Part shown: one piece after another, positions 1 through 43,528 of the stretch
How the letters are laid out: each line of letters begins with the position of its first letter
How positions within the stretch are numbered: position 1 is the stretch's first letter
Assembly (NCBI GenBank): GCA_009927165.1
Contig: RFNO01000134.1
Location: 1-43,528, forward strand
Reading direction: 5' to 3'
Origin: Pseudomonadota bacterium
GTDB taxonomy: Bacteria > Bdellovibrionota > FAC87 > UBA2466
Length of the DNA stretch: 43,528 bases
Position numbers and translations under genes: made by a program
The notes under the pieces: generated by a model
Database searches by the model: none
The model's input: only the letters and a program-made list of their open reading frames with translations
What the model was told of the DNA's origin: nothing

Positions 1-1164
1 CTGAGCCAAGCGACCATCGAAATAATATTTTCCGTCTGCCATTCCACCTTGGGCGAGGAACCCCGAGACATAGGTTTTTCCATTCGACATTTCGCCATCA
101 GAGAATTCAGCAAGCTCACCGCTTAAATAGTATTTTCCATCCGTCATTAGGCCGTCAGCTAAAACACTATCGAAGTAACTCTTGTCCCGACAACTTCCTG
201 TTCCTTCCATTAGGCTTCCAGTGTCTTCACCACCCTCAAAACAAGTTCCTAGCCAGACTCCATCCCCATCGTTATTTAAAGAGGTTTTTACTCCATTCAA
301 ATAATAGCCATCTCCCTGGTGACCGGACGTTGTATTTCCGGGATCAAATCCGGAGACTGAATCAATTAAGAGTGAGCTCTGGTCCAAAAAATCTAAATGG
401 GAATTCGCAGCAGCTGCTCTCTTCGCCGAGCTCATTTTTGATGTCCAAACGGCAGCTACTTTTTTTGCAGTATCCGAATTATAGGTGCCATCCAGTTTGC
501 CATCGGTTTTGAAGTCCTCTTTCATGGCCGTCAGGACCGAGGAGAGCTTATTGCTGGATGTGAGTTTAGGCACATACAGATCTTTCACAAAGTGGGAAAA
601 CGCAGCTACTGCCAGAGCCGACTTTACTTTGCTGGAGTCTAAACTAAGAGCATTGGGAGTATCTGGAAGCACCGATAAATCAGCAACACTCAAACCAAAG
701 AGCCTCGCAACTTCGGCCTTTGCTGTACTTTTTGCCTGACTGAGATCTGGGTTGCTTGAAAGAAGACTTTTGACTCTATCTACCTCAAGAGTCGACATTG
801 GCGTTAACGGAGCTTGAATGGTCGATCCTCCCGATGCAATCGAGGAAAGATCTGACGCATTCTTTTGGACTTGTTCTGCTTCGTCGTTGAAGGTTCCTCC
901 CGATGATTTGATAATTACGGAACCCGTGTTTTGTGGAAGTGTGAATCGGTATTCTCCATTCGAGTTGGTGGTGGTCGTGGCAAGAAGGCTCCCTTCAGTG
1001 CCATCTGCGGCGAGATCGTACACTCGCACAGTCGCCCCTTGAACGCGCCCTAGCTGAACGACTCCAGACAAAGTGTAAGAGCTAGCCGCGTAAGTAGTAG
1101 GGGAAATAATTCTCGCACAACCCCCTAAAAGGAGTAGCGCTAACGTGAGTAAACGGGTTTTCAT
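1..1164 (-). CDS. Repeat-containing lipoprotein, C-terminus cut by window edge
   Basis: The reading frame stays open for 388 codons from an ATG at 1164 to the window edge, so the 3' end is missing. The N-terminus is a lipoprotein signal (MKTRLLTLALLLLGGC, lipobox Cys at residue 16), so it should be lipidated and envelope-anchored. Residues about 28-95 read like a carboxypeptidase-regulatory/SdrD-B type beta-sandwich (TLSGVVQLGRVQGATVRVYD, then NSNGEYRF). A long Ser/Lys/Ala-rich helical part follows. From about residue 335 there are imperfect repeats of roughly 18 residues with the pattern M-x-[DN]-G-K-x-Y-x2-G-x-L-A, running off the window. This repeat recalls MORN-like or adhesin repeats, but no family is certain. 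GAGGAC lies just upstream of the ATG, inside an inverted repeat. Function unknown; surface binding or cell-wall association is a guess. Confidence 0.8.
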   Translation of the reverse strand, partial: MKTRLLTLALLLLGGCARIISPTTYAASSYTLSGVVQLGRVQGATVRVYDLAADGTEGSLLATTTTNSNGEYRFTLPQNTGSVIIKSSGGTFNDEAEQVQKNASDLSSIASGGSTIQAPLTPMSTLEVDRVKSLLSSNPDLSQAKSTAKAEVARLFGLSVADLSVLPDTPNALSLDSSKVKSALAVAAFSHFVKDLYVPKLTSSNKLSSVLTAMKEDFKTDGKLDGTYNSDTAKKVAAVWTSKMSSAKRAAAANSHLDFLDQSSLLIDSVSGFDPGNTTSGHQGDGYYLNGVKTSLNNDGDGVWLGTCFEGGEDTGSLMEGTGSCRDKSYFDSVLADGLMTDGKYYLSGELAEFSDGEMSNGKTYVSGFLAQGGMADGKYYFDGRLAQ

Positions 1165-1194
1165 CTTAGTCCTCAACCGTAAGCTCTGACTAAG
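1165..1194 (-). promoter_or_regulatory. Inverted repeat covering the ribosome binding site of the 1-1164 lipoprotein
   Basis: On the minus strand the seven bases CTTAGTC (1194-1188) pair exactly with GACTAAG (1171-1165), which touches the start codon. The loop is 16 nt. The only Shine-Dalgarno-like sequence, GAGGA, sits at the foot of the 3' arm, so folding could limit translation. Seen in sequence; the regulatory role is inferred. Confidence 0.35.
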
Positions 1195-1224
1195 ATTGTA
1201 ACATGCCTTATGTAAGGATTGATG

Positions 1225-1246
1225 ATTGTGAAGAAAAGTTCACAAT
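1225..1246. repeat. 8-bp inverted repeat, possible operator
   Basis: ATTGTGAA and TTCACAAT form a perfect 8-bp dyad with a 6-nt spacer, about 60 bp upstream of the lipoprotein start at 1164. The size and symmetry suit a dimeric repressor or activator site, but no regulator is encoded nearby. Confidence 0.35.
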
Positions 1247-1287
1247 TCAGTTATTGATACTTATGACTTCCTCACAATGAGTTCGTA

Positions 1288-1339
1288 GCAGGGTTGTTTT
1301 TGTACAAGAAAAGTTTGTTCAAAGTTTGTTCGACCCTGC
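1288..1339. repeat. Stem enclosing an 11-bp tandem direct repeat
   Basis: AAAGTTTGTTC occurs twice head to tail (1310-1320 and 1321-1331). The pair is flanked by arms GCAGGGTTG (1288-1296) and CGACCCTGC (1331-1339), which pair over nine positions with one G-T. It lies in the gene-poor stretch 1165-1850 and has no assigned role. The rest of that stretch shows only the dyad at 1225-1246 and the gene remnant at 1500-1761. Confidence 0.35.
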
Positions 1340-1499
1340 GGAAAAAGTTCTAGAGCGTTTAAAGGGTGTGGTTTGATTTCCCAGAAGTTTAAAACTTCAA
1401 AGCCATATTTGTGACTGCAGACATAGTGAGCTTTGATCTTCCCCTAAAAAAAATGGAGTTGTAGAACTCGCAAGTTATTGGGATCGAGCAGCCTCATAG

Positions 1500-1761
1500 T
1501 CAACCGGCGATTGATAGTTTAGTGTGGAATGAATTCTCTGCAACTCGACTGATAGTGCCAGCGGGAGATGTACTCGTAATGACATAATTACACGTATCGG
1601 TAGTGCTGTTTCGGGTGACACTCTGTACAAGCTGGATCTACCGCAGTAATGTTACCGCTCAAACAAGTAGCTGAAGCCCCGTTGGCGCCATTTACCGTCG
1701 CAGCGAATTGCGTGTTTTGATTGACGGAACAAGTTCCGGTTCCCGACCAGCTCCCTTGAAT
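1500..1761 (-). pseudogene. Frameshifted remnant of a Cys/Gly/Ser-rich repeat protein
   Basis: Minus-strand frame from 1761 to a stop at 1588 reads like extracellular repeat protein: GSWSGTGTCSVNQNTQF, then NGASATCLSGNITAVDPACT. Near 1625 this frame degenerates. The alternative frame continues as TRNSTTDTCNYVITSTSPAG to a stop at 1500. There is no start codon with a ribosome site, and a stop lies directly upstream (1762-1764). The simplest reading is an internal fragment of a secreted Cys-containing repeat protein that has been truncated and frameshifted. The parent family is not identified, and chance coding-like sequence cannot be fully excluded. Confidence 0.45.
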
Positions 1762-1850
1762 TTAATGCTTGGGCGACGTGTCAAAAGTGTTTCAAGTGAA
1801 ATCGATAGAAAACCGATATTTAACTTGAGACCCTATTGAGGAGGATGCTC

Positions 1851-2420
1851 GTGTTCTTGAATCGATGGCTATTTTTTCTCGTGGGCCTGACACTCACTGC
1901 TTGTTCATCTTCGCGGCCCTATCACATTTCGCTCGACCAGAAAGCTTATGTTACCGAAGGGGACACTGAGCCTCGCTTAGTCGATAAAGGCCAACAATTA
2001 TCTTTAAGTCCTGAAACCTCTACGGTCATTGAAGCTCCGGGATACCCATCTGTCCTAATTCCGCCAGCGCACTTTCTCCCTACAGAACTGAAAGTAAGTC
2101 TCAAGCCCTTAGGAGGCTGGATAAACCAAATCGTAGCGGAACAGGTGGATAAAAAATTGAGTGAACTTTTCCTGGCAATAAACGAAGTGCAGGGACTGAT
2201 CTCCCGAAACGAAGGGGCCAAAGCTATCACTCAGATAAATCTTCTGGAAAAAAAATATCCGGGTTTGGCCAGTTTGAGGTTTTTTAAAGTAAGTGCTCTT
2301 TTGGTTCAAAAAAAGACGAGTGAAGCAAAATTGGTCTTAGAAGCCGCTGCAAAAGAGTTTCCGGAAAGCGAAGCAGGAAAAAGACTCCAGGAGCTATTCC
2401 AAAAAAGGGCAGGGCTTTAG
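1851..2420 (+). CDS. Lipoprotein with C-terminal TPR-like helices
   Basis: The preferred start is GTG at 1851 because AGGAGG (1839-1844) lies six bases upstream. In-frame TTG (1836) and ATG (1845) sit too far up or directly on the ribosome site. The 189-residue product has a lipoprotein signal with lipobox LTAC (Cys about residue 18). Next comes a beta-rich segment with a PEGA-like flavour (VIEAPGYPSVLIPP). The C-terminal 80 residues look like two or three tetratricopeptide-like helices (AITQINLLEKKYPGL, SEAKLVLEAAAKEFPES). It is followed after 57 bp by the FliG-like membrane protein, same strand, so they may be cotranscribed. A periplasmic scaffold role is inferred; no specific function is recognised. 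Confidence 0.75.
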   Translation: MFLNRWLFFLVGLTLTACSSSRPYHISLDQKAYVTEGDTEPRLVDKGQQLSLSPETSTVIEAPGYPSVLIPPAHFLPTELKVSLKPLGGWINQIVAEQVDKKLSELFLAINEVQGLISRNEGAKAITQINLLEKKYPGLASLRFFKVSALLVQKKTSEAKLVLEAAAKEFPESEAGKRLQELFQKRAGL

Positions 2421-2477
2421 GATGCCAGCGTCAGAGGTAACTCCAATGAGTCCTTCAAAAAGTTTGGGAGAACAAAA

Positions 2478-3917
2478 ATGATTAACAAGTGTTTTAACTT
2501 AGTAGCAATCGTCTCGTTTCTATTCCCCTTTCAGAACTTTGCAATGGACTTCCAGCAAAAGTTGCAACTGCAGGAAGCACTGGAAAACCGAATTCTTCCC
2601 GTTGTGCGAACATTCGATAGAGAAGCCTCAGTCGTAGTAAATCTCGAGGAAAAAAAGGAAACTGAACTTCCTGAGGAGAGCCGAGCTTTCAGCTTTCAAA
2701 ATGAAGGATTAGGAGTCAATGATTCCTTTCAGTTTCAGAAGTTTCAGGTTCTGATCCTAAGTCGTATGACCGAAGTGCCGGACACGGCAAAAACGCTGAT
2801 AAGAAAGATTACCCGCGACATGAATGTTGCCCCTCAAATCGTGTTGGAAACTACTCCTGAGAACTCTGCTAAAGAAGTGGTAGAGCAAGTACCGATAAAA
2901 GTGGAGCTAAAAGGGATGGAAGAGGCCCAAGCCCACCTCTCCAGTGTGAGCAGTCTTCTCTTTGCGGCGATCGGGTTGATGGCTTTTGCATTTTTTGTTG
3001 TGGGAGGCATGCTGTTCCCCGGACGAAGAGCATCCACAAGTCAGAATCAGACGACCAACAAAGAAAGCAAAAATGAGCCCCAAGATGTTCGGGCTAACTT
3101 TGTTTCTCAAGAGAAACTCATTGGCTATTCCGACGAAGCTCTCCTTGCTGTAATTTCTGATTGTTATTGGAGCGAGGAAGATGAATATGCTGCTTTTGTG
3201 TGGAATCAGACGCCAGTCGAGCAACGAAAAAATATTGTGACGGGCAATGGATTCCTCAAAAAATATGTAGCATCACTCTCCAATCGGACACAAATAAATC
3301 TTAAACATTTGGATCATCCTTATTATTTTTCTCCGCTTTCTATCAATCACTTAGATAACAAAACAGTAACTGATTTGGTGAGAAAACATCCAGGACTTCT
3401 AAATCGTTTGTCGCCGTTAAGATTGCAACACCTTCACTTGAAAGTGTTGGATCGGATCTTTCTTGAGAAAGAAGCTGTTTCAAAAAATCAGACTCCTGAT
3501 TTTGGGGGGGTGGCTCCTGCTAAAGAAAGAGCGTTACCAAACCCAAGTCAAATTCCCCTTGGATCTTTGGATGAGGAAGAATTAGTAGGTGAACAAAAGA
3601 CGCTTCCTCTTAAAATCAAAAGCCGCATCTTAACTCTGTCGTGGTTGTGCGAGCTGCCAAAAGACAAACAAAGAGAAATATTGAGCCAAGTTTCGGATCA
3701 AGAATTGGCAGCCGCTTGGACAGGGCCAAAATCGGTTTTGAATAAGCTGTTTGAAGCGCTGGAGCCCAAGAGACAAGAAAGCTTAAGCTCGCTTCTTTTA
3801 GTTGTGAAGCCCAGCCGTTCCTGTGATGCCTTTCACAAGCTGCATTCATGGTCCCTAGAGGCTCTTCAAGTTGAAGCGAGTAAGAGAAATGTGACCCAAA
3901 TTAAAAAAGCTGCGTAA
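2478..3917 (+). CDS. Membrane protein with FliG-like cytoplasmic part
   Basis: 479 residues. Residues 1-22 form a signal peptide or first membrane segment. About 23-158 is a predicted extracytoplasmic domain (LPVVRTFDREASVVVNLEE). Residues 159-181 are a strong membrane helix (LLFAAIGLMAFAFFVVGG), followed by a basic/Gln-rich linker. Residues about 206-330 and 380-460 resemble FliG middle and C-terminal helical domains, including SDQELAAAWTG followed by a conserved-looking KLFEALEPKRQESL stretch. FliG is the flagellar switch protein, normally soluble and bound to FliF; here the FliG-like part is carried on a membrane anchor, so the layout resembles a FliF-FliG hybrid. The FliG resemblance is by eye. 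No other flagellar gene is in the window, so a link to motility or another rotary or secretion machine is open. A weak terminator follows at 3919. Confidence 0.7.
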   Translation: MINKCFNLVAIVSFLFPFQNFAMDFQQKLQLQEALENRILPVVRTFDREASVVVNLEEKKETELPEESRAFSFQNEGLGVNDSFQFQKFQVLILSRMTEVPDTAKTLIRKITRDMNVAPQIVLETTPENSAKEVVEQVPIKVELKGMEEAQAHLSSVSSLLFAAIGLMAFAFFVVGGMLFPGRRASTSQNQTTNKESKNEPQDVRANFVSQEKLIGYSDEALLAVISDCYWSEEDEYAAFVWNQTPVEQRKNIVTGNGFLKKYVASLSNRTQINLKHLDHPYYFSPLSINHLDNKTVTDLVRKHPGLLNRLSPLRLQHLHLKVLDRIFLEKEAVSKNQTPDFGGVAPAKERALPNPSQIPLGSLDEEELVGEQKTLPLKIKSRILTLSWLCELPKDKQREILSQVSDQELAAAWTGPKSVLNKLFEALEPKRQESLSSLLLVVKPSRSCDAFHKLHSWSLEALQVEASKRNVTQIKKAA

Positions 3918-3918
3918 A

Positions 3919-3950
3919 ATCCCCTTTGTATTCACGGGGGTGTTTGTCTT
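3919..3950 (+). terminator. Probable weak Rho-independent terminator
   Basis: Two bases after the stop at 3917, ATCCCC (3919-3924) pairs with GGGGGT (3936-3941) across an 11-nt loop. It is followed by the T-rich run TGTTTGTCTT. Six pairs including one G-T make this modest. Confidence 0.4.
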
Positions 3951-4176
3951 GCTAGATGGGACCGCTTTTCCCGGTTGCCAGGGGTTTCTAAGCAGTTTGC
4001 CCCCGGCGATGACCCGTCTCAGTGTGGAAGTTCGTTGGGCCTTAACAGGCAGATTAGTCCCCCAGATACGAGATTCCCATCAATGAAATAATCCAATACC
4101 GATTGGGGATGAGAGCTGCCTTTGCCCAAAGTAGCAGTGTATCCATCAACCCTTACCAAGCCAGCAGGTGCCTAAA
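3942..4176. other. Structured GC-rich intergenic segment, unknown ncRNA candidate
   Basis: This stretch lies between two convergent genes and is dense in inverted repeats. GCC-A-GGGG (3977-3984) pairs with CCCC-C-GGC about 15 nt on. GCC/GGC flank TTAACA near 4038-4050. CCAAT/ATTGG lie around 4092-4106. CTGC-CTTT/AAAG-TA-GCAG lie at about 4116-4137. Long-range pairing is possible between CTTGCT (3948-3953) and AGCAGG (4163-4168), and between GATGGGA (3955-3961) and TCCATC (4142-4147). It lacks the hallmark sequences of RNase P RNA, tmRNA and SRP RNA, and the multi-branched shape does not suit 6S RNA. Both strands also have unusually open frames, each with in-frame stops, so a decayed gene or element is the alternative. 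Strand unknown. Confidence 0.3.
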
Positions 4177-4201
4177 TTTTTGGTTTTAGCCCCATGGGCC
4201 G

Positions 4202-4618
4202 TCAATGGACACCTTTTGGCTTTTCAAGTTTATCTGTAATTTTCTTGAGGGAACTTTTTTGCTCCGGTGTGAAACTGTTGGCAAAACTAGCAGGATCTTT
4301 TTTTGCCTTCTCCAAAAGTTGTTCCATTTTATTGGGATCTCCATTGGCGGCTATAGCAAGAGTCTGCATAATTTGGGCTGCTAATTTGTAAATTTCTTCC
4401 GAGTAAGCTCCCCCTACTTCTCTCAGGAACTGGTCCGCTTGTGCCGCTTTGGGGCTTTCCTTTAAAATTTCTTGTCGCTTTTCCGGATTGGTCAGTTGTT
4501 CCATTACCGTGGAAAGAGCTTTTTGTTGCTCGTTTGATAACTTTTCACCTAAAGAAACATGGGAAGTTCCCAAAAGTACAGTAACCAACAACAAAGCTCG
4601 AGAAAAGCAAAACGTCAT
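4202..4618 (-). CDS. Small secreted protein of unknown function
   Basis: The start chosen is ATG at 4618, six bases after a clear GGAGG; an in-frame TTG two codons earlier overlaps that ribosome site. The 138-residue product has a cleavable signal peptide (MTFCFSRALLLVTVLLGTSH, likely cut before EKLSN). The mature protein is a charged, all-helical domain of about 115 residues (SNEQQKALSTVMEQL, NPEKRQEILKESPKAA, DPNKMEQLLEKAKKDP). It has no cysteine in the mature part and no recognised family. It lies 60 bp downstream of the first ftsH on the same strand. It may be periplasmic and expressed with that operon, but it has its own strong ribosome site. Confidence 0.7.
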   Translation of the reverse strand: MTFCFSRALLLVTVLLGTSHVSLGEKLSNEQQKALSTVMEQLTNPEKRQEILKESPKAAQADQFLREVGGAYSEEIYKLAAQIMQTLAIAANGDPNKMEQLLEKAKKDPASFANSFTPEQKSSLKKITDKLEKPKGVH

Positions 4619-4678
4619 ACACAACCTCCAATCCTTCTATTTTAAAAGAAAACCCCAGAAAATCAGAGAACAAAACGA

Positions 4679-6553
4679 TTATCGCTTACTTATCAGCAAC
4701 TTGGAGGGTTCGATATGAGGTTGATAAGTTTTCCAAAGACTCATCAATTCACTCTCTTCCAATGTCTCTTGTTCAATAAGTTTTTTAGCGCCGGCTTCGA
4801 CAAACTCTCGATGCGAATTTAGTTCTTTGAAGGCCATCCGGAAGCCTTTTTCCAGCAGCGTTTTTACTTCGTGGTCAATGAGGTAGGCCGTCTCCTGGCT
4901 GAAAGGCATCCTTTCCCGAAGCCCTAAAGTAGAAGGTAAAAACGGAGACTCTCGATCTTCGAGCGATACCAAGCCTATCGGTTCACTCATACCAAATCGC
5001 GTGACCATGGAGCGGGCAAGCTCAGTAGCTTTGACTAAATCATCTTCCGCGCCGGTAGAGACCGAATCAAAAAATATTCTTTCGGAGGCTCGACCTCCCA
5101 AAAGCACAGCGATTTTTCTCAGCATTTGGTCTTGATCCATCAGATATCGATCTTCGGTAGGTCTTCGGATAGTGTATCCCAGCGCCCCAATTCCTCGAGG
5201 AATGATACTCACTTTATGAAGCCTTTCGCCAACACCCAGGGTGATTGAAGCAGTGGCGTGTCCCATTTCATGAAAAGCAATTCGCTTTTTTTCCTCTGGA
5301 TGAATCAGTTTAGATTTTTGTTCAAGACCTGCAATAATTCTTTCAATGGCTTTTTCAAAGTCAGTTTCGGTAACAGATGTTCCTTGGCGCCGTGTTGCAA
5401 ATAGAGCGGCTTCATTTACCAGGTTTGCCAAATCAGCGCCCGAAAAGCCGGGAGTCAGCGCTGCTATTCGTTCAAGCTTTACTTCTGGATCTAATTTAAT
5501 TTTTTTTGAATGAACCTTAAGAATTTGATGCCGTCCCACTTGGTCTGCATTATCAACTAGAACTTGTCGGTCGAATCGTCCTGCTCGTAGAAGCGCAGGA
5601 TCTAAAATCTCAGGACGGTTTGTAGCAGCTAGGATGAGCACGCCTTGACTACTGTCAAAGCCATCCATTTCTGCCAAAAGTTGGCCGAGCGTTTGTTCCT
5701 TTTCTTCATGGCCTCCAGAAACGATAGCACCCGCTCTGATTTTGCCAATCGCATCGATTTCATCAATAAACAAGATGCAGGGAGCGAGTTCCCTGGATTG
5801 TTGAAAGAGGTCCCTTACTCGGGCTGCCCCCAATCCAACAAACATTTCGACAAACTCCGAGCCATTTATTGATAAGAAAGGGACTTTAGCTTCTCCAGCG
5901 ACAGCTCGTGCTAATAAGGTCTTTCCAGTGCCTGGTGGACCCACCAGGAGTATGCCTTTGGGCGCTCTTCCACCTAATTGAGAGTACTGACGTGGGTTTT
6001 CCAGAAAGCTCACCATTTCACGCAGCTCTTCTTTTGCCTCATCCACCCCAGCTACATCTGAGAAAGTAGTCGAAATATCCTTCTCGACGTAAAGTTTTGC
6101 TTTGGAACGGGTGAGTCCTAAAAGCCCTCCTCTCGGGTCTCCCATCCCTCGTTTAAAAGAGAACATCCCGATTCGAAAAAGAAGAAATAGTGGAACCGAC
6201 CAGAAAAGAACATTCATCCAAAGAGGTGCTTCCGGTTCTGCTTGGAATGAAAGTTTATGGTTTTTGAGAACTTGGACCAGTTGAGGATCATCCATCCTAA
6301 CGGTAGTGAAATGTGTTTTGCCTGAGGGGAGCGGGGCGTTTAACTCGCCCACTAGCATTGTTTTTGTGACTTTCAATGACTTAACGGATTCGCTTTGGAG
6401 GTAGGTCAAAAAATCACTATAAGACAAGGTGTCGGAAAAACTGCGATTCAACCAGAAATTGAGCGCAAGAAAGAACACGAAAACCACTACGAGGAAAGGC
6501 AGGGGATTCCGGGAGGGGGGGGGCGACAGGGAATATTTCTTTCTTTTAACCAT
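4679..6553 (-). CDS. ftsH: ATP-dependent membrane zinc protease FtsH (first paralogue)
   Basis: 624 residues, the normal FtsH length. FtsH is a hexameric inner-membrane AAA+ protease that extracts and degrades membrane and some soluble proteins. Membrane helices lie at about 19-35 and 111-131, with a periplasmic domain between. Walker A GPPGTGKT is at 205-212, Walker B ILFIDEID near 260-267, and the second region of homology ([20 protein letters not shown]) near 310-329. The zinc site HEMGH is at 428-432, with the later Asp in STGAEDD. All catalytic residues are present. The start ATG directly abuts the TAA stop of the DUF2267 gene (6554), so translation is coupled. A second FtsH is at 14880-16976; the two differ clearly in the N-terminal and loop regions. 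The operon partners suggest a specialised rather than housekeeping role. Confidence 0.95.
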
Positions 6554-6991
6554 TTAAGCGCTTTTCTTCGGAGGTACGGCAGATGGCCAGAAAACACGAA
6601 GATCCTCGGGGCAACACGATCTAACATCATGAATCTCACCTTCAGAAATAAAGTCGGTGAGAAGTTGCAGAACACCGCGAACTAGCTGATTAGTATTTTT
6701 TGCAGATAAGCGGGGTAGCTTGTTTTCCACTGAAGTCAAAAGCGCATGAAGAGATTTGTCTCTAGTGCCCGAGCCACTGGTAGAAAAACCCTCATAATAA
6801 AGTCCTCTGATCAGCATAGGTAGTTGAGCACCCAACTGGACAGCTTCATTTAAGGGCAACCGATCCCTGATTTCATGAAGTACAATCTTGAACAACCGAT
6901 AAGCATCTTCGTCGGTGCTAAGCCCCAAACGAGATTTGAGTGTTCCGAGCCAAATCTGCGATTTTTCCAGTGTGTGTTGAAATGTACTCAT
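6554..6991 (-). CDS. DUF2267 protein
   Basis: 145 residues matching the DUF2267 pattern: an N-terminal TLEKSQIWLGTLKSRLG, then DAYRLFKIVLHEIRDRLPL, then the hallmark AAQLP-type segment here AQLPMLIRGLYYEGF. DUF2267 proteins are soluble helical proteins of unknown biochemical role. Its ATG overlaps the stop of the upstream aeRF-like gene by four bases (ATGA) and its stop abuts the start of ftsH. The three proteins are therefore probably made in a fixed ratio. An adaptor or regulatory role for the protease is a hypothesis only. Family assignment is confident; function is not. Confidence 0.85.
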   Translation of the reverse strand: MSTFQHTLEKSQIWLGTLKSRLGLSTDEDAYRLFKIVLHEIRDRLPLNEAVQLGAQLPMLIRGLYYEGFSTSGSGTRDKSLHALLTSVENKLPRLSAKNTNQLVRGVLQLLTDFISEGEIHDVRSCCPEDLRVFWPSAVPPKKSA

Positions 6992-7614
6992 CCTTCGGAC
7001 CTTTCTTTTGTTATAAATTTTGGAACCTGCCAGGCACCTTGTGATTTGGGGAAAAATCGTGGAGCCCGCGGTATTGGTTCAGGCAGATAAGAGAGAAGCT
7101 TCTGTTCCAATTGAGCTGAACTCAGCCAGGAATAATTTGCAGCGATTTCTAACTTCACTTTTTTATTGGTCAAACGTGAAAGTTTTGACCGAAAAGTTCC
7201 TAAAAGATGGGGTTCCGAAAAAATCCCCAGATGGGAAAACTCATTTTTTCTTCGATTTGCTTCCAAGAACTGGCTGGCTTTTAGGATTAGGATCTGTGAT
7301 AAGCGTTCTTTGGGTGAAAGGCGAGACGATAATCCATGTCGAGGATGCCCAGTTCCATGCCCGCCATGCGATTTCGAAAAGCTTTCAAAACTCCTCCCAG
7401 CGGAGTCCCGCAACCGCGATGAAACAGCATCTTTGTTGTCTAACTCATCATAGCAAACTACAGACTCAAGATGCTTTGAAGGTGCGCAGTAGGAAAATAC
7501 CTGTATTTTTCTGTTTTGTATTACTGCAAGCCACCATACGGTTTTGTTTTTTTGTCTAGCGCCCAAAGTGCTTTTTATTTCTACGCCCCTTTTTGTTTTC
7601 TTTTGTCTTCTCAT
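6988..7614 (-). CDS. Host-attachment / archaeo-eukaryotic release-factor-like protein
   Basis: The 208-residue product starts at ATG 7614. The frame is open further upstream to 7806 but would then run into the 3' end of the nitroreductase gene with non-conserved residues. The ribosome site is weak. The protein opens with NKTVWWLAVIQNRKIQVFSY, a nucleotide/RNA-binding-like beta start. It contains GRSFESF in the middle and a C-terminal fold (FLEANRRKNEFSHLGIFSEP, LLGTFRSKLSRL, KLEIAANYSWLSSAQLEQ). These match the family annotated as 'protein required for attachment to host cells', later grouped with bacterial aeRF1-like release-factor domains. Such proteins may act on stalled ribosomes, but this is not demonstrated for this family. 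First gene of the coupled aeRF/DUF2267/ftsH trio. Confidence 0.65.
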   Translation of the reverse strand: MRRQKKTKRGVEIKSTLGARQKNKTVWWLAVIQNRKIQVFSYCAPSKHLESVVCYDELDNKDAVSSRLRDSAGRSFESFSKSHGGHGTGHPRHGLSSRLSPKERLSQILILKASQFLEANRRKNEFSHLGIFSEPHLLGTFRSKLSRLTNKKVKLEIAANYSWLSSAQLEQKLLSYLPEPIPRAPRFFPKSQGAWQVPKFITKERSEG

Positions 7615-7729
7615 GGTTCCAGAAGTGAGAATTGCAAAGTGGATACCAAAAAAATGAGGGCGGATGAGACTAGAACGATAGCTCCGAACTCTTATTCTTG
7701 CACGAGGGATATTGAGAGTTGCACGAAAG

Positions 7730-8464
7730 CTAAACTTCTCTGACAAACCAGCTCTTATCTGCGCGTATTCGGGGCAAAGTAACTCCATCGGATCTGCGTT
7801 TGCCAATAGCGATCACCATAGGAATTAAAACCTGTCCAGGCAATCCTAAAAGCTTACGGATTCTTTTGCTGTCGATGCCTTCGAGTGGGCAGGAGTCATA
7901 ACCTGAAGCTCGTAAGGACAGCATAAGGTTTTCGCAAGCAAGGGCTGTCGATTTTGTAGCCCAGATTTTCATATCTGATATGCTTGAAGGCTCTCTTGAT
8001 ATGGGTTTTTTTAGCCCAAGAAAAAAAACAAATAGTTTTTTGATGACACCCCAGAAACCAAGAGGCCCTTGCGAGTAAACCATGGGTACCAATTTGTCAT
8101 AGTAATGGGTAGCAGCTTTGGGAATTCTCACTCCTTGGTTAGCAAGCTCCTTTAATTGGATCTTCATGTCTTCGCAATTGCGTCTCCAAGTATCAATCCT
8201 AGCAATGCATACGATTAACTCCGCAGCCGTTGAGGCCGCTGCCTGGGAGAAACAAGCCTGAACGAGTTGCTCTTTTTTGGAAGTGCTTCGAACCCAAACA
8301 AACTCCCATGGTTGTAAATTTGATGAATTTGGTGCTAACAAAGCCAAGTCGAGAGCTGTTCTCACCACTTCTTCTGGGACAGGGACTTTGTCAAAAAGCC
8401 GAATGCTTCTTCGGGTTTTTACTATTTCTTGAAAAGCTCGAGCTAGTATTTCTTGTTCAGACAT
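7730..8464 (-). CDS. Nitroreductase family flavoprotein
   Basis: 244 residues. The N-terminus carries the FMN phosphate-binding pattern of NfsB/FRase-type enzymes (TRRSIRLFDKVPVPEEVV), followed by LALLAPNSSNLQPWEFVWV, the classical P-S-x-N-x-Q-P-W element. ACENLMLSLRASGYDSCPL and the GLPGQVLIPMVIAIGKR segment complete the fold. These enzymes use NAD(P)H and FMN to reduce nitro-aromatics, quinones or other substrates; substrate not predictable here. It lies 7 bp downstream of the DUF2867 gene and 115 bp upstream of the aeRF-like gene, all on the same strand, so it probably belongs to the photolyase transcript. Confidence 0.9.
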   Translation of the reverse strand: MSEQEILARAFQEIVKTRRSIRLFDKVPVPEEVVRTALDLALLAPNSSNLQPWEFVWVRSTSKKEQLVQACFSQAAASTAAELIVCIARIDTWRRNCEDMKIQLKELANQGVRIPKAATHYYDKLVPMVYSQGPLGFWGVIKKLFVFFLGLKKPISREPSSISDMKIWATKSTALACENLMLSLRASGYDSCPLEGIDSKRIRKLLGLPGQVLIPMVIAIGKRRSDGVTLPRIRADKSWFVREV

Positions 8465-8471
8465 CTGACCC

Positions 8472-8993
8472 TCACCGTAAGCTGTTCAGAAGAGATTTAA
8501 AAATGAGCTGATGGGCGGGTTTAGTCAAAAGGAAATAAACTTTCCCAAAATTATCGGTAAACTTTGCAGTGGAAGCCAGAATTGCTTGGCGGTGTCCTTG
8601 ATTGAGGATAATTCCCACATGAGCAACAAAATGAGGATCGGTATAGTTAAGGATCAGCTCGAATGGGGTAGATTCAGCCACTAAGAAGTTTCCGATTTTC
8701 GAGTTAACTGAAAAATCCAGTGAACTGAAGTCGGTGGGGACGCCCTCAAGCGGATTCGTCATGCCCCAGCGAGAAAAAAAAATCTTTCTCAGCCGCAAGA
8801 AAAGAAGGACCCATCGAGGATAGCGTTCTGCAATCAGTTTCAACGCAGACGGGGGATCTAGGGGGGGCAAGTGGGATACATCGATTGAGTACGCATCGTG
8901 ATAGTCAGAAGCCGAAATAAAACGATTCAAAAAAGAATGTTTGGGAATAAAAGAGGAGACGGCTTTGTTTCTGTGATCTATTTGAGGGGGCAT
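8472..8993 (-). CDS. DUF2867 protein
   Basis: 173 residues. The C-terminal half fits DUF2867: GNFLVAESTPFELILNYTDP, a beta segment, then GKVYFLLTKPAHQLIFKSLL. The last piece is the usual G-x-L/V-Y-x-P-x-H-x-L-I ending. Members occur alone or fused to short-chain dehydrogenases; biochemical role unknown. The gene begins inside the last 16 bp of the photolyase-like gene, and the nitroreductase follows after 7 bp. DUF2867 genes next to photolyases are consistent with a light or oxidative-damage unit; that part is inference. Confidence 0.75.
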   Translation of the reverse strand: MPPQIDHRNKAVSSFIPKHSFLNRFISASDYHDAYSIDVSHLPPLDPPSALKLIAERYPRWVLLFLRLRKIFFSRWGMTNPLEGVPTDFSSLDFSVNSKIGNFLVAESTPFELILNYTDPHFVAHVGIILNQGHRQAILASTAKFTDNFGKVYFLLTKPAHQLIFKSLLNSLR

Positions 8994-10474
8994 ACTTTGG
9001 TTTTGAATTCATTCGCAAGTTTTTCTATTTGATTAAATCGCTCTGGCTTCATTTTCTTTAATGAGCGGGCCATCATGCTTAGCCGTGGGTTTTTTAAAAA
9101 GAAAGATTCATGCTTTTTGATGAAAGTCCAAAAGAGCCCATCTGCGATATCACACCAAGGCCCCTTTTCAAAATCTCCCATTTTGAGCAGATAATTGGAA
9201 CCACAAAAATAGGGCTTGGTTGAAAATATGCCCCCATCTGAGAAGAGAGCCATTCCGTAAACATTGGGCCCCATGACCCAATCTGAAGAGTCTACAAAAA
9301 GTTCCATGAACCATCGATGAGCTTCTCGGGGTTCTACTTCACACAAAAGCATAAAATTGCCGAGAATCATGAGTCGCTCAATGTGATGAGCATAGCTCAG
9401 TCGAATTGTTTTTTTTATAACATAGTCAAGAGGCGGCAATCCGGTAGTTCCCTCATACCAGTGATTGCTAAGTTGTCTGCGGTGATTCCAAAAGTTTGAT
9501 TGGTCTTCGATTTGGCTAAAATTCTGATAAATTCCACGTATGAACTCACGCCAGCCGATGACTTGGCGGATGAAACCTTCAAGAGAGTTAAGAGGAATCT
9601 TATTTTTTTTGCCTTCTGCCAAGACAAAATCAATCACTTCTTGAGGAGTAATGAGCCCTAAATTAAGGCTGGGGGTAAGCACCGAGTGGTAAACAAAGTC
9701 TGAGCGTTGGGATACGGCATCTTCATAATCTCCGAAAAAAGAAAGTCGCTCTTTAGTAAATTGTTTGAGCCATGTTAGGGCCTCTTGTCGAGATGTCGGG
9801 AGCCAAAAATCACAGCTATTGCCATAATGCTGGGAAAAAAGTTCATCTGTGAGTCGAGTTACTTCTTCAAGTTCTTTGGACTTCACTACCGGCGGAAGAC
9901 CGGGGGGGACCAGACCTTTCACCAGTTTCTTTCTGTTTTCAGTGTCAAAACTCCATTTTCCACCAGTGGGACTTCCATCTTTTTCCAATAACACCTTAAG
10001 GCCTTTTCTTTGAGACTCATAAAAAGTCTTCATAAACGGCTTTTTGGTTTTTGATAAATATCGTTGAAACTCAGTGCGAGAAGTCAGAAACATGGGGCTG
10101 GGTTCAATAGCTAACGGTAGCTTGTTGTCTTGAGCAAATGATTGGAGGCGGTCCTCCATAAATTTGTCTTCGATGTCAAAGGTCACCAGTCGATCGATTC
10201 TATTGGTTTTGATGAAAGCGTGCAGTTTGTCTTCATAGGAAAGCCGAACGTTTGATGGAGTCAATTTATCGTAGTGAACTTCTACCCCCAGCTGCCGCAA
10301 AGCTTCGGCATATCGACGCATCGCTGTGAGGAAAAGAATGATCTTATGTTTATGATATTTGAAGTGGGTACAGAGGCCATAGTCTTCGGCCATAAAAACG
10401 ATAGCGGGAAGACCAGTTTTCTTCAGTGTTTGAGGAAAGAGCTGATTACCCAAAATAAGACGAGCAGTTTTCAA
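8978..10474 (-). CDS. Photolyase/cryptochrome-related protein (DPRP type)
   Basis: 498 residues, typical of the deoxyribodipyrimidine photolyase-related (FeS-BCP, PhrB-like) family that repairs (6-4) photoproducts or acts as a light sensor. The N-terminal antenna domain opens with RLILGNQLFP. The FAD domain has YAHHIERLMILGNF (tandem His 363-364), WFMELFVDSSDWVMGPNVYG and FSDGGIFSTKPY. In PhrB an Fe-S cluster is held by Cys residues including a C-x2-C pair after the KPY...KM segment. Here that region is shortened to KMGDFEKGPWCDIADGLFW with a single Cys, so the cluster is probably absent. Start is TTG 10474: an in-frame stop lies five codons upstream, AGG is seven bases away, and the next Met would delete the conserved first strand. 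Confidence 0.88.
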   Translation of the reverse strand: MKTARLILGNQLFPQTLKKTGLPAIVFMAEDYGLCTHFKYHKHKIILFLTAMRRYAEALRQLGVEVHYDKLTPSNVRLSYEDKLHAFIKTNRIDRLVTFDIEDKFMEDRLQSFAQDNKLPLAIEPSPMFLTSRTEFQRYLSKTKKPFMKTFYESQRKGLKVLLEKDGSPTGGKWSFDTENRKKLVKGLVPPGLPPVVKSKELEEVTRLTDELFSQHYGNSCDFWLPTSRQEALTWLKQFTKERLSFFGDYEDAVSQRSDFVYHSVLTPSLNLGLITPQEVIDFVLAEGKKNKIPLNSLEGFIRQVIGWREFIRGIYQNFSQIEDQSNFWNHRRQLSNHWYEGTTGLPPLDYVIKKTIRLSYAHHIERLMILGNFMLLCEVEPREAHRWFMELFVDSSDWVMGPNVYGMALFSDGGIFSTKPYFCGSNYLLKMGDFEKGPWCDIADGLFWTFIKKHESFFLKNPRLSMMARSLKKMKPERFNQIEKLANEFKTKVCPLK

Positions 10475-10574
10475 GAAGCGGCCTACTTAAAGTAAAATTC
10501 AACAAAACAATTAAACAGAGTCCTAATGGTAGGTATGCTAATAGAGTTTAAATAAAGAGGCTAGAACATAACGC

Positions 10575-11171
10575 ATGTTAAAAATTCAAAACTTAAGACG
10601 TCAGGACTATAAGGCCCAAAAATGGAGAAATGGTTTGGGCGAAACTTTGGAAGTTGCTATTGAAAAAGAAAACCCTTTTGGCTGGCGAATCAGTATCGCG
10701 CGAGTCGCGGAAACTACGGCTCTGTCCGACTTTGCAGGATATGACCGAGTGTTAGTATTGCTTGAAGGGGGACCTGGATTGCTTTCAATTAACAACAGAG
10801 ATATCCCCATAAAAGAAATGCAACCGGTCAGATTTTCTGGAGATCAAAAAGGCACGATTCAGATGAGGTCAGCAGGTAGAGACTTCAATTTGTTTTGTCT
10901 GAGGGAGAGAGCAAAAGGAAATGTCTATCCCACCCGGATTTCGCGATCCGAAGAAATGCAATTTCCAATAACGGGAACGGAGCATTTCTTGTTCTGTGTT
11001 ACTGGTGAAGTAGAGTGGCGAGACAGGGAATCTGATGAGAAAATTATTTTAGCTCCTCATGAGCTTCTGCAACTTTCTCGAATTAACAAAAAAAAAGAAT
11101 ATCTGAATCAAATTGTGATCGGCAGAGCAGAACAATCCGTGTTGTTATGGATTGTTGTACATGTCAATTAG
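10575..11171 (+). CDS. HutD/Ves family cupin-like protein
   Basis: 198 residues. The pattern KWRNGLGETLEVAI followed by PFGWRISIARVAETTALSDF and GYDRVLVLLEG is the HutD/Ves signature (W-x-N-G-x-G-x-T-x-E ... W-R-I-S-x-A). The double-stranded beta-helix continues to the C-terminus. HutD was named from histidine utilisation loci and Ves from E. coli; no enzymatic activity is settled. There are no hut genes here, so a histidine role is not supported by context. It stands alone between a divergent photolyase-like gene and a convergent aldehyde dehydrogenase whose stop is only 2 bp away. The usual second Gly of NGGG is Leu. Confidence 0.8.
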   Translation: MLKIQNLRRQDYKAQKWRNGLGETLEVAIEKENPFGWRISIARVAETTALSDFAGYDRVLVLLEGGPGLLSINNRDIPIKEMQPVRFSGDQKGTIQMRSAGRDFNLFCLRERAKGNVYPTRISRSEEMQFPITGTEHFLFCVTGEVEWRDRESDEKIILAPHELLQLSRINKKKEYLNQIVIGRAEQSVLLWIVVHVN

Positions 11172-11173
11172 GG

Positions 11174-12622
11174 TTAGGAGAGGCTTCTTACAACCATCAA
11201 ACGAGGCTCTGTCATGTCCTCCATGGCGAATCGAACTCCCTCTCTTCCCATTCCGCTGTCTTTAACCCCGCCGTAGGGCATGCAATCAGCTCTCCACGAG
11301 GGAATGTCATTAATAATAACCCCTCCAACTTCAAGTTCATTCCACGCTTTCAAGGCATGATCAATATTCTGGGTGAACACTCCTGCTTGTAGGCCAAAGC
11401 GGCTGTTGTTGGCAACTTGTAGACACTCTGAAAAAGATGAAAAAGAGGTTATGACGGCTACTGGTCCGAAAGCTTCCTCTGCACAAAGGGGCTCATCCAC
11501 TGGGACGTTTTCTAAAAGGGTTGCATCCAGAACTGCTCCGGTACGTTTGCCACCGCATAAGACAGAAGCGCCTCGCTTCTGAGCTTGATGAATCCATGAT
11601 TCCAGTCGATTTGCATCAGTTTCTGAAATGAGGGGACCGATATCTGTCGACTCAGATTTCGGATCGCCACTGCGAAGCAATTGCGTTGCTTTTATCAACT
11701 TCTCGCGGACTTCCGAGTAAATCGTTTTGTGTATGAGGATCCTCTGGACACTAATACAACTCTGGCCCGACTGAGAAAAAGCGCCGATCAAAATTCTCTG
11801 CACACAGTCATCTACATGAGCCGTTTCATCTACAATACAGGCTGCATTTCCACCAAGCTCAAGGACTACTTTTTTCTTTCCTGCTTTAGCTCTGAGGTCC
11901 CAGCCAACAGAGGGTGAACCGGTAAAGCTCAGAAGCTTAATTCGGTCATCCGAAGTGAAAAGGTCCGCACCATTCCTCGGACAAGGAAGAATAGAAAATG
12001 CACCAGATGGAAGGGAAGCCCCTGACAGAATCTCTCCAATCTTTAGAGCAGTGAGAGGAGTGCGAGTAGCTGGCTTCAAAACAAAAGGACACCCAACTGC
12101 CAACGCGGGCGCTATTTTGTGAGCAGTCAAATTCAGAGGAAAATTAAAAGGAGAAATGAAGGAACACGGGCCAATAGGGAAGCGCTTTGAAAATCCCTGG
12201 TAATTCTTGCCTCGAGCCGTCCGATCCAAAGGCATAATTTCGCCATAAAGCCGTCCCACCTCCTCCGCGGCGATCCGAAAAGTATCGATGAATCGTGCCA
12301 CTTCGATTCGTGCATCCTTAATGGGTTTACCCACTTCCAAACAGAGAAGTTCTGCGAATTCTTTTTCTTGTTCTTTGAACTTTAGAACACAAAACTCAAG
12401 AATATCGCGGCGCTCGTAAGAGGACATTTTTGCAAGGACGGGCGCTGCTTGACAAGCCAATGAGATTCCTTTTTCGATATCCTCCGGAGTGGCAACAGAC
12501 ACTTGGGCGATGGGATTTTGGGAAAACTTGTCAATGACCGGTAAAAACTCCTGGCCCATGACGGGTTGGTTAGCCAGGAAGAATGGGTATTGGGGTTTCA
12601 AACTTAGAACACGGTTTGTCAT
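11174..12622 (-). CDS. Aldehyde dehydrogenase, NAD(P)-dependent
   Basis: 482 residues, a full ALDH superfamily protein oxidising an aldehyde to the acid. ISPFNFPLNLTAHKIAPALA and VLKPATRTPLTALK form the coenzyme pocket. FTGSPSVG is the dinucleotide turn, Glu255 lies in VVLELGGNA and the nucleophile Cys289 in SQSGQSCISVQR. EEAFGPVAVITSF and the GREGVRFAMEDMTEP ending are also typical. The ending resembles archaeal-type lactaldehyde, succinate-semialdehyde or non-phosphorylating glyceraldehyde-3-P enzymes, so the substrate is uncertain. AGGAAGGAG lies upstream of the ATG. It is divergent from wecB and convergent with the HutD-like gene, so it is probably monocistronic. Confidence 0.93.
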   Translation of the reverse strand: MTNRVLSLKPQYPFFLANQPVMGQEFLPVIDKFSQNPIAQVSVATPEDIEKGISLACQAAPVLAKMSSYERRDILEFCVLKFKEQEKEFAELLCLEVGKPIKDARIEVARFIDTFRIAAEEVGRLYGEIMPLDRTARGKNYQGFSKRFPIGPCSFISPFNFPLNLTAHKIAPALAVGCPFVLKPATRTPLTALKIGEILSGASLPSGAFSILPCPRNGADLFTSDDRIKLLSFTGSPSVGWDLRAKAGKKKVVLELGGNAACIVDETAHVDDCVQRILIGAFSQSGQSCISVQRILIHKTIYSEVREKLIKATQLLRSGDPKSESTDIGPLISETDANRLESWIHQAQKRGASVLCGGKRTGAVLDATLLENVPVDEPLCAEEAFGPVAVITSFSSFSECLQVANNSRFGLQAGVFTQNIDHALKAWNELEVGGVIINDIPSWRADCMPYGGVKDSGMGREGVRFAMEDMTEPRLMVVRSLS

Positions 12623-12706
12623 GAAGCGTTCTCCTTCCTGTATTTTATGTAACTTTTTTTTGGAAGTCGTCCGATAAATGGTCTAGGACCCCTCATTTTT
12701 TATTCC

Positions 12707-13837
12707 ATGAAAAAAATATTGGTTACATACGGAACTCGTCCAGAGCTCATTAAAATGGCTCCTGTTATTAAAAAGCTGGGAGAATCTCTCTCTTTTAATC
12801 CGATTACTTGCTCTACGGGCCAGCATCGAGACTTACTTGACCAAGTGGCAAGTTTCTTCGGTATTCAACATGACTTTTCATTAAATGTAATGAAATCGAA
12901 CCAGGATTTGTTTGATATTACGGAGAGGTTGCTCGGAGAGATGCGAGAAGTTTTAAAAGAATCTAAGCCCGATTTGGTTTTGGTCCAGGGAGATACTACG
13001 ACTGCTTTTGTGTCAGCTTTGAGTGCATTTTATTCCAAAATTCCAGTTGGCCACATTGAAGCTGGACTTCGCACTTGGGATCCTTACTCACCTTTTCCTG
13101 AAGAAATGAATCGGGCCCTGATTTCAAAAATAGCTTCGTTTCATTTCGCACCCACCTCGAAAGCGGCAGACAATCTCCGGAAAGAGGGAATTTCAGAGCA
13201 ACTGATTTACCAAGTGGGAAATACTGGGGTAGATGCCATTCTGGAAGTGGCAAAGAGAGGCAAAGCAACCCCCTTTATTGCGCAGCTTTTCCCGCCCGAA
13301 AAGAAGCTCATTCTATTGACGGCACATCGAAGGGAAAACTTTGGAGAGCCTCTGAGAAACATTTTTAAAGCGGTGAAAAAGTTGTGTAAACAGCATCCCG
13401 ATGTTCAGGTTATATATCCTGTTCATCCCAATCCCAACGTGAAAGCAGTTGCGAATGAGATGTTGGCTGACTGCGCGGGAGTTACGATGCTGGAGCCCCT
13501 CGAGTTTGGTGATTTGGTCTGGTTATTAGAAAAAGTACAATTTGTAGTAACAGATTCGGGAGGACTCCAGGAGGAGGCCCCCACTTTCGGAAAGCCGGTA
13601 TTAGTTCTGAGAGAGAGTACTGAGCGGCCAGAAGCGGTTGAAGCGGGTGCTGCTCGATTGGTGGGAACTGACTCGGAGAAAATCAGTGCCGAAATGTCCA
13701 AATTAGTTGATCCGTTGAGCCTTCAGTATCAATCAATGGCTCGCGTTCGAAACCCTTTTGGCGATGGAACGGCTGCCCGAAAAATTATTTCCATTCTAGA
13801 GCAGCACTTTAATCAATCAGTTGCAGAAGCAGCGTAA
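12707..13837 (+). CDS. wecB: UDP-N-acetylglucosamine 2-epimerase (non-hydrolysing)
   Basis: 376 residues, usual length. It interconverts UDP-GlcNAc and UDP-ManNAc for surface polysaccharide synthesis. TYGTRPELIKMAPVIKKL opens the first Rossmann domain. VQGDTTTAFVSAL, GHIEAGLRTWDPYSPFPEE (active-site Glu/Arg region) and FAPTSKAADNLRKEG follow. LTAHRRENFGEPLRNI, VYPVHPNPNVK-like YPVHPNPNVK and DSGGLQEEAP mark the UDP-binding second domain. No clear Shine-Dalgarno precedes the ATG, although the N-terminus matches the family. It is followed 104 bp on by a glycosyltransferase, so a small glycan locus is plausible. The ManNAc-using pathway itself is not in the window. Confidence 0.94.
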   Translation: MKKILVTYGTRPELIKMAPVIKKLGESLSFNPITCSTGQHRDLLDQVASFFGIQHDFSLNVMKSNQDLFDITERLLGEMREVLKESKPDLVLVQGDTTTAFVSALSAFYSKIPVGHIEAGLRTWDPYSPFPEEMNRALISKIASFHFAPTSKAADNLRKEGISEQLIYQVGNTGVDAILEVAKRGKATPFIAQLFPPEKKLILLTAHRRENFGEPLRNIFKAVKKLCKQHPDVQVIYPVHPNPNVKAVANEMLADCAGVTMLEPLEFGDLVWLLEKVQFVVTDSGGLQEEAPTFGKPVLVLRESTERPEAVEAGAARLVGTDSEKISAEMSKLVDPLSLQYQSMARVRNPFGDGTAARKIISILEQHFNQSVAEAA

Positions 13838-13941
13838 ACAGCCATAACGCATCGATCCATCCTGATTTCGCTTAATTGTGAAGATTTTCTCATTATTTAC
13901 CGAAAATAAGATAAGCCTTCGCTGCCGGGAAAGGGAATGCC

Positions 13942-14701
13942 ATGAGAACTGACTATCGCTCCACTGAAGTTTTTATTGTGTTGCCAGCATTTAATGAAGC
14001 CGAAAATCTAAAATTACTGCTGCCTAAAATCGATGCCACTCTCCGAGAAGATGGATTGAACTACCAACTGATTGTTGTAAATGACGGCAGCTCTGACAAA
14101 ACGGCCGAAGTCCTCTGTTTGGGAAAGAAGAATTCCGTTAAGGCCTATTCACCACGAAGTGAATATGGGGCTGGGAAAGACGATTCGTGACGGCTTGGAC
14201 TTTGCCGCTAAAATGGCGCAACCGAATGATATTATCGTTGCTCTAGACGCGGACAACAGCCATTCCCCCTCCCATATCCGGTCCATGGTTCAATGTGTTC
14301 GTGAAGGAAATGACGTCGTGATTGCTTCGCGATATCAGAATGGTTCTCACGTGAAAGGGGTTCCCGCTCATCGCCTTTGGTTGAGTTACGGTGCCCGCTT
14401 TTTGTTTCAAGTGTTTTTCCCGATTAGGGGAGTTCGCGATTACACTTGTGGTTATCGCGCTTATCGAGCCTCTCTACTTCAGGCGGCCTTTAAAAAATAC
14501 GGCCAAACGTTTGTCGATCGAGAAGGTTTTGAAGTCATGGTCGATATCTTGTTAAAACTTCGCAAAATGGGAGCACTCTTTCGTGAAGTCCCGTTAGTCC
14601 TTCGATACGATGAAAAACGGGGTGACAGCAAAATGAAAGTTCTTCGAACGATTCGGCGGAGCCTGGCTTTGATCATCCAGAGAAAATTTGTTCAGAATTG
14701 A
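13942..14701 (+). pseudogene. Family 2 glycosyltransferase (dolichol-P-mannose synthase-like) with +1 frameshift
   Basis: Two overlapping frames make one GT2 protein of about 252 residues. The first part begins at ATG 13942 with AGGG upstream and reads VFIVLPAFNEAENLKLLLPK, then QLIVVNDGSSDKTAEVL, the nucleotide-sugar site. After about 14116-14130 the coding moves one base forward and continues IPLRPIHHEVNMGLGKTIRD, then IIVALDADNSHSP (the DxD-like metal site), SRYQNGSHVKGVP and YTCGYRAYRASLL. The frame change lies in TCTGTTTGGGAAAGAAG, rich in short homopolymers. Either the assembly has an extra base and the gene is intact, or it is a recent pseudogene. Everything else is conserved, which favours the first. 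Likely uses an activated sugar and polyprenyl phosphate for cell-envelope glycan synthesis. Confidence 0.85.
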
Positions 14702-14727
14702 GCAGAGGGGGAAGCCGCTCCTTTTTT
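14700..14727 (+). terminator. Possible Rho-independent terminator after the glycosyltransferase
   Basis: GAGCAG (14700-14705) pairs with CCGCTC (14715-14720) with one mismatch, followed by CTTTTTT. The stem is short, so this is tentative. Confidence 0.4.
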
Positions 14728-14879
14728 GTTAGTAATATTAAGAGGTTGTATTGAGCCTTGTTTGTCCCTCTTTCCCTCCTCAGGTAACTTCTCTAAAAGT
14801 TAATTAAGTTGTTGGAATCGCTTGAAGAGTACCGCTTTTATTTGCCTTTAATGGCCCTTCGTGTTACTTCCTCTTCACC

Positions 14880-16976
14880 ATGTCAGACTTAGATAACATC
14901 CAAGACAAAAACGGGCTCAGTTCGTCTTCGTCAGACTCGTCAGCTGAACCTCGTCATTCCGAGTCTGAACAAAAGCCAAAAATGGGATCTCGTTCTTCCA
15001 AAAAAGATAAACCTGACCGTCCAAGGCTGCCTGCCTGGTCCACGAGAAACGGGTTGTGGAGTTGGATTTTGTTTGGTGTGGGGCTGATTCTTCTGGTGTC
15101 TGTTTATTCGAAACCTGACTTTGCTGCCAAGGAAATCCCCTACAGTGATTTTCGAGCAAAAATCAAGAATGGTGAAATAAAAAGAGTTGTTTTATCGCCA
15201 ACGTTGGTAAAGGGTTTTTCAGTTGATACTTCCGCGAGAGGTGCGTCCGCCAGTACCGCCGGAGCTTTCTTTGTTTCTATCCCGGTGGAAGACGGAAAAT
15301 TAATAGAACTCATGGAGTCTCATGGAGTGCGTTACGAGCAAGAGAACGTCGCACTTAAAAATATCTTTCTTCATTGGATTCTTCCCGTGTTGGTCCTTTT
15401 GGTTTTGTGGAGAGTGTTATTTGCCCGAGCTTTTAAAATGGGACCAGGCGCAGGAATCATGAGCTTTGGTAAAAACCGCGCTAAGCTAGTAGCGGAAGAG
15501 TCGAAGAAAGTGTCTTTCGAAGATGTGGCCGGTTGCGACGAAGCCAAAGAAGAATTAGCAGAAATTATCGACTTTCTAAAAACCCCTCAAAAATTCAGGG
15601 CTATTGGTGGAAAAATTCCTAAGGGGATCCTGTTGGTGGGGCCTCCTGGAACTGGAAAAACTCTGTTGGCAAAAGCAGTGGCAGGCGAAGCTGGTGTTCC
15701 TTTTTTCAGTCTTAGCGGTTCCGAATTTGTTGAGATGTTTGTTGGAGTAGGAGCAGCTCGGGTAAGAGATTTGTTCGGACAAGCAATTGAAAAAAGTCCG
15801 TGCATTATTTTCATCGATGAGTTGGATGCGATTGGCAAAGTCAGAAGCGCTGTCTCTCCGATGGGTGGACATGATGAACGAGAGCAAACGTTGAATCAGC
15901 TTTTAGTGGAAATGGATGGTTTTGATTCCCGCACTGGAGTTATCATCATGGCTGCCACCAACCGTCCGGAGACACTAGATCCCGCTCTCATGAGACCCGG
16001 CCGATTTGACCGTCAAGTTGTCGTGGATCGCCCAGATATTAAGGGGAGAGAGGCGATATTAGCGATTCATTGCAAGAATGTTAAGTTGTCGGAAAATGTA
16101 GACTTAAAAGTGGTAGCAAGCCGAACACCGGGTTTTGTCGGGGCTGACTTGGCTAATGTTGCAAACGAAGCAGCTCTTCTTGCGGTCAGAAAGAATAAAA
16201 CTGTTGTTGAATTATCAGATTTTGAAGATGCGGTGGACCGAGTAGTGGCTGGTTTGCAGAAGAAAAATCGTATCATGAGTTCCTTAGAGAAACGGATTGT
16301 CGCTTTCCACGAAACAGGACATGCCTTGGTGACGTATTTTACGGAAGGAACTGATCCTGTTCATAAAGTGTCGGTGATTCCAAGAGGGTTTGGAGCCCTT
16401 GGTTTTACAATGACACTTCCAAAAGAGGACCGATATTTAATGACCCGAAAGGAACTCTTGGCCCGAATTGATATTCTGTTCGGTGGCCGAGTGGCTGAAG
16501 AAGTTATTTTTCAGGAAATTTCTACTGGGGCGCAAGATGATATTCAAAAGGCCACGGATATAGCGAAACGCATGGTAATGGAATATGGAATGAGTGAAGC
16601 CTGCGGGCAAAGAAGTTTTTCTCCAGAAAGATCAACTTTTATTCAAGCTCCAGGAGGTTCTCTCTCGGCAGCCAGAGAATACAGTGACGCGATTGCGGAA
16701 AAAATTGACTTAGAAATTCAAGCGATTCTAAGCGCATCTTACGAGCGAGTCAGAACCATTCTACGAGCGCATAAAGACCTTTTGGAGTACGTCGCCCAAA
16801 AGTTAATGGAAAAAGAAGTGATTGAAGGAAAAGAATTGGAGCTGATGGTCGGGGAATTCAATTTGAGAAAACAAGGGAAAGTTGTTGCTCCGGTGATGGA
16901 TGCCGAAACCTCACTGGAAACTGCTGACCTGATACCTGGCAAATGGGACGGGGTATCGCCCGGACCTGAGTTGTAA
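14880..16976 (+). CDS. ftsH: ATP-dependent membrane zinc protease FtsH (second paralogue)
   Basis: 698 residues, longer than the first copy because of a hydrophilic Ser/Lys-rich N-terminal extension of about 55 residues and a longer C-tail. Membrane helices lie at about 60-77 and 163-182. Walker A GPPGTGKT is at 254-261, Walker B IIFIDELD near 309-316 and [20 protein letters not shown] near 359-378. The zinc site is HETGH (477-481), followed by STGAQDD. All catalytic residues are present. The ATG has no Shine-Dalgarno; no better start is visible, and residue 35 Met would remove most of the extension. The acidic 73-aa protein and psd follow closely. Given the essential lipid and asd genes beside it, this may be the housekeeping copy, but that is inference. 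Confidence 0.95.
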
Positions 16977-17035
16977 CCCAAATAGGGAGTAGGTATTATC
17001 CGACAGAATTTTTGAACCTAATCGAGGAGAGAGTG

Positions 17036-17257
17036 ATGACAGATACAACGTGGAAATGGAAATTAAACGATAAGCGGACTCAAGATCGGTACGCTGAAAA
17101 GGGGCTGGTTGATAGAGCCCAACTTGCTAATAAAATAAAAGCACTACCGGATGAAGCTGCTAACGCTACTTGGGTAGAAATTGACATGGAAGACGGTCAA
17201 CTCATGGATGACGATACTTCCGATGCATCCACAGCCGGATCGGACACTAACCCTTGA
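17036..17257 (+). CDS. Small acidic protein, unknown function
   Basis: The start is ATG 17036 with GAGGAG six bases upstream; an in-frame start at 17012 lies before that ribosome site. The 73-residue product starts TDTTWKWKLNDKRTQDRYAE. A short helical centre follows, including LANKIKALPDEAANATWVEI. It ends in an acidic Asp/Ser-rich tail (DMEDGQLMDDDTSDAS). No signal peptide or membrane segment. The stop overlaps the TTG start of psd (TTGA), so it is the first gene of the lipid operon or trails ftsH by 59 bp. No family recognised. The conserved-looking Trp-rich N-terminus and excellent ribosome site argue it is real. Confidence 0.7.
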   Translation: MTDTTWKWKLNDKRTQDRYAEKGLVDRAQLANKIKALPDEAANATWVEIDMEDGQLMDDDTSDASTAGSDTNP

Positions 17258-17904
17258 AAAACGAAGGTATACCAGTTGTTAAGGAAGGGCTTCCCTTTGT
17301 CTTAGTGTTTCTGCTGGGAGCCTTTGGCTTTTGGGTGGGGGGTATTTGGCCTCTCACTCTGGTATTTTTGTTTCTTGCTGGTTTCAGCCTCTATTTCTTC
17401 AGAAATCCTGAGAGGCTTCCGCCTATTGGTTCCTCATTGGTAGCATCGCCCGCTGACGGAAAAGTAATCTATGTTGGCCCTGCCAAAGAAACTGAATTCA
17501 CTCAAGAGGAAATGCTTAAAGTAAGCATTTTCATGTCACTTTTTGATGTTCATGTGAACCGAGTACCCATCGACGGTACGGTCAGAGACATGAAGTATCA
17601 CAAAGGACGATTCCTAGCTGCCTCTGAAGATAGAGCATCTGAAGAAAATGAGCGAAATGCGTTATTAATCGAAACGGGCAGAGGGCAGAAGTTGGTTTTG
17701 GTACAAGTAGCAGGGCTTATTGCGAGAAGAATCGTTTGTTATCCTGGAGTAGGAGCTTTTGTCCTAAAAGGTCAGCGAATGGGACTTATTCGTTTTGGCT
17801 CGCGTTGCGACGTGTATTTTCCAAGAGACACGCAAGTTGCGGTAAAAAAAGGGGACCGAGTTCTAGGTGGGGAAACCATCTTGGCTCAATTGAAGGAAAA
17901 TTAA
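17254..17904 (+). CDS. psd: Phosphatidylserine decarboxylase, short form
   Basis: 216 residues, the short (Psd-A/archaeal-like) class. It converts phosphatidylserine to phosphatidylethanolamine at the inner membrane. One or two N-terminal membrane helices lie at about 12-48, ending YFFRNPERLPP. SLVASPADGKVIYVG and VSIFMSLFDVHVNRVPIDG follow, as does the self-cleavage site Gly182-Ser183 in RFGSRCDVYFP, where Ser becomes the pyruvoyl group. The start is TTG 17254, overlapping the preceding stop; the N-terminus KEGLPFVLVFL agrees with the family. pssA follows after one base, so substrate and product enzymes are made together. Confidence 0.93.
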   Translation: MKNEGIPVVKEGLPFVLVFLLGAFGFWVGGIWPLTLVFLFLAGFSLYFFRNPERLPPIGSSLVASPADGKVIYVGPAKETEFTQEEMLKVSIFMSLFDVHVNRVPIDGTVRDMKYHKGRFLAASEDRASEENERNALLIETGRGQKLVLVQVAGLIARRIVCYPGVGAFVLKGQRMGLIRFGSRCDVYFPRDTQVAVKKGDRVLGGETILAQLKEN

Positions 17905-17905
17905 G

Positions 17906-18670
17906 ATGACTCCGAGGAAAAGTCGGCATTACATCCTAGTTCTTCCGAGTATATTTACGACGGGAAATCTTTTTTGCGGATTTTTCGCAATCATCAATTC
18001 TTTTTCACATCATTTTGAAAAAGCAAGTTTTGCCATTTTCTTTGCCGGCCTTTTTGATGTGCTCGATGGGCGTGTTGCCCGAATGACACAAACCCAGAGC
18101 AAATTCGGGGTAGAGTATGATTCTATCGCGGATGTGGTTTCCTTTGGTTTGGCACCTGCTGTTCTGACGTATGTATGGGTTTTAGAGCCTTATGGTCGCC
18201 TCGGTTGGGCGGGTTCATTTTTCTTTGCTGCTTGTGGAGCTCTGAGACTGGCACGATTCAATACAATATCCAGCGAATTACCCAAAAGTTACTTTGTCGG
18301 GCTGCCAATCCCTGCTGCTGCTAACATGGTAGCAGCAACTTTCCTGGCTTATGATGAACTCCAGTTTCCTTACGTAGATTACGTGATGCTTGCTGCGATG
18401 TTTTTGCTAGGGTCGCTTATGGTCAGTACGGTTCGCTTTAGGAGTTTTAAGGACTTTGACCTTCGCCATCCGAGAAGCTTTTTCTACTTAGTGATGGTGG
18501 TCTTGGTATTTGTAGCTTTTGCTTGGAAGTACGAAGTAGCTTGGGCAGTCTTAATTGGACTTTACATTGCTTGGGGACCCCTGCGCGAGGGGTTGAGCTG
18601 GCTAAGACGGCTGAATTCCAAGTCACCGGCGGGGGAAACAACCAACCGAGAGAAAACGGGGGGATCATGA
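17906..18670 (+). CDS. pssA: CDP-diacylglycerol-serine O-phosphatidyltransferase
   Basis: 254 residues, integral membrane protein of the CDP-alcohol phosphatidyltransferase family. It makes phosphatidylserine from CDP-diacylglycerol and serine, feeding Psd next door. The complete metal-binding signature D-G-x2-A-R-x8-G-x3-D-x3-D is present at Asp54, Gly55, Ala58, Arg59, Gly68, Asp72 and Asp76. It is preceded by GNLFCGFFAIINSF, typical of the Bacillus-like PssA class. About six to eight hydrophobic helices are visible. The C-terminus is hydrophilic. The stop overlaps the asd start (ATGA at 18667-18670). Confidence 0.93.
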   Translation: MTPRKSRHYILVLPSIFTTGNLFCGFFAIINSFSHHFEKASFAIFFAGLFDVLDGRVARMTQTQSKFGVEYDSIADVVSFGLAPAVLTYVWVLEPYGRLGWAGSFFFAACGALRLARFNTISSELPKSYFVGLPIPAAANMVAATFLAYDELQFPYVDYVMLAAMFLLGSLMVSTVRFRSFKDFDLRHPRSFFYLVMVVLVFVAFAWKYEVAWAVLIGLYIAWGPLREGLSWLRRLNSKSPAGETTNREKTGGS

Positions 18671-19707
18671 AAGTCACTAACTTGGAAAATATTCGTTCGT
18701 TAGCGATCGTGGGTGCCACAGGGTTGGTCGGGACTGAGTTTTTAGAGCTGCTGGCGGAAAGTAAAATTAGAATTCCAGATATCCGTTTATTGGCTTCGCA
18801 CGAATCAGCAGGAGAAAGCGTCGAGATTGCGGGAGAGGAAGTAAAAGTGGAAGCTGTAAGCGCTCAAGCCTTTCAGGGGGTTGAAGTGGCTTTTTTTTCT
18901 GTTCCGACAGAGGTCACTGAAAAATACGTTCCTTTAGCAGTTAAAGCTGGGGCCGTAGTAGTGGATGATTCTTCGACTTATCGACTGCAAGATGAGGTTC
19001 CATTGGTAGTTCCCGAAGTGAATCCCCAGGAGTTGCGTACTTTTACGGGACAAATAGTGTCAACGCCGAATTGCACAGTAACTCCTCTCGTGTTGGCGCT
19101 CAAACCACTGGCGGATAGGTTTGGATTGAAAAGAGTGATTGTTTCTACTTACCAATCTGTTTCGGGGGCGGGGCGAGCTGCGTACGAGGAGCTTTCGGTT
19201 CAAACAGCAGCACTGCTCAATGGGCAACCGCAAGAAGCACAAGTCTTTTCTCATCGAATTGCGTTTAATTGTCTTCCTCAAATTGGGGCTGAACTTCCCA
19301 ATGGCAATACGTCGGAAGAAGAAAAGATGGTCAGAGAAACTAGAAAAATTTTACAGATGCCTGAGTTGGGCATTTCTGCAACTTGCGTGCGAGTTCCAAC
19401 TTTTTTTGGCCACGGCTTGAGTGTGAATGTAGAGCTAAAAAAGGATTTTGATGATGTGGAGGAAATCAGAGAGCTGTTTGATGGCTGTGCGGGATTGAAA
19501 GTTCTCGATAAGCCCTCTCATCAAATTTTTCCCACTTGTGTCGAAGCCGCAGGTAGTGATTTTACTTTTGTCGGAAGAATCAAACGAGATCATTCGATAA
19601 AGTCCGGTCTTAATTTTTGGTTAATTACTGACAACATACGTAAGGGCGCAGCACTGAATGCCTTACAAATCATGGATACTCTCTTTAAGTATCGAAAGAT
19701 GAGCTAA
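18667..19707 (+). CDS. asd: Aspartate-semialdehyde dehydrogenase
   Basis: 346 residues from ATG 18667, which overlaps the pssA stop and has a G-rich ribosome site; an upstream in-frame extension to 18523 lies inside pssA and is not conserved. It reduces aspartyl phosphate to the semialdehyde for lysine, diaminopimelate, threonine and methionine. The NADP fold is LAIVGATGLVGTEFLELL, the nucleophile Cys136 lies in STPNCTVTPLVLALKPL, and VSTYQSVSGAGRAAYEEL and FTFVGRIKRD complete the active site. The placement inside a phospholipid operon links membrane and peptidoglycan precursor supply. Confidence 0.95.
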   Translation: MKVTNLENIRSLAIVGATGLVGTEFLELLAESKIRIPDIRLLASHESAGESVEIAGEEVKVEAVSAQAFQGVEVAFFSVPTEVTEKYVPLAVKAGAVVVDDSSTYRLQDEVPLVVPEVNPQELRTFTGQIVSTPNCTVTPLVLALKPLADRFGLKRVIVSTYQSVSGAGRAAYEELSVQTAALLNGQPQEAQVFSHRIAFNCLPQIGAELPNGNTSEEEKMVRETRKILQMPELGISATCVRVPTFFGHGLSVNVELKKDFDDVEEIRELFDGCAGLKVLDKPSHQIFPTCVEAAGSDFTFVGRIKRDHSIKSGLNFWLITDNIRKGAALNALQIMDTLFKYRKMS

Positions 19708-19714
19708 TAGGTTC

Positions 19715-20467
19715 ATGTCGTTAGACAATATTCTTCTGAAAATTGAATACGATGGTTCTGATTTCTCTGGTTGGCAAAGACAACCCAATCACCCGACTAT
19801 TCAGGCCAGTATCGAGGATGTCCTTCGGAAATTCACGGGAAAGAAAGTGGTGGTTTACGGAGCCAGTCGAACGGATTCTGGAGTTCATGCTCGGGGACAA
19901 ATAGCGAATTTTGAAGTTGAGCCGAAGATGGCCCCCGAACGTTGGGCTCCCTTTTTGAATTCCAATCTTCCCAGGTCCATACGTATTATTGAATCCAAAA
20001 GAGTACCTGAAAGATTTCATGCTCAGAAAATGGCACGTTCAAAGATTTACGAATATCGGATCATGCAACGTTCTTGTCCCAGTGCCTTAGACAAAGCGAT
20101 TGAAATTCATCCAGCCCCGCTTAACTGGGAAGCCATTCGAAAGGCTATGCCTTATTTCGTCGGTGAAAAAGATTTTAAAGCTTTTCAGGGCGCTCGATCG
20201 TCAGTGCTCACTACGGTTCGAACTATTTATCGTTTTGATCTTTTTGAAGAGGGAAAGGGAGTTTATCGTTTTGAAATAGAAGGTAATGGGTTTTTAAAAC
20301 AAATGGTTCGAGCTATTGTGGGTACTCTCTTAGAAGTCGGTACTGGCAAGAAAAAACCTGAAGAAATACCGGATATTATTGAAAGTCGCGATAGGCGTCT
20401 TGCAGGGCATACCGCTGAGCCCAGGGGTCTGTGTCTCGTTCGCGTCAATTATTCCCAGCCCTATTGA
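19715..20467 (+). CDS. truA: tRNA pseudouridine(38-40) synthase TruA
   Basis: 250 residues, standard length. It isomerises uridines 38-40 in the anticodon stem of many tRNAs. The N-terminus ILLKIEYDGSDFSGWQRQP, the catalytic Asp in GASRTDSGVHARGQIANF, RSKIYEYRI, FKAFQGARSS and the C-terminal GNGFLKQMVRAIVGTLLEVG are all canonical. It begins 7 bp after asd. The pairing asd-truA is seen in several bacteria and probably reflects cotranscription rather than a shared pathway. Confidence 0.95.
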   Translation: MSLDNILLKIEYDGSDFSGWQRQPNHPTIQASIEDVLRKFTGKKVVVYGASRTDSGVHARGQIANFEVEPKMAPERWAPFLNSNLPRSIRIIESKRVPERFHAQKMARSKIYEYRIMQRSCPSALDKAIEIHPAPLNWEAIRKAMPYFVGEKDFKAFQGARSSVLTTVRTIYRFDLFEEGKGVYRFEIEGNGFLKQMVRAIVGTLLEVGTGKKKPEEIPDIIESRDRRLAGHTAEPRGLCLVRVNYSQPY

Positions 20468-20511
20468 AGAAACTTCTGTCCGTACATTCCGTTCAGTGGC
20501 ATTCTTGAAGC

Positions 20512-21348
20512 ATGAACAGGGTGCCGCAACAAGTATATAAATCGATAAAGTATCTTGCGGTAGCCGTAATACTCCACTCGGTTCTTTTGTGGATTTCAGT
20601 TCCTCAAGAGCTTCTCTCCGATGGGTTACAGACGCTCACAGATAAGGTCATTGAAATAGCCAATTTCAAAGATTTGGATAGTGAAAAGAAACCCGTGGTG
20701 CAGACGTCCAAGTTACAGGACAGCCAGAGAACTTCTGAAACAGCTAAGTTTAGTGGTGAGTTTGAGAACCGAGTTGAACAGGAAATGCGGTCTCCTTTAA
20801 TCGGTAGTTTTCAAGAAGGATGGCAACGGCCGGAAGTAGAGGACCCCAACAGCGAATTAGAAGAAGGAGCTGAATTCAGAGAAAAGAAGAATATCCCAAT
20901 GAAAAACCTCTTAACTTTTGGGAGGAGCCCTCATGCTCTTCCTGAGGATATTCCCTTGGGAAACCAAACGCTTCTCAACACAGATAAAGTTCGTTACGCG
21001 TCTTTCATCAATCGGATTGCAGACGAGATCTACCAGCCATGGGTTGAATCGGCTGAGCGGGTAGTGCATGATTATTACTCTCAGCAAAGAAGAATAGAAC
21101 CCAATCTCTACGTGACCAAGCTGAGAATTACTTTAGACACTGATGGTGCGATCAAAGCGATTCAAGTGCTGGAAAGTTGCGGACTGTCTGAACTCGATGA
21201 GGCTCCCAAAAAAGCATTTTGGGAAGCTGAGCCTTTTCCGAATCCACCGAGTCAGCTCTTGGAGGATGATGGGTTTATTCGACTAACTTATGAGTTCCAA
21301 TTTGAGTGGAAAAACTCAGCCTTTAATATTGTTCCTTGGAAGATTTAG
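20512..21348 (+). CDS. TonB-like envelope protein
   Basis: 278 residues. A single N-terminal membrane helix (about 13-32, YLAVAVILHSVLLWISV) is followed by a long polar linker rich in Glu/Gln/Pro. The C-terminal domain of about 100 residues has the TonB C-terminal layout: ISRIA-like helix FINRIADEIYQPWVES, YVTKLRITLDTDGAIKAIQV, then AFWEAEPFPNPPSQLL. TonB-type proteins transmit inner-membrane energy to outer-membrane receptors; no ExbB/ExbD is in the window, so it may be a TonB paralogue or envelope linker. Its 3' end overlaps the convergent Cys-cluster gene by 26 bp. Confidence 0.75.
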   Translation: MNRVPQQVYKSIKYLAVAVILHSVLLWISVPQELLSDGLQTLTDKVIEIANFKDLDSEKKPVVQTSKLQDSQRTSETAKFSGEFENRVEQEMRSPLIGSFQEGWQRPEVEDPNSELEEGAEFREKKNIPMKNLLTFGRSPHALPEDIPLGNQTLLNTDKVRYASFINRIADEIYQPWVESAERVVHDYYSQQRRIEPNLYVTKLRITLDTDGAIKAIQVLESCGLSELDEAPKKAFWEAEPFPNPPSQLLEDDGFIRLTYEFQFEWKNSAFNIVPWKI

Positions 21349-21850
21349 CTGTCTGAAAAACAAACCCGCAAGATTCACCGGGAAGCACGAGATTCCGATC
21401 GGTGATATCAGAAGGAGTAATGGGAAACAGCCGACAGATACTCGGTCGATCCTCGTATACGCTGCACAAATGGGACGATTCATTCCAGTGGGGGCATTTA
21501 AATAAAAGCTTGCAGCTAGCGCCGCAAGAGCGACATCCTCCAGAAAGACCATACTTGCGATGAAGATAATGGGCTAATGGAGGCAGTAAACTCAGGCAGA
21601 CTCGTCGGAATTTTCCCCAAATCAAAATTCGACCCGTTTTGGAGCCCAACCCCTTTTTTGAAAACATGACTCTAAAAAAAGGGGGAAAGCGTTCCATATT
21701 GTAAAAAGAACGTCGAATCCACTTAAATTTCATGAAATAAGATAACAAAAGATCCTCGTAATGACGGTAGTTTAACCTTTCTTGGAATGATTCTGCACTA
21801 AAAAACCTAGGATTGGGGAGGATGATTTGCGGTGGGGTTGTTTTGAGCAA
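21323..21850 (-). CDS. YkgJ family cysteine-cluster protein
   Basis: 175 residues from a TTG start (AAAGAG about eight bases upstream). The C-terminal third carries the metal-binding cluster GGCRSCGASCKLLFKC followed by further Cys in HLCSVYEDRPSICRLFPI and GESCGF. This is the CxxC...RPxxCRxFPI arrangement of the YkgJ/UPF0153 family, thought to bind zinc or an Fe-S cluster; enzymatic role unknown. A central hydrophobic stretch is short and basic, so probably cytoplasmic or peripheral. It overlaps the AI-2E gene by 44 bp upstream and the TonB-like gene by 26 bp at the 3' end. Confidence 0.82.
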   Translation of the reverse strand: MLKTTPPQIILPNPRFFSAESFQERLNYRHYEDLLLSYFMKFKWIRRSFYNMERFPPFFRVMFSKKGLGSKTGRILIWGKFRRVCLSLLPPLAHYLHRKYGLSGGCRSCGASCKLLFKCPHWNESSHLCSVYEDRPSICRLFPITPSDITDRNLVLPGESCGFVFQTAKSSKEQY

Positions 21851-22904
21851 AAAGGTTCTCTTTTCTCAGTTCCACCATCAGAATTTTTAAAAAAGAAACA
21901 AATACAGCCGCAATAATCGGGCCTAAAAATATCCCAGTTGCTCCCAGTAAGTGAATCGCCCCAAAAACACTCACCAGAGCCAAAAACGGATGCATTTGAG
22001 CATGGTCTTTCATGACCCAGGGTCTTACGACATTATCGGCAAGAGCAACCGAGAGCCCCCCCAAAAGCATAATAGAACCATTAACGGGCTGGTTCTGAGA
22101 GAAAAAATAAATAGCGGCCCCCATCCAAAGGGGGGCAGAGCCAACAAAGGGGATCATTCCCGCAATCAAAGTTAAAAGCCCAATAAATATAGGATTGGGA
22201 AGTTGAGTGATAAAAAATAGGAGCCCCATCATGACGGCTTGAACAACCGCGCTGAGAAAGAGCCCGAGCACAACACCCCGACAACTTTTTTCAAAAGTAT
22301 GGTAAAGCTCTTCTGTTCGGTCTGGTTTGAGTGGGGACAAATTACTGAGGAAACGAAGGAATCGACTGCCATCGGTGAGGAAGAAGAAAGTAGACAAAAT
22401 TACAACTGCACCCGAGATCAATAAGGCAGGCATAGACGACAAAAAGTGGGCGATGGACCCCGAAAGTTTCTCAACCAGACTGGCTAACATATCGAGGGCT
22501 TGCTCTTTTACAAACTCTCGATTTACCGGAACCAGGCCTCCAACAAACGAAATAATTTTGCGAATCAAAGGATTTTCAGCCAGCTCATCCACACTTTGAC
22601 CATCTTTTAATAACTTTAACTTAGTCACTAAAGCGAGCAGTTTATAAGTGGCACTGTAAAATAACAGGATAACTGGCAATAAAATCCCAGCACTAAGAAG
22701 CCCTGTGACAATGAAGCTCGAAGTTTTTGGAGAAAAATATCTTTTGAAAAATAGGTACATGGGAAAAGCTAGAATGGCTGCAACAGCTCCCAAAAGAATA
22801 GGTAAGATAAAAGGCCCCATCATGTAGAGAAAAAGCGCAGTAAGTCCTAAACCAAGCGCGAGTTGAAGCAGGCTTCGCCATCTCAAATAGGGATTCATAA
22901 GCAT
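21807..22904 (-). CDS. AI-2E family transporter (permease)
   Basis: About 365 residues from ATG 22904; the frame is open upstream to 23006 but would overlap the divergent barrel gene and adds non-family residues. There is no clear ribosome site. It has about eight membrane helices and the typical lay-out: an N-terminal pair (ALGLGLTALFLYMMGPFILP), a long central amphipathic part, then GLFLSAVVQAVMMGLLFFIT, PNPIFIGLLTLIAGMIPFVG and LGGLSVALADNVVRPWVM. This is the PF01594 pattern. Members include autoinducer-2 exporter TqsA and Na+/H+ antiporters, so substrate is not predictable. It is followed by the Cys-cluster gene on the same transcript. Confidence 0.9.
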   Translation of the reverse strand: MLMNPYLRWRSLLQLALGLGLTALFLYMMGPFILPILLGAVAAILAFPMYLFFKRYFSPKTSSFIVTGLLSAGILLPVILLFYSATYKLLALVTKLKLLKDGQSVDELAENPLIRKIISFVGGLVPVNREFVKEQALDMLASLVEKLSGSIAHFLSSMPALLISGAVVILSTFFFLTDGSRFLRFLSNLSPLKPDRTEELYHTFEKSCRGVVLGLFLSAVVQAVMMGLLFFITQLPNPIFIGLLTLIAGMIPFVGSAPLWMGAAIYFFSQNQPVNGSIMLLGGLSVALADNVVRPWVMKDHAQMHPFLALVSVFGAIHLLGATGIFLGPIIAAVFVSFLKILMVELRKENLFAQNNPTANHPPQS

Positions 22905-22972
22905 ACAACTATATCTGGAGAGAGTGAGAGTTGCAGCAGCTAAAAGGAAAAGAGTCAGGTAAAATTTAGCAA

Positions 22973-24475
22973 ATGAGACCCTTCCGCTTTTGGCGCCACG
23001 TACCAATCCAGCTTTGGCTCACGGGGTATTTTTTATCCCATTTATGGGGTATCCCAGTTGCGCACTCATCGATATCAAATGATGTTCCTCCGTTGCTGAG
23101 AAATACGGAATGGGTTGATCGCATTGAGGCATTTGGTTGTTCGGCAAGAACTTTCCGTGCTTTTCAGCCCCAAACTCATGGCGATCTTCTTGAAGCGTTG
23201 ATGAGTTATGCAGAGGCTGACTGTGCTGGCCCTGAATGGCTCCTTCAAGAACGGCAAATTTTGGGGCGTTCCTATCTCCAAAGTGAAGCCCGTGCTTTTG
23301 CATTGCTAGCTAAAGATGCTCCTCTCAATCTCTTGGGGATGTCGGCTACTGTGGATCCGTTTCAAAGTTTGCGAGAGGGGCGAAGAGCATTTGCTGGCTC
23401 GAGCCTTTATGGCGAGCTTAATCTCAATTCCCAGATGGTCACAGGCGGAGATTGGGGCGTATCGCTTTCGGTTACTCCAGGACTTGTATTCGCTCATGAG
23501 AACTCTAGTCGCATTGTTGGCAAAATTTATTTGCAAGAGGGGTATGGAAAAATAGGTTATCGCCGCACTGAGCTGGTAGTAGGACGAATTGCTCAACGCT
23601 TTGGCGATGCTAAGCATGGCAACTTGATTCTTTCCTCAGCTGCAAAGCCGCTCGACATGATCAAATTGTCGGTAAGGCCACACTGGATCAAACCTATCGA
23701 TTTTCTGGGGCCAACGGCGTTTCAAACTTGGATAGGAGTCGATAGTAGTGTGACTGGTAAAAAAAATGCAAAACTCTGGGGAATTCAGTGGGGTGCCAGG
23801 CCATTTACATTTGTTGAGTTTGCCGTGATGAACCTGATGCATTTCGGTGGGGAGGGGGCTCCGAGTCTTGATGTTTCCGATTATCTAAAAATGCTGGTAG
23901 GTTCTCAATCCTCCGATTTACAGACGAAAAGACAGCAGCATTGGGGCACGCTGTTGGGGGTTTGGGGACCGGGACAAACATTTAAATTATATAATCATTT
24001 GTTCTGGGAAACCTTGGGGCGAGCAGAGAATTGGTTTTCTCAAGATATCAGCTGGCTTTTTGGAATTTGGTTTCCCAAGTTCGGAGAAGGAGACTTGCGA
24101 TTTGAATGGGTGAGAACGCAAAACGACGCATACTCTAATGCCATTTGGAGTCAGGGATTAACCAACGCTGGTTCTCCATTGGGGCATCCTTTAGGGAATT
24201 CCGGACAGGGATTTTATCTTGATTTAAGTCTTTCTCCGATTGAGCAATGGAGGCCTGAATTAGAGTTGGCTTTTGAACAAAGAAACCGGGACCATTTTGA
24301 AGGAGCAGAAACTGAATCGCGATTAGGATTAACTCTGGGGACGACACGCCGTTGGATAAATACAGAACTCAATGCCCAGTTGAAAGTTCAGAGAATTGAA
24401 AATCGATTTTATAGTGCGGGAGAGCCTGTCTTTGAGGTAGGCGCGTACAGTTTTCTCAGGTATTCGTTTTTCTAA
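22973..24475 (+). CDS. Wzi-like outer-membrane barrel (capsule assembly protein family)
   Basis: 500 residues. The N-terminal hydrophobic segment to about residue 31 (LWLTGYFLSHLWGIPVAHSS) acts as a signal peptide. An N-terminal helical part (residues 40-125) precedes a long series of alternating beta-strands with aromatic belts, ending SYSFLRYSFF-like with a terminal Phe, as in outer-membrane proteins. GYRRTELVVGRIAQRFGDA, then the R-x-L...R-P-I-D-x-L-G segments (SVRPHWIKPIDFLGPTAFQ), match the Wzi family. Wzi is a surface lectin anchoring group 1 capsule. Divergent from the AI-2E gene; terminator at 24484. It may bind a polysaccharide made with WecB or ManC products; that is inference. Confidence 0.78.
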   Translation: MRPFRFWRHVPIQLWLTGYFLSHLWGIPVAHSSISNDVPPLLRNTEWVDRIEAFGCSARTFRAFQPQTHGDLLEALMSYAEADCAGPEWLLQERQILGRSYLQSEARAFALLAKDAPLNLLGMSATVDPFQSLREGRRAFAGSSLYGELNLNSQMVTGGDWGVSLSVTPGLVFAHENSSRIVGKIYLQEGYGKIGYRRTELVVGRIAQRFGDAKHGNLILSSAAKPLDMIKLSVRPHWIKPIDFLGPTAFQTWIGVDSSVTGKKNAKLWGIQWGARPFTFVEFAVMNLMHFGGEGAPSLDVSDYLKMLVGSQSSDLQTKRQQHWGTLLGVWGPGQTFKLYNHLFWETLGRAENWFSQDISWLFGIWFPKFGEGDLRFEWVRTQNDAYSNAIWSQGLTNAGSPLGHPLGNSGQGFYLDLSLSPIEQWRPELELAFEQRNRDHFEGAETESRLGLTLGTTRRWINTELNAQLKVQRIENRFYSAGEPVFEVGAYSFLRYSFF

Positions 24476-24483
24476 AAAAGGAA

Positions 24484-24509
24484 CGGCACTGAAATTTCTT
24501 TCAGTGCCG
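24484..24509 (-). terminator. Strong hairpin between convergent genes (bidirectional terminator)
   Basis: CGGCACTGAAA (24484-24494) and TTTCAGTGCCG (24499-24509) form an 11-bp perfect stem with a 4-nt loop. On the minus strand it is followed by TTCC and a run of T. A second small stem, TTCCC/GGGAA, lies just before it in the same direction. It ends the rplM-rpsI transcript and may also stop the Wzi-like gene. Confidence 0.75.
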
Positions 24510-24542
24510 CCCGGCCTTCCCTGTTGGGAAATAAGACTGATT

Positions 24543-24938
24543 TTAACGTTTCGAGAACTGGAAACGCTTTCTCGCACCCTTTTGTCCGTATTTTTTTCGT
24601 TCTTTCATACGAGGGTCACGGGTTAAGAGCCCTTCTTTTTTTAGAACGGGTCTTAAACCAGCGTCTAATTTAATCAATGCTCTGCTGATTCCGTGAGCTA
24701 AGGCTCCAGCCTGTGCTGCTATTCCACCACCGTGTACTCGGCCATAGAGAGAAACTCCTTTGGCTTTTTCAGTGAGTACGAGAGGTCTTAGAATTTGCAT
24801 TCTGAGAACGTCTCGTGGGAAGTATTGTTCCATGGATTGGTCATTAATTTCGATTGAACCATCGCCTTTGGGAACGAGTCTGACTCGAGCGATAGCTGTT
24901 TTTCGACGACCTGTTGCTCTGATGAATTCCGTGGCCAT
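24543..24938 (-). CDS. rpsI: Ribosomal protein S9
   Basis: 131 residues, standard length. FIRATGRRKTAIARVRLVPKG opens the protein, VHGGGIAAQAGALAHGISRA is the central conserved region, and the basic tail KKYGQKGARKRFQFSKR reaches the P-site tRNA in the 30S subunit. It is six bases downstream of rplM, the usual order in bacteria. Confidence 0.98.
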   Translation of the reverse strand: MATEFIRATGRRKTAIARVRLVPKGDGSIEINDQSMEQYFPRDVLRMQILRPLVLTEKAKGVSLYGRVHGGGIAAQAGALAHGISRALIKLDAGLRPVLKKEGLLTRDPRMKERKKYGQKGARKRFQFSKR

Positions 24939-24944
24939 TCTTAA

Positions 24945-25583
24945 TTATCTCCCTTGAGTGGAATAGGCTAAAGTTATCGCTTCTGGCTTTTGAGCCTGAT
25001 GCGGGTGTTGAGGACCGGCGTAAACATGGAGCTTTGAGAACCAATGACGAGCCATGTGGCCACGGCTTTTGGGCATCATTCTCCAGACAGCTTTTTCGAC
25101 GATTCGCTCAGGATGATTAGCAAGCATTTCCTTAGCAGTAATCGTTTTTAGTCCCCCAGGAAAATTGGTGTGGTGTTGGTAAACTTTCTGGTTCCACTTA
25201 TCGCCCGTCATCCGCACTTTTTCCGCGTTAATGACGATTACCGAATCCCCGGTATCGTTATTAGGCGTGTAATTGGCGTAGTGTTTGCCCATCAATAGAA
25301 CGGCAACTTGGGAAGCTAGTCTGCCCAAAGTTAACCCGCTTGCATCAACGAGTTTCCACTGTTTGCCCGCGGTTCCATGTTTCACAAAATGGGTTTTTTC
25401 AATGAGTGGTACCCTTGGAGTAGCTGTCGATTTCCGATTATTGGTTTTATCCTGTGATTTCAAATCCTTAGAAGGGGCCACCTCTGCCTTTTCAGCAGCA
25501 GCTTTCTTCTGAGGGGCCTTCGAGGCCGTTGTTTTCTTTGAAGTTTCTTTGTCCTGAGGACCTGTTTTCTTAGTATTTGCCAT
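24945..25583 (-). CDS. rplM: Ribosomal protein L13 with long N-terminal tail
   Basis: 212 residues against about 142 in E. coli. The core begins near residue 74 (KQWKLVDASGLTLGRLASQV) and contains YANYTPNNDTGDSVIVINAE, NQKVYQHHTNFPGGLKTI and VYAGPQHPHQAQKPEAITL. The first 60 or so residues are extra, low-complexity and rich in Lys, Ala and Thr (KKTGPQDKETSKKTTASKAP), like a histone-H1-type or disordered RNA-binding tail. The ATG at 25583 follows GTAGG and a promoter. A GTG at the core boundary lacks a ribosome site, so the tail is probably translated. L13 is an early-assembling 50S protein. Confidence 0.95.
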   Translation of the reverse strand: MANTKKTGPQDKETSKKTTASKAPQKKAAAEKAEVAPSKDLKSQDKTNNRKSTATPRVPLIEKTHFVKHGTAGKQWKLVDASGLTLGRLASQVAVLLMGKHYANYTPNNDTGDSVIVINAEKVRMTGDKWNQKVYQHHTNFPGGLKTITAKEMLANHPERIVEKAVWRMMPKSRGHMARHWFSKLHVYAGPQHPHQAQKPEAITLAYSTQGR

Positions 25584-25612
25584 AACCTACAACTCTTTTG
25601 TTGAACTGCAGA

Positions 25613-25641
25613 GGGATACTGACAAGCCGGTAAAATGTCAA
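25613..25641 (-). promoter_or_regulatory. Sigma-70 type promoter of rplM-rpsI
   Basis: Perfect -35 TTGACA (25641-25636), 17-bp spacer, -10 TATCCC (25618-25613), about 30 bp before the rplM start. The leader also has a small CAAC/GTTG stem. Confidence 0.6.
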
Positions 25642-25669
25642 GAAATCACGGAAAATAGTAGGAAAGGGG

Positions 25670-25963
25670 TTATCGGAACAGAGCCTGAAAGGCTTTTTTG
25701 GCTTTTTCAGCTTCGGAAAGTAATTCTGAAGAATCAGCAGGAATCTGCCCCAAAGATATAAACTCAAAGAATGCACAACTATTTTGAGCGGAACGATCGC
25801 TGACCCATTCGCTATTGGGTTCTTTGCACTTAGAACTTAGATTTTCATCGTAGGAGGAACAATTTTTACAGCTATGAAGGTCACTGCCGCATGAAGGGCA
25901 AAGACGGTTCTTTTTTTGAATTTCAATCGATAAAGGCGAACGGCAGTAGTAGCAATGCCACAT
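25670..25963 (-). CDS. Small zinc-ribbon protein
   Basis: 97 residues with the zinc-binding pattern C-x2-C (WHCYYC), C-x2-C (CPSCGSDLHSCKNC) and later CKEP and SCAFFEF. The element LHSCKNCSSYDENL followed by C-x-E-P and a C-x-F-F end is a recurrent small zinc-ribbon family in Bdellovibrio-like and other delta-type bacteria. Cytoplasmic; binding to nucleic acid or protein is possible but unproven. It lies just upstream of the rplM promoter on the same strand, so it may read through into it. The start ATG is preceded by an A/G-rich stretch (CTGGGGGG). Confidence 0.8.
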   Translation of the reverse strand: MWHCYYCRSPLSIEIQKKNRLCPSCGSDLHSCKNCSSYDENLSSKCKEPNSEWVSDRSAQNSCAFFEFISLGQIPADSSELLSEAEKAKKAFQALFR

Positions 25964-26113
25964 ACTTTTTTTCTCCCCCCAGAAGTTCTGTGAATCGATT
26001 AAAAACGTCTCGTCTTAATTATCACACTGACTGAAAATTAATGGAAGAGACAAAACCCCTACCGAGTGTGTCATAATCTCTTTTTGGCGTTTTCACTCAA
26101 GATGAGAGAGAAG

Positions 26114-26142
26114 TTGAGTTAAAGGGCGTTAATGCCTATGAT
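26114..26142 (+). promoter_or_regulatory. Sigma-70 type promoter of the beta-oxidation operon
   Basis: -35 TTGAGT (26114-26119), 17-bp spacer, -10 TATGAT (26137-26142), 54 bp before the thiolase start. The 232-bp gap 25964-26195 otherwise holds only the dyad at 26161-26181. Confidence 0.6.
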
Positions 26143-26160
26143 ATTGCTTAAAATTTTCAT

Positions 26161-26181
26161 CCGTTTTTGTAATTAAAACGG
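26161..26181. repeat. 7-bp inverted repeat between promoter and thiolase ribosome site
   Basis: CCGTTTT and AAAACGG flank a 7-nt AT-rich centre (26168-26174), just downstream of the presumed transcription start. AAGGAG follows at once. It fits an operator of a fatty-acid regulator (TetR or GntR type) or a leader hairpin; which one is not shown. Confidence 0.4.
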
Positions 26182-26195
26182 TGTAAGGAGAGCGT

Positions 26196-27509
26196 ATGAA
26201 GGCTTGGGTTGCAAAAGAGCAAAAGAACCGTGTGGCGATTGTGGCAGGAGTGAGGACTCCTTTTGCAAAAGCGGGCACCCAGTTAAAGGATTGCAGCGCA
26301 GTGCACCTGGGAGTAACGGCACTCACTGAAACTCTCGCTCAAGCCGATTTGGGGGCTACGGAGATTGATGAAGTTGTGTTTGGAAACGCTGGTACACCGG
26401 CCGACGCAGCCAATATTTCGCGAGTGATTTCACTTCGGGCTGGGCTAAGTGAGGGGACGCCAGCTTATACTGTTCACCGAAACTGTGCTTCGGCAATGGA
26501 AGCGGTGGCCCAAGGATGTTTAAAAATTGGATCAGGTTTAGCAGAGGTAATGGCTGTGGGAGGAACGGAAAGCATGAGCAATATGCCTCTCCTGTTTGGC
26601 CATGAGATGACTGAGCTTTTTGCAGCATTAAATTTTGCTAAATCTCCCTCAGAAAAAGTAAAAAAACTTTCGGAGTTTCGTCCCCAATGGCTCAAACCCG
26701 TAATTTCGATTATGGAGGGGCTAACCGATCCCATTTCGGGTCTGAACATGGGACAAACAGCCGAAGTTTTGGCTCGTGACTTTAAAATTTCTCGTGAAGC
26801 CCAAGATCAGTACGCTTTAAGAAGTCACCAACGAACCGTTGCTGCACAAAAAGCAGGAAAGTTTGAAAAAGAAGTAACGCCTATTGCGATTGAACCAGAA
26901 TTTAACGAGTTTTTGGCTTCCGATATCGGACCTCGAGAAAACCAAACTATTGAAGCTTTGCGGAAGCTGAAACCTTTTTTTGATAGGGAAAACGGAACAG
27001 TTACTCCAGGAAATTCCTGTCCGATCACGGATGGAGCTGTAGCTTTGCTGCTGATGAATGAAAGCAAAGCTAAAGCAGAAGGTCGAGCGATTTTAGGGAC
27101 CATTGCTGGCTATACGTTTAGTGGATGTGAACCCAAACGCATGGGAATGGGCCCCATTTACTCAAGTGCCCAGCTTTTAGATGCTTTAGGCCTCAGTTTG
27201 CAGGATTGCGATTTAGTGGAATTGAATGAAGCATTTTCCGGTCAGGTTTTGGCCAACCAGCTTGCTTTTGCTTCCGATAAATATTGTCAGGAAAAACTCG
27301 GTCGAGGCAAAGCTCTAGGGGAAATTTCTGATGATAAGTTGAATGTAAACGGAGGAGCCGTTGCTCTCGGACATCCCGTCGGATCCACGGGAGCTCGATT
27401 AATCTTAACTTTGCTCTTGGAACTTCAACGGCAGAATAAAAAACGAGGCTTGGCAACGCTCTGTATTGGCGGTGGTCAAGGCGGTGCTTTTATATTGGAA
27501 AGAAATTGA
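26196..27509 (+). CDS. fadI: Acetyl-CoA acyltransferase (thiolase, FadI-like)
   Basis: 437 residues, longer than biosynthetic thiolases and like FadI. It cleaves 3-ketoacyl-CoA to acetyl-CoA in the last step of beta-oxidation. The acyl-enzyme Cys97 is in YTVHRNCASAMEAVAQG. GGTESMSNMPLLFG and QDQYALRSHQRTVAAQKAG follow. The catalytic His is in GGAVALGHPVGSTGARLIL and the second Cys in LATLCIGGGQGGA. AAGGAGAGC precedes the ATG. The stop is 7 bp from the fadJ-like gene, so both subunits of a beta-oxidation complex are made together. Confidence 0.95.
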   Translation: MKAWVAKEQKNRVAIVAGVRTPFAKAGTQLKDCSAVHLGVTALTETLAQADLGATEIDEVVFGNAGTPADAANISRVISLRAGLSEGTPAYTVHRNCASAMEAVAQGCLKIGSGLAEVMAVGGTESMSNMPLLFGHEMTELFAALNFAKSPSEKVKKLSEFRPQWLKPVISIMEGLTDPISGLNMGQTAEVLARDFKISREAQDQYALRSHQRTVAAQKAGKFEKEVTPIAIEPEFNEFLASDIGPRENQTIEALRKLKPFFDRENGTVTPGNSCPITDGAVALLLMNESKAKAEGRAILGTIAGYTFSGCEPKRMGMGPIYSSAQLLDALGLSLQDCDLVELNEAFSGQVLANQLAFASDKYCQEKLGRGKALGEISDDKLNVNGGAVALGHPVGSTGARLILTLLLELQRQNKKRGLATLCIGGGQGGAFILERN

Positions 27510-27516
27510 GGACAAA

Positions 27517-29736
27517 ATGGAACTAACTCGAGAAACGTTTCACAATGAAATAAAAAATTTTCGCTCACAAATGAAACCTGAGGCTGTTTCGTTGGCCGAG
27601 CAATCTTTGTTTTTGGAAAAAAAGGGATCAGTTGGAGTAATTGTTTTCGACCAAGCCGGGGAAAAAGCAAACAAGCTTTCCAGTGCGAATATGATTCGCT
27701 TTTTTGAGTTGCTTTGCCAAGCGGAGAGCGACCCAACCATAAAAGCCCTAGTAGTGATTAGCAAAAAGCCCAGTATTTTTATTGCTGGTGCTGATATCGG
27801 AGAGATTCGAACTTTAGCTTCAGGTAGCACTTCCGCTGACTCCCTAATGAAATTACAGTCAGTCTTTACCTATCTTGAAAATCTCCCCATTCCCTCTATT
27901 GCAGCTATTCACGGCGCTTCAATGGGAGGTGGAACGGAACTGGCTTTAGGGTGTGACTATCGAATGGCGACCGACTCTCCCCAAACCAAAATCGGTCTTC
28001 CCGAAGTGATGCTAGGTCTTATCCCAGGCTGGGGGGGGACCCAACGAATGCCCCGTTTGATTGGACTAGAAAAGTCGCTCGATCTTATTCTGACTGGCAA
28101 AACGGTAGATTCTGGAAAAGCCAAAAAAATGGGATTGGTTGATAAAATTGTTCCGGCCGAATACTTGGAAGAACGAGCTATTGCATGGGCAAATGAATTG
28201 GCTCAAACGGGAAAAAAACGAGTTTATGAAACTCGCTCTCTCAAGGAAAAAATTTTGGGCACTGTTCCCGGGGGCACTTGGCTAGTTTGCGATCAAGCTC
28301 GAAAACAAGTGATGGAGAAAACCAAAGGGAATTTTCCTGCTCCCCTTAAAGCGATTGAAGTCATTAGAAAGACCTATGGTGGGCCCATAGACAAAGGCCT
28401 GAAAGTAGAAGCAGAAGCTTTTATTGAGCTTATGGTGACTCCGGAATCCCAGAACCTGATCCACGTGTTTTATCTCAATGAAGGAGTAAAAAAAGATAAG
28501 GGAGTAGAAGGAAAAGTCTCATCCCGAACGGTGGGGCATGCTGCAGTCATTGGAGCAGGAGTTATGGGCGGAGGAATTGCCCAGCTTTTTGCTGCCAAAG
28601 GAGTGAGAGTGCGTCTTAAGGATGTTAATTGGGATGCCATCATGAAGGGGTACCACGTAGCCAAGAAAATTTTTCAGAAAAGTGTTGATCGACGAAAAAT
28701 GAAGTCCTCCGATCTCGATAATGCAATGGCGCGCATTGAGGGCACTACGCAGTATACTGGATTTGGCAAGTTGGATTTGGTAGTGGAAGCTGCAGTTGAA
28801 AATATGGAAGTGAAAAAAAGTATTTTTAAGCAACTTGAGGAGAAAGTTGCTGAAACCACTTTTCTGGCTACGAACACATCAAGCCTTTCAGTTACCGAGC
28901 TGGCGTCGGTAACTCGACATCCACAACGAGTCGTAGGAATGCATTTTTTTAATCCAGTAGACAAAATGCTTTTGGTGGAAGTGATTAGAGGTGCTCAAAC
29001 GTCAGATGAAGCGGTGGCAACCTTAGTGGCTTTCTCAAAAGTGCTGGGAAAAACTCCTATTGTGGTCAAAGACTCACCGGGCTTTGTGGTGAATCGGATT
29101 TTAGGACCCTATTTGAATGAAGCCATTCACTTATTGATGGAAGGGGTCAGACCACGGGAAATGGATGCCGTTATTGAACAATTTGGAATGCCCATGGGCC
29201 CCTGCGCTCTTATCGACGAAGTGGGGTTAGACGTGGCCAGCAAAGTGTCGCAAGTACTCTACGGCGCTTTTGGTGAACGAATGAAACCTCCGGCGACCAT
29301 GGCTCAAGTAGTTGAACAGAAACGGCTGGGAAAGAAAGTTGGAAAAGGGATTTACATCCACAATAATAATGAGCGCCATGAAGACGAAGAAATGTTAAAA
29401 GTTTTTGGCACTAAGCCCCGTGCTACTGATTTAACCGATGAAGTGGTTCAACGTCGCTTGATTTATCTCATGATTAATGAAGCTTCTCGTTGTGTTGAAG
29501 AGGGCTTAGTCAGACAAGTTTCTGATATTGATGTAGGCATGATCTTCGGAACTGGTTTTGCTCCTTTTCGTGGGGGGCTGCTCAAGTATGCTGATTCTTT
29601 AGGAGCTGAGACCATTTTGAGCGACTTAGATGTTTTCGTTCGAAAATACGGGAATCGGTTTCAGCCAAGCAAACTTTTGCAAGAGTTAGCAGTGAATAAA
29701 AAGAAGTTCTACGACACAAAAGAATCCCATCAATAA
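27517..29736 (+). CDS. fadJ: Enoyl-CoA hydratase / 3-hydroxyacyl-CoA dehydrogenase (FadJ-like)
   Basis: 739 residues from ATG 27517; an in-frame extension to 27466 lies inside the thiolase gene. The N-terminal crotonase domain has AIHGASMGGGTELALGCDYR and the two catalytic Glu regions (the second is GLPEVMLGLIPGWGGTQ). A linker leads to the Rossmann domain HAAVIGAGVMGGGIAQLFAA, then NTSSLSVTELA and VGMHFFNPVDKMLLVEV. The dehydrogenase signature is DSPGFVVNRILGPYLNEA. It hydrates 2-enoyl-CoA and oxidises the 3-hydroxy product with NAD. With the upstream thiolase it completes the beta-oxidation cycle; the acyl-CoA dehydrogenase and synthetase are not in the window. Confidence 0.95.
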   Translation: MELTRETFHNEIKNFRSQMKPEAVSLAEQSLFLEKKGSVGVIVFDQAGEKANKLSSANMIRFFELLCQAESDPTIKALVVISKKPSIFIAGADIGEIRTLASGSTSADSLMKLQSVFTYLENLPIPSIAAIHGASMGGGTELALGCDYRMATDSPQTKIGLPEVMLGLIPGWGGTQRMPRLIGLEKSLDLILTGKTVDSGKAKKMGLVDKIVPAEYLEERAIAWANELAQTGKKRVYETRSLKEKILGTVPGGTWLVCDQARKQVMEKTKGNFPAPLKAIEVIRKTYGGPIDKGLKVEAEAFIELMVTPESQNLIHVFYLNEGVKKDKGVEGKVSSRTVGHAAVIGAGVMGGGIAQLFAAKGVRVRLKDVNWDAIMKGYHVAKKIFQKSVDRRKMKSSDLDNAMARIEGTTQYTGFGKLDLVVEAAVENMEVKKSIFKQLEEKVAETTFLATNTSSLSVTELASVTRHPQRVVGMHFFNPVDKMLLVEVIRGAQTSDEAVATLVAFSKVLGKTPIVVKDSPGFVVNRILGPYLNEAIHLLMEGVRPREMDAVIEQFGMPMGPCALIDEVGLDVASKVSQVLYGAFGERMKPPATMAQVVEQKRLGKKVGKGIYIHNNNERHEDEEMLKVFGTKPRATDLTDEVVQRRLIYLMINEASRCVEEGLVRQVSDIDVGMIFGTGFAPFRGGLLKYADSLGAETILSDLDVFVRKYGNRFQPSKLLQELAVNKKKFYDTKESHQ

Positions 29737-29761
29737 TTAAGGATTCAAGGGAAATAAGTGT

Positions 29762-30997
29762 ATGGCACTGATCACAGGATTTAAGGGGACATACTACAAA
29801 CTTCAAAGCCCTGATTTAGGGTCGTTGATTATTCCTCCTTATGATGCGATTCCTGATGGCGCCGAAACTAAGTATCGTGGAAAAAGTAACTATAATTTTT
29901 CACATGTCGATCTGTCGCGTAGAGAAAACGACGATTACTCGGAGTCAAAAAAGCTTCTTGAAGAGTGGGTAAAAAAAGGAATTATCGAGCAGACGTCGGT
30001 TCCTTGTTACTTTCTCTATCAGCAGACGTTCACTGCTTATGGGCGACTCCAAAGCAGAAATACTCTTCTTTGTACTGTCGGTCTCGAGGACTTTTCGAAA
30101 GGTATTATACGCCCTCACGAAAACACATTTGGAAAGTATAAGAAAGACCGCTTAGAGCTTCTGAAGAAAACACAATATAATCTTAGTCATATCTTTGGCA
30201 TGGTAAAAGATGAAGAAGGTTTTCTGGCAACTCAGTTTGAAGAGTGGACGTTTGGAAAGCCATTTTTAGCAGCAGAGACTGATGACGGGATCAAGCATAC
30301 GGTCTGGAAAATAGAAGTAACTAGAGCTCCTCAGGTGAGTTCATTTTTCAAGGATCGACCCATTTATATTGTGGATGGTCATCATCGGTATGAAAGTGCC
30401 CTTATGTATGCTCGTGAATTGGGGGTAGAGGGCAGGTTTGACCATCCTGCGGCGTCGACTACTTTTTGTATTGCCAATGCATTTGATCCAGCTCTGGTCG
30501 TTTTTCCCACCCACAGGATTTTAAAAAAAGGACTTTTGAAAGATTTCGCTATTGCTGGTGTGGAGAATGAGTATGGAATCACGCCGACTCATTTTGATTC
30601 TGTGAAAGAGTTTGTTACTAAAAATGATCCCACCCCTCGGTTCGCTTTGTATTATGCGGGAAAACTTTATTACTTAGTTCCCAGGAATTGGACCGCTCTC
30701 AATGATTCGTTGGGAAAATCTGTTTCAAAATTGGCAGTCACGTGGTCCGACCATAAGCTATTAAAGGAAAAGTGTGGTGTGACGGACGCCAACCGAGGAA
30801 CTTGGTTGCGTTACGAAAAAGATATTGATTTTACATGGTCATTAAGGGAGCAAAGTGACTTAATAATTTTTCATGCCCCACCTGCAGTGAGTGATGTGAC
30901 TGCAGTAGCCGACGAAAAAAAATTTATGCCTCAAAAATCCACGTTTTTCGTTCCGAAGCTTGCGGGTGGTTTAGTGTTTCGAAAGCTGGAGTACTAA
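29762..30997 (+). CDS. DUF1015 protein
   Basis: 411 residues matching DUF1015 throughout: an N-terminal LIIPPYDAIPD (the PPYDV element), NFSHVDLSRRENDDYSE, then RPHENTFGKYKKDRLELL, YIVDGHHRYESALMYARE near residue 200 and a C-terminal DAVADE-like tail. Soluble, function unknown; in other bacteria it often sits near serine or phosphoglycerate metabolism genes. Here it follows the fadJ-like gene after 25 bp and may be cotranscribed with it. The HHRYE element resembles a nucleotide or metal site, but no activity is assigned. It converges on purD with a 4-bp gap and no evident terminator. Confidence 0.9.
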   Translation: MALITGFKGTYYKLQSPDLGSLIIPPYDAIPDGAETKYRGKSNYNFSHVDLSRRENDDYSESKKLLEEWVKKGIIEQTSVPCYFLYQQTFTAYGRLQSRNTLLCTVGLEDFSKGIIRPHENTFGKYKKDRLELLKKTQYNLSHIFGMVKDEEGFLATQFEEWTFGKPFLAAETDDGIKHTVWKIEVTRAPQVSSFFKDRPIYIVDGHHRYESALMYARELGVEGRFDHPAASTTFCIANAFDPALVVFPTHRILKKGLLKDFAIAGVENEYGITPTHFDSVKEFVTKNDPTPRFALYYAGKLYYLVPRNWTALNDSLGKSVSKLAVTWSDHKLLKEKCGVTDANRGTWLRYEKDIDFTWSLREQSDLIIFHAPPAVSDVTAVADEKKFMPQKSTFFVPKLAGGLVFRKLEY

Positions 30998-31001
30998 GCA
31001 A

Positions 31002-32255
31002 TCATAGCCCAATATCTCGCCTATAGTGAATTCCCGGCCAAGTAAGATGAGACAGTCTCGAGTAAGTTTTTTGTCTGGCACTTTCAATGGAATTGCCGAG
31101 GCAGCCTACTCCAAGGACTCGTCCTCCCTGAGTAACCAGTTGGTGATCTTTGACAGAGACTCCTGCAAAAAAGAGCGTTGAGTCGGAAGGGAAAATCTCT
31201 AAGCCTTCTATAGCATCGCCACATTTTACTTCCCCCGGGTATCCAGCAGCACAAGCAACGACATAAACTGATGTCTCGGAACTCCATTCCAGAGGAGGCA
31301 GTTTATATAACTCTTGAGTAGCAGTTGCTATGAGAGCTGAGAGAAAAGACGATCGGAAACGGGGAAGGACACATTGAGTTTCCGGATCGCCAAATCGTGT
31401 ATTGAACTCCAGTACAGTGGGGTTACCGTTCGAATCAACCATGAGCCCTACAAATAAAATCCCACGATAATCCATCCCCGATGATTGGACTTCCCTAAGA
31501 AAGGGTTCAATGACTCGCTTTTGAATTATTCTTTCTAAGGAATCTGAAAAGTAAGGAGATGGGGAAATGGCGCCCATGCCTCCAGTGTTTGCTCCTTGAT
31601 GATGATCGAATACTCGTTTGTAATCGGTGGCTGAAGCAAGAGGGGTAAAGCTTTTGCCATCACAAAAACCGATGTAACTGATCTCATGTCCTAGTAAGAA
31701 GTCCTCAGCCAAAATCCGATGGGGTCCTTCTCCAAACAAATGGTTCTTCCAAACCGCTTTAGCAAATCGTTGAACATCTCCGGGATTTTGGGCAATTACC
31801 ACTCCTTTACCAGCTGCTAAACCATCTAATTTCAGTACCCAAGGCCACTGAGTTTGTTCGAATTGCGTCAGAGCTTCTTCACTTTCAAAAATGTGAAAAC
31901 GGGCAGTGGGAATATTCGCTTTTTCCATAAATTGCTTGGCAAACACTTTACTCGATTCTAATTGAGCAGAAGAACGGTTGGGGCCCACGACCCAAATTCC
32001 TTGTTCGCGAAAAGCATCTGCATATCCTTGCTCTAGCAGGGTTTCCGGTCCAATAACGACAAGCTGAACGTTTTCGCTGATCGCTTTGGTTACTAGGTCC
32101 GGGAGGGAAGCAGCAGGAGAAAAGGAACGAAAACCGAGGCGCTGAGTTCCCGCGTTACCTGGGTGAATAATGACCTCAGTGCACTCATGTTGGGAGCGGA
32201 GAAGCCAGCCCAAAGCGTGTTCACGGGCACCTTGACCCAAAACCAATACTTTCAA
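31002..32255 (-). CDS. purD: Phosphoribosylamine-glycine ligase
   Basis: 417 residues, standard length. It joins glycine to 5-phosphoribosylamine with ATP in purine synthesis. The start is TTG 32255 with GAGG upstream. KVLVLGQGAREHALGWLLRS opens the N-domain and VVIGPETLLEQGYADAFREQ follows. The ATP-grasp core has WVLKLDGLAAGKGVVIAQ, FGDPETQCVLPR and GVSVKDHQLVTQGGRVLGV. It is downstream of purH and the GYF/TPR gene on the same strand, so the two purine enzymes share a probable operon. Confidence 0.95.
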   Translation of the reverse strand: MKVLVLGQGAREHALGWLLRSQHECTEVIIHPGNAGTQRLGFRSFSPAASLPDLVTKAISENVQLVVIGPETLLEQGYADAFREQGIWVVGPNRSSAQLESSKVFAKQFMEKANIPTARFHIFESEEALTQFEQTQWPWVLKLDGLAAGKGVVIAQNPGDVQRFAKAVWKNHLFGEGPHRILAEDFLLGHEISYIGFCDGKSFTPLASATDYKRVFDHHQGANTGGMGAISPSPYFSDSLERIIQKRVIEPFLREVQSSGMDYRGILFVGLMVDSNGNPTVLEFNTRFGDPETQCVLPRFRSSFLSALIATATQELYKLPPLEWSSETSVYVVACAAGYPGEVKCGDAIEGLEIFPSDSTLFFAGVSVKDHQLVTQGGRVLGVGCLGNSIESARQKTYSRLSHLTWPGIHYRRDIGL

Positions 32256-32269
32256 AAAAACACCTCACA

Positions 32270-33967
32270 CTAGAAGTCGTGGGCCATTTTTATAGCAGGG
32301 ATATAGTTGGGATGGTAGGACAAGAGTGTCTGAATTTCTCGATCGGCGTCTGATTTGCGATTTTGAATTTTGAAGAGTTTGGCTTGTAGAAGACGGGCTG
32401 CAGCACTTTTGGGTTCGGATAATAACGCTGACTGTAAGTCTTGTTGAGCTTCCACAAAGAGTCCTAAGCGTATTTTGGCTTCGGCTCTCACTACATAAGC
32501 GTAGGGACCAAATTCGACTAAGCTTCCTCCAAGACGTACCAGAGCTCTTCGTAAGTCCTCAGATTTGGGTTCGGTCTTTAGGAGCGCTTCGAGACTGAGT
32601 ACTTTTGCCATTAAACTGCCCTTTTCAGCAAGTGTCTGAAGCCGGACGGTTTCCACCGGACCATTTCCATTCATAAGAAAAGAGATAAATGTTTTTCCGA
32701 GTTCTTGTTCATCATTGCGATGTTGGGTCATTACTTTTAAGAAATTGCTAAGGTATTCCCGATAATCAACTTCTTCTTGAAAAAAGCCCCAAGGAGCTGG
32801 GCTATAAACTTCAAAGAGCGGATCTCGTGTTAGCATGGTTCTCATGGTCAGTCGTGCTTCAATCGGATCTCGAGAGTTTAAAAGAAATAGTCCATAGTAA
32901 ACATAACTGAGCCATCTGTCGGGCGAAGACTCAATTGCGAGACGAAATGAAGTTCTTGCTTCGTCAAAGCGGCCCAAGGCTACTTTGGCACGACCTTTGT
33001 AAATATGAATCAACCAAAGATCAGGGACCTCTACTTCGGCTAATTGAAGGTAGTCCAGAGCATGAGCATATTTTTGTTGTTTAATGTAAGTCCGTCCTAA
33101 ATTGAATCGAGCCGCTGGATCATTCGGATTTAGCTGAAGAGCTTCCAGAAAGTGACTTTCCCCCAAATCATCTTCTGAAGTGGCAAGAAGTGAGTAGCCA
33201 TACCAAAGATGGGCTTTTGCTTTCAGGGCATTGCCTACGGAACTCGTGAGAACTTTGTCTAAGTGAAGTCGAGCTTGATCATAATTCTGATTTTCCAAGA
33301 TAAGAAGAGCGGCGTAAGGGATCAAGTATTCTAATTCTTTGGGATTGGTTTGATGATGGCGATTGAGCTGCTCAAGAGCTTTTTCGGTTTCATTACGTGC
33401 TATCAGGTCATAAACGTCACGAACAAAAGGTGCTTCTGAGTTTGAACTGAGTTTGGTGATGACTGCTGCTGGAGTGGTATCTACTCGACGTAAACTCATC
33501 TGAATAATCAATCCCAATACCACTGCTAGAAATACGGCTGTTAAAATTGGAGCCCGACGCTGCGTTATTTTAGGATGGGGAATCGCATTGCGATTAACAA
33601 CCCCTTCAGACGACGAGTTCCAATTGGGTTTCACTGGCTCTCGGGATGCCAACGGGCGCACTTCTCGATAAGTCTCAACGGGTGTCAAAGAGGGAGTAGG
33701 CGTCGGGCTCGGAGTCAAAGATTCGTCCCAATGCTGATCCAGTTTGAGCGTCCCCGTGCTTTGTTGAGCACTAGTTCGAGTAACTTCATCGAAATCATGG
33801 TTGAGAAGTGCATTCGCAGAAATCCAAGCTTTGCCCGCTTGAGAAATTTCATCTTGGGCTTGAAACTGTTGGCGTTGGAGTTCTTGGTAAAGTTCGCGTT
33901 GCGTGTAGGGGCCCAGAATATGGCCAGATTTGGTTCTTACCAACCAGTCTTTGTTTGATGAGGGCAT
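32270..33967 (-). CDS. GYF-domain and TPR membrane protein
   Basis: 565 residues. Residues about 5-60 form a GYF_2-like domain (WLVRTKSGHILGPYTQREL, AQDEISQAGKAWISANAL). A Pro/Thr-rich low-complexity linker follows (TPSPTPTPSLTP). One membrane helix lies at about 143-161 (APILTAVFLAVVLGLIIQMS). The rest is tetratricopeptide repeats (ALEQLNRHHQTNPKEL, ARLHLDKVLTS, AHALDYLQLAEVEVPDL), probably outside the cytoplasm. GYF/TPR membrane proteins are common in Bdellovibrio-like and myxobacterial genomes; function unknown. It sits between purH (75 bp gap) and purD (14 bp gap), which looks like operon sharing without a metabolic link. Confidence 0.8.
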   Translation of the reverse strand: MPSSNKDWLVRTKSGHILGPYTQRELYQELQRQQFQAQDEISQAGKAWISANALLNHDFDEVTRTSAQQSTGTLKLDQHWDESLTPSPTPTPSLTPVETYREVRPLASREPVKPNWNSSSEGVVNRNAIPHPKITQRRAPILTAVFLAVVLGLIIQMSLRRVDTTPAAVITKLSSNSEAPFVRDVYDLIARNETEKALEQLNRHHQTNPKELEYLIPYAALLILENQNYDQARLHLDKVLTSSVGNALKAKAHLWYGYSLLATSEDDLGESHFLEALQLNPNDPAARFNLGRTYIKQQKYAHALDYLQLAEVEVPDLWLIHIYKGRAKVALGRFDEARTSFRLAIESSPDRWLSYVYYGLFLLNSRDPIEARLTMRTMLTRDPLFEVYSPAPWGFFQEEVDYREYLSNFLKVMTQHRNDEQELGKTFISFLMNGNGPVETVRLQTLAEKGSLMAKVLSLEALLKTEPKSEDLRRALVRLGGSLVEFGPYAYVVRAEAKIRLGLFVEAQQDLQSALLSEPKSAAARLLQAKLFKIQNRKSDADREIQTLLSYHPNYIPAIKMAHDF

Positions 33968-34042
33968 TCAGTTCCTATTCCAGTGATTTCTATAAAGTTA
34001 TCGGCAAGTTGAAGGAGAAAGCTAAGAAAAGGCTAAAAGATA

Positions 34043-35560
34043 TCAATGCTTGAAATGACGCGTTCCGGTAAAAAAGAGGGGGATGTGTAATTCATTACAG
34101 GCTTCAATAACTTCCCAATCCCGTTGGGAGCCCCCGGGTTGAACCACGGCCCCCACGTTTAGTCCTTTCAGCAGGTCCATGCTGTCTCTAAAGGGGAAAA
34201 AAGCATCGGAAGCAATTAGAGCTCCCTCAATTTCGGCACCCGCCTGCTTCAGTGCAATTTCCATGGAGCCGACTCGGCTTACTTGACCCAAACCCAGGCC
34301 CAGAGTTCTTTGATGTTTAGTAATCACGATAGCGTTGGATTTGGAGTGCTTGCAAACAGTCCAAGCTTGATTCAGGTCTTTTAAAACATCCGGAGAAGCC
34401 GCTAAGTTCGGAGTCATTAATCTAAACTCAGTCTGAGAAGTATTCTGGTCTCTTTGTTGAACGAGCCAGCCAGATAAAGCAGTTCGTATTTCAAAAGGGG
34501 GAAGTTGAGGCTTCGGCCATTCAATCAAGCGCAGATTTTTCTTACCTGAGAAAACCGAGAGAGCGTCCGGGCTGAAGTGCGGAGCAATAACGACTTCTAA
34601 AAAAATATCGACCATGTTCTGAGCAGTAGATTTGTCAATTGGCTGATTAGTGCAAACAATCCCCCCAAACGCACTCCGGGAGTCTGCGTGAAACGCTTGC
34701 TCAAACAGAGAGTCAAGTTCACGGTTTCCCCAAGAGACTGCGCAGGGATTACCATGTTTAATGATGGCTACCACTGGCTCGTTAAAATCAGATACCAGAG
34801 TCACAGCCGCTTCCGAGTCGAGTAAGTTATTGTAAGAAAGCTCTTTGCCCTGCAGGACTTTCCAAGCTGCTTTTCCTACCCATATGGCTCGCTGATGTGG
34901 GTTTTCACCATAGCGAAGGGGCGTTTGAGGTACGAGAGCAAGATTGTGAGGGAAAAAGCTCTTTTCCCATTCGCTAAAAATAAGTGAATCGTACAGGCTC
35001 GTACGTAAGAAACTTCGTTTGGCCATTGTTCTTCGAAACGGAAGAGTAGTTCCTTGATGACGTTCCAGCGTTTCTAAAAAGTCAGGATAGTCCTCCGGGT
35101 CTGAAAGAACAGTAACTGAAGAATGATTTTTTGCTGCCGCTCGAATCAAGGCAGGGCCCCCGATGTCAATATACGCACATTGATCTTCAACTGTACGCCC
35201 CAAATGGTCACCAAACGGATAGAAATTCACCACTACCAAATCAAAAAGGGGAAGATTAAAGGTGCTTATTTGGCGTAGATCTTCGGTTGAGTTCCGACGC
35301 GCTAGAATTCCACCATAGACATGGGGATGGAGGGTTTTTACCCGTCCTTCTAACATTTCTGGAAAATGGGTAAGCTCTTCTACCGTTGTGACCGGAATCC
35401 CCAAAGCTTCAAGGATTTTAGCGGTACCGCCAGTTGAAAAAATATGCGTCCCCTGGCGATGAAGCCGATTAGCTAATAACTCAAGGTTTGCTTTGTTAGA
35501 CACGCTAATCAGCGCGTTTTTTATTGGAATGGGTAAATCGGACGGGGGGTCCTGTCTCAT
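34043..35560 (-). CDS. purH: Bifunctional AICAR transformylase / IMP cyclohydrolase
   Basis: 505 residues, standard length. It carries out the last two steps of IMP synthesis. The N-terminal cyclohydrolase has KNALISVSNKANLELLANRL, FSTGGTAKILEALGI, PEMLEGRVKTLHPHVYGGIL and FYPFGDHLG. The transformylase has LRYGENPHQRA, IIKHGNPCAVSWG, DSRSAFGGIV, VCKHSKSNAIVI and the ending GAVVQPGGSQRDWEVIEACN. The final His-x-H-like GTRHFKH is as expected. It is divergent from the CBS gene and leads the purH-TPR-purD transcript. Confidence 0.96.
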   Translation of the reverse strand: MRQDPPSDLPIPIKNALISVSNKANLELLANRLHRQGTHIFSTGGTAKILEALGIPVTTVEELTHFPEMLEGRVKTLHPHVYGGILARRNSTEDLRQISTFNLPLFDLVVVNFYPFGDHLGRTVEDQCAYIDIGGPALIRAAAKNHSSVTVLSDPEDYPDFLETLERHQGTTLPFRRTMAKRSFLRTSLYDSLIFSEWEKSFFPHNLALVPQTPLRYGENPHQRAIWVGKAAWKVLQGKELSYNNLLDSEAAVTLVSDFNEPVVAIIKHGNPCAVSWGNRELDSLFEQAFHADSRSAFGGIVCTNQPIDKSTAQNMVDIFLEVVIAPHFSPDALSVFSGKKNLRLIEWPKPQLPPFEIRTALSGWLVQQRDQNTSQTEFRLMTPNLAASPDVLKDLNQAWTVCKHSKSNAIVITKHQRTLGLGLGQVSRVGSMEIALKQAGAEIEGALIASDAFFPFRDSMDLLKGLNVGAVVQPGGSQRDWEVIEACNELHIPLFFTGTRHFKH

Positions 35561-35712
35561 GCTGGAGTAAGTAAAGCCGAACGAGTCTTATTTCGTCAAT
35601 ATCTCAACCTATAAATAAAATGAACCTCTCCATGCGCTCATTTTGCCTTCCGGGTAAGGAACTGGTAGGTTTTTCCTTCCATTGAGAACTTAAATTTGAG
35701 GAGCAAAAATCA

Positions 35713-37089
35713 ATGTCGGAGCTGCGACAGAATATTTTGGAAGCGATAGGAAATACGCCGATTGTTAGGCTCAATCAGGTGACTCGCGGAGTGCCTGGGG
35801 AACTCTATGCAAAGTGTGAATTCATGAACCCGGGAGGGTCGATTAAAGACCGCATTGGTTTTCATATGATGGAAGTCGCCGAAAGAGAGGGAAAAATTAA
35901 GCCAGGGGGAACTGTTGTAGAAGCAACTTCTGGGAATACAGGAATGGGGCTTGCCATTGCTGCTGCGATTAAGGGGTATCGAAGTGTTTTTGTTATGCCA
36001 GACAAAATGAGCGAGGAAAAAAGACAAAATCTCCGAGCTTTTGGCGCTCGAGTGGTGATGACTCCGACAGGGGTTCCTCCCGAATCTCCTTTTTCTCATT
36101 ACAGCGTGGCGGAACGAATTGCGAAAGAGACTCCTAATGCTTATTTCATGAATCAATATGAGAACTTGAGTAACCGCGAGACTCACTATTTGACAACGGG
36201 TCCGGAGATTTGGCGCCAAACCGAAGGGAAAATTGATGCGATCGTAGCCGGGATGGGAACTTGCGGCACCATTACTGGCCTTGGAAAGTTTTTTAAGGAA
36301 AAAAATCCGAAAATCAAAATTGTCGGCGTGGACCCTAAAGGTTCGATTCTCAAAGACCTGTTTGAAACAGGGAAAATGCCCCAATCTCAGAGCTATAAAA
36401 TCGAAGGAATCGGCGAAGACAAAGTCCCGGCTAATTTAGATTTTTCAGTGATTGATCATATCGTTCGAGTAGAAGATAAAGAATCCATGTTGATGACTCG
36501 CACACTTCTCACAAAAGAAGGGGTGTTTGCTGGTACGTCGTGTGGTGCAGCCGTGGTGGGTGCTCTTCGGTACATGGCTTCCGTGGAGAACCCGGGAAGA
36601 GTGTTGGTGATTTTACCTGACTCGGGTAATCGCTATTTAAGCAAAGTTTATAATGACGCTTGGATGATGGAGAACTCCTTTCTAGATCGAAAGACAGACA
36701 ACACGATTGGAGATTTGATACGCTTGATTCACAAAGCTCCCAAAATCGTATCTGCTAAAGGGGAAGACTCTGTTGAAAGCGTTGTCAGGACGATGAGAGT
36801 TGAGGGAGTTTCCCAAATTCCGGTTATGAGAGGAAATGAAATCGTGGGTGTTGTGTCTGAAACCGAGTTGCTGCGCCCTCTTTTTGCTGGTGAGATTAAG
36901 TCTTCCGACAAAGTTGAAAAGTTATGCAAAGGTGAGTTTGCACTCGTTGAGGATATAGAGCCTATTGCGAGACTTAATGATCTTTTTTCAACAGGGAAAG
37001 TGGCGATTGTCATGGAAGCGGGAATGCCGAAGTTTGTACTGACTAAGATCGATTTAATTAGCTTTTTGAGTTTGAGTGGAGCCGTCTGA
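35713..37089 (+). CDS. cbs: Cystathionine beta-synthase with C-terminal CBS pair
   Basis: 458 residues. The N-terminal PLP fold-type II domain has NTPIVRLNQVTRG-like start, PLP Lys in MNPGGSIKDRIGFHMM, VEATSGNTGMGLAIAAAIKG, AGMGTCGTITGLGKFF and LPDSGNRYLSKVYND. It condenses serine (or O-acetylserine) and homocysteine. Residues about 330-458 hold two CBS modules (VVRTMRVEGVSQIPVMRGNE, IARLNDLFSTGKVAIVM), which often bind adenosyl ligands and regulate activity. No haem-binding N-terminus is present. GAGGAG lies nine bases upstream of the ATG. One-base overlap with the next gene gives a two-gene transsulfuration unit. Confidence 0.92.
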   Translation: MSELRQNILEAIGNTPIVRLNQVTRGVPGELYAKCEFMNPGGSIKDRIGFHMMEVAEREGKIKPGGTVVEATSGNTGMGLAIAAAIKGYRSVFVMPDKMSEEKRQNLRAFGARVVMTPTGVPPESPFSHYSVAERIAKETPNAYFMNQYENLSNRETHYLTTGPEIWRQTEGKIDAIVAGMGTCGTITGLGKFFKEKNPKIKIVGVDPKGSILKDLFETGKMPQSQSYKIEGIGEDKVPANLDFSVIDHIVRVEDKESMLMTRTLLTKEGVFAGTSCGAAVVGALRYMASVENPGRVLVILPDSGNRYLSKVYNDAWMMENSFLDRKTDNTIGDLIRLIHKAPKIVSAKGEDSVESVVRTMRVEGVSQIPVMRGNEIVGVVSETELLRPLFAGEIKSSDKVEKLCKGEFALVEDIEPIARLNDLFSTGKVAIVMEAGMPKFVLTKIDLISFLSLSGAV

Positions 37090-38243
37090 TGGATATCAAA
37101 GAATGTAAATTCGAAACCATTGCTGTTCATGCAGGGGTGCAACCCGATCCCACTACGGGAGCCATCATGACCCCTATTTATGCGACTAGCACATATGTGC
37201 AATCAACTCCTGGTGAGCATAAGGGGTATGATTATTCTCGAACGGCTAACCCCACGCGAACAGCGTTAGAAGCATCCATAGCAGGTTTAGAAAGCGGAAA
37301 ACACTGTTTGGCTTTATCGTCTGGATGTACTGGGACCGATATTCTCTGTCATTTTCTCGAAGCGGGTGATCACGTAGTTTCCGTAGATGATGTTTACGGA
37401 GGCACAAGTCGTCTCTTTAGAACAGTATGGGCAAGGCACGGAGTTGAAACGACGTTTGCCGACTTGGTCAATCACAATTTGAGTGATTATGTTCGTCCCA
37501 ATACAAAAATGATTTGGATTGAAACACCTACCAACCCGCTACTCAAGATTATCGATATCGAAAAAGTTGTGCAACAGGCACATAAGCTCAGTCCTAAGCC
37601 CATTGTGGTGGTTGATAACACGTTCGCCAGTCCGTATTTTCAAAGCCCTTTGGCGCTGGGGGCAGATGTAGTGCTCCATTCAACGACCAAATATTTGAAC
37701 GGGCATAGCGATGTCGTTGGAGGGGCTTTGGTATTCAACGACGACAATCTCAAAGCCAAACTCCATCATATACAGAACTCCATTGGTGGCGTTCCTGGTC
37801 CTTTTGATGCTTGGTTGGTTCTGAGAGGCATTAAAACACTAGCGCTTCGGATGAAGCGACATGAAGAAAATGCAAAAGTACTGGCGGAAATGCTCGAACG
37901 TCATCCAAAAGTCGAGCGCGTAATTTATCCTGGTTTGAAATCCCATCCACAGCACGACGTAGCTAAGCGCCAAATGAAAGGGTTTGGGGGAATGATTACT
38001 TTCTTTTTAAAAGGTAATCTTGCAACTTCTCGGAATTTTTTGGAGCGAGTCCGGTTATTTGCGTTAGCCGAAAGCTTAGGAGGCGTAGAGAGTTTGATTG
38101 AGCATCCGGCTATTATGACTCACGCTTCTATTCCAGCTGAAACGAGAGTAAAACTAGGTATCAGCGATACGTTAATCCGAATCTCAGTGGGAATCGAGAA
38201 CGTGCAAGACCTTCAGAGAGATCTCGAGCTTGCTTTAGGTTAA
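37089..38243 (+). CDS. Cystathionine gamma-lyase/synthase family PLP enzyme
   Basis: 384 residues, Cys/Met metabolism PLP family. YATSTYVQSTPGEHKGYDYS, LALSSGCTGTDILCHFLEAG and IWIETPTNPLLKIIDIE lead to the PLP lysine in HSTTKYLNGHSDVVGGALV; ending GGVESLIEHPAIMTHASIP is typical. Coupling to cbs (ATG overlaps its stop by one base) favours cystathionine gamma-lyase in reverse transsulfuration, methionine to cysteine, but the sequence alone does not separate lyase from synthase. The stop overlaps the convergent lgt stop by four bases, with no terminator visible. Confidence 0.92.
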   Translation: MDIKECKFETIAVHAGVQPDPTTGAIMTPIYATSTYVQSTPGEHKGYDYSRTANPTRTALEASIAGLESGKHCLALSSGCTGTDILCHFLEAGDHVVSVDDVYGGTSRLFRTVWARHGVETTFADLVNHNLSDYVRPNTKMIWIETPTNPLLKIIDIEKVVQQAHKLSPKPIVVVDNTFASPYFQSPLALGADVVLHSTTKYLNGHSDVVGGALVFNDDNLKAKLHHIQNSIGGVPGPFDAWLVLRGIKTLALRMKRHEENAKVLAEMLERHPKVERVIYPGLKSHPQHDVAKRQMKGFGGMITFFLKGNLATSRNFLERVRLFALAESLGGVESLIEHPAIMTHASIPAETRVKLGISDTLIRISVGIENVQDLQRDLELALG

Positions 38244-39025
38244 ACTGATTTCACTCTGTTTTTCTTAATGAGAACGATGAGACAGAGACCCCCTAAGATC
38301 GCCGATAAGGCTTGGGAGTAACTGAGGCTTCCCGAAAAAATAAATCCTCGATAAGCATCTCCTCGGTAGTACTCCACTATAAATCGCAAGAGGCAGTAGA
38401 GTAATAGTCCCTTCAATCCAATTTCCCCCTCAAATGTCCTTCGTCTCAGGAAATACTGACAGTAGAGGAAAATAAGAAAAGCGCCTGCTGCTTCATAAAG
38501 CTGAGTGGGGTGAACTTTTACTCCTAATACATTATTGAAGGCATCTGGGTGAGTAAAAGTAACTCCCCACGGGAGATCACAAACTTTACCCCAACAGCAG
38601 CCTGCAGCAAAACATCCCAACCTGCCAATCGTAAGGCCCAACGCCGAAGACGTTACCGTAACGTCCATTAAGCTCAGAAATGGGAAGTGAAACATTCTGC
38701 AGAACAGATAAATTCCTAAGAGGCAAGTGATTGCTGAGCCATAAAAAGTATATCCGCCCTCCCAGACCGCCAGAATTTTTAAGGGTTGCTCTGAATAAAA
38801 AGCCCAATCCTCAAAAACGACATGAAATAAACGGCCCCCCAGGATGCTAAACGCGATGATTAACAGGAATACTTGTTCAATTCGCTTGAGATTGAGGCCT
38901 AAAACCAAAGCATTACGTAAGGCTAGGAAATAGCCCAATGAAAAGGAAAGAGCCAAGCAAACCCCAAACGTGGGAGGACGAATGGGATGCCCGTTCACAA
39001 CCCAATCAAACAAGTAGGGATGCAC
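38240..39025 (-). CDS. lgt: Phosphatidylglycerol-prolipoprotein diacylglyceryl transferase
   Basis: 261 residues from GTG 39025, which has GAGG five bases upstream; an in-frame TTG at 39040 precedes it without a better ribosome site. Seven membrane helices. It transfers diacylglycerol from phosphatidylglycerol to the lipobox Cys of prolipoproteins. The signature is GRLGCFAAGCCWGKVC; the family reads G-R-x-G-N-F-x-N/G-C-C-x-G, so Asn is replaced by Cys here. PPTFGVCLALSFSLGYFLAL, FHVVFEDW and HPTQLYEAAGAFLIF are also conserved. Overlaps the lnt 3' end by 20 bp. Substrates in this window include the lipoproteins at 1-1164 and 1851-2420. Confidence 0.93.
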   Translation of the reverse strand: MHPYLFDWVVNGHPIRPPTFGVCLALSFSLGYFLALRNALVLGLNLKRIEQVFLLIIAFSILGGRLFHVVFEDWAFYSEQPLKILAVWEGGYTFYGSAITCLLGIYLFCRMFHFPFLSLMDVTVTSSALGLTIGRLGCFAAGCCWGKVCDLPWGVTFTHPDAFNNVLGVKVHPTQLYEAAGAFLIFLYCQYFLRRRTFEGEIGLKGLLLYCLLRFIVEYYRGDAYRGFIFSGSLSYSQALSAILGGLCLIVLIKKNRVKSV

Positions 39026-40601
39026 GTTTACCTCGAACAAAAACGATGTTTAAAGAGAAGATAAGCAAAAGAAAACCAATGAACCAATCTCCCCATCTTC
39101 CATAAAAAGTGAGTTGGGTTTCCGGACGAATAGGGACTTCAGAAACCAAAGTCGCAGAGTCATAAACAGGAGTCCGTCGGCTCAATCTTCCCAAAGCATC
39201 TACGGTGAAAGAGGTGCCTGTATTTGTCACTCTTATTAAAGGCACGCGATGCTCAATGGCTCGAAAAACGCTAAGAGCGCCATGGAGATAGGGTTCGCTT
39301 GTCGGCCCAAACCAAGAGTCATTGGTGAGATTAATAAAGGCATGAATCTTTTGCTCAGCAACTTTTCTCATGAATGACGGCACAATTGCCTCGTAGCAGA
39401 TACTAACTCCGAGACGAGTTCCGTCGGCCATTGTAAATGCTCTTTGATCTGTTCCGCGCTCAAAGTCTGAAACCTGAGGAAAAGCAGCATACAGCCTTGG
39501 AAACAAATCGCCGAGCGGAAGGTATTCACCAAACGCCAGCAAGATGTTTTTATAGTAAATTTCCGTTCGTAAGTCCGCCGGGCCTGGTTCTAGATAAAAA
39601 GCTGCATTGTAATCGCGATACGCATGCAGGGGACTTGTTGCATAAGCTCCTGCTAAGAGCGGAACTCCGATTTCTTTGACAAAGCTTCGGACAGATTCTT
39701 GTCGATGTCCTAAAGTGTCCATTTGAAAAGGAATAGCAGTTTCTGGCCAAACAATCAGCTGAGGGCGTGCAGCGAGAGTCTGTTCGGTTAAGCTTTTGTA
39801 TCGATTAAGAACGGAATCGACTCTTGAGGATATGCCTTGCTCAGCAGCTACTTTATCTAGACTCCCAATGTTAGCCTGTATGAGCGCTACTCTGAGGGTT
39901 TTTGCCGGGGTAGTGGAAAAGTTATTTAATGTGAAGAGACTAAAGAAAATGCTGCCAACGACCAGTGAAGCGGGAATCAGACCAATCCACTTTGGTGTCT
40001 TACCGGGAAAATGACCGGGTAATAAATAAAGTCCCAAAACACTTCCACAGCAGTAAATCAGGAATGAAAAAAAAGTCGATCCAGTGATTTCACAAAGCTG
40101 AATCAGCCAGCTCTGTTGGTAGAGTGAGTGCCCAAGATACCAGGGAAATAGTTTGGGGACTGACCATTCAATCAATGTAAAAAGGGCAGGTATACCAATG
40201 GCAAACCAAAGAGCTCGTTGAGAATGGGTAAGTTCCTTGGCTTTGAGTGTTTCGTTCAGCCAAAAGGAAGCAGCAGCAAAAACAGGAAAATTAAGGGCAC
40301 CGAACCCGCAAAAACCAAGGAAGAGCAATGCTGATACACTCCAGGGGAGATATCCGAATTCGTGAATCACATACGTAACCCAGTAAAATCCTCCCAGCAT
40401 AATAATAAAGGAAACAAAAAAACCCCAAAAAAATGCTTTTCGGGAACTCGAAACTGAAAATATCAGTGCATTAAAAAAAACAGGAAAAAATAAAATAAAA
40501 GGAACCAGTCGGAAAGTTTCAAAAGCGAGGAACACCGAAGCTCCGGCGAGTACTGCCAAGCGAAAGTTTCTAAGCAAAATGGGTGGTGATGTTTTCAGCA
40601 T
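39006..40601 (-). CDS. lnt: Apolipoprotein N-acyltransferase
   Basis: 531 residues from ATG 40601; TTG 40610 is an alternative start. About seven N-terminal membrane helices precede a periplasmic nitrilase domain with the catalytic triad: Glu in IVWPETAIPF, Lys in YYKNILLAFGEYLPLGD, Cys in LGVSICYEAIVPSFMR. It N-acylates the Cys of diacylglyceryl lipoproteins, completing triacylation so that Lol sorting can occur. NLTNDSWFGPTSEPYLHGAL and FRAIEHRVPLIRVTNTGTS are also conserved. Sits directly before lgt in the same transcript, a useful pairing of first and last lipoprotein modification steps. Confidence 0.95.
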   Translation of the reverse strand: MLKTSPPILLRNFRLAVLAGASVFLAFETFRLVPFILFFPVFFNALIFSVSSSRKAFFWGFFVSFIIMLGGFYWVTYVIHEFGYLPWSVSALLFLGFCGFGALNFPVFAAASFWLNETLKAKELTHSQRALWFAIGIPALFTLIEWSVPKLFPWYLGHSLYQQSWLIQLCEITGSTFFSFLIYCCGSVLGLYLLPGHFPGKTPKWIGLIPASLVVGSIFFSLFTLNNFSTTPAKTLRVALIQANIGSLDKVAAEQGISSRVDSVLNRYKSLTEQTLAARPQLIVWPETAIPFQMDTLGHRQESVRSFVKEIGVPLLAGAYATSPLHAYRDYNAAFYLEPGPADLRTEIYYKNILLAFGEYLPLGDLFPRLYAAFPQVSDFERGTDQRAFTMADGTRLGVSICYEAIVPSFMRKVAEQKIHAFINLTNDSWFGPTSEPYLHGALSVFRAIEHRVPLIRVTNTGTSFTVDALGRLSRRTPVYDSATLVSEVPIRPETQLTFYGRWGDWFIGFLLLIFSLNIVFVRGKRASLLV

Positions 40602-41028
40602 ATTGGTCAAAAAGTGTTTTAAGTTCCTTTTCTGCTAAAGGTGCAATCATACTACGCATGAGCGATGGCAGCGGAATATTTAATTCTAAGTCAAAACTCA
40701 AAGTTAGCGTGCAGTCGCTTGAAGCTGGAGTTAGGACCCATGCCCCATTTAGAAGCGTTTCCCTTTCTTTTGAAGCTGGAGCAACTTGTAATCCGTTAGG
40801 GCGTGGGGAGAAGCTGGTTGAAAAGTGAATGACGACTGTTTTCCCTGCATAAGTCAGAGGTGTAAACTCCCAAAAGAACTCATGTGTCGTTTGGGCTTCA
40901 AAACGTTCCAAACCCGGAAAGCAGGCTGGAATTGAATGTGAAAAATCGTGGAGAAAAGGCAGTACTTCATCAGTAGACTTGGGCAAAGAGAGAGTTTTTC
41001 TGTATTTGAAGGGAATGCGAAAAGCCAT
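40570..41028 (-). CDS. SRPBCC-fold small protein
   Basis: 152 residues with the SRPBCC (START-like) lay-out: an N-terminal strand-helix (RKTLSLPKSTDEVLPFLHDF), PGLERFEAQ, then a curved sheet (TYAGKTVVIHFSTSF), GAWVLTPASSDCTLTLSFDL and a long C-terminal helix (APLAEKELKTLFDQYAENIT). It resembles small lipid/hydrophobic ligand-binding proteins such as DUF1997 or CoQ-binding types. No catalytic residues can be named. The gene overlaps lnt by 32 bp and starts 3 bp after manC, so it belongs to the envelope operon. Function unknown. Confidence 0.7.
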   Translation of the reverse strand: MAFRIPFKYRKTLSLPKSTDEVLPFLHDFSHSIPACFPGLERFEAQTTHEFFWEFTPLTYAGKTVVIHFSTSFSPRPNGLQVAPASKERETLLNGAWVLTPASSDCTLTLSFDLELNIPLPSLMRSMIAPLAEKELKTLFDQYAENITTHFA

Positions 41029-41031
41029 AAA

Positions 41032-42090
41032 TTATGTTTCATCAAAGAGCGTACTGATATCTTTCACTTTCTGATCAAGTTTTTTGTCAGCAATGAGAAT
41101 CTTTCCTTCATGTTCTACGATAATCAGGTCCTTGATTCCGATAAGCGCCACTTTCGTTTTTGGTGAGACATGGACAAGGCATCCCTGACTGTCCAGTTCC
41201 TTGAGGGTGCCACCAATGGAAACATTCTGTTGAGGGGTTTTTGTTTTAAGATCATAGAGAGCGCTCCATGACCCCACGTCACTCCATTCCAATTGATCTG
41301 CGGGTATAAGAAAAAGATTCGAAGCTTTTTCCATTACTGCCGTATCAATCGGAACAGAAGGCAAAGTGGCAAACAAGCCCGCAATCTCTTGGGCCTCCCT
41401 TGCCGCGAGAAATCGCTTCCAAGTATCGCCCAAATGCTGTTCGAAAGCTTCAACGATAGATTCTAAAGTCCAAATGAATATGCCACTGTTCCAAAAATAT
41501 CGCTTCGAACTCAAGAACCCCTTGGCTGTTTCGGCGTTGGGTTTCTCGGTAAAACGCTTAGCTCGGTAGACTGACCCTTGATAGGGAGCGGGCTCAGTTT
41601 CGATGTATCCATACCCAGTATGCGGCGAGGTGGGCACGATCCCTAAGGTAATCAACGAAGATTCTTGTTGAGCAAAATCAACAGCCTGCTCCAGCAATGA
41701 AACAAATCGTGAGAGGTTTCCAATATAATGATCGGCGGGAAAAACCATTAACGGTGATTTGAGCGAATAGCCCTTTCGAAGAAGGTGGGCTACCGATAGC
41801 ATTACACAAGCAGCTGTATTTTTACCCTGGGGTTCAAGAATAAGGCCTTTAATTTGGGGTAACTGCTTTTGAATCAAATCAAATTGGGATTCGCCTGAGC
41901 ATATAAAAATATGTTCTAAAGCACAGACGTTTTGAACTCTCTCTACTGTTTTTTGTATTAAGGAAAGGTCGTCAGATAATTTGAGGTATTGCTTGGGGAG
42001 CTTTTTTTGGCTAAGTGGCCAAAATCGTGTGCCACTCCCTCCGGCCATGATCACTGCTAGAGGTGGGTAACTGGGATTATTTCCTCCCAT
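41032..42090 (-). CDS. manC: Mannose-1-phosphate guanylyltransferase
   Basis: 352 residues from ATG 42090 (GGAAG upstream); an in-frame extension to 42114 lies in the cupin gene. It makes GDP-mannose from GTP and mannose-1-P. PLAVIMAGGSGTRFWPLSQ is the nucleotide-binding signature, followed by KLPKQYL, LILEPQGKNTAACVML, FPADHYIGN, GYGYIE, RFTEKPN, FWNSGIFIW and LEWSDVGSWSALYDL. In many bacteria it is fused to a C-terminal mannose-6-P isomerase cupin; here it stops before that domain and the cupin is a separate upstream gene with a 14-bp overlap. GDP-mannose would feed LPS or exopolysaccharide. Confidence 0.95.
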   Translation of the reverse strand: MGGNNPSYPPLAVIMAGGSGTRFWPLSQKKLPKQYLKLSDDLSLIQKTVERVQNVCALEHIFICSGESQFDLIQKQLPQIKGLILEPQGKNTAACVMLSVAHLLRKGYSLKSPLMVFPADHYIGNLSRFVSLLEQAVDFAQQESSLITLGIVPTSPHTGYGYIETEPAPYQGSVYRAKRFTEKPNAETAKGFLSSKRYFWNSGIFIWTLESIVEAFEQHLGDTWKRFLAAREAQEIAGLFATLPSVPIDTAVMEKASNLFLIPADQLEWSDVGSWSALYDLKTKTPQQNVSIGGTLKELDSQGCLVHVSPKTKVALIGIKDLIIVEHEGKILIADKKLDQKVKDISTLFDET

Positions 42091-42442
42091 AGCGGTCTTC
42101 CAAGCGAACAACATCGTTCAGTTGTGGGGTAGAAACTTCAAAAATCCGACAATCCGTAATTGCTGTGATCCTGTGGAGTCGGCCTGGAGGGATGTGAAAA
42201 ATATCACCTGGGTGAAACTGGGTACGGACTAATTGGTTCTCTTGGGCACCAGTTTCAATCCAGCAATTGCCGGACTCTATAAAAAGCGTTTCCTCTTTCT
42301 CTTTGTGAAATTGCAAGCTCAGCGCTTCGCCCTGACGAACAAACAACACTTTGCCAACGTAATCATTCGTTTTGGCCCAGAGGAGTTCGTAGCCCCATGG
42401 CTTTTCAGTTTTATGGGCTGGTTGCTTCAGATTTTCTGACAA
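42077..42442 (-). CDS. Mannose-6-phosphate isomerase type II cupin
   Basis: Core of about 121 residues from TTG 42442 (GAGAGG lies upstream at a long spacing); the frame is open to TTG 42502, which would overlap the SPOR gene by 92 bp, so the start is uncertain. KTEKPWGYELLWAKTNDYVG opens the cupin. LSLQFHKEKEETLFIESGNC supplies the metal His residues, FHPGDIFHIPPGRLHRI the second His set, and FEVSTPQLNDVVRLEDRYGR the ending. It is the domain normally fused to ManC (type II PMI-GMP) and should convert fructose-6-P to mannose-6-P or support it. It overlaps the upstream SPOR and downstream manC genes. Confidence 0.85.
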   Translation of the reverse strand: MSENLKQPAHKTEKPWGYELLWAKTNDYVGKVLFVRQGEALSLQFHKEKEETLFIESGNCWIETGAQENQLVRTQFHPGDIFHIPPGRLHRITAITDCRIFEVSTPQLNDVVRLEDRYGRK

Positions 42443-43322
42443 GGTAGTTTTTGACCTCTCCGCGAGCTTGTAGGGAATCTCCGCTGGCTTTTGCTGATTC
42501 AAAAGAGGGGTAATAGCCCAACCACACGCGATACCAAGTTTCTTTATTCTCCCCTAATGCTTTAGTCGAAATATAGGCGTGGGGAAATCCCATTTTCTTT
42601 AAAGCTTGAACTCGCTCAAGAGCTTGGGTTTCATCCGCGTAAGAAGCTACTTGAACGGAGAAAGGGCCGGAAGGATAGCTTGAGACTAATTTTTCGGTTT
42701 TGGAGGCAGGGGCTCTGTTGGAGTTGGGTTTCGCTATTTTTACTGGAGCGCCATCGGGTTCAAAAAGCTCTTTAAGTTTAGGATTGTTCAAAACCTCTTC
42801 AGATTCCGGATCATCAAATTTTGCCGTGATATCTTTGTGAATATCAGGGGAGATGCTTTTCTTGGGTTTTAATTCTAGGGGCTCTGATTCAGAGGGGGCC
42901 ATTTCATCAGCTTCATTGAGGGCTTTTAAGCCTTCAGAATGAACAGGTTGGTGTTCTTCAGGAGACTGATGGGCGGGGGGAACGGAGCCGTGGTGGGAGG
43001 GCTCAGATACGCTGTGAGAGTTCGTATCGGCCTTTACATGAGATTCTGGCACTTCCGGTTTATGGCTAGCTATGGGGGAGTTGGTTGAAACGCTAGTGCT
43101 TAAGGGAGAATGGGGGTGGGAGCTTGCTGAGTCAGCCGAAGTCACTTGTCTTTCCGGAGAAGGCGAAGAGGCTACCGGAATTCCTTCAAATTTGGCTTGG
43201 GCAAGTCCTTTCCCGACCAGGATCCCGACTGTAAACATCAGGAGCGAGACAAAGATAAACAAGCTAAAAATAACAGCAATTTCCCTTGAATCGAACCGTA
43301 ATCCAGAGTTTTGAATGGCCAT
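42411..43322 (-). CDS. SPOR-domain membrane protein
   Basis: 303 residues. The single membrane helix lies at about 15-37 (IAVIFSLFIFVSLLMFTVGI). A long disordered linker follows, rich in Ser, Pro, His and Glu. The C-terminal SPOR domain (about 218-298) contains GPFSVQVASYADETQALERV, MGFPHAYIST and ETWYRVWLGYYPSFESAKAS. SPOR domains bind denuded peptidoglycan at the division septum, so this is probably an FtsN-like or other septal protein; no FtsN-specific catalytic-activation motif can be claimed. It leads the SPOR-cupin-manC-SRPBCC-lnt-lgt transcript behind a good promoter, linking division, lipoproteins and sugar-nucleotide supply by position. Confidence 0.9.
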   Translation of the reverse strand: MAIQNSGLRFDSREIAVIFSLFIFVSLLMFTVGILVGKGLAQAKFEGIPVASSPSPERQVTSADSASSHPHSPLSTSVSTNSPIASHKPEVPESHVKADTNSHSVSEPSHHGSVPPAHQSPEEHQPVHSEGLKALNEADEMAPSESEPLELKPKKSISPDIHKDITAKFDDPESEEVLNNPKLKELFEPDGAPVKIAKPNSNRAPASKTEKLVSSYPSGPFSVQVASYADETQALERVQALKKMGFPHAYISTKALGENKETWYRVWLGYYPSFESAKASGDSLQARGEVKNYLVRKSEATSP

Positions 43323-43351
43323 GGTAGTGTCTTTGTGAAAGGTATATATAA

Positions 43352-43380
43352 ATGTTAAGGCAAACCCGACCAGGGGTCAA
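43352..43380 (-). promoter_or_regulatory. Sigma-70 type promoter of the SPOR/manC/lnt/lgt operon
   Basis: -35 TTGACC (43380-43375), 17-bp spacer, -10 TAACAT (43357-43352), 30 bp before the SPOR start. The -35 overlaps the palindrome GGTCA-AA-TGACC (43375-43386). Confidence 0.55.
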
Positions 43381-43390
43381 ATGACCAAGC

Positions 43391-43420
43391 TTGACGGATC
43401 GCCCCAGAATTCCCTATGGT
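43391..43420 (+). promoter_or_regulatory. Sigma-70 type promoter of tRNA-His
   Basis: -35 TTGACG (43391-43396), 18-bp spacer, -10 TATGGT (43415-43420), 30 bp before the tRNA. It is back to back with the SPOR promoter; only 10 bp separate the two -35 boxes. Confidence 0.5.
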
Positions 43421-43449
43421 TAGCATGTTTTTCAATCCGTAACGGATGT

Positions 43450-43527
43450 GGTGGGTGTAGCTCAGTTGGTTAGAGCACCAGACTGTGACTCTGGGTGTCG
43501 CGGGTTCAATTCCCGTCACCCACCCCA
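43450..43527 (+). tRNA. tRNA-His (anticodon GTG)
   Basis: Cloverleaf: G-1 at 43450 pairing with C73, the hallmark of tRNA-His. Acceptor GTGGGTG/CACCCAC, D-arm with AGCTCAGTTGGTTAGAGC, anticodon loop CTGTGAC (GTG), T-arm GCGGG-TTCAATT-CCCGT. CCA is encoded (43525-43527). Confidence 0.97.
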
Positions 43528-43528
43528 A

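Follow-up and report, generated by a model that had tools for sequence, protein, structure and literature searches.

A compact Host_attach–DUF2267–FtsH gene trio that is probably a small stress-survival operon

Three consecutive minus-strand genes in a 43,528-nucleotide stretch of DNA from Bdellovibrionota (the whole of which is referred to here as the window) probably constitute a small stress-survival operon built of known parts. The genes, identified by reading the sequence and by Pfam comparison, are arranged in the order Host_attach gene, DUF2267 gene, and FtsH gene (genes 1, 2, and 3). Our preferred reading, to which we give a probability of about 50%, is that the three genes form a compact operon for stress or dormancy, in which gene 1 acts on ribosomes in a Balon-like manner and damaged membrane proteins are cleared by an accessory FtsH. 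What is new is the compact three-gene arrangement; the associations of these families with stress genes were already known. Host_attach and DUF2267 are widespread families, one with a misleading name and the other lacking a function. The trio is therefore a small testable case, asking if one aeRF1 middle domain is enough for ribosome binding or protection and if DUF2267 works with FtsH. Positive answers would assign functions to both of these large families and would bring one-domain proteins into the Balon type of hibernation factor.

In the mechanism that we propose, the gene 1 protein would most likely bind to the large ribosomal subunit, close to the A site or the peptidyl-transferase centre. 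There it would, like Balon, hold or shield idle or stalled ribosomes at translation shutdown without peptide release. The extra FtsH would degrade damaged membrane proteins and misfolded proteins beside the housekeeping FtsH, and the DUF2267 protein would perhaps be an adaptor or regulator for gene 1 or gene 3. We infer the ribosome binding by gene 1, the co-expression of the three genes, and a functional or physical link between their products from the analyses described below.

Organization and conservation of the trio

The source genome is a 2.47-Mb draft consisting of 137 contigs and estimated to be 96% complete. The relevant features in the window are the following.

7614-6988, minus strand: gene 1, predicted stand-alone aeRF1-middle-domain protein (Host_attach PF10116/baeRF family 12); ATG at 7614, TGA at 6990-6988
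6991-6554, minus strand: gene 2, DUF2267 (PF10025), 145 aa; ATG at 6991, TAA at 6556-6554
6553-4679, minus strand: gene 3, putative accessory FtsH, 624 aa; ATG from 6553
6988-6991, minus strand: ATGA start/stop overlap between genes 1 and 2, read from the sequence
6551-6556, minus strand: TAAATG, gene 2 stop abutting the gene 3 start, read from the sequence
7327-7368 (approximate), minus strand: loop roughly where release factors have their GGQ loop, SKSHGGHGTGHPRH; located by alignment and by the secondary structure of the model, where pLDDT is low

An earlier note on this DNA had described the ATGA overlap and the DUF2267 stop abutting the FtsH start, and both junctions were confirmed by direct reading. 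Its range, 6554-7614, takes in genes 1 and 2 and leaves gene 3 (4679-6553) outside. Taken by itself the ATGA overlap is ordinary, because such junctions are very common in bacterial operons. An AAAGG-type ribosome-binding sequence precedes the start of gene 2 in all three species of the genus, and gene 3 is without a clear Shine-Dalgarno ribosome-binding site in two of the three, including the one in the window. This combination of an AAAGG before gene 2 and no clear site at gene 3 is compatible with translational coupling, of which it is no proof, and the three products would then be made in step, as the earlier note had proposed. Promoter-like sites at the trio were no more numerous than in shuffled sequences, and no promoter is claimed.

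G001 and G002, the two other genomes of the genus, have the three genes in the same order. The proteins encoded there share 41-42% (gene 1), 53-59% (gene 2), and 71-75% (gene 3) identity with those of the window. Across the three genomes the first junction is an ATGA overlap, a 4-nt gap, or a 13-nt gap, and the second is abutting, TGATG, or abutting. The flanks of the trio in the window differ from those in G001 and G002, which are alike. In the latter two genomes there is a divergent set with a glycosyltransferase-like gene upstream and a histidine-kinase-like gene downstream (names assigned by eye). In the window, a nitroreductase, a DUF2867 protein, and a photolyase-related protein are encoded upstream on the same strand (7730-10474, minus strand), and none of the other window genes tested was found within 18 kb around the trio in G001 or G002. 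Since the order is kept while the flanks have changed, the trio behaves as a unit. Chance adjacency was ruled out by this conservation in three species with different flanks.

Two minor observations were made at these loci. The FtsH gene of the G002 trio (L034:9936-11769) is split by a frameshift at an A run, which reflects either a fault in the draft assembly or genuine decay. In the window, a gene for a small, possibly secreted protein (4202-4618, minus strand) follows about 60 bp downstream of FtsH; its LTXXQ match is weak and falls below the cut-off, and no such gene was found next to the trios of the sister genomes.

Phylum-wide conservation of the trio was rejected by a search of 369 genomes. 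Of these, 46 have DUF2267 and 89 have Host_attach, and the two are neighbours in no genome other than the three of this genus. Across the phylum the three families are mostly unlinked. Host_attach and DUF2267 are nevertheless present together in 21 of the 46 genomes, versus about 11 expected (hypergeometric p 0.0005; a hand count, uncorrected for shared ancestry). In other members of the same taxonomic family, Host_attach and DUF2267 are located on different contigs and neither is beside FtsH. G007 is one such genome, with the two on separate contigs; its DUF2267 gene is separated by 10 bp from a convergent gene that encodes a fusion of an HPF (S30AE) domain with a cold-shock domain (L036:7665-8225, plus strand), and a CBS protein is encoded nearby. 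In G012, DUF2267 adjoins a CBS protein. DUF2267 reading frames of about 300 aa occur in several other phylum genomes, and one double DUF2267 protein (L046:7822-8709, plus strand) is encoded near a ribose-phosphate pyrophosphokinase-like gene. The same locus includes a gene (L046:10802-11185, plus strand) for a 127-aa protein with VIWLDSEKAHIF and no Pfam match, which by eye is reminiscent of small baeRF-like domains.

Properties of the three proteins

The gene 1 protein matched Host_attach (PF10116) in Pfam with an E-value of 2e-14 and 54.8 bits (cut-off 26.7). It also matched baeRF_family12 (PF18856) with 1.4e-9 and 39.1 bits (cut-off 27.7), and both matches cover nearly the whole profile. 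It consists of 208 aa, with a basic N-terminal tail and a C-terminal extension, a pI of 10.5, and a net charge of +22. A net charge of +17 to +23 was found in eight of the nine members of its family that were measured. This strong positive charge is compatible with binding to RNA or the ribosome. Members of the gene 1 family are distinguished by an N-terminal tail of the sequence KTKxGV, which is basic, and by a GGH(Q)TG loop, neither of which is seen in typical Host_attach relatives of the GRHxxEP type, with which gene 1 shares the Host_attach/baeRF family 12 profile and predicted fold.

An AlphaFold model of gene 1, built from six sequences, reached a mean pLDDT of 70 and a pTM of 0.58, that is, moderate confidence. 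Most core strands and helices had pLDDT values of about 80-93, and residues 62-96 were mostly below 50. In the model, the protein adopts an RNase H-like fold, as in the middle domain of aeRF1. When it was compared with the PDB using Foldseek, the top matches were to Balon Msmeg1130 (E 2e-6 and 5e-6), followed by archaeal aRF1 (5e-5 and 1.5e-4) and then eRF1 and Pelota; generic RNase H-fold proteins appeared at about 1e-3. The resemblance to release-factor domains suggested in the earlier note is thus upheld at the level of a structure prediction. A sequence search of the PDB with gene 1 produced no match, so that the predicted model is the basis for assigning this fold.

The loop that lies, by alignment, roughly where release factors have GGQ reads GGHGTGHPRH in the window protein. 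Other members of the gene 1 family have GGHQ(T/S), two have only xxQTG, and wider relatives do not have the motif. The catalytic Gln that active aeRF1/VLRF1 peptidyl hydrolases have in GGQ or GGxSQ is absent from gene 1, and the loop Gln of its relatives is Gly here. Hydrolysis by gene 1 is unsupported because this Gln, common in relatives, is missing from the window protein. Neither a stop-codon-binding N domain nor a Pelota-type C-terminal domain was found by Pfam or in the model. Peptide release is therefore unlikely, given the missing GGQ and a protein reduced to the middle domain. Most baeRF families have been judged to lack hydrolase activity and to serve as non-catalytic A-site binders with a link to hibernation factors (Burroughs and Aravind, PMC6514570).

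Balon itself has been shown to be a three-domain, non-catalytic A-site binder of this kind, and its genes are situated in stress operons (PMC10901736). The Balon proteins (Msmeg1130, Rv2629, and Balon of P. urativorans) are the nearest solved structures by Foldseek, lack a GGQ as gene 1 does, and are often encoded with stress genes and RaiA. The differences are also clear. Sequence identity between gene 1 and Balon is about 9% across the match, and Balon contacts EF-Tu and the decoding centre with its three domains while gene 1 has the middle domain only. The three-domain architecture with the EF-Tu contact and the bL27 trap (PMC10901736) is not found in the single-domain gene 1 protein.

The gene 2 protein matched DUF2267 (PF10025) with 4.7e-25. 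Its model is all-helical, with a pLDDT of 89, and the two halves of the protein are alike in sequence, an internal repetition noted by eye. The only structural match found with Foldseek was Thermus TTHA1432 (PDB 2ysk), also matched by sequence, which has the same fold (TM 0.85, 39% identity over the structural match). The fold search did not reveal a function for DUF2267, as this sole match is itself without known function.

The gene 3 protein has the FtsH_ext, AAA, and M41 domains (Pfam) and matched the NCBIfam model TIGR01241 (FtsH_fam) with 3.5e-215. The Walker A sequence is GPPGTGKT, the zinc site is HEMGH (the HEXGH form), and there are two hydrophobic N-terminal segments. Genes of the FtsH type number at least four in the source genome. 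A tree of 43 rows groups the trio FtsH with the FtsH proteins of the E. coli tLST, of Devosia and Rhizobium/Sinorhizobium stress islands, and of a fourth copy in the source genome, on contig 71 (support 100/94). No obvious stress cluster surrounds the contig 71 copy. A 59-row tree, which includes more of the housekeeping copies, places the trio FtsH outside a 41-row clade (support 96/98). In that clade are the FtsH linked to tilS-glmM, the chromosomal FtsH of Salmonella, the Bdellovibrionota housekeeping copies, and the other FtsH of the window. As it lies outside the housekeeping clade, the trio FtsH is classified from these trees as an accessory type rather than a housekeeping copy, and which accessory FtsH is closest to it is not settled by them. 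The other FtsH paralogue in the window (14880-16976, plus strand) is of a different type; it belongs to a clade that is found throughout the same family and order and is separate from both the housekeeping and the trio FtsH. Both trees rejected the trio FtsH as a recent duplicate of this paralogue. A search in phages found only distant FtsH.

The tLST also encodes an accessory FtsH, which matches the trio FtsH at 51% and groups with it in the 43-row tree. The FtsH encoded by the tLST backs up the core FtsH in Pseudomonas aeruginosa clone C, but for E. coli no part of it in stress tolerance has been demonstrated (PMC8290217). The two loci are otherwise different. The tLST core dna-hsp20-clpG (as defined in PMC8290217) is absent among the neighbours at the three trio loci, no Hsp20, ClpG/K, YfdX, or HdeD gene lies beside the trio, and the tLST locus that was compared includes neither DUF2267 nor Host_attach.

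Stress clusters in other bacteria and alternative explanations

A scan of named genomes for DUF2267 identified 60 loci in many phyla. Fifty genomes were searched for the three families, and DUF2267 and Host_attach were neighbours or near neighbours in Methyloceanibacter, Aquibium, and Devosia; in Hydrogenedentota, DUF2267 was near a longer baeRF-like protein. A region of about 12 kb in Devosia nitrariae includes DUF2267, Host_attach, phosphoribosyltransferase (PRTase), Hsp20-, FixLJ-, and GroEL-like genes, and FtsH (the phosphoribosyltransferase and FtsH named by Pfam, the others by eye). Plasmid pSF45436d of Sinorhizobium fredii has FtsH next to DUF2267 on the same strand with 138 bp between them, and within the same 40 kb there are Usp, Hsp20, and BON genes, an HPF/RaiA gene, and two genes annotated as Host_attach. 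A plasmid of Rhizobium sp. WYJ-E13 has all three families within 16 kb together with Hsp20-, Usp-, BON-, and CBS-like genes (by eye). The earlier note had made its proposal depend on a conserved neighbourhood outside close relatives. The outcome is mixed: stress clusters in rhizobia and Devosia again bring the three families together, within 9-20 kb, while the trio as such is confined to its genus among the phylum genomes. The Rhizobiales islands thus resemble the trio in the co-location of the families, and in S. fredii in the adjacency of FtsH and DUF2267; they differ in that the families are spread among Hsp20, Usp, BON, and CBS genes rather than arranged as a three-gene operon.

Among 145 genes within 1.7 kb of DUF2267, Pfam identified CBS (5), PRTase (5), erythromycin-esterase (4), Hsp20 (4), and Host_attach (2). 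None of these five families was among the top families of 145 control genes located more than 4.5 kb from DUF2267. Usp was about equal, with 3 near DUF2267 and 2 in the distant control. These are small numbers obtained with heuristic gene calling. Published expression studies agree with the association: a Host_attach gene is among the 50 most heat-shock-induced genes in Mesorhizobium loti (PMC3989490), and two Host_attach genes are induced by microoxia in Bradyrhizobium diazoefficiens, one of them numbered beside Usp and CBS genes with nitroreductase and DnaJ genes close (PMC6515984). A stress role for the trio is supported by this gene context. The Bradyrhizobium microoxia gene group may also resemble the mycobacterial dormancy regulon.

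A stress role is likelier than a dedicated pathway for stalled ribosomes because the families recur in stress clusters and the FtsH is of the stress-island type. The earlier note had proposed a combined role in clearing stalled ribosome products or damaged membrane proteins. The release-factor fold survives from that proposal, and active clearing by peptide release is unsupported, as there is no GGQ and there are no flanking domains. In a ribosome rescue and proteolysis pathway, gene 1 would release or dislodge stalled chains and DUF2267 would pass them to FtsH, a known degrader of aberrant membrane proteins. The predicted aeRF1-type fold and the GGHQ(T/S) loop of several relatives agree with such a pathway. 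We consider it unlikely in view of the Gly in place of the Gln, the absence of GGH from other relatives, and the catalytic inactivity assigned to most baeRF families (Burroughs and Aravind, PMC6514570). Furthermore, SmpB is encoded on contig 136, and trans-translation is probably present. No tmRNA match above the Rfam cut-off was found in the draft genome, only weak tRNA-sized ones; the tmRNA gene is either divergent or missing from the draft. A further proposal takes gene 1 for a minimal hibernation or shutdown factor of a single domain, tied through DUF2267 as an adaptor to a dedicated accessory FtsH; ribosome shutdown would then be coupled directly to membrane proteolysis. We consider this quite unlikely.

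It is possible, with a probability clearly lower than that of the preferred reading, that the genes are merely co-regulated, i.e., three independent stress genes that share one signal and no common biochemical pathway. In the Rhizobiales the families are found in loose clusters alongside numerous unrelated stress genes, in differing orders and on either strand, and the scarcity of linkage across the phylum points in the same direction. However, overlapping or abutting junctions and an order kept in three diverged species with changed flanks suggest selection for the unit. That gene 1 is a true attachment protein, in an operon for surface attachment or predation, is very improbable. Only the family name and the predatory members of the phylum suggest it, whereas the protein is basic, has a predicted release-factor fold and no apparent signal peptide in its sequence, and belongs to a family found in free-living bacteria and stress islands. 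The evidence is thus most consistent with a compact stress or dormancy operon with a Balon-like gene 1 protein and an accessory FtsH.

Two further observations concern the neighbours of these families. The nitroreductase gene upstream of the trio has a counterpart near a microoxia-induced Bradyrhizobium Host_attach gene (PMC6515984). A Chelativorans plasmid includes an island-type FtsH (L173:8001-9848, plus strand) with identical TniQ/TniB/transposase genes on both sides, which suggests that this FtsH is part of a Tn7/Tn5053-like mobile element.
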